From contig MESD01000032.1 in assembly GCA_001770815.1 (NCBI GenBank), positions 1-45,119 on the forward strand: DNA of 45,119 bases, given 5' to 3'. Positions 1 through 45,119 of the stretch are shown here, piece after piece; the first letter of the stretch is position 1; every line of letters starts with the position of its first letter. Made by a program: the position numbers and the translations under genes. The notes beneath the pieces are model-generated. The model searched no databases, was not told the DNA's origin, and saw only the letters and a program-made list of their open reading frames with translations. The DNA is from Burkholderiales bacterium RIFCSPHIGHO2_12_FULL_69_20 (lineage in GTDB: Bacteria; Pseudomonadota; Gammaproteobacteria; Burkholderiales; Burkholderiaceae_C).

Positions 1-688
1 GCTGCTCGCATTGGCGCAGGCCGCGGGTGAGGCGGCTGGCCAGTCGGGCGCCCGACACCAGCGCCAGCCCGCCCAGCGCGGCGGCGCCGACGGCCACCGG
101 CCAGGCCCCTTGCCACGCCGCGGCCGCGGCCGCAGCGGCCGCCGCCACGCCGGTGATGCCCAGCAGCGCGAACTTGGTGCCCAGCCCGGCGCCGCCCAGC
201 AGGCGCCTGGCCAGGTTCAGTTGGCTCAGCAGGCCGGTGCTGACCACGTTGCCCTGCACGATGGCCAGCTTGCCGGCGCGGCCCTGCTTGAACAGCTGGT
301 ATGCCGCGTCGGCGGCCTGCACCTGGGTGCGGGTGGGCAGGGTGCGCACCGACATGTAGCCGCTGACCGCGTCGCCCTCGCGCACCGGCGTGGCGTTGGC
401 CACCACCCAGTAATGGTCGCCGTTCTTGCAGCGGTTCTTCACCAGGCCGGTCCAGGGCAGGCCGGCCTTGAGCGTGCGCCACATGTCGTCGAAGGCTTCT
501 TCGGGCATGTCGGGGTGGCGCACCAGGTTGTGCGGCTGGCCGATCAACTCTTCCTGCGTGAAGCCGCTGGCTTCGATGAAGTCGTCGTTGATGTAGGTGA
601 TGCGGCCCTTGAGGTCGGTGCGCGACACGATGGTCATGCCCTGGCGCAGCACGTACTCGTTCTGGGTGACGGGAAGATTGGATCGCAT
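1..688 (-). CDS. aer: Aer-type PAS aerotaxis/redox chemoreceptor, partial (C-terminus beyond left edge)
   Basis: The gene starts at 688 (MRSNLPVTQNEY) and runs off the left edge with no stop, so about 229 residues are visible. Residues 1-120 are a PAS domain of the Aer type: the stretch GQPHNLVRHPDMP followed by W..LK.G.PW.G.VKNR.KNGDHYWV is the hallmark of E. coli Aer, whose PAS domain binds FAD and senses cellular redox or oxygen. A hydrophobic Ala-rich stretch (about 175-205) fits the membrane anchor that follows PAS in Aer. The HAMP and methyl-accepting signalling parts would lie to the left. It sits 42 bp downstream of the Cache-domain receptor on the same strand and is probably the last visible gene of the chemotaxis operon. 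FAD binding is inferred from the family. Confidence 0.88.
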   Translation of the reverse strand, partial: MRSNLPVTQNEYVLRQGMTIVSRTDLKGRITYINDDFIEASGFTQEELIGQPHNLVRHPDMPEEAFDDMWRTLKAGLPWTGLVKNRCKNGDHYWVVANATPVREGDAVSGYMSVRTLPTRTQVQAADAAYQLFKQGRAGKLAIVQGNVVSTGLLSQLNLARRLLGGAGLGTKFALLGITGVAAAAAAAAAAWQGAWPVAVGAAALGGLALVSGARLASRLTRGLRQCEQ

Positions 689-730
689 GGGGATGGTCTC
701 CTGGGTATCGGGGCTTAGGTCGGGTGCGGG

Positions 731-2698
731 TCAGAAGCGGGTGAATGACGATTCGTCGATGTCGCCGGCCAGCGCCGGCGCCGTGCCCATCGGTGTCGAG
801 TGCGTGGCCAGGTTGCGCGTGGCGGGTCTGCTGGCCGGCAGGCGCAGCCCGTTGCTGCTGGTCGACGCGGCAACGGCACGCGAGGGTGCCCGGGGTGCGG
901 CCGGTGGTGTGCCACCGTCCTGGCTCAGGCGGAACCCGGCCATCAGCTCCTGCAGCCGGCCGGCCTGGGCCGACAGCTCCTCGGCGGTGGCCGACAGCTC
1001 TTCGCTGGCCGCGGCGGTCTGCTGGGTGGTGCTGTTGAGGTGGCTCATGGCGCTGTTGATCTGGCCCACGCCGTCGCTCTGCTGGCCCGAAGCGGCGGCG
1101 ATCTCCTGCACCAGGGTGCTGGTCTTGTGGATGCTGGGCACCATGCGCTCGAGCAGGTGGCCGGCACGCTCGGCCAGGTGCACGCTGTTGCCGGCGAGCT
1201 GGCCGATCTCCTGCGCGGCCACCTGGCTGCGTTCGGCCAGCTTGCGCACTTCGGCGGCCACCACGGCAAAGCCCTTGCCGTGTTCACCGGCGCGTGCCGC
1301 CTCGATGGCCGCGTTCAGCGCCAGCAGGTTGGTCTGGTAGGCGATGTCGTCGACGATGCCGATCTTCTGGGCGATGCTCTTCATCGCATCCACCGTCTGC
1401 GACACCGCCTGGCCGCCTTCCATGGCCTCGCCGGCGGCCTGGGTGGCGATGCCGTCGGTCACCGTGGCGCTGTCGGCGTTGCGCTTCACCGAATCGCTGA
1501 TCTCGTGCAGCGAGGCGGTGGTCTGCTCCACGCCCGCGGCCTGTTGCGAGGCCGAGTGCGCCAGCGACTGCGAGGTCTGCGACACCTGCTCGGAGGCCGC
1601 GCTCAGCTGCGCGGCCGCGGCCTGCACCTCGGCGAAGGTGTCGCTCACGGTGTCGAGCAGCTCGTTGAACTTGCCGCACAGCGCGGCGTGGAACTCGGGC
1701 TTGTCGGCCAGCGGAATGCGGTGGGTGAAGTCGCCCTGCGTGGCGGCGTCCACCGCCTGGCCGATCTCGTCGGCCACCTGGCTGGCGGCGCGGGCGGCGG
1801 CATCGGTGGTGGCCAGGCGGGCCTGGTCTTCGCTGCGGCGTTCGCGCAGCTTGTGCTGCATGGTGCGCAGGCTGTCGAGCAGGCGCGATTCTTCGCTGCG
1901 GCCGGTGCCCGCCGGGATCGGCTCGTCGAGCGCGCCGGCGCCCACCGATTCGGCGGCCGACATCGCGTCCTGCAGGCCGGTGCGCATGGCCACCAAGAAG
2001 CAGCGGAAGCCGTAGAAGCCCAGCAGCAGCGCCAGCGACGCGACCACGCCTTGCTTCATCCAGTTGGCCTGGGCTTCGGCGAGCACGTTGTCGACGTAGA
2101 TGCCGGTGCCGATCACCCAGCCCCAGGGCTGGAAGGCCATCACATACGAGATCTTGTCCTGCGGCTTGTCGGCGCCCGGTTTGGGCCACTGGTAGGCCAC
2201 CAGCCCGGCGCCCTGGGTGCGCGCCACGTCGGCGAAGGCCTTGAACAGGTGGAAGCCGTTGGGGTCCTTGAAGCCGGACAGGTCCTTGCCGTCCAGCTCG
2301 GGCTTCATCGGGTGCATGACCATCGTGGGGGCCATGTCGTTGATCCAGAAGTAATCGTCCTGGCCGTAGCGCAGCTTGGCCACCGCCGCCTTGGCCAGGC
2401 GTTGCGCCTCGGCCCGCGGCACGGCGCCGCTGGTCTCCAGGCCATGGGCCCAGACCAGCACCTTGTGCGCCACCTCCACATGGTGCTGCACGGCGGTCTG
2501 CTGGGCCTGCAGGCTGTGCGTGTATTGCGCCCAGGCCTGCCACGCCACCATGCCCAGCAGCGGCAGCGCCAGCAGGGCGCTGACCAGCAAGGCCTTGGCC
2601 GTGAAGCTCAGGCGCATGAACAGCCGCACGCCGGGATCTGCCGGCCGGCGGCCGGGTGCCGCTGCGTTGGCGCGGGCGTTGTACGAGGTGGTGGTCAT
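731..2698 (-). CDS. Methyl-accepting chemotaxis protein with sCache_2 sensor
   Basis: A 655-residue transmembrane receptor that feeds ligand signals to CheA/CheW. Visible order: cytoplasmic N-terminus with the motif [13 protein letters not shown]1 about 35-58, a periplasmic single-Cache domain about 60-212 ([12 protein letters not shown], and [13 protein letters not shown], typical of sCache_2), TM2 about 214-238, HAMP-like segments, then the signalling coiled coil with the hairpin tip at about 450-490 ([38 protein letters not shown]). sCache_2 receptors often sense small organic acids; the ligand here is unknown. A low-complexity linker leads to the last residues [11 protein letters not shown], an acidic-aromatic tail of the kind that tethers methylation enzymes in other receptors (role inferred). 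It lies downstream of cheA on the same strand. Confidence 0.95.
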
Positions 2699-2748
2699 GG
2701 TGCGATCAGGGGTGGCGTCACGGGGGGGTCAAGAGATAGGGCGGTGGC

Positions 2749-2871
2749 TCAGAACCGGGTGAACGAGGCTTCGTCCACGTCGGTCAGCACCGGCAGGTTG
2801 GCGTCGGCCGGGGCTTGTCGGGCAGGGGCGATAGCAGGCGAAGGGGATTGCGCATGGGGGCTCGCTGCGGT
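2749..2871 (-). pseudogene. Remnant of a receptor C-terminus, in frame after the cheA stop
   Basis: Directly after the TGA of cheA, in the same frame, 40 further sense codons run to a second TGA at 2749-2751. They begin TAASPHAQSPSP and end LPVLTDVDEASFTRF. The last ten residues (DVDEASFTRF) match the end of the neighbouring Cache receptor ([10 protein letters not shown]) at eight positions, and the Ala/Pro-rich lead resembles a receptor linker. There is no ATG in frame. The simplest reading is the tail of a deleted tandem receptor gene. A read-through or lost extension of CheA is the alternative, since the frame is shared. Confidence 0.6.
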
Positions 2872-5154
2872 TCAGGCGGGGATGGCCACGGTGTGGCGGG
2901 GCAGGTGGCTGGCCTTCAGCGCCGCCGTCATCAACCCCTGCATGTCCAGCACCAGGGCCACGTCGCCCGAGCCCAGGATGGTCGAGCCGGCCAGCGCCTT
3001 GAGGTGGCGGAAGATGCCGGCCAGCGGCTTGATCACGGTCTGGTGCTCGCCCATCAGGCGGTCGACCACCAGGCCCACGCGCACCGCGCCATCGCGCACC
3101 ACCACCAGGCTGCGGCGCTGCGGGTCGGTGGGTGCGTCCTCGGCGCCGGGCACCACGCCGTAGAACAGCGCCAGGTCGATGTAGGGCAGCACCTCGCCGC
3201 GCAGGTCGAAGGTGCCGCAGGTGCGCGCGGGCGCGTTCACGCATTCACGCGGCACGGCGATGCACTCGCTCACCACCGCCAGCGGCAGCACGTAGTGCAC
3301 ACCGCCCACCAGCGTGAGGAAGCCGTCGATCATCGCCAGCGTCAGCGGCAGGCGGATCTGCGTGTGGGTGCCGCGGCCTTCGTGGCTGGTCAGCGAGATC
3401 TGGCCACGCAGCGCCTCGATGTTGCGCTTGACCACGTCCATGCCCACGCCGCGGCCCGACAGGTCGGTCACCTTGTCGGCGGTGGAAAAGCCCGGCGCGA
3501 AGATCAGCTGCCACACCTCGGCATCGCTGGGCGTGGCGCCTTCGGGCAGCAGGCCACGCTCGATGGCCTTGGCCAGGATGCGCTCGCGGCGCAGGCCCTT
3601 GCCGTCGTCGCTGACCTCGATGACGATCGACCCCCCTTCGTGGCAGGCGGTCAGCGCCAGCCGGCCGGTGGCGCTCTTGCCGGCGGCCAGGCGCTCGGCG
3701 GGCAGTTCGATGCCGTGGTCCAGGCTGTTGCGCACCAGGTGCATCAGCGGGTCGGCGATCAGCTCGACCATCGACTTGTCCAGCTCGGTGTCGCCGCCGG
3801 TGACCACGAACTCGATGTCCTTGCCCAGCTGCTTGCTGGTGTCGCGCACCACGCGCTGGAAGCGGCTGAAGGTCTCGCCCACCGGCACCATGCGCAGCGC
3901 CAGCGCGCCGTCGCGGGTGGCCTGCACCAGCTCGCTGACACGCTGGGTGGCTTCGAGGAACAGCGCCGAGCCTTCCTGGTTGGCCACCATCTGCGCGCCC
4001 GAGCCGGCGATCACCAGCTCGCCGATCAGGTCGATCAGGTGGTCGAGCTTGTCGGCGCGCACCTTGACGAAGCGTGCCTCGGCGGGGGCGCGGCGGTCGC
4101 GGCCGGCGCGGCGGTCGGTGGCGGCGCGGCGCTCATCCACCGGGCTGGCATTGGCGGGCGCGATGGCGGGCGCGATGGCGTTGGCGAGGGCGCTGGCCTC
4201 GGCTTCGGCCAGGGTGGCAGGCTCCGCCAGCGACGGCGCTGCTTCGTGATCGAGCTGGCCCATGGTCATGCCCAGCGCCTGCCAGACGGCCAGCAAGGCC
4301 TCGTAGGCGGGGGCATCGTCGCCGCAGCGCAGTTGCAGCAGTTGTTCGAAGGCATCGCCGTCGGCGTCGGGCGGCAGGATCTGCACGCTGCAGTCGTCGA
4401 CCGCAAACTCGAACACCCGTTCGATCTCGTCGTATCCGGCCTCGGTCTGCAAGCGCAGCTCGAAACCCAGGTGGCAGGTCTCGGCGTCCAGCGATGCCAG
4501 CGCCGGCAGCTCGTCGGCCAGCACCTGGCAGCCGGTCAGCGTGCCCAGGCTGCCCAGGTAGCGGATGAAGGCCAGCGGGTCGAGGCCGTTGCGCAGCGCA
4601 TCGGGGCCGAAACGCAGCGACAGGTGCCAGGCCGTGGCGGCGATCGTGGTGGTGGTGGCGCGGGTGGTGGTGATCACCGGCGCGGCGGCGCTGACCGCAT
4701 CGGCGTGGCCGGACGGCCCCGCCGCGCTGGACGCCGGGGCGGCGCCGGCGCTGTAGAGCTGGCGCAGGTGCTGGCCCAGCACGCGGCTGCGCTCGGCCAC
4801 CCCCGCATCGGTGGCGCCGGTGCGCACCTCGTCGAGCAGCACCGCCATCTGGTCCAGGCCTTCGAGCAGCGCCGCGCTGATGGCCTCGGTCACCGGCAGC
4901 TCACCCGAGCGCAGGCCTTCGAGCAGGGTCTCCACCTCGTGGGTGAACACCACCACCGCGTCGCAGCCGAACAGCCCGGCGGTGCCCTTGATGGTGTGCG
5001 CGGCGCGGAACGCAGCGTTCAGGTTCTCGCTGTCGTCGGGGGCGGTCTCCATCACCAGCAGCGCCTGCTCGAACTGCTGCAGCATGTCGGCCGCCTCGTC
5101 GAGAAAGCCGACGCGGGCGGCGGCAATGATTTCGGCGTCGTCGTCGCGATGCAT
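2872..5154 (-). CDS. cheA: Chemotaxis histidine kinase CheA
   Basis: A 760-residue kinase that autophosphorylates on histidine under receptor control and passes phosphate to CheY. Start MHRDDDAEII at 5154 is chosen because the Hpt domain begins there; an upstream in-frame ATG would add 40 unrelated residues and run through the STAS gene. Domains: Hpt with phospho-acceptor His53 (AAHTIKGTAG); an extra domain about 176-262 (WHLSLRFGPDALRNGLDPL, ending in ILPPD) found in a subset of large CheA proteins; a charged linker; dimerisation helices from 361; HATPase with N-box HLVRNSLDHG (472-481), DDGKG (516-520) and GRGVGMDVV (567-575); and a C-terminal CheW-like domain from about 605. No separate cheW, cheR or cheB is in view. 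The neighbours are STAS and CheY upstream and the receptor remnant downstream. Confidence 0.95.
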   Translation of the reverse strand: MHRDDDAEIIAAARVGFLDEAADMLQQFEQALLVMETAPDDSENLNAAFRAAHTIKGTAGLFGCDAVVVFTHEVETLLEGLRSGELPVTEAISAALLEGLDQMAVLLDEVRTGATDAGVAERSRVLGQHLRQLYSAGAAPASSAAGPSGHADAVSAAAPVITTTRATTTTIAATAWHLSLRFGPDALRNGLDPLAFIRYLGSLGTLTGCQVLADELPALASLDAETCHLGFELRLQTEAGYDEIERVFEFAVDDCSVQILPPDADGDAFEQLLQLRCGDDAPAYEALLAVWQALGMTMGQLDHEAAPSLAEPATLAEAEASALANAIAPAIAPANASPVDERRAATDRRAGRDRRAPAEARFVKVRADKLDHLIDLIGELVIAGSGAQMVANQEGSALFLEATQRVSELVQATRDGALALRMVPVGETFSRFQRVVRDTSKQLGKDIEFVVTGGDTELDKSMVELIADPLMHLVRNSLDHGIELPAERLAAGKSATGRLALTACHEGGSIVIEVSDDGKGLRRERILAKAIERGLLPEGATPSDAEVWQLIFAPGFSTADKVTDLSGRGVGMDVVKRNIEALRGQISLTSHEGRGTHTQIRLPLTLAMIDGFLTLVGGVHYVLPLAVVSECIAVPRECVNAPARTCGTFDLRGEVLPYIDLALFYGVVPGAEDAPTDPQRRSLVVVRDGAVRVGLVVDRLMGEHQTVIKPLAGIFRHLKALAGSTILGSGDVALVLDMQGLMTAALKASHLPRHTVAIPA

Positions 5155-5165
5155 CGTGGGGATCC

Positions 5166-5510
5166 TCAGTGCGCCAGGCCGGCCAGGGCGGCGGCGGCGG
5201 CCGGGCCGAGCAGGTGGCCCAGGCCGAACAGGGTCAGGGCGTCGCGCACGGCGGCACTGGCCGCGGTGATGCACAGCGCATCGCCGCGCTCGGCCAGGCT
5301 GCGCTGCGTGGCCAGCAGCAGCTGCACGCCGCTGCTGTCGAAATCGGTCACCTCGCCCAGGTCGAGTGCCAGATCACCCGGCGTGCTGGCCAGTGCCTCG
5401 GCCACGGTGTCGCGGCAGGCCGCGGCGAAGGCGATGGTCAGCTCCGGACCCAGTGGCAGTGCAGCGGGCGTGGCGGTTCTGGCCGAGAGGGGCAGGGGCG
5501 AGGGGGGCAT
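5166..5510 (-). CDS. STAS-domain protein (anti-sigma antagonist-like) in the chemotaxis operon
   Basis: A small STAS protein of 114 residues if the start at 5510 (MPPSPLPLSA) is right; an in-frame ATG further upstream would overlap cheY. The core shows LALDLGEVTDFDSSGVQLLL, with the DSSG signature (Ser59/Ser60) that is the phosphorylated serine site in SpoIIAA-type antagonists. Stand-alone STAS proteins are often encoded between cheY and cheA, where they are thought to act as adaptors or partner-switch elements; the partner here is unknown. It lies 11 bp upstream of cheA and 13 bp downstream of the cheY stop, so transcription as one unit is likely. Confidence 0.8.
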   Translation of the reverse strand: MPPSPLPLSARTATPAALPLGPELTIAFAAACRDTVAEALASTPGDLALDLGEVTDFDSSGVQLLLATQRSLAERGDALCITAASAAVRDALTLFGLGHLLGPAAAAALAGLAH

Positions 5511-5523
5511 GGCCGACCTGCCT

Positions 5524-5889
5524 TCAGACGCAGAGCTTGGCGACGGCATCGACCAGCGTCGACGGCTGGAAGGGCTTGGTGATCCAGGCGCGCGCACCGG
5601 CGGCGCGGCCCTCGGCCTTCTTGCTCTCCTGCGTCTCGGTGGTGAGCATGATCACCGGCGTGAACTTGTAGGCCCCGGTGGTCTTCAGGTGGCGCAGGAA
5701 GCTCAGCCCGTCCATGTTGGGCATGTTCACGTCGCAGACGATCAGGTTCAGCTTCTGGCCGTTGAGCTTGCCGACGGCGTCCTTGCCGTCGACGGCCTCC
5801 ACCACGCCATAACCGGCCTTCTGCAGCGCCAGCTTGACCACGGTGCGGAAACTGCCCGAGTCGTCAACAATCATCACGGTCTTGCTCAT
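5524..5889 (-). CDS. cheY: CheY-type single-domain response regulator
   Basis: 121 residues, one receiver domain and nothing else. The acidic pair Asp9-Asp10 (MIVDD), the phospho-acceptor Asp53 (VCDVNMPNMDG), Thr83/Thr84 (MLTTE) and Lys105 (ITKPF) are all present, so it should accept phosphate from the adjacent CheA. Phospho-CheY normally binds the flagellar motor switch. The Shine-Dalgarno-like GAAGG lies a few bases before the ATG. This CheY subclass (MSKTVMIVDDS) commonly sits beside a STAS protein and a large CheA, and the output could be a motor or another effector. Confidence 0.93.
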   Translation of the reverse strand: MSKTVMIVDDSGSFRTVVKLALQKAGYGVVEAVDGKDAVGKLNGQKLNLIVCDVNMPNMDGLSFLRHLKTTGAYKFTPVIMLTTETQESKKAEGRAAGARAWITKPFQPSTLVDAVAKLCV

Positions 5890-5946
5890 GGTCTGTGCCT
5901 TCAGAAAAGTCGGGGATCAGGGAGAGGAAATTCGGGTGGACGCGGG

Positions 5947-7149
5947 TCAGAAGAACTCGATCTCGCTGCCGCGGTCGATGTGCACGTTGCCGTGGTGCTG
6001 GGCGCGCTGCTCTTCCATCGTGTAGCTGCTCTCCAGGTTGGCCAGCCACTCGGCGGCGTCACTCTGGGTCGAGTAGGGATGGGCGGCCACCCAGCGGGCG
6101 AAGTTCTGCATGTCGCTGCCGACGATGGCCAGCATCTGGCTGAGCCGGTCGCCAAACTGGAAGTGCACGAAGGCCTCGTCGAGCTGGTTGCGCAAGACCT
6201 CGGCAGCCGACCGCACTTCGCCCGAGCTGCGCAGCGCCGTGCCCAGCGAGCCCAGCAGCGCGGCCAGCGCCTCGCGGGCGCGCACGTCCAGTTCCAGCCG
6301 CAGCTCTTCGGGCGTGGTGTCGCTGATCTCGCCGCGCAGGCGCTCGGCGGCCAGCGAGCGGTCGAGCCCGGCAACCGCACGTTCGATCTGCTCGCCGATC
6401 TCGCCCATGCGGGCGGCGAGCATGCGGGTCTCGTTGGCCACCGCCTGCGAGCCGCTGCCGCCACCTTGTCCGCCGCGGTTGGCCTCGATCGACGCATTGA
6501 AGGCCACCAGCCGGGTGTGCTTGCCGATCTCGCGCGCCTGCCGGCCCAGCTGGCGCAGTTCAGCCAGCGCCTGGCTGCAGCGCACCAGTTCGGCCACCGC
6601 GGCGTCGCGCTGGTCGAAGGCGCGCTGGCTGGGCACCAGCAGCGTGGCCAGGGCGCTGCGGGCGGGTGATGCTTCGTCCAGCGCGGCGTCCAGCGCACCC
6701 ACCTCGACCGACGGGTTGCTGCGGTTGAGGCTGTCGGCCAGATCGCCCAGGGCGCCCGAGATCTGGCTGAAGGTGTCCAGCAGCTTGGCCAGGCCGTCGG
6801 CGGCCGCGTCGCGGGTGATCTCCACCTGCTTGCTCCAGACCGGCACGACCTGGCCGACCATCACCTCGGCGCCCACCCGGCCGCCGCTGACGCGGGGCTC
6901 GCTGAGCATCGGGTCGAGCGTGCTGTCTGCGGCATCGGGCGTGGTCGCGCCGGTACGCAGCAGCAGCGGCAGCAGGATGGCCGCCACCAGCGCCCCGACC
7001 ATGCCGGCCCAGCCACCGGCCCAGCCCAGCAGCGCGCAGGCCAGCACCACCGAAGCGGCGGCGCCCAGGCGCAATCCACCCAGGCGGCGCAGCACACCGG
7101 CGGGGGCTGCGGACGCGGCTGGCGAGGAAGGTGAGGACAGTGCGGTCAT
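5947..7149 (-). CDS. Short divergent receptor-like protein with a DxxxQ motif (possible phosphatase part)
   Basis: 400 residues from MTALSSPSSP at 7149; this start puts two hydrophobic segments (about 28-44 and 47-66) at the N-terminus with almost no periplasmic loop, so there is no ligand domain. A long helical region follows, with a receptor tip-like core at about 205-250 (LVAFNASIEANR, then QAVANETRMLAARM), shorter and more divergent than a standard receptor tip. The C-terminal part contains HFQFGDRLSQML (329-340), where Asp334 and Gln338 have the spacing of the catalytic pair of the CheY phosphatase CheZ. It ends SEIEFF, an acidic-aromatic tail. First gene of the minus-strand chemotaxis run, with a candidate sigma-28 promoter about 90 bp upstream. 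Receptor-like identity is sound; phosphatase activity is speculation. Confidence 0.75.
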   Translation of the reverse strand: MTALSSPSSPAASAAPAGVLRRLGGLRLGAAASVVLACALLGWAGGWAGMVGALVAAILLPLLLRTGATTPDAADSTLDPMLSEPRVSGGRVGAEVMVGQVVPVWSKQVEITRDAAADGLAKLLDTFSQISGALGDLADSLNRSNPSVEVGALDAALDEASPARSALATLLVPSQRAFDQRDAAVAELVRCSQALAELRQLGRQAREIGKHTRLVAFNASIEANRGGQGGGSGSQAVANETRMLAARMGEIGEQIERAVAGLDRSLAAERLRGEISDTTPEELRLELDVRAREALAALLGSLGTALRSSGEVRSAAEVLRNQLDEAFVHFQFGDRLSQMLAIVGSDMQNFARWVAAHPYSTQSDAAEWLANLESSYTMEEQRAQHHGNVHIDRGSEIEFF

Positions 7150-7240
7150 CGTTGGGGCGGTGAGCAAGCGATCGGAGTCTTCGGGCGCGTGGTCGGGGCT
7201 CAGGATCTGAACCCGTGACGACACGCCGGGGCCTGATCGC

Positions 7241-7267
7241 TTATCGGTCACGCCACCGGATACTGAA
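7241..7267 (-). promoter_or_regulatory. Candidate sigma-28 (FliA) promoter for the minus-strand chemotaxis run
   Basis: On the minus strand TTCAGTAT, 11 bp, then ACCGATAA. The enterobacterial FliA consensus is TAAAGTTT-N11-GCCGATAA, so the -10 matches 7 of 8 bases, the spacer is exact and the -35 matches 5 of 8. It lies about 92 bp before the start codon at 7149. Confidence 0.6.
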
Positions 7268-7342
7268 GTCCGCCGGCCCGCCGGATGGCGGCTGGAGCGC
7301 GGCGATTCACCGGCTTCTTCGGCCCGGGCCGCCCGACAGACC

Positions 7343-7370
7343 TCAAGTTGGCGGCCGGGCGCGCCGATAC
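7343..7370 (+). promoter_or_regulatory. Candidate sigma-28 (FliA) promoter for the plus-strand receptor
   Basis: TCAAGTTG, 12 bp, then GCCGATAC. Compared with TAAAGTTT-N11-GCCGATAA this matches 6 of 8 bases in the -35 and 7 of 8 in the -10, with a spacer one base longer. It lies about 105 bp before the ATG at 7475. Confidence 0.6.
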
Positions 7371-7474
7371 CCCAGCAAGAACGGCCCGCATCGGTGGGCC
7401 TGCGCTGTGTTGGCCGCATTGGTTGCGGCCGCGGTATCACGCTGGTAAGCACCTGTCCAAGAAAAGGGCACTCG

Positions 7475-9466
7475 ATGTCATTGCCTGCAAGCTCTGCCCT
7501 CATGAGCGTCGCGCTGCGCGGCGGCCGCTGGCAGGCCGCCCGCGAATTCTTCGCCTACCACGGCGTGTGGGCCTTCGGCGTGCGGGCGATGCGGCTGTGG
7601 TCGCTGCGCATGAAGATGCTGCTGCTCGTCACGGTGATGGCGCTGCCGCTGTTGCCGCTGATGGGCCAGCAGATCGTCGAGCGCAATCTGGTGGTCAAGG
7701 AGAGTGCGCGCCGCATGGCCGGCCTGCGCGTGTCGGAAGCGATCTTCAACGTGGGCAGTGCGCTCGACCTGGAGATGCGCGCGCTCGAGACTGGCCATGT
7801 TGCGCCGGGCGATGCCTTGCCCACGGCGCTGGCCGGCTTGCGCAGCGCGCTGCAGGTGGCCAGCGACGAGGGCCTGCCGCTGGCGCCGGTGCTGCGCACC
7901 TTTCTGCCGGCACTGGACCGCGCCGCCCGCAGCGGCGCGTTGTCACCGGCCTCGCGCCTGAGTGCCGTGATGGGTGCACGCCAGTCGATGGCCGCCATCC
8001 GCCAGGCGGCGGTCGAGGTGTCGCACCTGTTGCTGGCCCGCGATCCGGTGCGTGCCGCACACGCCAGCCTGGCGGTCGACTACCTGCCGACGATGCGCCG
8101 CGAGCTGTCGATCCTGCGCGGCCTCGCCGTGCGCCAGACGGCCCTGCTGGCCCAGGCGCCGCCGCCCGCGGCCGAGTTGCACGAACTGCTGGTCGCCGCG
8201 GCCGGGCGCGTCGAGAGCGTGAACCGGTTGATCGGGCTGTCCGAACGGGCGCTGGAGATGACGCGCGATCACCACTACGCCGAGGGCGAGGCTGCGCTGC
8301 ACGCCAGCCGGGCGCTGCTGACGCGGCTGCGCAGCACGCTGCTGGCGCCCGCGCAGGATCGGCCATCGCCGACGCTGCGCCAGGAGGTGAACGATGCGTT
8401 CACCCTGATCACCCAACTGCAACGCAAGGTGCATCGGTCACTGGACCTCGAATTCCACCGATGGCACGACGAGGCCCAGTCGCAGCGCATGCGGCTGTTC
8501 GGCGCGCTGGCGCTGACCACGCTGCTGGCGGGCTACCTGGTCTACAGCTTCTTTCTGGTGATGCGCGGTGGCCTGAGCAAGCTGAACCACCAGATGACCC
8601 GCATGGCGCAGGGTGACCTGAGCGCACGGCCGATGGGGCTGGGCGGCGACGAAGTGGCCGACACCCTGCAGGCCATGACCACCTCGCTGGCGCGGCTGAG
8701 CGACCTGCTGGCCTCGGTGCGGCAGGGCGTGGGCTCGATCACCCAGGCCTCCGAGCAGATCGCCGCCGGCAATGGCGATCTGTCCAGTCGCAGCCGCCGC
8801 AACGCCGACGGGCTGGACCAGCTGGTGGCCGCGGTGACGCGCTACACCGACCAGTTGCAGACCTGCTCACGCAGCGTGGAAGAGGTGGTGACCACGGTGC
8901 AGACGCTGCGGCTGGCCTCGGTGCGCAACCGCCGCCAGGTGCAACGCCTGCAGGAGCGCATGACCTCGCTGCGCGGCAGCAGCCGCGAGATCGGCGAGAT
9001 CGTCAGCCTGATCGACAACATCGCCTTCCGCACCAACATCCTGGCACTCAACGCGTCGGTCGAGGCGTCCAAGGCCGGCGAGGCCGGGCGTGGCTTTGCG
9101 GTGGTGGCGCAGGAGGTGCGGGCCCTGGCCACGCGCAGCGCCGATTCGGCGCGCCGGGTCGGCGAGATCGTGTCGCGCTCGACGCTGGAGATCGAGCAGG
9201 GCAAGGCCCTGGCCGACGAGACCGGCCTGTCGATCCAGGACGCCGACGGCCATGTGGACAAGATCCACCAGGCGATGTCCGAGGTGGCCGCGCTGACCAA
9301 GCAGGGCGATGTTGAATCGGCCGTGATCCTCGACGAGATCAAGGTGCTGAAGGACGGCACGGCCAAGAACCTGGGGCTGGTCGACCAGTTGGCCGTGGCC
9401 TCGGACGCGCTGCGCGGGCAGGGCGAGCGCCTGTCGCACAAGGTGGGCTTGTTCAAGCTGTCTTGA
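7475..9466 (+). CDS. Methyl-accepting chemotaxis protein, all-helical sensor
   Basis: 663 residues from [10 protein letters not shown] at 7475; an upstream in-frame ATG would add 27 residues without a better ribosome site. TM1 is about 46-64, a long helical periplasmic region about 65-340 has no Cache features (it may be a four-helix or helical bimodular sensor), and TM2 is about 341-363. A HAMP-type segment follows ([20 protein letters not shown]) and then the signalling domain with tip at about 512-555 ([38 protein letters not shown]). Unlike the receptor at 731-2698 it ends KVGLFKLS, without an acidic-aromatic tail. It is transcribed away from the cheA run from its own candidate sigma-28 promoter. 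The ligand is unknown. Confidence 0.93.
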
Positions 9467-9477
9467 GCCGCACCGGG

Positions 9478-9496
9478 GTGCCGCCGCAGCGCGGCA

Positions 9497-9497
<1 letters not shown>
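9478..9497. terminator. Hairpin between convergent receptor and sdaA genes
   Basis: GTGCCGC, a six-base loop, then GCGGCAC sits exactly between the stop of the receptor (9466) and the stop of sdaA (9497). A bidirectional terminator is likely from position, but there is no clear T tract on either side. Confidence 0.45.
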
Positions 9498-10900
<1,403 letters not shown>

Positions 10901-10912
10901 CGTGCCGGCAGC

Positions 10913-13813
<2,901 letters not shown>

Positions 13814-13844
13814 GGTGCGGCTTCGGTTCAGGGCAGTGGCGGTA

Positions 13845-14219
13845 TCAGAGCGTCTTGAGCAGCGCGTCGTAGGCCGGCGAATCCATCAGGCCGTCGAACT
13901 CCATCATGTTGCTGATCTTGACCTTGAAGAACCAGCCGTTGCCCATCGGGTCGGTGTTGGCCAGGGCCGGGTCGGCGCGCAGCGCCTCGTTGACCTCGAC
14001 CACTTCGCCGCTGACCGGCATGAAGATGTCGGCCGCGGCCTTGACCGACTCGACCACGCCGGCCACTTCGCCCTGGGCGTAGCTGCGGCCCACTTCGGGC
14101 AGGTCGACGTAGACCACGTCACCCAGCGCATCCTGCGCATGCAGGGTGATGCCGACGATGGCGGCGTCGTGGTCCTCGATGTTGATCCATTCGTGGTCGT
14201 TGGTGAACTTGGTGGTCAT
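13845..14219 (-). CDS. gcvH: Glycine cleavage system H protein
   Basis: 124 residues from [11 protein letters not shown] at 14219, preceded by AAGGA at good spacing; a longer in-frame reading would overlap gcvT. The lipoyl-accepting residue is Lys60 in [12 protein letters not shown]. GcvH carries the aminomethyl intermediate from GcvP to GcvT and is reoxidised by a lipoamide dehydrogenase that is not in this window. It lies 43 bp after the gcvT stop. Confidence 0.97.
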
Positions 14220-14262
14220 GGGCAGTCCTTGCGGGTTGGGAACGAAATCGGGAGGGAGCGGT

Positions 14263-15384
14263 TCAGCGCTTGTAGCCGTGCGGCGTGAAAGGCATCGGCG
14301 TGACGCGCATCGGCAGGCGCTTGCCGCGCACTTCGGCATACACCTCGTGCTGCAGGCCGGCGTGGTTGGCGGCCAGGTAGGCCATGGCCACCGGCTCGTG
14401 CACCGTGGGGCCCAGCGTGCCGCTGGTCACGCGGCCCAGCGCATGGCCATGGGCGTCGACGATGGTGGTGCCTTCACGCACCGGCACCTTTTCCAGGCCG
14501 ATGAGGCCCACGCGCTTGACCGAGGTGCCCATGGTCAGATGGCCTTCGATGACGCCGGCGCCGGGGTAGCCGCCGGCGCGCGCACCGCCGGGGCGGCGCA
14601 CCTTCTGGATCGCCCAGGCCAGCCCGGCCTCGATCGGCGAGGTGCGGGTATCGACGTCGTGGCCGTACAGGCACAGGCCGGCTTCCAGGCGCAGCGTGTC
14701 GCGCGCGCCCAGGCCAGCCGGCTTGACTTCAGGCTCGGCCAGCAGCGCACGCGCCAATGCCTCGGCGTGGGCGGCGGGCACCGAGATCTCGAAGCCGTCC
14801 TCGCCGGTGTAGCCCGAGCGGGTGACGAAGCATTCGACACCGGCCAGCGTGAAGTCGCCGCCGGTCATGAAGCTCAGCGTGGCCACCGCGGGGTTCAGCC
14901 GCGACAGCGCCGTCACCGCGTGCGGGCCCTGCAGCGCCAGCAGCGCGTGCTCGGGCATCGTCACCACGGTGCAGCGGTGGCCGATGTTCGTGATCAGGTG
15001 CTGGATGTCGGCCGCCTTGCAGCCGGCGTTGACGACCAGCAACAGGTGGTCGGCGCGGCGCGTGACCATCAGGTCGTCGAGCAGGCCGCCGGCGGTGTTG
15101 GTGAAGAAGGCGTAGCGCTGCTTGCCCACCGGCAGATCGATGATGTCCTGCGGCACCAGGGTTTCGAGCGCGGCCGCGGCATCGTCGCCCAGCAGCTTGA
15201 GCTGGCCCATGTGCGAGACATCGAACAGCGCCGCCTCGTAGCGGCAGTGGCGGTGCTCGGCCAGGATGCCGGCGGGGTACTGCACGGGCATCGCATAACC
15301 GGCGAACGGCACCATCTTGGCGCCCAGTTCGAGGTGCAGTGCGTGCAGCGGCGTGTGCAGCAGCGGGGAGGATTGAGCGGACAT
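14263..15384 (-). CDS. gcvT: Aminomethyltransferase, glycine cleavage T protein
   Basis: 373 residues from MSAQSSPLLHTPL at 15384, with GAAAGG just upstream. It transfers the one-carbon unit from the H-protein arm to tetrahydrofolate, giving methylene-THF and ammonia. Family motifs include MVPFAGYAMPVQY, FDVSHMGQL and RSGYTGEDGFEI. First gene of the operon, with the tandem glycine riboswitch in its leader. An upstream in-frame ATG (15411) falls in the hairpin region of the leader and is unlikely. Confidence 0.97.
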   Translation of the reverse strand: MSAQSSPLLHTPLHALHLELGAKMVPFAGYAMPVQYPAGILAEHRHCRYEAALFDVSHMGQLKLLGDDAAAALETLVPQDIIDLPVGKQRYAFFTNTAGGLLDDLMVTRRADHLLLVVNAGCKAADIQHLITNIGHRCTVVTMPEHALLALQGPHAVTALSRLNPAVATLSFMTGGDFTLAGVECFVTRSGYTGEDGFEISVPAAHAEALARALLAEPEVKPAGLGARDTLRLEAGLCLYGHDVDTRTSPIEAGLAWAIQKVRRPGGARAGGYPGAGVIEGHLTMGTSVKRVGLIGLEKVPVREGTTIVDAHGHALGRVTSGTLGPTVHEPVAMAYLAANHAGLQHEVYAEVRGKRLPMRVTPMPFTPHGYKR

Positions 15385-15407
15385 GACCAACCTTTCAAGG
15401 GCACTGA

Positions 15408-15431
15408 CCATCCCCACCCGGGGTGGGGGGA
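15408..15431 (-). promoter_or_regulatory. Hairpin in riboswitch expression platform before gcvT
   Basis: CCCCACC and GGTGGGG form a 7-bp stem with a three-base loop, between the second glycine aptamer and the gcvT ribosome site. There is no T run on the minus strand, so control of translation or of a competing fold is more likely than a classic terminator. How it switches is inference. Confidence 0.5.
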
Positions 15432-15433
15432 TG

Positions 15434-15649
15434 CCCTCGCTGTCCGCTTTACCTGAGAGATTGACAGCCCCGGTGGTGCCGTGGCTGCTTGCCCCTTCGG
15501 TGGACGGGCGCCATCCCGGGGGAATGGCCCGCCTCTCTCCAGACGAGGAACGCCTTGTTGCCAAGGCGCTGACCGGTCCTTTTGCCTGAGCGTTCGGGGG
15601 GCTGCCCCTGCGCCTTCGGCGGCTTCGGATGAAGCGCTCTCCTGGTCAG
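15434..15649 (-). ncRNA. Tandem glycine riboswitch
   Basis: Two aptamers read on the minus strand. Aptamer 1 (15649 to 15569) is closed by CTGACC/GGTCAG and contains GGAGAGCGC, GCCGCCGAAGG, GGGGCAGCC and the signature ACGCTCAGGCAAAAGGACCG. Aptamer 2 (15548 to 15434) is closed by CCTCG/CGAGG and contains CTGGAGAGAGGCGGGCC, CCACCGAAGGGGCAAGC and the signature ATCTCTCAGGTAAAGCGGAC. Both conserved cores are present. The linker holds a perfect hairpin (15551-15568) with a GCAA tetraloop. Glycine binding is expected to turn on gcvT-gcvH-gcvP-sdaA. Confidence 0.96.
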
Positions 15650-15701
15650 ATTTCAGTGTAGCAGCCCGCCTTCCGCGAGGCGCTCGGGCTACGATGTCGC
15701 C

Positions 15702-16172
15702 ATGCACGACGACGACTCCGACACGCTGCGCCGCATCCTCCGTGACCACCGCCGCATCGCGGTGGTGGGTCTGTCGGCCGAGTGGCACCGGCCCAGCTTC
15801 TTTGCCGCCAAGTACCTGCAGGGCAAGGGCTTCCGCATCCTGCCGGTCAATCCGCGCTACGCCGGCGGCACCGTGCTGGGCATGCCCTGCGTGGCGCGGC
15901 TCGAAGACCTGAACGAGCCGGTCGACATGGTCGATGTGTTCCGCAAGACCGAGGACGTGGAGCCCATCGCCGCCAGCGCCATGGCCATCGGCGCCAAGTG
16001 CCTGTGGCAGCAACTGGGCGTGATGAACCTCGAAGCCGATGCCGCCGCGCGCGCCGCCGGCCTGGACAGCGTGATGAACCGCTGCGTGAAGATCGAGCAT
16101 GCACGCCTGTTCGGCGGCCTGCACTGGGCGGGTGTGAACACCGGCGTGATCTCGGCGCAGCGCCGGGCCTGA
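15702..16172 (+). CDS. CoA-binding domain protein (YccU-like)
   Basis: 156 residues forming a single Rossmann-type CoA-binding domain: IAVVGLSAEWHRPS near the N-terminus, then YLQGKGFRILPVNP, VDMVDVFRK and a C-terminal NRCVKIEH. This is the conserved YccU/DUF of succinyl-CoA-synthetase-like fold; no reaction is established for the stand-alone family. It is transcribed away from the riboswitch leader, and its start lies about 50 bp from the first aptamer. metY follows after 37 bp on the same strand. Confidence 0.9.
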   Translation: MHDDDSDTLRRILRDHRRIAVVGLSAEWHRPSFFAAKYLQGKGFRILPVNPRYAGGTVLGMPCVARLEDLNEPVDMVDVFRKTEDVEPIAASAMAIGAKCLWQQLGVMNLEADAAARAAGLDSVMNRCVKIEHARLFGGLHWAGVNTGVISAQRRA

Positions 16173-16209
16173 TGTCTGTTGCCACCTGACCCACCTGCTG
16201 ACCCCCAAG

Positions 16210-17514
16210 ATGAGCGACCACACCTTCCAGCCCGAGACCCTGGCCATCCACGCCGGCCAGGTGCCCGACCGCGAGACCGGCGCGCGGGCGCTGCCGATCT
16301 ACCAGACCACCAGCTACGTGTTCGACTCGGCCGAGCATGCGGCCGCGCTGTTCAACCTGCAGACCTTCGGCAACGTCTATTCGCGGCTGAGCAACCCCAC
16401 GGTGGCGGCGCTGGAAGAGCGGGTGGCCGCGCTCGAAGGCGGCCGCGCCGCGGTGGCCAGTGCCTCGGGCATGGCCGCCGAGGCGATGGCGCTGATGACG
16501 CTGCTGCAGGCGGGCGACCACGTGGTGGCCGCCGGCGCGCTGTACGGCGGCTCGGTGACCATGCTGTCGGTCAGCCTGGCCAAGTTCGGCATCACGACCA
16601 GCTTCGTCGATGCGACGAAGCCCGAGGCCTTTGCCGCCGCGATCCGCCCCAACACCCGCGCGCTGTTCGCCGAGAGCCTGGGCAACCCCAGCATGGTGGT
16701 GCTCGACATCGCCGCCGTGGCCGCCGTGGCCCACGCCCACGGCCTGCCGCTGGTGATCGACAACACCGTGCCCAGCCCTTGCCTGTGCAACCCGCTGGCC
16801 CACGGCGCCGACATCGTCGTGCATTCGGCCACCAAGTACCTGGCCGGCCACGGCACCACGCTGGGCGGGGTGATGGTCGAGGGCGGCCAATTTCCGTGGG
16901 ACAACGGCAAGTTCCCCGGCATGACCGAGCCGTCGGACGGCTACCACGGCGTGAAGTTCTACGAGACCTTCGGCGACTTCGGCTTCAGCATGCGCGCGCG
17001 CATGGAAACGCTGCGCGTCTACGGCGCGGCGCTCAGCCCGATGAGCGCCTGGTTGATCCTGCAGGGCGTGGAAACCTTGCCGCTGCGCATGGAACGGCAC
17101 TGCAGCAATGCGCTGGCGGTGGCGAAGTTCCTGCAGGACCACCGCCAGGTCAGCTGGGTCAACTACCCGGGCCTGCCTGACCATCCGCAGCATGCGCTGG
17201 TGCAGCGGCAGATGCGTCACCTCGGCGGTGTGCCCGGTGCCTCGGGGTTGCTGGCCTTCGGCGTGAAGGGCGGGCTGGCGCCGGGGGTGCGCTTCATCGA
17301 ATCGGCGCGCTTCATGAGCCACCTGGTCAACATCGGCGATACACGCACGCTGATCAGCCACCCGGCGTCGACCACCCACCGACAGCTGAGCGAAGACCAG
17401 CAGCGCGCGGCCGGTGTGCTGCCCGACATGATCCGCATCTCGGTGGGGTTGGAGCACATCGACGACATCCTCTGGGACATCGATCAGGCACTGACGGCGG
17501 CGGCCGCCGGCTGA
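16210..17514 (+). CDS. metY: O-acetylhomoserine sulfhydrylase / aminocarboxypropyltransferase
   Basis: 434 residues, a Cys/Met-metabolism PLP enzyme. It joins sulfide (or methanethiol) to O-acetylhomoserine to make homocysteine or methionine. The cofactor lysine is Lys209 in VVHSATKYLAGHGTTLGG. The N-terminus (FQPETLAIHAGQ), YSRLSNPT and the length over 420 residues with the extra segment around 225-255 favour MetY over the shorter MetB/MetZ. It ends at 17514, immediately before the next coding frame. The exact acyl donor cannot be read from sequence alone. Confidence 0.93.
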   Translation: MSDHTFQPETLAIHAGQVPDRETGARALPIYQTTSYVFDSAEHAAALFNLQTFGNVYSRLSNPTVAALEERVAALEGGRAAVASASGMAAEAMALMTLLQAGDHVVAAGALYGGSVTMLSVSLAKFGITTSFVDATKPEAFAAAIRPNTRALFAESLGNPSMVVLDIAAVAAVAHAHGLPLVIDNTVPSPCLCNPLAHGADIVVHSATKYLAGHGTTLGGVMVEGGQFPWDNGKFPGMTEPSDGYHGVKFYETFGDFGFSMRARMETLRVYGAALSPMSAWLILQGVETLPLRMERHCSNALAVAKFLQDHRQVSWVNYPGLPDHPQHALVQRQMRHLGGVPGASGLLAFGVKGGLAPGVRFIESARFMSHLVNIGDTRTLISHPASTTHRQLSEDQQRAAGVLPDMIRISVGLEHIDDILWDIDQALTAAAAG

Positions 17515-19350
17515 TTGGGCGTGCAGAACGGCGTGTTCGTCGGGCTTGGGCTGTGGCGCTGGCGGCGGATTTCGCCGCTGCTGGCCAGCCTGCTGCTGGT
17601 GGCTTGCGCTGCACCATCACCGCGGCCGGTTGCCACCGTTCCGGCGCTGCCCGAAGGCGCCTCGGGCCTGAGCGCCAAACCCGGCTGGTCGGTCGCGCGG
17701 TTCGCGGTGGCAGCGGCCAATCCGCTGGCCGCCGAAGCGGGTTTCCAGGTGCTGAAGGCCGGTGGAACGGCCGTGGATGCGGCAGTGGCGGTGCAGATGG
17801 TGCTGGCGCTGGTCGAGCCGCAATCCAGCGGCATCGGCGGCGGTGCTTTCCTGCTGCACTGGGACGGGCAGGCCGTGCAGGCCTGGGACGGCCGCGAGAC
17901 GGCGCCCGCGGCGGTCGATCAGCGCTTGTTCATCGGCGCCGATGGCCAGCCGATGCGCCACGCGCAGGCGGTGGTCGGTGGCCGCGCGGTGGGTGTGCCC
18001 GGCGCGGTGCGGCTGCTGGAGGCCGCCCACCGCCAGCATGGCCGCCTGCCGTGGGCGCAGTTGATCCAGCCGGCCATCACGCTGGCCGAGCAGGGCTTTG
18101 CGCTCAGCCCGCGGCTGCACACGCAGTTGCGGGCCGAGACCGCGCTGCAGTCCGACCCCCAGGCTCGCGGCTACTTCTACCGCGTTGATGGCCAGCCGCA
18201 CCCGGTGGGCCACCGGCTTCGCAACCCGGCGCTGGCCGCGGTGCTGCGGCGCATCGCCGCCGAAGGCAGCGCCGCGCTGCACACCGGCGCCGTGGCCGTC
18301 GACATCGTGCGTCGCGTGCAGGCCCACGCCAGCAACCCGGGCCGGCTGAGCGAGGCCGATCTGGCGGGGTATGCCGTCAAGCTGCGCGCGCCGATCTGCA
18401 CCGATTGGAAGATGGTCTACCGCGTGTGTGGCATGCCGCCGCCGTCATCGGGCCATCTGGCGATGATGCAGATACTGGGGCTGCTGGAACGCTTGCCTGT
18501 GGTGGACCAGCCGCTGATGCAAGGTGTGCCCGGGCCCGACTGGCTGCATGCCTACACCGAGGCATCGCGTCTGGCCTTTGCCGATCGCGCGCAGTTTGTT
18601 GCCGATCCCGACTTCGTCGCCGCACCGGCCGGCGGCTGGACCAGCCTGCTGGCCGATGCCTACCTGCGCCAGCGGGCCCGGCTGATCGGCGAACGCAGCC
18701 TGGGCACGGCCGTGCCGGGCAGCCCGGGTGGCCGGCGCAGCGCACTGGCACCGCAGCCCGAGCAGCCCGAACACGGCACCAGCCACATCAGCATCGTCGA
18801 CGGCGAAGGCCACGCGCTGGCGATGACCAGCAGCATCGAGGCGGCGTTCGGCGCGCGGCTGATGAGTGACGGCGGCACCGGGCTGGCCGGCGGCTTTTTG
18901 CTCAACAACCAGCTGAGCGATTTTTCGCGGGCGCCGGCCGATGCCCGGGGGCGGCCCATCGCCAACCGGGTGCAGCCGGGCAAGCGGCCGCGCTCGAGCA
19001 TGAGCCCGACGCTGGTGTTCGACCGGCGCGACGGCCGGCTGCTGATGAGCCTGGGTTCACCCGGTGGCCCGGCCATCATCCACTTCAATGCCAAGGCGCT
19101 GATCGGCAGCTTCGACTGGGGGCTGGATGCGCAGCAGGCCATCGACCTGCCCAACTTCGGCAGCTTCAACGGCCCCACGGTGCTGGAGGCCGGGCGCTTT
19201 GGTGCCGCCACCGTGGCCGCGCTGAAGGCGCGTGGCCATGCGGTGGTGGAGATGGAGCTGACCAGCGGCCTGCAGGCCCTGCAACGCACGCCGACCGGCT
19301 GGTTTGGTGGCAGCGACCCCCGCCGCGAGGGCGTGGTGGTGGGCGAGTAG
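17515..19350 (+). CDS. ggt: Gamma-glutamyltransferase, predicted lipoprotein
   Basis: About 611 residues if the TTG at 17515 is used; a GTG two codons later is equally possible and neither has a clear ribosome site, so coupling to metY (zero gap) is likely. The N-terminus has a basic stretch, a hydrophobic core and the lipobox LLVAC (Cys31), so a lipid-anchored envelope protein is predicted. Ntn-hydrolase motifs: SSGIGGGAFLLHW and the autocleavage/nucleophile Thr422 in EHGTSHISIVDGEG, with GSPGGP near the C-terminus. The family hydrolyses glutathione and other gamma-glutamyl compounds, which beside a sulfhydrylase suggests sulfur or glutathione salvage (inference). Confidence 0.93.
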   Translation: MGVQNGVFVGLGLWRWRRISPLLASLLLVACAAPSPRPVATVPALPEGASGLSAKPGWSVARFAVAAANPLAAEAGFQVLKAGGTAVDAAVAVQMVLALVEPQSSGIGGGAFLLHWDGQAVQAWDGRETAPAAVDQRLFIGADGQPMRHAQAVVGGRAVGVPGAVRLLEAAHRQHGRLPWAQLIQPAITLAEQGFALSPRLHTQLRAETALQSDPQARGYFYRVDGQPHPVGHRLRNPALAAVLRRIAAEGSAALHTGAVAVDIVRRVQAHASNPGRLSEADLAGYAVKLRAPICTDWKMVYRVCGMPPPSSGHLAMMQILGLLERLPVVDQPLMQGVPGPDWLHAYTEASRLAFADRAQFVADPDFVAAPAGGWTSLLADAYLRQRARLIGERSLGTAVPGSPGGRRSALAPQPEQPEHGTSHISIVDGEGHALAMTSSIEAAFGARLMSDGGTGLAGGFLLNNQLSDFSRAPADARGRPIANRVQPGKRPRSSMSPTLVFDRRDGRLLMSLGSPGGPAIIHFNAKALIGSFDWGLDAQQAIDLPNFGSFNGPTVLEAGRFGAATVAALKARGHAVVEMELTSGLQALQRTPTGWFGGSDPRREGVVVGE

Positions 19351-19357
19351 CGGCCGC

Positions 19358-20548
19358 TCAGGGCGACTGGCGCACCGCGCCGCTGGCCCTCAGCGCCGCG
19401 ATGCGGTGATCGTCGAAACCCAGCTCGTTCAGGATCTCGGCGCTGTGCTGGCCCAGTCGAGCGCCGCCCTGGGTGGGTGCCTGCGCCTGGCCGTCGAAGC
19501 GCGCCGCGCTGCGCGCCACCCGCACCCGGCCGGCGTCACCGTTGGGCACCTCGACCACGCTCTGGTTGTGGCGCACCTGCGGGTCGCTCAGCACCTCGGG
19601 CCGCTCGTTGACCCGGCCCAGCGCCGCCCCGTGCGCGCGGAAGTTGGCCTCCAGCGTGGCGTTGTCGAACTGCGCCATCAGCGGCTCGAGCAGGGCGCGC
19701 AGTTCCTTGCCGTGGCGGTAGCGCGCCGGCAGCGTGGCAAAGCGGGGGTCTTGCGGGATGTCGGGCCGACCCAGCGCGGCGCACATGCCGGCAAATTCGG
19801 CGGGCTGCGGCACCATCGTGGCCACATGGCCATCGGCGGTGCGCCAGGGGCGCTGGGTGGCGCCGAACTCGGGGAAGGGCGCGGGCGCATCGTCCACCCA
19901 CACATGGTTGTACATCGCGTCGGGCCACTGGAAGGCCAGCGTGGCGTCGAGCATGGACACCTCCACCCGGCGGCCCTGGCCGTCACGCGAGCGGGCAAAC
20001 AGCGCGGCAGTGACGGCCTGCGCCGCGGTCAGTGCGGTGACCTTGTCGGACACGGTCGAGGCCAGGATCACCGGCGCGCCGGTGGCCGGATCGCGCTGCG
20101 ACGCGGCCACGCCGCCGATGGCCTGGATCACCGCGTCGTAGGCCTTGTCCAGCGCGCGCGGGCCGTCGGGGCCGAAGCCGGTGATGGACAGGCGGATCAG
20201 GCCGGGGTAACGCTGCGCCAGGTCGGCGTCGGGCAGGCCCAGGCGCTGCATCACACCCGGGCGGAAGTTCTCGATCAGCACATCGGCGCGCGCCAGCAGC
20301 GCGTGCAGCACCTCGATGGCCGCCGGTGTCTTGAGGTCGAGCGCGATGTTGCGCTTGCCGCGATTGGCGGCGATGAAGGCCGACGACAGATCCCCCTTGG
20401 CCGGCCCGATCATGCGGGTGGTGTCGCCCTCGAGCGACTCGACCTTGATCACGTCGGCGCCCTGGTCCGACAGCAGTGCGGCGGCCATCGGGCCGGAGAA
20501 CACCGTCGACAGGTCGACGATGCGGATGCCTTGCAGGGGTGCGGTCAT
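19358..20548 (-). CDS. CoA-transferase family III (CaiB/BaiF)
   Basis: 396 residues. The N-terminus (LQGIRIVDLSTVFSGPMAAALLSDQGADVIKVE) and later IENFRPGVMQRLGL and SITGFGPDGP are standard class III CoA-transferase motifs. The catalytic aspartate is expected at Asp138 (KAYDAVIQAIGG), where the acid forms the glutamyl/aspartyl anhydride in formyl-CoA transferase. Substrate unknown. It lies downstream of a Liv-type binding-protein gene, but a strong terminator (20565-20591) separates them, so it probably has its own promoter or receives little read-through. It converges on ggt with only 7 bp between stops. Confidence 0.92.
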   Translation of the reverse strand: MTAPLQGIRIVDLSTVFSGPMAAALLSDQGADVIKVESLEGDTTRMIGPAKGDLSSAFIAANRGKRNIALDLKTPAAIEVLHALLARADVLIENFRPGVMQRLGLPDADLAQRYPGLIRLSITGFGPDGPRALDKAYDAVIQAIGGVAASQRDPATGAPVILASTVSDKVTALTAAQAVTAALFARSRDGQGRRVEVSMLDATLAFQWPDAMYNHVWVDDAPAPFPEFGATQRPWRTADGHVATMVPQPAEFAGMCAALGRPDIPQDPRFATLPARYRHGKELRALLEPLMAQFDNATLEANFRAHGAALGRVNERPEVLSDPQVRHNQSVVEVPNGDAGRVRVARSAARFDGQAQAPTQGGARLGQHSAEILNELGFDDHRIAALRASGAVRQSP

Positions 20549-20564
20549 GGTGGCAGCAGACGTG

Positions 20565-20591
20565 AAAAGGGCCCAGATGATGGGCCCTTTG
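20565..20591 (-). terminator. Rho-independent terminator of first binding-protein gene
   Basis: On the minus strand AAAGGGCCCA, a five-base loop, TGGGCCCTTT and then a further T. It lies 37 bp after the stop of the binding-protein gene ending at 20628. A 10-bp perfect stem followed by T residues is convincing. Confidence 0.85.
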
Positions 20592-20627
20592 CCTGGCTTC
20601 GCAAGCCGCCTTGGCGACTTGGGTTGG

Positions 20628-21833
20628 CTACCTTCCGTAGACCTTGCCGAACAACTGCCAGGTCTTGCCGTCGAAACGCTGCAACTGCTCGCGCTCGATC
20701 GGGTAGAAGTCGTCCGGACCGGTCTTGATGTTCACGCCCGGCAGCAGCATGGGCAGGGTCAGGTCCATGCTGGCGGCCTGCTTCATGATGTTTTCGCGGG
20801 TCAGGTTGTCGCCGGCCTTCTGCAGCACATGCACCACGTTCTGCGCCACCGTGTAGCCGTAGACGTTGAAGTTGTCGTTCAGCGCGCCATTGGGGTGGTA
20901 TTTTTTCATCCAGGCCACCCAGTCGTCCCACTCCTTGCCCTTCTGGAACTGCGGGTCGGTCGGGTCCTTGATGTAGCCGGCGGTGATGATGCCGACGCCG
21001 TTCTGCACCCCGGCCGGTACCAGCACGGTGCCCACCGCGCTGGACACGCTGTTGAGGTAGTGCGCCGGCTTCCAGCCCAACTCGGCCGCCTTCTTGATCG
21101 CCTGCGCCGCGAACTTGGGCGTGGTGACGTTGAAGAAGGTATCGGCGCCCGAGCCCTTGAGCGACACCATCTGGCTGTCCACCGTCGGGTCGGTCACCTC
21201 GTAGCTGACCTTCGAGATGATCATGCTCTTGGCCTTGTCGCCGAGCGCGTCCTCGAAGCCCTTCAGATAGTCCTTGCCGTAGTCGTCGTTCTGGAAGAGC
21301 ACGGCGATCTTGGCGTTGGGGTTGTTCTCCAGGATGTGCAGCGCATAGATCTTGGCCTCGCTCTGGTAGTTGGGCTGCCAGCCCATGGTCCAGGGGAAGT
21401 TCTTCGGGTCACCCCACTTGGTGGCGCCAGTGGCCACGAACAGGTGCGGCACCTTCTTGGCGTTCATGTACTTGTGGATGGCGCTGTTGGGCGGCGTGCC
21501 CAGGGTCTGGAAGACCATCAGGACTTCTTCTTCCTCGACCAGCTTGCGCGCCTGCTCCACCGTCTTGGCAGGGTTGTAGCCGTCGTCCAGGCTGATGAAA
21601 CTGATCTTGCGGCCGTTCACGCCACCTTCGGCGTTGATCTTGTCGAAGTAGGCCTGGATGGCCTTGCCGATGGCACCGTAGGCCGAGGCCGGACCCGAGT
21701 ACGGGTTGATGTGGCCGACCTTGATTTCCTTGTCGGTCGCGCCGGTGTCGTACTTCTTCTGCGCGATGGCAGTGCCGCTGACCGTCAGCGAGACCAAGCT
21801 CGCCACGGCGAGGGTGAAGGCATTCAAACGCAT
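20628..21833 (-). CDS. Branched-chain amino acid-type ABC transporter, substrate-binding protein (copy 1)
   Basis: 401 residues from MRLNAFTLAVASLVS at 21833. The signal peptide ends at about TAIA-QKKYD, so the mature protein is periplasmic. It is a type-I periplasmic binding protein of the LivJ/LivK class: GHINPYSGPASAYG, ISLDDGYNPAKTVEQARKLV, QNDDYGKDYLKGFED. About four residues in five are identical by eye to the copy at 22010-23215, with the same length and the same end (WQLFGKVYGR). It is separated from that copy by a terminator and about 130 bp, so it probably has its own promoter. The ligand is not evident; Liv-type proteins near CoA enzymes often bind aromatic or carboxylic acids rather than leucine. 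Confidence 0.93.
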   Translation of the reverse strand: MRLNAFTLAVASLVSLTVSGTAIAQKKYDTGATDKEIKVGHINPYSGPASAYGAIGKAIQAYFDKINAEGGVNGRKISFISLDDGYNPAKTVEQARKLVEEEEVLMVFQTLGTPPNSAIHKYMNAKKVPHLFVATGATKWGDPKNFPWTMGWQPNYQSEAKIYALHILENNPNAKIAVLFQNDDYGKDYLKGFEDALGDKAKSMIISKVSYEVTDPTVDSQMVSLKGSGADTFFNVTTPKFAAQAIKKAAELGWKPAHYLNSVSSAVGTVLVPAGVQNGVGIITAGYIKDPTDPQFQKGKEWDDWVAWMKKYHPNGALNDNFNVYGYTVAQNVVHVLQKAGDNLTRENIMKQAASMDLTLPMLLPGVNIKTGPDDFYPIEREQLQRFDGKTWQLFGKVYGR

Positions 21834-21907
21834 GGTGTTGATACTCCTCAAGGTGGGGCATTCATTAAACGCCCGCGAATGGCGCTGACTGTCAGGATCT
21901 ACCCGAA

Positions 21908-21937
21908 TTTGCATCATCAACTGGCGTTTTTGCATCA
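21908..21937 (-). promoter_or_regulatory. Two TTTGCATCA repeats 21 bp apart upstream of binding-protein copy 1
   Basis: TTTGCATCA occurs at 21908-21916 and 21929-21937, exactly two helical turns apart, about 75-105 bp before the start at 21833. On the minus strand the unit reads TGATGCAAA. This looks like a regulator binding site; the factor is unknown. Confidence 0.4.
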
Positions 21938-21957
21938 ACTACACACACGGCGTGCCT

Positions 21958-21985
21958 AAAAAAAGGGCCCGCCGAAGCGGGCCTG
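21958..21985 (-). terminator. Rho-independent terminator of binding-protein copy 2 and the liv operon
   Basis: On the minus strand GGCCCGC, CTTCGGC-type tight loop region, GCGGGCC and then CTTTTTTT. The stem is 7 bp with a four-base loop and a run of seven T. It lies 25 bp after the stop at 22010. Confidence 0.93.
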
Positions 21986-22009
21986 TTGATCACCTGTCTC
22001 GAAACAAGA

Positions 22010-23215
22010 TCAGCGACCGTACACCTTGCCGAACAACTGCCAGGTCTTGCCGTCGAAGCGGGCCAGCTGCTCACGCTGGATCGGGTAGAAGTCGTCCGGT
22101 CCGGTCTTGACGTTGATGCCCGGCAGCAGCATCGGCAGCGTCATCTCCAGACTGGCGGCCTGCTTCATGATGTTCTCGCGGGTCAGGTTGTCGCCAGCCT
22201 GCTTGAGCACCTGCACCAGGCCCTGAGCCACCGTGTAGCCGTAGACGTTGTTGACGTCCTTGATATCGCCCTTGGGCTGGTACTTGGTCATCCAGGCCAG
22301 CCAATCGTCCCATTCCTTGCCCTTCTGGAACTGCGGGTCGGTCGGATCCTTCAGGTAGCTGGCGGTGTAGATGCCCACGCCGTTCTCGGGGCCGGCAGGG
22401 TTCATCACCGAGCCGACCGAGGCCGACACGCTGTTGAGGTAGTGGGTGGGCTTCCAGCCGATCTCGGCCGCCTTCTTGATCGCCTGCGCCGCAAACTTGG
22501 GCGTGGTGATGTTGAAGAAGGTGTCGGCACCCGTGGCCTTCAACGACACCATCTGGCTGTCGATGGTGGGGTCGGTCACCTCGTAGCTGATCTTCGAGAC
22601 GATCATGCTCTTGGCCTTGTCGCCCAGACCGTCCTCGAAGCCCTTGAGGTAGTCTTTGCCGTAGTCGTCGTTCTGGTACAGGATCGCGACCTTGGCGTTG
22701 GGCTTGTTCTCCAGCAGGTGGGCGGCGAACACCTTGGATTCACTCTGGTAATTGGGCTGCCAGCCCATGGTCCAGGGGAAGTTCTTCGGATCACCCCACT
22801 TGGTGGCCCCGGTGGCCACGAACAGCTGCGGTGTCTTCTTGCTGTTCATGTACTTGTGGATGGCGCTGTTCGGCGGTGTGCCCAGGGTGTTGAAGATGAA
22901 GAGCACTTCTTCTTCTTCGACCAGCTTGCGCGCCTGCTCCACCGTCTTGGCCGGGTTGTAGCCGTCGTCCAGGCTGATGAAGGTCAGCTTGCGACCATTG
23001 ATGCCACCTTCGGCGTTGACCTTCGCGAAGTAGGCCGTGATGGCCTTGCCGATCGCGCCATAGGCCGAGGCTGGGCCCGAGTACGGGCTGATGCCGCCGA
23101 TCTTGATCTCTTTGTCGGTGGCGCCGATGTCGTACTTCTTCTGTGCCAGAGCAGAAGTGCCGACGGTCAGGGCGGTCAAGCTCACGATGGCAAGCGCGAT
23201 GGATTTCAGACGCAT
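22010..23215 (-). CDS. Branched-chain amino acid-type ABC transporter, substrate-binding protein (copy 2)
   Basis: 401 residues from MRLKSIALAIVSLTAL at 23215, with GAGGAG a few bases upstream. The signal peptide ends near ALA-QKKYD. Same family and nearly the same sequence as copy 1, differing mainly in the signal peptide, around FNTLG versus FQTLG (109-113) and in the 290-330 region. It lies 62 bp downstream of livM, so it is most likely the last gene of the livG-F-H-M operon and the main binding protein of that transporter. The tandem arrangement points to a local duplication, which may give two ligand ranges to one permease. Confidence 0.94.
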   Translation of the reverse strand: MRLKSIALAIVSLTALTVGTSALAQKKYDIGATDKEIKIGGISPYSGPASAYGAIGKAITAYFAKVNAEGGINGRKLTFISLDDGYNPAKTVEQARKLVEEEEVLFIFNTLGTPPNSAIHKYMNSKKTPQLFVATGATKWGDPKNFPWTMGWQPNYQSESKVFAAHLLENKPNAKVAILYQNDDYGKDYLKGFEDGLGDKAKSMIVSKISYEVTDPTIDSQMVSLKATGADTFFNITTPKFAAQAIKKAAEIGWKPTHYLNSVSASVGSVMNPAGPENGVGIYTASYLKDPTDPQFQKGKEWDDWLAWMTKYQPKGDIKDVNNVYGYTVAQGLVQVLKQAGDNLTRENIMKQAASLEMTLPMLLPGINVKTGPDDFYPIQREQLARFDGKTWQLFGKVYGR

Positions 23216-23277
23216 GGTGCAGGGCTCCTCAGGTTGGGTGCAGGTTTAACGCAAGGGATCTTGATGGGTTGACGGTG

Positions 23278-24261
23278 TCAACCCGCTGTCTTGGCGCGCA
23301 GGCGCGCCCAGACCTTGTACAAGCCGCCCATCACGCCGGTGGGCAGCAGGTACATGAAGCCGATCAGCAGGATGCCGTAGATGGCGGCTGGCGCCGACTT
23401 GGAGATCTCGTCGGCGATGTTGGGCACGAACTGGATGAAGATGCCGCCGAAGATGGCGCCGGGGATCGATGCCAGGCCGCCCACCACCACACCGACCAGC
23501 AGGAAGATCGACAGGTTGACGGTGAAGCTGTCGGGCGAGACGAAGGCCACCACGATGGCGCCCAGCGCGCCGGCCAGGCCGGTGATGCCGGCCGAGGTGC
23601 CGAAGGTCAGTGACTTGAACACCGGCAGGTTGATGCCCATGGCGGTGGCGGCGATGGGGTGGTCACGCACGGCGATCAGCGCCCGGCCCACCCGGCCGCG
23701 CAGCAGGTTCCAGGCGATCAGGAACATCAGCCCGGCCACGGCCAGGCTGAAGTAGTACAGCCAGCGATCGGCGCTGAAGGGTTGATCGAGGAAGCGGAAA
23801 TCGAACGGCGGCTCGGGCTTGTTCAACACAATGCCCTGCACGCCGCCGGTGAGGTGCTCGATGTGTTTGTACTTGAGCAGTTGCGGCACCGCCAGCGCCA
23901 GCGCAAAGGTGGCCAGCGCCAGGTAGTGGCCAGCCAGCCGCAAGGCCGGAAAGCCCACCAGGAAACCGAACACGAAGCACACCACGAAGGCGGCCGGCAA
24001 CGTGGCCCAGTAGGGCACGCCCAGCTTGTCCATCAGGATGGCCGCGGTGTAGGCGCCAAAGGCATAGAACGCGCCGTGCCCCAGCGAGATCTGGCCGTTG
24101 AAACCGGTCAGCATGTTCAAGCCCAGGATGGCGATGGCATACACCAGCACCAGGTTGAACTGGAAGACGCGGTAGTTCTTGACCAGGAAGGGCAGTACCA
24201 GCAGCACCACCAGCAGCAGTGCGCTCCAGAGCCAGACCCATTTGCGATCGAGGGGTTTCAT
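23278..24261 (-). CDS. livM: Branched-chain amino acid-type ABC transporter permease LivM
   Basis: 327 residues, hydrophobic throughout, with the family signature LNMLTGFNGQISLGHGAFYAFGAY near the N-terminus and AVRDHPIAATAMGINL in the cytoplasmic loop that contacts the ATPases. Forms the inner-membrane channel together with LivH. The start overlaps the livH stop as ATGA, indicating translational coupling. Confidence 0.95.
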   Translation of the reverse strand: MKPLDRKWVWLWSALLLVVLLVLPFLVKNYRVFQFNLVLVYAIAILGLNMLTGFNGQISLGHGAFYAFGAYTAAILMDKLGVPYWATLPAAFVVCFVFGFLVGFPALRLAGHYLALATFALALAVPQLLKYKHIEHLTGGVQGIVLNKPEPPFDFRFLDQPFSADRWLYYFSLAVAGLMFLIAWNLLRGRVGRALIAVRDHPIAATAMGINLPVFKSLTFGTSAGITGLAGALGAIVVAFVSPDSFTVNLSIFLLVGVVVGGLASIPGAIFGGIFIQFVPNIADEISKSAPAAIYGILLIGFMYLLPTGVMGGLYKVWARLRAKTAG

Positions 24262-25130
24262 ACGCGGGTGACCACCTTCTTGCCGAACAGGCCATCAGGC
24301 CGAAGCGTGAGCGTGCCCACGATCAGCACCAGTGCCACGGTCAGTTTCAGTTCGGTGCCGATGACGTAGGCGCCGAGCAGGTTTTCGAGCACGCCCACCA
24401 CCAGGCCGCCGATCACCGCGCCGATCGGGTTGTCGATGCCACCCAGCAGGGCACCGGCAAAACCGTACAGCAGGATGCCGGCCATCATGTTGGGATCGAG
24501 GAAGACGACGTGTGCCACCATCATGCCGGCCACCGCGCCGATCGCCGCGGCCAGGCCCCAGCCCAGGCCCAGCATCCAGCTCACCCGGATGCCGACCAGC
24601 TTGGCCGAATCGGGATTCTGTGCAGCCGCGCGCATCGCCAGGCCCACCGAGGTGTACTTGAAGAAGGCGAACAGCCCGGCCAGCACCACCAGCAGCACCC
24701 CCGCCGAACCCAGTTGGTGGGCCGAGAAGTACTTGCTGGCCAGCGCCGAATCCTTGGGAAAGGGGCTGTCGAAGGCCTTGATGGTGTGGTCGAACAACAT
24801 GCCCGACATGGCGTTGAAGATCAGCAGCAGGCCGATGAAGACGATCACGTTGGTCAGCACCGGCGCCTTCTCGATCGGCCGCAGCACGATGCGCTGCACC
24901 AGCAGGCCGCCCAGGAACGACACCGCCACGGTGAAGAAGAAGGCCCCCCAGTAAGGCCAGCCCGCCTGGATCAGCGCCCAGGCGATGAAGGTGGAGAAGG
25001 TGGCCATCTCGCCCTGGGCGAAATTGATGTGGTGCGTGGCCTGGTAGATCATCACCAGCGCCAGCGCCACCGATCCGTAGATGATGCCGTTGGCGAGGCC
25101 GGAAAAGACTTGGTGGAGTAGAGCTTCCAT
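24258..25130 (-). CDS. livH: Branched-chain amino acid-type ABC transporter permease LivH
   Basis: 290 residues. The N-terminus FSGLANGIIYGSVALALVMIYQ and HHINFAQGEMATFS, and the later MRAAAQNPDSAKLVGI loop, are typical of LivH. It is the second permease subunit of the transporter and lies 19 bp after the livF stop. The C-terminal GGIDNPIGAVIGGLVVGVLE is conserved in the family. Confidence 0.95.
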   Translation of the reverse strand: MEALLHQVFSGLANGIIYGSVALALVMIYQATHHINFAQGEMATFSTFIAWALIQAGWPYWGAFFFTVAVSFLGGLLVQRIVLRPIEKAPVLTNVIVFIGLLLIFNAMSGMLFDHTIKAFDSPFPKDSALASKYFSAHQLGSAGVLLVVLAGLFAFFKYTSVGLAMRAAAQNPDSAKLVGIRVSWMLGLGWGLAAAIGAVAGMMVAHVVFLDPNMMAGILLYGFAGALLGGIDNPIGAVIGGLVVGVLENLLGAYVIGTELKLTVALVLIVGTLTLRPDGLFGKKVVTRV

Positions 25131-25149
25131 GCGAGCGTTCTCGATTTTC

Positions 25150-25875
25150 TCAATAGCCGAGGTAGGCGCGGCGCACCGACTCGTCGTTCTTGATGTTCTC
25201 GCTGGGGCCCGACAGCGCCACCGTGCCCGTCTCGAGCAGGTAGGCGTGGTGGGCCAGGTCGAGCGCCAGATTGGCGTTCTGCTCGACCAGCAGCATGCTC
25301 ACGCCGTCTTCCACGTTGATGCTGCGCATGATGCGGAAGATCTCGGCGACGATCAGCGGGGCCAGGCCGAACGAGGGTTCGTCGAGCAGCAGCAGCTTGG
25401 GCCGCAGCATCAGCGCGCGGCTGATGGCCAGCATCTGCTGCTCGCCACCCGACAGCGTGCCGGCCTGCTGGTGGCGGCGCTCGGCCAGGCGCGGAAAGCG
25501 GGTGTAGGCCTTCTCGATGTCGTGCGCCACTTCGGCGCGATCGCCGCGAACGTAGGCGCCGAGCTTGAGGTTGTCCTCGACCGACAGCGCGGTGAAGGTG
25601 CCGCGGCCGTCGGGCACATGGGCCACGCCCAGGCGCACCACGTTCTCGGTGGCCTTGCCGACCAGTTGCACCTCGCCGGCGCCGGCGTTGAAGGCCAGGC
25701 TGCCGGTGGTGCGCACGACCTGGCACAGCGCCCGCAGCGTGGTGGTCTTGCCAGCGCCGTTGGCGCCGAGGATGGTGGTGATCTGGCCGGCCTCGATGGC
25801 GAAATCGATGTCGAACAGCACCTGCGTGGCGCCGTAGAAGGCGCTGAGCTTCTTGGCTTCGAGCAGCTTAGCCAT
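25150..25875 (-). CDS. livF: Branched-chain amino acid-type ABC transporter ATP-binding protein LivF
   Basis: 241 residues. Walker A GANGAGKTT (37-45), signature LSGGEQQMLAISRAL and Walker B KLLLLDEPSFGLAP are all present. It energises uptake with LivG. The start overlaps the end of livG by 8 bp, so the two are translated together. Confidence 0.96.
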   Translation of the reverse strand: MAKLLEAKKLSAFYGATQVLFDIDFAIEAGQITTILGANGAGKTTTLRALCQVVRTTGSLAFNAGAGEVQLVGKATENVVRLGVAHVPDGRGTFTALSVEDNLKLGAYVRGDRAEVAHDIEKAYTRFPRLAERRHQQAGTLSGGEQQMLAISRALMLRPKLLLLDEPSFGLAPLIVAEIFRIMRSINVEDGVSMLLVEQNANLALDLAHHAYLLETGTVALSGPSENIKNDESVRRAYLGY

Positions 25876-26665
25876 GGGCCACCTCCGCAGCCGGGGTGCC
25901 GAGGTAGGCGGCGATCACGTCCGGGTGCTGCTGGATGTGCTCGGGCGTGCCTTCGGCGATCTTCTTGCCGAAGTTCAGCGCCACGATGTGGTCGGACACG
26001 CTCATCACCAGGCTCATGTGGTGCTCGACCAGCAGCACCGTGATGCCCAGGTTGTTCTGCACGTCGAGGATCAGGCGGCCGAGTTCACCCAGCTCTTCGT
26101 GGTTGAGGCCGGCGGCGGGTTCGTCGAGCAGCAGCAGCTTGGGGTCGGCCGCCAGCGCGCGGCCCATCTCGACCCGCTTCTGGGTGCCGAAGGGCAGGTC
26201 GCCGGCCGGCCGGTTGGCGAAGGGTGTGAGCTGGAGGTATTCCATGATCTGGTCGGCGCGCTCGCGCAGGCGGCGCTCTTCGGCGCCGACGCTGGGCAGG
26301 CGCAGCGCGCTGGCCAGAAAGCCCGCCGACGAGCGTGAATGTGCGCCGATCATGATGTTGTCGCGCACCGGCAGGGTGCGGAACATCGCCAGGTTCTGGA
26401 AGGTGCGGCCCATGCCCAGCTGGGCGATCTGGTGGGTGGGCGTGCCGGTGATCGACTGCCCTTCGAACAGGATGTCACCGGCCTGGTAGTTGTAGAGCCG
26501 GGACAGGCAGTTGAACAAGGTGGTCTTGCCCGCGCCGTTGGGGCCGATCAGGCCGCACACATGGCCGCGGTCCACGTCGAAGCTCACGCCGTCGAGTGCC
26601 ACGATGCCGCCGAAGCGAACCGTCACACCACGCACGCTGAGCAGGGGGCCTGCTGTATCTGCCAT
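25868..26665 (-). CDS. livG: Branched-chain amino acid-type ABC transporter ATP-binding protein LivG
   Basis: 265 residues from MADTAGPLLSVRG at 26665; an upstream in-frame ATG adds nine residues that do not look like the family. Walker A GPNGAGKTT (41-49), the LivG-type degenerate signature LPFGTQKRVEMGRAL and Walker B LLLLDEPAAGLNHEE are present. First gene of the livG-F-H-M plus binding-protein operon. It diverges from the acyl-CoA synthetase across a 246-bp gap that probably holds both promoters. Confidence 0.95.
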   Translation of the reverse strand: MADTAGPLLSVRGVTVRFGGIVALDGVSFDVDRGHVCGLIGPNGAGKTTLFNCLSRLYNYQAGDILFEGQSITGTPTHQIAQLGMGRTFQNLAMFRTLPVRDNIMIGAHSRSSAGFLASALRLPSVGAEERRLRERADQIMEYLQLTPFANRPAGDLPFGTQKRVEMGRALAADPKLLLLDEPAAGLNHEELGELGRLILDVQNNLGITVLLVEHHMSLVMSVSDHIVALNFGKKIAEGTPEHIQQHPDVIAAYLGTPAAEVAHG

Positions 26666-26702
26666 CGTTGTCCTGTCCTGCTCCTGCAGCAAAAAATCGA
26701 GG

Positions 26703-26723
26703 TTGCAGGGGCACGCCCCGCAA
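26703..26723. promoter_or_regulatory. 21-bp inverted repeat between livG and the acyl-CoA synthetase gene
   Basis: TTGC-A-GGGGC-AC-GCCCC-GCAA is almost perfectly symmetric and lies 38 bp upstream of the livG start. It could be an operator shared by the divergent genes or a leader hairpin of livG. No known regulator motif was recognised. Confidence 0.4.
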
Positions 26724-26820
26724 AGCTTCGGGTTTATAGGTGGCGCGGGCTGGTTGCAGCAACGGGTGCTTGCCCTGACACACGGGCGACAACGCGCTGC
26801 AGGCCTCTCTCAGTCCAAAA

Positions 26821-26853
26821 GGGGGGCTTCATGTGCGACGATGGTTGCCCCCC
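26821..26853 (+). promoter_or_regulatory. Stem-loop in the leader of the acyl-CoA synthetase gene
   Basis: GGGGGGC at 26821-26827 pairs with GCCCCCC at 26847-26853 over a 19-base loop, about 60 bp before the start at 26912. It may form in the mRNA leader; no riboswitch class was recognised. Confidence 0.3.
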
Positions 26854-26911
26854 GGATTGCAGGGTGAAGGTGTCGCCTTTCTCGGCGCCGCCCCGTCGTT
26901 TTGGAGCGTGC

Positions 26912-28561
26912 ATGAGCAATATCTACGAGCAGCATCTCGACCGTCGAGCGGCCAATTTCGTCGCCTTGTCGCCGGTGAGTTTTGTCGAGCGCAGCGCCGA
27001 GGTGTTCGGCGATCTGCCCTCGGTGGTGCACGGCCAGCGCCGCTACACCTGGGCGCACACGCGTGAGCGCTCGGCGCGCCTGGCCGCGGCGCTGCGTGCG
27101 CTGGGCGTGGGACGCGGCAGCACCGTCAGCGTGATGCTGCCCAACACGCCCGAGATGGTGGAGGCGCACTACGCGGTGCCGGCGCTCAATGCGGTGCTCA
27201 ACACGTTGAACACCCGGCTCGACGCCCCGCTGCTGGCCTGGCAGATGAACCACTGCGAGGCCCAGGTGGTGATCACCGACCGCGAGTTCGCCGCGGTGAT
27301 GGGCCCGGCGCTGGTGATGCTGCGCGAGCAGTTCGGTCGTCAGCCGGTGGTGATCGACGTCGACGACAGCGAGTACACCGGCCCGGGGGACCAGCTGGGC
27401 GGCCACGTCTACGAAACCCTGCTGGCCGCGCATGCGCCGCTGGCCACGCTGGACGGCCCGGCCGACGAGTGGGACGCCATCGCGGTGAGCTACACCTCGG
27501 GCACCACCGGCGATCCCAAGGGCGTGGTCACCCACCACCGCGGCGCCTACCTCAACGCGGTGTGCAACGCGGCCACCTGGACCATGCCGAACTTTCCCAC
27601 CTACCTGTGGACGCTGCCGATGTTCCACTGCAACGGCTGGTGCTTTCCGTGGACGGTGGCGATGCTGGGTGGCACGCATGTCTGCCTGCGCCGGGTGGAG
27701 GCCAAGGCCATCCTCGAGGCGATGCGCGAGCACCGCGTCGACCACTACTGCGCCGCGCCCATCGTGCACAGCCTGATCTACAACGCGCCCGATGAACTGC
27801 GCCAGGGCATCGGCCAGCAGGTGCGCGGCATGGTGGCGGGTGCCGCGCCACCGGCGGCGATGATCGAGGGCATGGCCAAGATCGGCTTCGACATCACCCA
27901 TGTGTACGGCCTGACCGAGGTCTACGGGCCGGCGGGCGTGGCGGTCAAGCGCACCGGCTGGGCGGCCGAGACCCTGTCGGAGCAGACCCGGCTGAACGGC
28001 CGCCAGGGCGTGCGCTATCCGCTGCAGGAGGGCATGGCCGTGCTGCACCCCGAGACGCTGGCCGAGGTGCCGGCCGACGGGCAGACGATGGGCGAGATCA
28101 TGTTCCGAGGCAACATCGTGATGAAGGGCTACCTGAAGAATCCGGCCGCCACCGACAAGGTCTTCGAGGGCGGCTGGTTCCACACCGGCGACCTGGCGGT
28201 GCTGGAGAGTGACCGCTACGCCAAGATCAAGGACCGCAGCAAGGACGTGATCATCTCCGGCGGCGAGAACATCAGCTCGATCGAGGTGGAAGACGCGCTG
28301 TACCGCCACCCGGCGGTGGTGGCCTGTGCGGTGGTGGCGCGGCCCGACCCGAAGTGGGGCGAGACGCCGGTGGCCTATGTCGAGACCCGGCCCGGCACCA
28401 CGGTCACCGCCGCCGAGTTGGTGGCCCACTGCAAGGGCCTGCTGGCTGGCTACAAGGTGCCGCGCGAGATCCGTTTCGAGGAGATCCCCAAGACCTCCAC
28501 CGGCAAGATCCAGAAGTTCCAGTTGCGCGAGCGGGCCAAGTCCAGCGCGGCCATCGAATGA
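26912..28561 (+). CDS. AMP-dependent acyl-CoA synthetase
   Basis: 549 residues from MSNIYEQHLDRR at 26912. An ANL-superfamily ligase: it adenylates a carboxylic acid and transfers it to CoA. The phosphate-binding motif SYTSGTTGDPKG is at about 191-202, YGLTEVYGPA follows the acyl pocket, then FHTGDLAVLE and DRSKDVIISGGENISSIEVE. The C-terminal catalytic lysine is about Lys532 in TSTGKIQKFQ. The length and the HHRGAYLN stretch fit the medium-chain / methylthiopropionate-type ligases, but the acid is not known. The stop overlaps an ATG (ATGA), and the next gene is a crotonase, so the two likely act on the same CoA thioester. Confidence 0.93.
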   Translation: MSNIYEQHLDRRAANFVALSPVSFVERSAEVFGDLPSVVHGQRRYTWAHTRERSARLAAALRALGVGRGSTVSVMLPNTPEMVEAHYAVPALNAVLNTLNTRLDAPLLAWQMNHCEAQVVITDREFAAVMGPALVMLREQFGRQPVVIDVDDSEYTGPGDQLGGHVYETLLAAHAPLATLDGPADEWDAIAVSYTSGTTGDPKGVVTHHRGAYLNAVCNAATWTMPNFPTYLWTLPMFHCNGWCFPWTVAMLGGTHVCLRRVEAKAILEAMREHRVDHYCAAPIVHSLIYNAPDELRQGIGQQVRGMVAGAAPPAAMIEGMAKIGFDITHVYGLTEVYGPAGVAVKRTGWAAETLSEQTRLNGRQGVRYPLQEGMAVLHPETLAEVPADGQTMGEIMFRGNIVMKGYLKNPAATDKVFEGGWFHTGDLAVLESDRYAKIKDRSKDVIISGGENISSIEVEDALYRHPAVVACAVVARPDPKWGETPVAYVETRPGTTVTAAELVAHCKGLLAGYKVPREIRFEEIPKTSTGKIQKFQLRERAKSSAAIE

Positions 28562-28587
28562 ATGCCATTGACGTGACGGAGACTCCC

Positions 28588-29373
28588 ATGCTGACCACCG
28601 ACGACCCACTGCTGCTGCGCCACCAGGATGCGCGCGGCGTGATCACCCTCACGCTGAACCGGCCGCAGGCCTTCAACGCGCTGTCCGAGGCCATGCTCGA
28701 CGCGCTGCAGACCGAGCTGGACCTGATCTCGCGCGACCCCAAGGCGCGGCTGCTGGTGATCAACGCCACCGGCAAGGCCTTCTGCGCCGGGCACGATCTG
28801 AAGGAGATGCGGGCCGCGCCTTCGCCGGGTTATTACGAGACCTTGTTCGCCCAGTGCGGCCGCATGATGATGAGCCTGCAGCGGCTGCCGGTGCCGGTGA
28901 TCGCGCAGGTGCAGGGCATCGCCACCGCGGCGGGCTGCCAGTTGGTGGCGATGTGCGATCTGGCGGTGGCGGCGTCGGACGCGCGCTTCGCGGTCAGCGG
29001 CGTCAACCTGGGCCTGTTCTGCGCCACGCCCAGCGTGGCACTGTCGCGCAACCTGGGCCGCAAGCAGGCCTTCGAGATGCTGGTGACCGGCGCCTTCATC
29101 ACGGCCGACGAGGCCAAGGCCCGCGGCTTGGTCAACCGTGTGGTGCCGCCGGCCGACGTGGCGGCCGAGGTCGAAGCGCTGGTGGTCTCCATCGTCGGCA
29201 AACCGCGCGTGGCGTTGGCGATGGGCAAGGCCTTGTTCTACCGCCAGCTCGAAGTGGGCATCGAAGCCGCCTATGCCGACGCCTGCCAGACCATGGCCTG
29301 CAACATGATGGACCACAGCGCGCTCGAGGGCGTGCAGGCCTTCATCGACAAACGCAAGCCGAACTGGCCCTGA
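28588..29373 (+). CDS. Enoyl-CoA hydratase/isomerase-fold protein lacking both catalytic glutamates
   Basis: 261 residues from MLTTDDPLLLRHQ at 28588, chosen because GGAG lies six bases upstream; an ATG overlapping the previous stop at 28558 would add ten residues. The crotonase fold is clear: TLNRPQAFNALS, the oxyanion-hole segment AFCAGHDLKEM, and GIATAAGCQLVAMCDLAVA. The two acid/base glutamates of classic enoyl-CoA hydratase are replaced by Gln118 (GCQ instead of GCE) and, by alignment, Gly138 (SGVN instead of PE). This pattern resembles the ECHDC3 branch, whose reaction is poorly known. Probably co-transcribed with the acyl-CoA synthetase. Confidence 0.88.
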   Translation: MLTTDDPLLLRHQDARGVITLTLNRPQAFNALSEAMLDALQTELDLISRDPKARLLVINATGKAFCAGHDLKEMRAAPSPGYYETLFAQCGRMMMSLQRLPVPVIAQVQGIATAAGCQLVAMCDLAVAASDARFAVSGVNLGLFCATPSVALSRNLGRKQAFEMLVTGAFITADEAKARGLVNRVVPPADVAAEVEALVVSIVGKPRVALAMGKALFYRQLEVGIEAAYADACQTMACNMMDHSALEGVQAFIDKRKPNWP

Positions 29374-29401
29374 GGCCGAACCTCAGGACTTGGCCGAGAT
29401 G

Positions 29402-29421
29402 TTGTGCCGCATCAAGCGGCC
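29402..29421. repeat. Second copy of the smpB 3' end (downstream)
   Basis: TTGTGCCGCATCAAGCGGCC matches 29487-29506 inside smpB at 17 of 20 bases, 85 bp away. Read on the minus strand this copy encodes KGRLMRHNISAKS and a TGA at 29383-29385, preceded by RETQ. That resembles the C-terminus of SmpB, so it is a displaced or duplicated gene end in a different frame from the smpB stop. Confidence 0.6.
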
Positions 29422-29467
29422 TTTCTGCGTTTCGCGCGACCCGGCCGGCGAGGCTGGCGCCCCGGCT

Positions 29468-29980
29468 CTACGAGCTTGATGAGACCTTGTGTCTCATCAA
29501 GCGGCCGCGTTCTCGTTCCCACTCCCGGTCTTTCGTGGCGTTGCGCTTGTCGTGCTCGGCCTTGCCCTTGGCCAGCGCAATCTCCACCTTCACCCGGCCG
29601 CCCTTGTAGTGCAGGTCCAGCGGCACCAGGGTGAAGCCGCGCTGCTCGACCTTGCCCACCAGCCGGCGGATCTCGGCCTTGTGCATCAGCAGCTTCTTGG
29701 TGCGGTCGGCCTCGGGGCTGACGTGGGTGGACGCCGAGCGCAGCGCGTTGATGCGGCAGCCGATCAGGTACAGCTCGCCGTCCTTGATCAGCACGTAGCC
29801 GTCGGTCAGTTGCACCTGGCCGGCGCGGATGGCCTTGATCTCCCAGCCGGCCAGCACCATGCCGGCCTCGTGCCGCTCCTCGATGTGGTAATCGAAGCGG
29901 GCGCGGCGGTTCTCGGCGATGGGCCCCGAAGGTTTGGCCGCCTTGGCGGCTTCCTTGCGTGTGATGGTCAGCGTGGACAT
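29468..29980 (-). CDS. smpB: SsrA (tmRNA)-binding protein SmpB
   Basis: 170 residues. Binds tmRNA and delivers it to stalled ribosomes for trans-translation. Conserved motifs: [39 protein letters not shown] and LLMHKAEI, followed by the basic C-terminal tail [16 protein letters not shown]. The final residues VSSSS are unusual for the family, and a second coding copy of the tail (GRLMRHNISAKS) lies just downstream, so the present end may have been rebuilt by recombination. Diverges from ratA with 64 bp between starts. No ssrA gene was seen in the window. Confidence 0.95.
29487..29506. repeat. First copy of the smpB 3' end repeat (inside smpB)
   Basis: TTGTGTCTCATCAAGCGGCC, the partner of 29402-29421. 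It overlaps an inverted repeat (TGATGAGAC / GTCTCATCA, 29477-29499) that could fold in the 3' end of the smpB message. Confidence 0.6.
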
Positions 29981-30044
29981 GGTGGGCCAGGAGATGAGGG
30001 CGACGGGCGCAAAGCCAAGCGACCTCTAGAATTCGCCGCATTGT

Positions 30045-30491
30045 ATGAAGCACGTGAAAAAGTCCGTGCTGCTTTGGTACTCGGCCCGCGAGATGTACGA
30101 GCTGGTGACCATGGTGGCGTCCTACCCCGGCTTTCTGCCCTGGTGTGAAAGGGCCGAGGTGCTGGACCAGCACGCCCACGGCATGACGGCCCGGCTGCAC
30201 CTGCATTACGCCGGCCTGCGCCATGCCTTCACCACCCGCAACACCCACGAGGCCGACCAGTCGGTGGTGATGGCGCTGGTCGACGGCCCGTTCTCCGATC
30301 TGGACGGCACCTGGCGCTTCGTGCCCATCGGCGCGGCCGGCAGCGTGGCCTGCCGGGTCGAGTTCGACCTGCGCTATGCCTTCTCCAGCCGCGCACTCGA
30401 GACCGTGCTCAGCCCGGTGTTCGACCGGGTGGCCAACACCTTCGTCGATTCGTTCGTGCAGCGCGCGCGCGAGGTGTATGGCGAGCGCTGA
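30045..30491 (+). CDS. ratA: RatA-type START/coenzyme Q-binding protein
   Basis: 148 residues of the SRPBCC/polyketide-cyclase fold. KSVLLWYSAREMYELVTMVASYPGFLPWC is the RatA/COQ10 signature, followed by FTTRN and GPFSDLDGTWRF. E. coli RatA was described as a toxin that blocks 70S assembly, while the eukaryotic relative COQ10 binds coenzyme Q; which role applies here cannot be read. The pairing with an RnfH-like gene next to smpB is a widely conserved neighbourhood. Overlaps the next gene by 14 bp. Confidence 0.93.
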   Translation: MKHVKKSVLLWYSAREMYELVTMVASYPGFLPWCERAEVLDQHAHGMTARLHLHYAGLRHAFTTRNTHEADQSVVMALVDGPFSDLDGTWRFVPIGAAGSVACRVEFDLRYAFSSRALETVLSPVFDRVANTFVDSFVQRAREVYGER

Positions 30492-30837
30492 GGCCGGCGG
30501 CACCGGCACGGCCGATGCTGGCGCTGCGCTGATCGCCGTCGAGGTGGCTTACGCGGCGGCGCCGCACCGGATCGATCGCGTGGCCCTGCGCCTGCCGGTG
30601 GGCAGCACGGCCTTGCAGGCGCTGCGCGCCAGTGGCCTGGCCGATCGGCTGGGCGCCGCGGCGTTGGATGCGCTGACGCTGGGCCTGTGGGGCCGCGCCA
30701 TCGAGCCCGATGCGGTGCTGCGCGACCGCGACCGGCTGGAGTTGCTGCGCCCGCTGGTCGTCGATCCGAAAGAGGCGCGGCGCCAGCGCTATCGGCGCGA
30801 CGGGCTGAAGAAGCCGCGCAAGCCCGGCCCGCGCTGA
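30478..30837 (+). CDS. rnfH: RnfH family protein (UPF0125, RatB)
   Basis: 119 residues from MASAEAGG at 30478, starting inside the end of ratA. A beta-grasp, ubiquitin-like small protein: IAVEVAYAAAPHRIDRVALRLPVGS, then LGLWGRAIEPDAVLRDRDRLELLRPL and VDPKEARRQRYRR, which are the standard RnfH motifs. The function is unsettled. It has a slightly longer N-terminus than usual, and the start could be a later codon. Confidence 0.92.
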   Translation: MASAEAGGTGTADAGAALIAVEVAYAAAPHRIDRVALRLPVGSTALQALRASGLADRLGAAALDALTLGLWGRAIEPDAVLRDRDRLELLRPLVVDPKEARRQRYRRDGLKKPRKPGPR

Positions 30838-30883
30838 GCCCGGGGTCAAGCGATACGCGCTACGCCGTGCTTGCTGCGCACGG

Positions 30884-31399
30884 TCAGCGGCATTCCGAGG
30901 CGATCACGTTGCGCGCTTGCGCCATCTCGCTGGCGCGCGCGGCGTCGTCGAGCGCGATGCGCTCGCCCTTTTCATTGACCCGCACCAACCGCGTGCCGCT
31001 GTCCAGCGTGGCCAATTGCTGGCGCGCGCGCTGGCAGTTCTCGGCGCGCTGCAGGGCCAGTCGGTCGTCGTCGGCCTTGGCGCGGGCCTTGGCTTCCTGC
31101 TCGGCGCGGGCGCGGCGCTGCCGCAGTTCGGCGTCGACCGGCGGGCGGTTGATGGCTGCCGGCGCCGGGGCCGACGCGCCCGCCGCGGAGGGCTGCACCT
31201 GCGCTGCCAGCGACCGGACGACGGGCCGCTGCAGCACGTCCTTGTCGGGGATCTCGCGTGGCGGCGGCTGATCGCTGGCGTGCAGCTGACCGCGGCTGTC
31301 CTTCCACTTGTACTGGGCTGAGGCCGCGCCACCCCACAGCGCCAGCACCACGGCCAGCGCGGTGGCGGCAACGGACGAGGAGTGCGGCGCGAAGGGCAT
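30884..31399 (-). CDS. DUF4124 domain protein, exported
   Basis: 171 residues from [15 protein letters not shown] at 31399; longer in-frame readings add a stretch without signal character. A signal peptide ends near ASA-QYKWKD, directly followed by the DUF4124 motif [18 protein letters not shown]. The rest is an Ala/Pro-rich linker and a charged helix (about 85-140) rich in Arg, Glu and Gln. A periplasmic structural or adaptor role is only a guess. Convergent with rnfH and divergent from guaB, a position common in Burkholderiales. Confidence 0.88.
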
Positions 31400-31481
31400 G
31401 GCAGGCAGTGGCAGGCGGGTGGATGGCGCGCAGTGTAGCGATCGGGCAGGGCCGGCGGGACGGGGGTTTGCCGTCACTCCG

Positions 31482-31487
31482 TATAAT
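31482..31487 (+). promoter_or_regulatory. Perfect -10 box upstream of guaB
   Basis: TATAAT stands out in GC-rich DNA 26 bp before the guaB start, with an AT-rich discriminator after it. No good TTGACA-like box is visible 16-18 bp upstream, so the promoter may rely on an activator or other contacts. Confidence 0.55.
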
Positions 31488-31512
31488 CGATTTTTGCGTC
31501 TGGAGCCTTCCC

Positions 31513-32985
31513 ATGCGCCTTCTAGGCAAAGCGCTCACCTTCGACGATGTGTTGTTGGTACCCGCCTTCTCCCAGGTGTTGCCCCGCGACACCTCGCTTG
31601 CGACCCAGCTGTCGCGCAACATCCGCCTGAACCTGCCGCTGGTGTCGGCCGCGATGGACACCGTGACCGAAGCGCGCCTGGCGATCGCCATCGCGCAAGA
31701 GGGCGGCATCGGCATCGTGCACAAGAATCTCAGCCCCAAGCAGCAGGCGGCCGAGGTGGCCCGCGTCAAGCGCTATGAATCGGGCCTGCTGCGCGACCCG
31801 ATCACCGTCTCGCCCGGCGTGCCGGTGCGCGATGTGATCGCGCTGTCGCGCCAGCATGGCATCTCGGGCTTTCCGGTGATCGAGGACGGCCGTGTGGTGG
31901 GCATCATCACCGGGCGCGACCTGCGTTTCGAGACCCGGCTCGACGCCACCGTGCGCGAGATCATGACGCCGCGCGAGAAGCTCGTCGTCGTCAAGGAAGG
32001 CGCCACCATCACCGAAGGCAAGGCGCTGATGCACCAGCACAAGCTGGAGCGGGTGCTGGTGGTCAACGACGCCTTCGAGCTGCGCGGCCTGATGACGGTG
32101 AAGGACATCACCAAGCAGACCAACTTTCCCAATGCCGCACGCGATGCCCGTGGGCAGTTGCGCGTGGGCGCCGCGGTGGGCGTGGGCGAGGGCACCGAAG
32201 AGCGGGTCGAACTGCTGGTCCGGGCCGGCGTCGATGCGTTGGTGGTCGACACCGCGCACGGCCATTCGGCCGGCGTGATCGAGCGGGTGCGCTGGGTCAA
32301 GCGCCACTACCCGCAGGTCGACGTGATCGGCGGCAACATCGCCACCGGCGCGGCCGCGCTGGCGCTGGCCGAGGCCGGCGCCGACGGCGTGAAGGTGGGC
32401 ATCGGCCCGGGCTCGATCTGCACCACGCGCATCGTCGCCGGCGTGGGCGTGCCGCAGATCACCGCCATCGACAACGTGGCGATGGCGCTGCGCGGCAGCG
32501 GCGTGCCGCTGATCGCCGACGGCGGCGTGCGCTACTCGGGCGACATCTCCAAGGCGATCGCGGCCGGTGCCAGCACGGTGATGATGGGCGGCATGTTCGC
32601 CGGCACCGAAGAGTCGCCGGGCGAGGTGTTCCTGTTCCAGGGCCGCAGCTACAAAGGCTACCGCGGCATGGGCTCGATCGGCGCGATGAAGGCCGGCTCG
32701 GCCGATCGTTACTTTCAGGAAAACGACGAGACCAGCAATCCCAACGCCGACAAGCTGGTGCCGGAGGGCATCGAGGGCCGGGTGCCGTACAAGGGCTCGA
32801 TGGTCTCGATCATCTACCAGATGGCCGGCGGCCTGCGTGCGTCGATGGGCTATTGCGGCTGCGCCAGCATCGACGAGATGCGCGACCGTGCCGAGTTCGT
32901 CGAGATCACCTCGGCGGGCATTCGCGAGAGCCATGTGCACGATGTGCAGATCACCAAGGAGGCGCCGAATTATCGGGCGGAGTGA
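31513..32985 (+). CDS. guaB: IMP dehydrogenase
   Basis: 490 residues from [15 protein letters not shown] at 31513. Oxidises IMP to XMP with NAD, the first committed step to GMP. The catalytic Cys303 lies in [17 protein letters not shown]. Two CBS domains (about 95-205) interrupt the barrel and are the usual site of nucleotide regulation. [24 protein letters not shown] and [13 protein letters not shown] follow. It is in the same direction as the MFS gene and guaA, so XMP made here is used two genes downstream. Confidence 0.98.
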
Positions 32986-32987
32986 GC

Positions 32988-34265
32988 GTGGCTGATCCAG
33001 CCACCGCGCCGACCGCGCCACCTGTGCCGATCGCGCCCGATGGGCGCCGCACCGCCGCGATGCCGTTCATCCTGATCGCGGTGCTGATCGACGTGATCTC
33101 GATCGGGCTGATCATCCCGGTGCTGCCGCACCTGGTGGGTGGCTTCACCACCTCGCCCACCGAGCAGGCCTTCTGGTACGGCGCGGTCACCTTCGCCTTC
33201 GGGTTGGCCAGCTTTTTCGGCGCGCCCATCCTGGGTGCGCTGTCCGATCGTTACGGCCGGCGTCCGGTGCTGCTGATCGGCTTCTCGGGGCTGGCGCTGA
33301 GCCTGTTCGTCACCGGCGCGGCCACCGCGCTGTGGATGCTGATCGTGGTGCGGCTGTTCAGCGGCGCGATGCAGGCCAATGCGGCCGTGGCCAACGCCTA
33401 CGTGGCCGACATCACCCCGCCCGAAGACCGCGCCCGCCGCTTCGGGCTGCTGGGTGCGGCCTTCGGCCTGGGCTTCACGCTGGGGCCGGTGCTGGGCGGG
33501 CTGCTGGGCAGCATCGACGTGCGGTTGCCGTTCTTCGTGGCCGGTGGCTTTGCGCTGCTGAACTGGCTGTACGGTTACTTCGTGCTGCCTGAGTCGCTGC
33601 CCGCCGATCGCCGCAAGCCGTTCTCGCTGCGCAGCGCCAACCCGGTGGTGGCCCTGCGTGGGCTTACCCAGCTGAAGGGCGTGGGCCCGCTGGTGGCCGT
33701 GGTGGGGCTGGCCGGCCTGGCGCAGATGGTGCTGCACACCACCTGGGTGCTGTACGGCAGCTTCAAGTTCGGCTGGGGTCCGGCCGAGAACGGCTGGTCG
33801 CTGTTTGCCGTGGGCGTGATGACGGTGATCGTGCAGGGCGGCCTGCTCAAGCACCTGCTCAAGCGTTATTCGCCCGAGCGGCTGACGGCCGTGGGCCTGG
33901 TGTCGTCGACCTTGTCCTACCTGGCTTGGGGCCTGGCCACCGAGGGCTGGATGATGTACGCGGTGATCGGCCTGAACGTGATGGGCTATGCCGTCAACAG
34001 CACGGTGCAGAGCATGATCTCGGGCGCCGCCGATGCCCGCAGCCAGGGCCAGACCATGGGCTCGGTGGCGTCGCTGCAAAGCCTGATGTCGGTGGCCGCG
34101 CCGGTGCTGGGTGCGACGCTGCTGGCGGTGGGCTCCGCACCCACGGCGGGGCGCTGGCTGCTGGGGCTGCCCTTCTTCTTCTGCGCAGCGCTGCAGGCGG
34201 TCAGCACCGTGCTGGCGTTCCAGCATTTCCGCCGCAGCAGCGCGGTGTCTGCCGCGGCCGCCTGA
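32988..34265 (+). CDS. MFS transporter, TetA-like drug:H+ antiporter family
   Basis: 425 residues if the GTG at 32988 is used (GCGGAG lies five bases upstream); a GTG at 32982 overlapping the guaB stop is also possible. Twelve hydrophobic segments are expected. The motif [14 protein letters not shown] between helices 2 and 3 is the DHA1 motif A, and [10 protein letters not shown] fits the TetA-like branch. [14 protein letters not shown] in helix 1 is typical of the same branch. It exports an unknown compound. It sits between guaB and guaA and is probably in their operon. Confidence 0.9.
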
Positions 34266-34311
34266 GCCGCATCACCCGCCCAAGATTCTTCCTTTTTCCG
34301 AGATCCGCGCC

Positions 34312-35928
34312 ATGCACGACAAGATCCTGATCCTCGATTTCGGCTCCCAGGTCACCCAGCTGATCGCCCGGCGCGTGCGCGAAGCGCAGGTGTACTGCGA
34401 GATCCATCCGAACGACGTGTCGGACGACTTCATTCGCACCTTCGTGCAAGACGGCGGCAAGGGCATCATCCTGTCGGGCAGCCACGCCAGCACCTACGAA
34501 GATCATCAACTGCGTGCGCCGCAGGCGGTGTGGGACAGCGGCCTGCCGGTGCTGGGCATCTGCTACGGCATGCAGACCATGGCGGTGCAGTTGGGTGGCA
34601 CGGTCGAGTGGAGCGACCACCGCGAGTTCGGCTATGCCGAGGTGCGGGCACACGGCCACACCCGGCTGCTCGACGGCATCCAGGACTTCGACACGGTCGA
34701 AGGCTTCGGCATGCTCAAGGTCTGGATGAGCCATGGCGACAAGGTCACCGTGCTGCCGCCGGGTTTCAAGTTGATGGCCAGCACGCCCAGTTGCGCCATC
34801 GCCGGCATGGCCGACGAGGCACGCGGCTACTACGCGGTGCAGTTCCATCCCGAGGTGACCCACACGCTGCAGGGTGCGGCGATGCTGACGCGCTTCGTGC
34901 GCGACATCGCCGGCTGCCGTGGCGACTGGATCATGGGCAACTACATCGACGAGGCGGTGGCCCGCATCCGCGCGCAGGTGGGCGACGAGGAGGTGATCCT
35001 GGGCCTGTCGGGCGGCGTCGACTCCAGCGTGGCCGCCGCGCTGATCCACCGCGCCATCGGCGACCAGCTGACCTGCGTGTTCGTCGACCACGGCCTGTTG
35101 CGGCTGAACGAGGCCACGATGGTGATGGAGATGTTCGCCGGCCGGCTGCATGCCAAGGTGGTGCATGTGCAGGCGGCCGAGCAGTTCATGGGGCACCTGA
35201 AGGGCGTCACCGACCCCGAGCAGAAGCGCAAGATCATCGGCCGCGAGTTCGTCGAGGTGTTCCAGGCCGAGGCCGCCAAGCTCAAGGGCAGCGGCAACAA
35301 GGGCGCTGTCAAAGGGGCGGCCTGGCTGGCCCAAGGCACGATCTACCCCGACGTGGTGGAAAGCGGCGGCACCAAGAGCAAGAAGGCCACCATCAAGAGC
35401 CACCACAACGTGGGCGGCCTGCCCGAGACGCTGGGCCTGAAGCTGCTGGAGCCGCTGCGCGAGCTGTTCAAGGACGAGGTGCGTGCGCTGGGCGTGGCGC
35501 TGGGCCTGCCGCACGACATGGTCTACCGCCACCCGTTCCCCGGCCCGGGGCTGGGCGTTCGCATCCTGGGCGAGGTGCGGGCCGACTTTGCCGCGCTGCT
35601 GCAGCGCGCCGACCACATCTTCATCGAGGAACTGCGGCGCGAGGTCGATCCGCACACCGGCAAGACCTGGTACGACCTCACCAGCCAGGCGTTTGCGGTG
35701 TTCCTGCCGGTCAAGAGCGTGGGCGTGATGGGCGACGGCCGCACCTACGACTACGTGGTGGCGCTGCGCGCGGTGCAGACCAGCGACTTCATGACCGCCG
35801 ACTGGGCCGAGCTGCCCTATGCGCTGCTGAAGAAGGTCAGCAGCCGCATCATCAACGAGGTGCGCGGCATCAACCGCGTGACCTACGACGTCAGCAGCAA
35901 GCCGCCGGCGACCATCGAGTGGGAATGA
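34312..35928 (+). CDS. guaA: GMP synthase (glutamine-hydrolysing)
   Basis: 538 residues from [15 protein letters not shown] at 34312. Amidates XMP to GMP. The class I amidotransferase nucleophile is Cys84 in GICYGMQ, with the His/Glu pair in [10 protein letters not shown]. The ATP-pyrophosphatase loop is [11 protein letters not shown], and the C-terminal dimerisation domain ends [12 protein letters not shown]. The last four codons and the stop form GAGTGGGAATGA (35917-35928), a known type of integration site for genomic islands. The gene is intact, as expected when an island carries a matching gene end. Confidence 0.98.
35917..35928 (+). repeat. Left attachment-like repeat in the guaA 3' end
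   Basis: GAGTGGGAATGA, reading EWE-stop. It pairs with GAGTGGGAGTAG at 40698-40709 (10 of 12 identical). Proposed left border of a decayed island. Confidence 0.65.
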
Positions 35929-36626
35929 GGGGGTTGGTCCTTTAGGGCTTCCGAGATCAATCAGGGACTATCAGATACTGCGCTGGGAAGCGCTTTCAGG
36001 CACTCGCAAGTCGTTGATCGAAAATGGTTTCCCGTTTTGAGCGGCCAGCGAGCTTTCGCGGACTATCGGCAACGATCGCGGGCAAGCGGAGACTTTTTGA
36101 CGGTAAGACTGACGGTCAAAACTTGACGCCCCTTCTTCGGCGGCGCCTTACCGTCACGACCCAACTTTGGGCCTAACGGCAAATTCCAAGACGATTCGCG
36201 AGCATTCATGCGGGTTCGCGGGCGGTAGCAGCACCTCTGGCCACTGACGGTAAATCGCGTGAACGTCCGCACCGCAACCGTTCACTCCGAGCACTCCTGC
36301 CTTGCGATCCCCGAGGCGAAGGCGGCGCCGACCATAGTTGCTTCTCTACCAGCCGTTGACAGATGGAACTACATCATCAAGGACCTGAACATCACGGCGA
36401 GCAGGCACCGGATGTCAGCTGTCTGTGCCTGAGCTGTCTTGCGAACGCCTGATTCGGAGACCGGCAGTCGGCCAGGAGCCGAAGGTCACGGCCGGCGGCT
36501 TTTGGGACGGCCCAACTTGTATCCAGGTGGCAGCCATCGGCGACGTTCTACCTGGAGGATGCCGATCCCGGTTCGATGGCCAAGGATGCTGAGCTTGACG
36601 GCGGGCCCGGTCAAGTTCGCGCATGT
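35929..36626. other. Non-coding left flank of the island
   Basis: Almost 700 bp with no gene that can be supported. It contains GGACTATC at 35965 and 36060, and the repeats TGACGGTAA and variants at 36098, 36110, 36148 (inverted) and 36245. A 57-codon open frame from GTG 36259 to 36432 has some protein-like texture but no recognised relative. This stretch could be where an integrase gene has eroded. Confidence 0.6.
36098..36120. repeat. Pair of TGACGGT repeats with 12-bp period, left
   Basis: TGACGGTAAG at 36098 and TGACGGTCAAA at 36110, start to start 12 bp. The same arrangement occurs at the right end (40615/40627). Single copies lie at 36148-36156 (inverted) and 36245-36254. They resemble arm-type sites of tyrosine integrases. 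Confidence 0.55.
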
Positions 36627-37532
36627 TCAGGTCCAGATTCTGTAGATCCAGAAACTCTCATCCTGTGCGATGCGCCGTCGCAGTTCGTCGGGTGCAAAAC
36701 CCGTCACCCGGCGGGTTTCGCGACATAGGTGGGACTGATCGGAATAGCCCGACTCGGCGGCCACATCTGTCCAGCGAACGTTTGCGCCGCCCAAGGTCAG
36801 CGTGCGAAAGAAGGCCCGCTCGGCCCGCCCCAGGCCACGAAGTTTTCGCATGGGCAGCCCGGCCCAGCCTTTGATGCGGCGCTCGGCTTGGCGCACGCTT
36901 CGGCCTATCCCCGAGCAACCTGCCCGCAAGGCCAAGCCATGCGCCCAGTCCTGGATTCGCAGCAGCCCGGGTGCAGGGGCAGGCGGCCTCGCCGCCTGCC
37001 AGCGCGACGACAGGAACTCTTCGATCAGTGCCACCCGGGCTTCGTCATTCGGCGCCGCCAGCACGGCATGGCTCAGCGAATGCCACTCCGCGCCGAATGA
37101 GGGCGGCAGTGGCTCGAACCGGTTCACCCAGTCGGCAGCATTCAAGCCTGTCAGCGCCTGCACTGCATCGGGTAGCAGCATCAGCATCAGGCCATGCCCT
37201 TCAGGGGAATTGCGAGAGACTCGCGGGCGGGTGACCGGCCCGCTGAAGTAGACCCGTGGCAAGCGGCGCCCCGGGCTGCCAGCCCCTGCCGGCCAGCCAT
37301 CTTCGATGAGTTCCGAATGTCCCGACATGAACCAACTGATGGCGCAAAGTGGGGACGCGGGGAAGTGGTTGTAGTGCCAGGACTCTGGCCAATCGCGACC
37401 GATGCCCAGCGTGCTGCGCGCCACGAATGCGCGCACACAGTGGCTGAGCGATGGATGTGGAAGCCACAGCCGCACAGGTGCGCGATTTAGTGCCGCCAGC
37501 GCGGGCTGCAGAGGCTGAGCGAGCATCGCCAT
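36627..37532 (-). CDS. AraC family transcriptional regulator
   Basis: 301 residues. The C-terminal part (about 190-285) is an AraC-type double helix-turn-helix: RSVRQAERRIKGWAGLPMRKL for the first half and DVAAESGYSDQSHLCRETRRVTGFAPDELRRR for the second. The N-terminal part (LWLPHPSLSHCVRAFVARSTLG, then ISWFMSGHS, VYFSGPVTRPRVS) matches the ligand or oligomerisation region of AraC regulators described as DUF6597-like; no ligand is known. It is divergent from the small membrane protein and may control it and the glycosyltransferase. Located inside the proposed island, with less GC bias than the housekeeping genes. Confidence 0.88.
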   Translation of the reverse strand: MAMLAQPLQPALAALNRAPVRLWLPHPSLSHCVRAFVARSTLGIGRDWPESWHYNHFPASPLCAISWFMSGHSELIEDGWPAGAGSPGRRLPRVYFSGPVTRPRVSRNSPEGHGLMLMLLPDAVQALTGLNAADWVNRFEPLPPSFGAEWHSLSHAVLAAPNDEARVALIEEFLSSRWQAARPPAPAPGLLRIQDWAHGLALRAGCSGIGRSVRQAERRIKGWAGLPMRKLRGLGRAERAFFRTLTLGGANVRWTDVAAESGYSDQSHLCRETRRVTGFAPDELRRRIAQDESFWIYRIWT

Positions 37533-37698
37533 GCGAGCAGTGTAGGCAAATGAACCGCCGGTTGGCGTGTGCGGCCACCAACAACCGCGGTGTCGTGATC
37601 GTTCAATACCTATCCGGCCTTCAGCGCTAGTCTGGTTTCAGTGAACACTTGGCCCGTGACTTCAGCCCTGCCGCCGCTTCCTGCTCTGAAAGAATCCC

Positions 37699-38100
37699 GT
37701 GACCCCGCCTTCACCAGCGTCGATCCCAATGACAAGCAGTTTGCTCGGCGTGGTCTCATCGTGGGCGCTTGTGACTCTCGGCGTGGCCCATCTCGCATTC
37801 GGAATCGCCAAGTACAAGGCTCCGTTGCGCGATGCGGTGGTTGCGGGATTCGTCGGCAGGTTTGCCGAACCCGAACTGCGACGCACGGCGTTCTGGTTCG
37901 TGCTGATCGGCCTTCCGCTTCTTCTGGCCGGGCATGTCGCGGTACGGGCTGCAGGCCGTGCCGACAATGATCCGCTCGGGCTTGTTGGCGGCTACGTGTT
38001 CGCAACCTCGTTGATTGGCGTTGCCGCATTCCCAAGGTCACCGTTTCCGGCGTCACTCATCGTCTCCGTGTTGCTGATCTTGGCCGGCCGCGGTTTCTGA
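37699..38100 (+). CDS. Small membrane protein, DUF6463-like
   Basis: 133 residues from GTG 37699 (AAAGAA upstream) or 123 from ATG 37729. Four hydrophobic segments: about 13-35, 63-82, 95-110 and 115-130, with the motif GVAHLAFGIAKYKAPLRDAVVAG after the first. This resembles DUF6463 membrane proteins often found beside transcriptional regulators; the family name is from memory and the function is unknown. The stop abuts the next frame. Likely the target of the divergent AraC regulator (inference). Confidence 0.7.
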   Translation: MTPPSPASIPMTSSLLGVVSSWALVTLGVAHLAFGIAKYKAPLRDAVVAGFVGRFAEPELRRTAFWFVLIGLPLLLAGHVAVRAAGRADNDPLGLVGGYVFATSLIGVAAFPRSPFPASLIVSVLLILAGRGF

Positions 38101-38151
38101 GTGCATGTGGCCGACGCCATCGTGTTGGCCAAGCCTGGACTGGACGGCGAG

Positions 38152-39438
38152 ATGACGACGAAACCCCTGATTCTGCTGCTGACCTTTGGCACTGGTGGCG
38201 ATCTGCAGCCGTTCTTGGTGCTGGCGGCAGCGCTGGCAGCGCGTGGATACCGCACCCTGCTGGTTGTCCAGCGCTCCCACGAGCAGGTGGTACGGGCCAC
38301 AGGCCTGCCCTACGTCGCCTATGGCACGCACGAACAGTCTGAATCGGTCCTGGACGACCCCGACCTGTGGGACGAGCGCAAAGGCTTAGGCGTGGTCTGG
38401 CGCGGTCTGCTTCCCAGTCTGAATGAGATTCGCGGGCTGCTGGTCTCGCACGCCCAAGCTGGCGACTGTGCCGTGTTGAGCCACCCCTTCCTGGTTCCCG
38501 TGGCCACGATGGCGAAGGAGCAGCAAGCCCATCTGAGGATCGTGTGCGCCTACCTGGCGCCATCCACCATGCGCACGGTGCACGACCCCCTGACCGTGGG
38601 GTCGCTGAATGTGCCGAGGTGGGTGCCGACGTCGCTGCGTCGTGCGCTGTGGTGGACCATCGACAAGTTCTGGATCGACCCCGATCTGCTGCCCGGACTG
38701 AACGCTGTCCGTACCGCCCATGGATTGAAGCCGGTAGCCAGCTTTCTGGCGCACATGGAAACGGCAAGTGACGCGTCGGTCGCTCTCTTTCCAGCCTGGT
38801 TTGCCACCCGCCAGCCCGACTGGCCTGTCACCTTTTTCGAGGGTCACTTCCCTCTGCGATCCCCGTCGCCGTTGCAACGCCTGCCTGCGGAGCTGGAAGA
38901 CTTTCTGGCGGCGGGCGACGCACCCATCGCGTTCACCGCGGGAACAGGGCATCGGCACGCCACTGGCTACTTCGTGAACGCATTGACCGCGCTGCGTGCG
39001 CTGGGTCGGCGCGGCCTGTTTCTCACGACCTTTGGCAACCAGCTGCCGAGCCCGCTGCCGCCGGACGTGCGATGGCAGCCACACGCACCCTTCGATCTGC
39101 TGCTGCCGCGGGTGGCCCTGTTGGTGCACCACGGGGGCATTGGCACGACGGCCGAAGCGCTGCGCGCGGGCGTGCCGCAATTGATCCTGCCTTTCGCGTT
39201 CGACCAGTTCGACAACGGCAGGCGAGTGCAGTACCTGAATGCAGGCAGCGTTGTGCCCGCGTCACGGGCCAATGCGCGTCGGCTGCGGCAAGAAATGGAA
39301 TCTCTGCTAGTCCGCTCGATGAAGCTTCCCAGCTGCGGAATCCCGGGCGACTTGCCCGCGGATGCAGCCCTGGAGCAGTTGGTGGATAGTGTTGAGCATG
39401 CATTCAACTTCAGCACAGAGAACCCCGGACGAAGCTGA
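38152..39438 (+). CDS. Glycosyltransferase, GT1/UGT-like
   Basis: 428 residues from ATG 38152; a GTG at 38101, directly after the previous stop, would add 17. The N-terminus LILLLTFGTGGDLQPFLVLAAAL is the acceptor-side start of GT-B enzymes of the UDP-glucosyl/rhamnosyl type. The donor-side motif is WQPHAPFDLLLPRVALLVHHGGIGTTAEAL, with His326-His327, followed by GVPQLILPFAFDQFDN, close to the plant/bacterial PSPG box. Sugar donor and acceptor are unknown; glycolipids and natural products are both possible. It follows the DUF6463-like gene closely and is probably co-transcribed. Confidence 0.88.
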   Translation: MTTKPLILLLTFGTGGDLQPFLVLAAALAARGYRTLLVVQRSHEQVVRATGLPYVAYGTHEQSESVLDDPDLWDERKGLGVVWRGLLPSLNEIRGLLVSHAQAGDCAVLSHPFLVPVATMAKEQQAHLRIVCAYLAPSTMRTVHDPLTVGSLNVPRWVPTSLRRALWWTIDKFWIDPDLLPGLNAVRTAHGLKPVASFLAHMETASDASVALFPAWFATRQPDWPVTFFEGHFPLRSPSPLQRLPAELEDFLAAGDAPIAFTAGTGHRHATGYFVNALTALRALGRRGLFLTTFGNQLPSPLPPDVRWQPHAPFDLLLPRVALLVHHGGIGTTAEALRAGVPQLILPFAFDQFDNGRRVQYLNAGSVVPASRANARRLRQEMESLLVRSMKLPSCGIPGDLPADAALEQLVDSVEHAFNFSTENPGRS

Positions 39439-39660
39439 AGGCGTGGCACTTCGATCGCTTCGCGCGCGGGTCTGCCACTTGGCCGGCTCCGTCGGAGAGT
39501 CTGGGCTTCGAACCCCCTGAACGGCCGCTTGGTGGCGATGGAATCCAATTCGGCTGCGCCCGTTTTGGGTCGTTCTCGAACTTCCGGCCGGAGTCGGCGG
39601 CTGACGGCTGCCCAGCCCACTGCCGACATCCAGTCTTGGATGCCTCAAACGGCGAGTCGA

Positions 39661-39686
39661 CTGTTATCAACAGATGATATAGTCTG
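39661..39686 (+). promoter_or_regulatory. Promoter and operator-like repeats before the toxin-antitoxin pair
   Basis: CTGTTATCAACAG (39661-39673) is a perfect inverted repeat around ATC, and CAGATGATATAGTCTG (39671-39686) carries CAGA/TCTG arms around a -10-like TATAGT (39678-39683). The start codon at 39693 is only 9 bp after the -10 box and has no ribosome site, so a leaderless message is possible. Autoregulation by the antitoxin is inferred from toxin-antitoxin practice. Confidence 0.5.
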
Positions 39687-39692
39687 TCTTCG

Positions 39693-40058
39693 ATGAACGG
39701 TCCCGATGTCGGCCTCGAAACGCTTCTTGAGCTGGACGGCAGCGTCCTGGAGCAGGAGGGCGGCTTCTGGATCAAGATCGAGGCACGTCAGGTTCCGGCG
39801 TCGGAGCATGCGCTTCACGGCATCAGGTACAGCCTCACGCTTCACGACAGGTTCGGAACCCGGGTCCTCGGCTACGACAACGCACACGCGGTGAAGCCTC
39901 CGAAGAAGTTCAAGTTCGCGGGGCAGCGGCTGCCCTACGACCATCGCCATCGAACCGCAAGCGACAAAGGCGTCCCCTACGCGTTCGAGTCGGCGCAGCG
40001 GCTGCTGGAGGACTTCTTCGCAGAGGTGGACCGTGTGATCAAGGAAGCACAGCAATGA
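39693..40058 (+). CDS. TumE-type toxin (DUF6516 family)
   Basis: 121 residues. The core YSLTLHDRFGTRVLGYDNAH, then AVKPPKKFKFAGQRLPYDHRHR and the C-terminal AQRLLEDFFAEVDRVIKE are the familiar DUF6516/TumE pattern, annotated as the toxin of a two-gene system. The biochemical activity is not known to me. The conserved basic and His residues (YDHRHR) suggest nucleic-acid action (guess). The stop overlaps the start of the next gene by four bases (ATGA), so production is coupled. Near the right end of the proposed island, where such pairs help hold islands in place. Confidence 0.75.
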   Translation: MNGPDVGLETLLELDGSVLEQEGGFWIKIEARQVPASEHALHGIRYSLTLHDRFGTRVLGYDNAHAVKPPKKFKFAGQRLPYDHRHRTASDKGVPYAFESAQRLLEDFFAEVDRVIKEAQQ

Positions 40059-40408
40059 AGACCATCGTCATCGGCGTCATGTCCCAGGAACAGATCCGGG
40101 CCCGCACGATTGCCATCGCCAAGGGCGAGTACAAGCCCAAGCCCGGAGAGCCCAGGATCTGGTTCACCTCCATGAAGTCGGTGGCCGAGGTGCTGAGCGA
40201 TCAAAACCGCGCGCTGCTCAAGGTCATCAGGGAGACCAACCCGGATTCCATGACCATGCTGGCCAAGACCACAGGGCGGCAGCCTGGCAATCTGTCGCGC
40301 ACCTTGAAGACGATGTCGCGCTACGGGCTGGTGGATCTCCAGCGCGACAAGACACACGTGAGGCCGGTCGTGAAGGCGACTGGATTCCGCATCATGGCTG
40401 CGGCCTGA
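40055..40408 (+). CDS. Winged-helix antitoxin/regulator partner of TumE (HVO_A0114-like)
   Basis: 117 residues. After a short N-terminal part (MSQEQIRARTIAIAKGEYKP, FTSMKSVAEVL) comes a winged helix of MarR/HVO_A0114 type: LLKVIRETNPDSMTMLAKTTGRQ, then NLSRTLKTMSRYGLVDLQRD and RPVVKATGFRI. It is the usual second gene after a DUF6516 toxin and should bind the toxin or its promoter. The order toxin first, antitoxin second is less common than the reverse. Identity as an antitoxin rests on context. Confidence 0.72.
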   Translation: MKTIVIGVMSQEQIRARTIAIAKGEYKPKPGEPRIWFTSMKSVAEVLSDQNRALLKVIRETNPDSMTMLAKTTGRQPGNLSRTLKTMSRYGLVDLQRDKTHVRPVVKATGFRIMAAA

Positions 40409-40614
40409 TGTTGTGCGTCACTGCCTTGAGCGTCGAACGACGAGACTCCGCCGTCCTGGGCAGGGCGGTGACTGGGCGGTGGCTGGCATAGTCCCTGAAG
40501 CGTGGCAAGCGATGAGGCCGGCGATGGTCCTCGATAGTCCGCGAAGGCCGTTTGCAACCTGCGTAGACTGGTAGTCCTTGGTCCTGATCAAACGAAATTC
40601 GAGCTCTTTTGGTC

Positions 40615-40636
40615 TGACGGTAAAGCTGGCGGTAAA
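40615..40636. repeat. Pair of TGRCGGTAAA repeats with 12-bp period, right
   Basis: TGACGGTAAA at 40615 and TGGCGGTAAA at 40627, the same 12-bp step as the left pair at 36098/36110. Lies 62-83 bp inside the right border repeat. Confidence 0.55.
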
Positions 40637-40697
40637 GATGCAGCGTCTAGTTATTTAAGCCAATGACGACAACGGGTTGCCAGCGCAGGAAATGATT

Positions 40698-40709
40698 GAG
40701 TGGGAGTAG
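40698..40709 (+). repeat. Right attachment-like repeat (displaced guaA end)
   Basis: GAGTGGGAGTAG. Together with the preceding ATT it reads IEWE-stop, the same peptide as the real guaA end but with different third bases, which is what a gene end kept by protein-coding selection and then displaced would look like. Confidence 0.6.
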
Positions 40710-40772
40710 AGATCTTTCGAGGACTATCGCGGCCTAGCGAGATCTATCGCGAATTCGCAGCTGCCGGGCAGC

Positions 40773-41210
40773 TCATGGCGTACTGCGCGACGCGGCGGTG
40801 CCGGCCTGCTGCCGTTCGACCAGCCGCAGCATCGTGGCCAGCGTGATCGATTTGAAGGTGGCCCTCGCGTTCTCGTCGATCTCGGACAGCACCAAACCCA
40901 GCGCGGCCTCCACCGGCCCCGACTGCGGGGCCGCCGCCGCGGCAGCGCTGTCGCCGAAATCCTCGAACATCTGGATGATGTCCATCAGCGTCAGGCGTTT
41001 GGCGTTGCCGGTGAAGCGGTAGCCGCCGCCGGCGCCACGCACCGAAGCGAGGAGGCCCGAGCGCGCCAGTTCGGCCAGCACCTTGGCCAGGTGGTGCGCC
41101 GAGATGTCGTACTTCTCGGCGATCTCGGCCGCGGCGATGTGGCGCTCTGGCGTGCGTGCGAATTCGAGCACGCTGTACAGCGCCAGCGAGGTGTTCTTCT
41201 GCAGTCTCAT
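40773..41210 (-). CDS. Rrf2 family regulator without cysteines
   Basis: 145 residues. The winged helix is clear: MRLQKNTSLALYSVLEFA, IAAAEIAEKYDISAHHLAKVL, and LARSGLLASVRGAGGGYRF. IscR and NsrR carry three cysteines for an iron-sulfur cluster after this region; here there is no cysteine in the whole protein. The cluster region is replaced by an Ala-rich loop (about 87-97). It must sense something else or act without a cofactor. It lies 15 bp downstream of the GNAT gene on the same strand and faces away from the Liv operon, so it could regulate both sides of 41748-41883. Confidence 0.9.
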   Translation of the reverse strand: MRLQKNTSLALYSVLEFARTPERHIAAAEIAEKYDISAHHLAKVLAELARSGLLASVRGAGGGYRFTGNAKRLTLMDIIQMFEDFGDSAAAAAAPQSGPVEAALGLVLSEIDENARATFKSITLATMLRLVERQQAGTAASRSTP

Positions 41211-41225
41211 GGCAGCTGCGCGGGC

Positions 41226-41747
41226 TTAAGGCTCAAGATCCATCTCCAGGGCGATCAACGGTCCTGCCATCATGCCCTGAGCGCGAAAGAACGACAGGAT
41301 CAGCGTGTTCTCCAGCGCCACGATGGTGCGCAGCTTGCGCACCCCGATGCGCTGGAAGCGCGCACTGATGGCCTGCAACAACTGCGTGCCCACGCCGGCC
41401 AGCCGCGCCTGCGGGTCGACGTCGATGGCGAAGACCCAGCCGCATGGCTGCGAGCCGAACTCCCAGTCGCGCACCTCGCCGATGACAAAACCGACGACAT
41501 GGCCATGGACCAGCGCCACCAGGAACTGCTGCGCATCGTGCGTGCCGCTGCCGTAGCGGCGGTACACCGACAACCAGTACTTGCGCTTCTCCAGGCCGGT
41601 CACCGTGGCGTCGAGATCGATGACCCGGTCCAGGTCGCTGCGGCGCACGGCGCGCACTTCGATCGCAGCCTCGGCATCAGTGCTTTCCCTGGGGGTGGCG
41701 CGGGACCGCTGGCGCGGCGCGGCCGGGGTGGTGGTGGGCTTCTTCAT
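41226..41747 (-). CDS. GNAT family N-acetyltransferase
   Basis: 173 residues. The first 30 are Pro/Thr/Arg-rich and probably disordered. The GNAT fold follows: IEVRAVRRSDLDRVIDLD, FLVALVHGHVVGFVIGEV, then FAIDVDPQARLAGVGTQLL, whose RLAGVG stretch (115-120) is the acetyl-CoA pyrophosphate loop. The C-terminal ENTLILSFFRAQGMMAG is typical. Substrate unknown. Same strand as and 15 bp upstream of the Rrf2 gene, so they are probably co-transcribed from the region shared with the divergent Liv operon. Confidence 0.88.
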   Translation of the reverse strand: MKKPTTTPAAPRQRSRATPRESTDAEAAIEVRAVRRSDLDRVIDLDATVTGLEKRKYWLSVYRRYGSGTHDAQQFLVALVHGHVVGFVIGEVRDWEFGSQPCGWVFAIDVDPQARLAGVGTQLLQAISARFQRIGVRKLRTIVALENTLILSFFRAQGMMAGPLIALEMDLEP

Positions 41748-41780
41748 TTCTTGAACTGGATCAATCTTAAATCAGCATTG

Positions 41781-41788
41781 TGGTACCA
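41781..41788. promoter_or_regulatory. Palindrome in the divergent GNAT/Liv promoter region
   Basis: TGGTACCA within an AT-richer stretch of the 136-bp gap between the GNAT and Liv starts. Could be part of a regulator site; the evidence is only symmetry and place. Confidence 0.3.
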
Positions 41789-41883
41789 GAATGTTTCTAT
41801 CGCTGGTGGTCGGTGTGTCTAGCTCCAGGGCTCGGTGCAGCGGTTGATTGTGCAATGGTCCCCGATGGGGCAAGGAGACAGTC

Positions 41884-43047
41884 ATGAGGTTTCTCACATT
41901 CGTCCGCACGCGGTGCGCTCAAGGTTTGCTGGCGGGTGCAGCGGCGCTGCTGGCCGCCACGGCCGCCTGGGCCCAGGCGCCGATCCGCGTCGGCGCTTTC
42001 TTGTCCGTCACCGGGCCGGCCGCCTTCCTGGGCGACCCGGAGCTGAAGACACTGGAGCTCTACGTCGAGCGACTCAATGCCGAAGGTGGCGTGCTCGGCC
42101 GCAAGCTGCAGCTGGTGGCCTACGACGATGCCGGCGACGCGGAGAAGGCGCGCACCTTCGCCAAGCGCTTGCTCGAGCAGGACAAGGTCGACCTCATCGT
42201 CGGTGGCAGCACCACCGGCACCACGATGGCGGTGGTGCCGATGGTCGAGCAGGCCGGCGTGCCCTTCGTGTCGCTGGCCGGCGCGGTGGTCATCGTCGAG
42301 CCGGCCAAGAAGTGGGTCTTCAAGACACCGCACACCGACCGCATGGCCTGCGAGAAGATCTTCGTCGACCTGCAGTCTCGCAAGCTCAGCAAGGTGGCGC
42401 TGATCTCGGGCAGCGGCGGCTTCGACAAGTCGATGCGTGGTGAATGCCTGAAGGTGGGGTCCAAGCACGGCATCGAGTTCGTCGCCGACGAGACCTACGG
42501 CGCCACCGACACCGACATGACCGCGCAGCTCACCAAGATCAAGGGCAGTGGCGCGCAGGCGGTGCTCAACGCCGGCTTTGGCCAGGGCCCGGCAATCGTC
42601 ACCCGCAACTATCGGCAGGTCGGGCTGACCCTGCCGCTGTACCAGTCGCACGGTGTCGCATCGAAGGAATACATCAAGCTCTCCGGTTCCGCTGCCGATG
42701 GCGTGCGCCTGCCCGCCGCGGCGTTGCTGGTGGCCGACCAGCTGGCCGCCGGCGACGCGCAGAAGCCCGTGGTTGCCGGCTACACCAAGGCCTTCGCGGA
42801 CAAGTACAAGGCCGACGTTTCCAGCTTCGGCGGCCATGCCTACGACGGGCTGATGCTGGCGGTGAACGCCATCAAGGCGGCGGGCTCGACCGACAAGGCC
42901 AAGGTGCGCGACGCGCTCGAGGCCACCAAGGGTTATGTCGGCACCGCCGGCGTGGTCAACATGTCGGCCAGCGATCACATGGGGCTGGACCTCAGTGCGT
43001 TTCGCATGCTCGAGGTGCGCAACGGCAACTGGGCGCTGGTGAACTGA
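41884..43047 (+). CDS. Liv-type ABC transporter substrate-binding protein (second operon)
   Basis: 387 residues from MRFLTFVRTRCAQGL at 41884, with AAGGAGA five bases upstream; an earlier in-frame ATG lacks this. The signal peptide ends about AWA-QAPIR. It is a type-I binding protein: VGAFLSVTGPAAFLGDPELK, LYVERLNAEGGVLGRKLQLV and DDAGDAEKARTFAKRLL. It is clearly different from the pair at 20628-23215, so it serves another ligand. First gene of an operon with livH-, livM- and livG-like genes. Confidence 0.93.
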   Translation: MRFLTFVRTRCAQGLLAGAAALLAATAAWAQAPIRVGAFLSVTGPAAFLGDPELKTLELYVERLNAEGGVLGRKLQLVAYDDAGDAEKARTFAKRLLEQDKVDLIVGGSTTGTTMAVVPMVEQAGVPFVSLAGAVVIVEPAKKWVFKTPHTDRMACEKIFVDLQSRKLSKVALISGSGGFDKSMRGECLKVGSKHGIEFVADETYGATDTDMTAQLTKIKGSGAQAVLNAGFGQGPAIVTRNYRQVGLTLPLYQSHGVASKEYIKLSGSAADGVRLPAAALLVADQLAAGDAQKPVVAGYTKAFADKYKADVSSFGGHAYDGLMLAVNAIKAAGSTDKAKVRDALEATKGYVGTAGVVNMSASDHMGLDLSAFRMLEVRNGNWALVN

Positions 43048-43074
43048 GTCGATGCGGCCTGCTCGCGAAGCATC

Positions 43075-43950
43075 ATGGGCAGCGCATGGCTCCAATTCAT
43101 TGCCAGCGGGCTGACCGCGGGGGCGATCTACGCGCTCGTCGCGCTCGGCTTTTCGATCATCTACAACGCCAGCGGCGCGATCAACTTCGCGCAGGGTGAG
43201 TTCGTGATGATCGGCGGCATGAGCGCGGTCACGCTGCTGGCGTTGGGCTTGCCGCTGTGGCTGGCGCTGCCGCTGGCCGTGCTGGCGTCGGTGCTGGTGG
43301 CGCTGATCATCGAGAAGTTGGCCATCGAGCCCGCGCGCCACGCCGGCACCGTCACGCTGATCATCATCACCATCGGCGTGGCGCTGTTCCTGCGCGGGCT
43401 GGCGCAACTGGTGTGGGGCAAGGGCGTGCACCGGCTGCCATCGTTCTCGAGCGAGCAGCCGATCGAATGGCTGGGCGCCACGCTGCTGCCGCAAAGCCTG
43501 TGGGTGATGGGCGGCGCCGCGCTGGCGGTCGTGGCTTTGAGCGCTTTCTACGGGCACACCTTGCTCGGCAAGGCGATGCGTGCCACGTCCTACAACCGCG
43601 TGGCTGCGCAACTGGTGGGCATCAACACGCGCGGTGTGCTCTTCGCCAGCTTCGGTCTGGCGGCCGGATTGGGCGCGCTGGGCGGCGTGCTCATCGCGCC
43701 GATCGCCTTCACCTCTTACGACGCCGGCATCATGCTCGGCCTGAAGGGGTTCGCCGCGGCCATGCTGGGCGGGCTGGGCAGTTTTGCCGGTGCGGTGCTC
43801 GGTGGCCTGGTGCTTGGCCTGCTCGAAGGCCTGGGCGCGGGTCTCGTCTCGTCGGCCTACAAGGACGCGATCGCCTTCGTCGTGATCCTGCTCGTGTTGT
43901 TCCTGATGCCGCAGGGCCTGCTCGGTGGACGTGGCAGCGAACGTGTCTGA
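43075..43950 (+). CDS. livH: Liv-type ABC transporter permease LivH (second operon)
   Basis: 291 residues. IASGLTAGAIYALVALGFSIIYN, GAINFAQGEFVMIGG and the cytoplasmic loop GKAMRATSYNRVAAQLVGI mark it as LivH. It lies 27 bp after the binding-protein stop and overlaps the next gene. Confidence 0.94.
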   Translation: MGSAWLQFIASGLTAGAIYALVALGFSIIYNASGAINFAQGEFVMIGGMSAVTLLALGLPLWLALPLAVLASVLVALIIEKLAIEPARHAGTVTLIIITIGVALFLRGLAQLVWGKGVHRLPSFSSEQPIEWLGATLLPQSLWVMGGAALAVVALSAFYGHTLLGKAMRATSYNRVAAQLVGINTRGVLFASFGLAAGLGALGGVLIAPIAFTSYDAGIMLGLKGFAAAMLGGLGSFAGAVLGGLVLGLLEGLGAGLVSSAYKDAIAFVVILLVLFLMPQGLLGGRGSERV

Positions 43951-44914
43951 GGCGCCGCGCGCGGCCCTGCCCCGCTGGTGGGCGCGTCCGCGCAGCGGCG
44001 GCCTGGCTGCGCTGGCGGCGGTGATCGTGCTGCTGCCTCTGGCGCTGGCCAACAACTATTTCTACGAGGTGGCGATCCTGGTGGCGCTGAACGCCACCGT
44101 CTGCGTCGGGCTGAACCTGCTGATCGGCTATGCCGGCCAGATCAGCCTGGGCCATGCCGGGTTCTTCGCGCTGGGCGGCTACGGCAGTGCGATCCTGGCC
44201 ACGCAGTACGGGCTGTCGACGTGGCTCTCGCTGCCGCTGGCCTGTGCCGGCGTGGCGCTGCTGGCGCTGCTGATCGGGCGGCCCACGCTGCGCCTGAAGG
44301 GACACACGCTGGCCATGGCGACGCTCGGTCTGGGCGTGATCATCGCCATCGTCATCACCACCGAGGACCGCCTCACCGGCGGGCCCGACGGCATGTCGGT
44401 GCCCGCGCTGGTGCTCTTCGGTTGGACAGTGGCCGGCGAACGCACCTGGTACTGGATCACGGGCGCGGTGTTGCTGGCCACGGTCTGGCTGGCATTCAAC
44501 CTGATCGAGTCGCCGCGCGGGCGTGCGCTGCGCGCGCTGCATGGCTCGGAGGTGGCGGCGCAGACGCTGGGCATCGACAGCGGCCGCGCCAAGCTGCAGG
44601 TGTTCGTGCTGTCGGCGCTGGTGGCGGCCCTGGCGGGCGCGTTGATGGCGCATTACACCGGCTTCATCACCCCGGCCAAGGCCTCGTTCCTGCATTCGGT
44701 GGAACTGGTGATCATGGTCGTCTTCGGCGGCATGGCCTCGGTCTTCGGCGCAGTGGTCGGCGCGGCCGTGCTGACCATGCTGCCGCAACTGCTGACGGTG
44801 CTGAAGGACTACGAAATGATGGTCTTCGGCGCGGTGCTGATCGCCACCATGGTGTTCTTCCCGCTGGGCGTGGTGCCCACGCTGGCGCAGTGGTGGGCGA
44901 GGAGGCGGCCATGA
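43925..44914 (+). CDS. livM: Liv-type ABC transporter permease LivM (second operon)
   Basis: 329 residues if the GTG at 43925 is used; GTG at 43943 would shorten it by six and reduce the overlap with livH from 26 to 8 bp. Neither has a strong ribosome site. NATVCVGLNLLIGYAGQISLGHAGFFALGGYG is the LivM signature, and ALRALHGSEVAAQTLGID the cytoplasmic loop. The stop overlaps the next start as ATGA. Confidence 0.93.
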   Translation: MDVAANVSEAPRAALPRWWARPRSGGLAALAAVIVLLPLALANNYFYEVAILVALNATVCVGLNLLIGYAGQISLGHAGFFALGGYGSAILATQYGLSTWLSLPLACAGVALLALLIGRPTLRLKGHTLAMATLGLGVIIAIVITTEDRLTGGPDGMSVPALVLFGWTVAGERTWYWITGAVLLATVWLAFNLIESPRGRALRALHGSEVAAQTLGIDSGRAKLQVFVLSALVAALAGALMAHYTGFITPAKASFLHSVELVIMVVFGGMASVFGAVVGAAVLTMLPQLLTVLKDYEMMVFGAVLIATMVFFPLGVVPTLAQWWARRRP

Positions 44915-45119
44915 CGCTGCTCTCGGTGCAGGGGTTGGGCAAGGCCTTCGGTGGCGTGCATGCCAACCAGGACGTGAACCTGGCGGTGCGCGCCGGCACG
45001 GTGCATTCCATCATCGGCCCCAATGGTGCCGGCAAGACCAGCCTGATCAACATGCTCAGCGGTGTCTACCGGCCCGATGCCGGCAGCATCCGCCTGGCGG
45101 GCGCCGAACTCGCCGGGCT
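44911..45119 (+). CDS. livG: Liv-type ABC transporter ATP-binding protein LivG, partial (cut by right edge)
   Basis: The first 69 residues are visible from ATG 44911, which overlaps the livM stop. MTLLSVQGLGKAFGGVHANQ is the standard LivG opening and Walker A reads GPNGAGKTS. The signature and Walker B motifs lie outside the window. A livF gene would be expected next. Confidence 0.93.
   Translation, partial: MTLLSVQGLGKAFGGVHANQDVNLAVRAGTVHSIIGPNGAGKTSLINMLSGVYRPDAGSIRLAGAELAG

Follow-up and report, generated by a model that had tools for sequence, protein, structure and literature searches.

The DNA downstream of guaA in the draft genome of Burkholderiales bacterium RIFCSPHIGHO2_12_FULL_69_20 raises the question of whether it is ordinary chromosome, the decayed relic of an integrated island or a unit that can still be moved. 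We analysed a window of 45,119 nt (the whole stretch of DNA studied; Table 1), its contig (C32) and guaA loci of related genomes. We conclude, with a probability of about 0.85, that positions 35929–40709 (island 1) form a CIME-like unit at the guaA 3′ end, flanked by att sites and without an integrase gene, and are the first of three tandem units.

Table 1. Features of guaA, island 1 and the adjoining start of island 2 (window positions)
Feature	Position	Strand	Remarks
guaA (GMP synthase)	34309–35928	+	Pfam GATase and GMP_synt_C; 3′ end is the attachment site
Core 1 (attL core), GAGTGGGAATGA	35917–35928	+	Final guaA codons and stop
Left attachment region	35929–36260	+	GGACTATC motifs (35965, 36060); TGACGGTMA arms (36098, 36110, 36148 minus, 36245)
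Stretch without recognised gene	36261–36626		Where an integrase would stand
AraC-family regulator	36627–37532	−	HTH_18 and HTH_AraC over cut-off; GC3 0.73
DUF6463 protein, 133 aa	37699–38100	+	PF20064, E 2.5e-16
UDP-glycosyltransferase-like protein	38101–39438	+	EryCIII-like C domain
TumE-family toxin	39693–40058	+	PF20126, 32.3 bits (cut-off 23.4)
Winged-helix protein, probable TumA antitoxin	40055–40408	+	PF25212, E 2e-19
Right arm sites, TGACGGTAAAGCTGGCGGTAAA	40615–40636	+	Start 83 nt before core 2
Core 2, GAGTGGGAGTAG	40698–40709	+	attR of island 1
Probable remnant of island 2 left end (AGATCTTTCGAGGACTATCG...)	40710–40769	+	Without arms or integrase
Start of island 2	40773–45119		Rrf2 (−), GNAT (−), branched-chain ABC transporter genes (+)

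A repeated core at the guaA 3′ end

The source genome has one match for guaA. The 12-mer GAGTGGGARTRR occurs twice in the window (35917 and 40698), compared with a mean of 0.02 in shuffled sequences, none of 100 of which reached two, and no third copy was found on the remainder of the 77,351-nt contig. Both copies lie where the initial annotation placed them and translate to I-E-W-E-stop. Chance recurrence, which that annotation had named as a threat to its reading, is improbable within the window but not genome-wide, where the 12-mer has 6 matches and its reversed control 5; on that scale the 12-mer alone is weak evidence. The repeat goes beyond chance because of its surroundings, namely the arm sites, their spacing and a composite signature described below. 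In our reading, core 2 doubles as the attL of a second island.

The insert is lower in GC than positions 1–35928 (62.9% versus 69.0%), as had been noted. Its earlier description as sparsely coding holds at the ends, and positions 35929–36626 (698 nt, 59.7% GC) contain no recognised gene; elsewhere it fails, five genes filling 70% of the interval. Island 1 abuts the 3′ end of guaA and repeats the GAGTGGGA core at its far end, and the cores, arms and five genes support the proposal of a site-specific insertion with its cargo kept.

Attachment arms and a family-wide signature

Arms of the form TGACGGTA adjoin guaA, and a further arm lies 83 nt upstream of the right core. Five of the six TGACGGTMA sites in the window fall inside the insert (0.40 expected for the whole window). 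The layout of the left region is resembled at three loci in which an integrase is present (L227, L239 and L246) and at one in which none was found (L205). Judged from these motifs, both attL and attR appear to be retained, with cores and arm sites at the two ends. That the unit is immobilised, as initially proposed, is unproven: it would not move by itself, yet because both ends keep core and arms, an integrase from elsewhere could perhaps move it.

The composite of arm and core has 34 occurrences across 32 of the 399 family genomes, two of these occurrences being in the source genome, and the reversed pattern has none; the spacing from arm to core was 82–86 nt in all 30 loci fetched. guaA was found within the 1.5 kb examined at 1 of these 30 attR loci, and the others would presumably belong to guaA elements as well. 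Toxin–antitoxin genes at the 30 loci comprised two AbiEii, two DUF6088, two HipA, one MazE and one TumE, an enrichment that is suggestive only, as the tally covers 38 of 61 called ORFs chosen by eye and has no control set. The lone TumE match is that of island 1 itself, and the same loci also gave two TrbI and two type I restriction domain matches. The signature (arm, 82–86 nt, core) is searchable and finds right ends with or without an integrase; those without would escape surveys that start from the integrase gene.

Genes of island 1

The ORF at 36259–36432 matched no Pfam family, and the glycosyltransferase-like protein fell under every NCBIfam cut-off. The ORFs of tumE and its putative TumA partner overlap by 4 nt. 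TumE–TumA systems are described as a DUF6516/TumE toxin adjoining a putative HTH antitoxin (PMC10584680); the island 1 pair has this arrangement and would act as a toxin–antitoxin system. The stretch with the pair aligns at 67.5% identity over 685 nt with a Cupriavidus taiwanensis plasmid that carries a DUF6516 gene and an HTH gene. We rejected a PADLOC defence name for island 1, as PADLOC gave weak matches for the HTH partner and nothing more. A phage origin (no match among 50,697 phage records) and a plasmid origin (four plasmid records, coverage at most 14%) were likewise set aside.

No tyrosine-integrase match in the array, intact integrases in relatives

The initial annotation found no integrase, and this stood up: the PF00589 profile has no match on C32 or on contig C139, which continues it (see below), and tblastn of the insert with ten guaA-site integrases gave nothing convincing (best match E 0.019, 25% identity, antisense to the AraC gene). 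A hidden integrase fragment in 35929–36626 was rejected, as no tblastn trace of one was found. Across the whole source genome PF00589 has 22 matches, the best of the 12 compared being 31–34% identical to the integrase of the relative G016. Because it has no guaA-type tyrosine integrase of its own adjoining guaA, we did not file island 1 as a self-mobile element of the GIsul2 type. None of its five genes is an integrase or transfer gene; for islands 2 and 3, part of the genes were scanned for such functions.

Intact integrases do occur at the equivalent place. In G016, a 418-aa integrase begins right after the stretch that matches 35929–36260, and G335, which belongs to another genus, also has an intact integrase there. 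The G016 enzyme is 58% identical to an integrase on plasmid pAB3 that lies near alpA, repA, repC, trbJKL and sul2, a gene set that we read as GIsul2. Integrase-like ORFs lie downstream of guaA in 10 of the best 80 of at least 592 named loci, 9 of the 10 exceeding 350 aa from stop to stop; the profile applied to flanks and named loci derives from four sequences and could miss other integrase families. PF00589 was run on the source genome and eight relatives, among which matches near guaA on the guaA-bearing contig were seen only in G015 (contig C122: guaA tail at 2–112, matches at 979 and 3750). G015 has a second guaA tail on C147. On the 2.86-Mb contig of G012, PF00589 matches exist, none of them within 250 kb of guaA.

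Three probable units in tandem

The initial annotation placed the right boundary at core 2 with chromosome beyond it. The sequence after 40709 instead resembles the left end of another element and is probably not chromosomal. When 98 guaA flanks were ranked against it, six (L031, L032, L116, L227, L239 and L246) fell within the top 12, although we had classed these six with the guaA integrase type partly on the motif itself, and the ranking is not independent of that class. The match is short: its best score is 31, where 95% of shuffles score 24 or less and the highest-scoring shuffle 32. L221, a seventh flank whose integrase is similar, comes 16th, and the left end of island 1 itself 14th. 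A left-end motif follows attR at 7 of the 30 loci, island 1 included, and none of the 30 has one in a control interval.

C32 overlaps C139 by an exact 74 nt, a sequence present once at each contig end in the loci compared. The join restores one ORF across it, and the ligase–hcr neighbourhood found there also occurs in the relative G001. The joined sequence holds four cores, which would delimit three islands in tandem (4.8, 46.7 and 10.8 kb), the second running past the window to joined coordinate 87433. The right-arm regions of cores 2 and 3 are equal at 60 of 83 positions. The right end of the array is unproven, because no known guaA neighbour follows core 4 (the methyltransferase there was found in 3 of 20 relatives) and because tadA of the source genome lies on C38, a contig that lacks a core. 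The host-like GC of island 2 (69.3%) also counts against the tandem reading. Genes on C32 and C139 were called by a codon-usage script that favours high GC3 and overlooked the genes for AraC and DUF6463; further genes may therefore lie uncalled in islands 2 and 3, and the GC3 yardstick for the chromosome is biased upward.

Island 2 contains bcrCBAD and related anaerobic benzoyl-CoA genes. The equivalogs for bcrA–D, dch, oah and had are all present (TIGR02259, 02260, 02261, 02263, 03189, 03200 and 03201, each above its curated cut-off), as expected of a bcr-type pathway, together with 2-oxoacid:ferredoxin oxidoreductase genes. In G001 the same genes are on a different contig, of which 99.5 kb was read and showed no core, whereas here they lie between two guaA-type cores. 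Among the matches listed from the literature on benzoyl-CoA reductase islands, none was recognised at guaA in titles and the beginnings of abstracts. Island 2 has a LysR gene at its right end, and a homologue of this gene adjoins Rrf2 in G006 and G011; we did not use this adjacency to propose a circular form of island 2, as the LysR orientation is opposite. Island 3 carries a gene for a PIN-domain toxin.

guaA loci in related genomes

An empty site joining guaA directly to Rrf2, which the initial annotation expected, was not seen: Rrf2 is in none of 18 relative flanks (17 genomes), four of which (L032, L034, L038 and L042) extend less than 2 kb past guaA. The usual neighbour is tadA: 7 relatives, and 28 of the best 80 of at least 592 named loci, have it downstream of guaA on one contig. 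Empty and occupied sites can be compared between G011 and G006 (94.7% identity over 1,467 columns), the empty site of G011 being read from the last 216 nt of guaA at the end of a contig because the gene is split over contigs. A further guaA fragment of G011, 70% identical, lies on C40. An empty site for island 1 or for the array was seen in no relative, and in the nearest relatives, G016 and G019, the contigs stop 4.7 and 1.9 kb past guaA, respectively.

The interior of island 1 occurs in 0 of the 18 relative flanks, which thus hold no sister copy. A search with 372 nt of left-end DNA matched 7 of 399 family genomes including the source, with only short matches outside it. G014 has an integrase-less left end, 81–82% identical to that of island 1, and the stretch at about 36350–36474 is nearly identical there; this left end hints that the integrase-less form has spread. 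Core-bounded units with no PF00589 match between the cores were found in G006 (9.1 and 2.4 kb), G010 (1.64 kb) and G012 (7.8 kb). L254 has a 3.66-kb core-bounded unit with AbiE and no integrase found; at L283, where the integrase profile was not run, the core-bounded unit is 1.4 kb.

Alternative explanations

Islands 1 and 2 might form a single element reaching to core 3, with core 2 an internal look-alike. The lack of an integrase between core 2 and Rrf2 and a left-end remnant of only about 60 nt would suit this reading, which we nevertheless consider unlikely, since cores 2 and 3 alike have a right arm at 83 nt, a left-end motif comes after core 2 as it does at six other attR loci, and core 2 divides DNA of 62.9% GC (island 1) from DNA of a host-like 69.3% (island 2). 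Still less probable is an assembly artefact at the guaA–Rrf2 junction or at the C32–C139 join: the genome is a draft of 219 contigs, but in our judgement 12-nt cores are too short to mislead an assembler, and the join is exact over 74 nt, restores one ORF and fits the gene order of G001. We give almost no credence to ordinary ancestral intergenic DNA with a repeat arisen by chance. The frequency of the 12-mer across the genome (6 matches against 5) would allow it; the arm sites, their spacing and a family-wide signature with a reversed control of 0 argue against it, as do tadA as the usual gene after guaA and the absence of the interior from all 18 relative flanks.

A more serious alternative, possible although we do not favour it, is that island 1 is no decayed relic and moves now with an integrase supplied by other guaA elements. 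Cores and arms are kept at both ends, the G014 left end is 81–82% identical although guaA third positions are 74% identical, other core-bounded units in which no integrase was found exist (L254, G006, G010, G012 and L283), and CR2-sul2 is described as moving in this way (PMC9376610). Against this, no guaA-type integrase was seen in the source assembly, its best PF00589 matches among the 12 compared being 31–34% identical to the G016 enzyme, and no second copy of island 1 was seen.

Known systems and a proposed origin

The closest published likeness is CR2-sul2, an integrase-less unit at guaA moved by the integrase of a neighbouring GIsul2; that account gives the same target and GAGTGGGA core and att sites in a row (attL, attLR, attR), as in the array here (PMC9376610). 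The GIsul2 integrase is related to the G016 enzyme (58% identity). Unlike that system, no unit of our array has an integrase match to PF00589, and the cargo differs: TumE–TumA and a glycosyltransferase, and anaerobic aromatic metabolism. The array genes scanned by profile include neither sul2 nor an ISCR-like gene. CIMEs, as a review describes them, keep attL and attR, have lost integration and transfer genes and stack at one gene end (PMC5704250). Island 1 shares with them both att ends, the lack of integration and transfer genes and the stacking; accretion in that review involves an incoming element beside a CIME, whereas no active partner was found here (PMC5704250). Island 1 is thus a further example of an integrase-less guaA unit, a kind already published.

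We propose that a GIsul2-type tyrosine integrase would recombine the attP of an element with the GAGTGGGA core that closes guaA; every insertion would rebuild guaA and leave a fresh core, so that elements stack. The integrase gene would then have been lost from island 1, with the arm sites kept, and from island 2, of whose left end about 60 nt may remain. The cargo may have been retained because it is useful or addictive: TumE–TumA in island 1, the benzoyl-CoA genes in island 2 and the PIN toxin in island 3.

The position of the bcr genes between guaA-type cores suggests a way for a patchily distributed catabolic pathway to be acquired in one piece. More speculatively, and as an idea that we hold to be possible rather than probable, the guaA end may be a shared docking site at which GIsul2-type integrases stack, maintain and spread integrase-less units. 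If so, the units would range from toxin–antitoxin mini-units of 1.4–4.8 kb to even a 46.7-kb aromatic catabolic island, and the integrases would be supplied by passing elements across the Burkholderiales family examined.

Repeats of the guaA end and their arm sites

The initial annotation had observed that the last codons of guaA recur downstream, and this is confirmed: both copies (cores 1 and 2; see the table) read IEWE-stop, and GAGTGGGARTRR occurs at these two places and nowhere else, either in the window (0.02 expected) or on the whole 77,351-nt contig (C32). Across the genome (assembly G000), the 12-mer alone is unremarkable, with six matches against five for the reversed control, and independent features were therefore sought. 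The arm-like motif TGACGGTMA has six sites in the window compared with 0.40 expected, and the pairs TGACGGTAAGACTGACGGTCAA / TGACGGTAAAGCTGGCGGTAAA and AGCGAGCTTTCGCGGACTATCG / AGAGATCTTTCGAGGACTATCG are 2 of the 17 direct-repeat families from an unguided repeat search. The right arm begins 83 nt upstream of core 2. Searches for the composite TGACGGTA-N(70-78)-GARTGGGARTRR gave 34 places (2 of them in G000) in 32 of 399 family genomes and 27 of 141 genera; its reversed pattern has zero matches in the same 399 genomes. Across 30 fetched composite loci (attR, the right element end), arm–core spacing is 82–86 nt, and in only one (L283) does the 1.5 kb fetched include guaA. We infer that the composite marks the right end of guaA-type elements. 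L283 holds a 1.4-kb mini-unit from guaA to a second core (cores at 184 and 1587), with an ORF that looks antitoxin-like by eye.

Coordinates of cores, islands and arm-like sites (joined C32–C139 sequence; window numbering up to 45,119)
Feature	Position	Remark
Core 1	35917-35928	last codons of guaA
Core 2	40698-40709	
Core 3	87422	
Core 4	98249	
Island 1	35929-40709	4,781 bp
Island 2	40710-87433	46,724 bp; window 40710-45119 and beyond
Island 3		10,827 bp
TGACGGTMA	36098	left end of island 1
TGACGGTMA	36110	left end of island 1
TGACGGTMA	36148	left end of island 1; minus strand
TGACGGTMA	36245	left end of island 1
TGACGGTMA	40615	beside core 2

The missing integrase

A relative with a guaA protein 97% identical to that of G000 (G016) has, at the equivalent position, an intact tyrosine integrase of 418 aa, in which Arm-DNA-bind_3, Phage_int_M and Phage_integrase domains are recognised. 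G335, from another genus, encodes an integrase 75% identical to it, and in G019 the match is limited to the first 83 residues. Using a profile built from four sequences, integrase-like ORFs were called downstream of guaA in 10 of the best 80 of 592 named loci, one being a 151-aa fragment. A plasmid collection contains seven records with 60–80% identity to the G016 integrase; an integrase on plasmid pAB3 is 58% identical to it, and alpA, repA, repC, trbJKL and sul2 lie no more than about 15 kb away, surroundings that we read as GIsul2.

The loss of the integrase from island 1, as initially proposed, is borne out: the tyrosine integrase profile PF00589 has 22 matches in G000 but none on C32 or on C139, the contig joined to it below, and searches of the insert with 10 guaA-site integrases turned up no convincing match. 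G014 also has this left end without an integrase, 81–82% identical over 546–577 nt, compared with 74% identity at guaA third codon positions between the two genomes, which hints at, but does not prove, transfer of the integrase-less form. Within the integrase gap, about 120 nt (window about 36350-36474) are nearly identical in G014 (L042), above their surroundings, with no recognised product. In Cupriavidus necator UYPR2.512 (L211, from 11609), guaA is followed by the left-end motif and an integrase gene that looks broken by eye, possibly an intermediate stage of decay.

A probable array of three units

Core 2 had been taken as the right boundary of a single island. This is probably wrong: Rrf2 and GNAT genes are found in none of 18 fetched guaA flanks of relatives (4 of them extending <2 kb past guaA), and left-end-like sequence follows core 2. 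To the right of guaA one usually finds tadA, together with ldcA and yejABEF-like genes (ldcA and yej named from sequences). In seven relatives (G001, G006, G007, G009, G011, G012 and G020) guaA and tadA share a contig, with tadA downstream; in G000 (on C38) and in the 11 remaining relatives that gave a match, many of them drafts, tadA is on a separate contig; 28 of the best 80 of 592 named guaA loci have tadA inside the fetched flank. In G003, guaA and tadA, adjacent in other species, are on separate large contigs (C6, 327 kb, and C3, 588 kb), suggesting rearrangement.

A scored comparison of the 60 nt following core 2 with 98 guaA 3′ flanks placed six flanks classed with this integrase type (L031, L032, L116, L227, L239 and L246) in the top 12; the window's own left end ranked 14th and a seventh flank of the type, L221, 16th. 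Five other loci with integrase-like ORFs (L187, L197, L204, L206 and L263) are absent from the 22 flanks listed. The best score was 31; for shuffled sequences, the 95% limit was 24 and the highest score 32. G[AT]CTATCG occurs within 40 nt after the core in 7 of 30 attR loci, including that of G000, and in none in a control interval 300 nt further on, indicating that it is not unusual in the family for a second element to follow attR immediately. On these sequence comparisons, the best reading is that the sequence to the right of island 1 would belong to another island, directly after core 2.

The last 74 nt of C32 are identical to the first 74 nt of reverse-complemented C139, an exact overlap confined to those two contig ends among the loci examined. 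A single open frame of 666 codons spans the join, and the nearby ligase and hydroxybenzoyl-CoA-reductase-like genes (reductase named from sequence) also occur together in G001. The joined 102,205 nt contain four cores; core 3 has an 83-nt arm as at core 2, with 60 of 83 positions equal. Close to the right end of island 3 (L112) lies a gene for a PIN-domain toxin, with 89–90% identical copies downstream of guaA in G006, G010 and G015.

Related units were found in other genomes. In the oriented G006 stretch, three cores come after guaA (at 1649, 10760 and 13147), and a guaA tail at the end of a G011 contig runs straight into the sequence after the third G006 core (94.7% identical over 1467 aligned columns). 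This pair lends support to site-specific stacking at the guaA end within the genus; no empty/occupied pair was found for the units of G000 itself. Between their cores, the two G006 units and one unit in each of the relatives G010 and G012 lack any PF00589 match. The G010 locus L035 has a 1.64-kb mini-unit with a PIN gene between guaA and the second core. A Ramlibacter MAG (L254, 11606-15285) has a 3.66-kb guaA unit with AbiEi/AbiEii and an 83-nt right arm, in which the four-sequence profile detects no integrase. Two guaA tails occur in the G015 assembly, one on C122 (2-112, with PF00589 matches at 979 and 3750) and one on C147, leading to a stretch holding a PIN gene.

Cargo of islands 1 and 2

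Island 1 encodes an AraC-family regulator, a DUF6463 protein, a glycosyltransferase with an EryCIII-like domain, a TumE toxin and a winged-helix protein, the ORF of which overlaps the toxin gene. TumE-TumA is described as an experimentally shown toxin–antitoxin family in the excerpt of PMC10584680. The glycosyltransferase scores far under the NCBIfam cut-offs for antibiotic-modifying families, and no substrate is therefore assigned. GC3 is 0.69–0.87, compared with 0.919 (s.d. 0.017) for 30 called genes on the left side, a reference value that the gene caller biases upward.

Island 2 carries anaerobic aromatic genes. Equivalog models for bcrA, bcrB, bcrC, bcrD, had, oah and dch score above cut-off, and adjoining genes encode a phenylacetate-CoA-ligase-like protein, a 2-oxoacid:ferredoxin oxidoreductase, a molybdopterin oxidoreductase and ABC transporters; the molybdopterin protein and the ligase fall under their equivalog cut-offs. 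Compared with contig C41 of G001, 38 of the 48 genes called in island 2 match at 45–95% protein identity in a different order, 3 at 34–36% and 7 without a match; the 99.5 kb of C41 read contains no core sequence. Part of the gene set is present in G006 and G011. The GC content of island 2 is that of the chromosome, and the case for insertion therefore rests on its two att-like ends.

Relation to known elements

In the excerpt of PMC9376610, GIsul2 targets GAGTGGGA at the guaA 3′ end, with attL, attLR and attR, and its integrase also moves a CR2-sul2 unit. The excerpt of PMC5704250 defines a CIME as an element that has kept attL and attR and lost its integration and transfer genes, describes stacking by accretion and lists guaA-targeting elements. 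Judged by these excerpts, the kind of element is already known. Beyond the revised boundary, the guaA target site and the lost integrase of the original interpretation stand, and 'immobilised' is unproven. The new instance here is the integrase-less triple array with its catabolic middle island.
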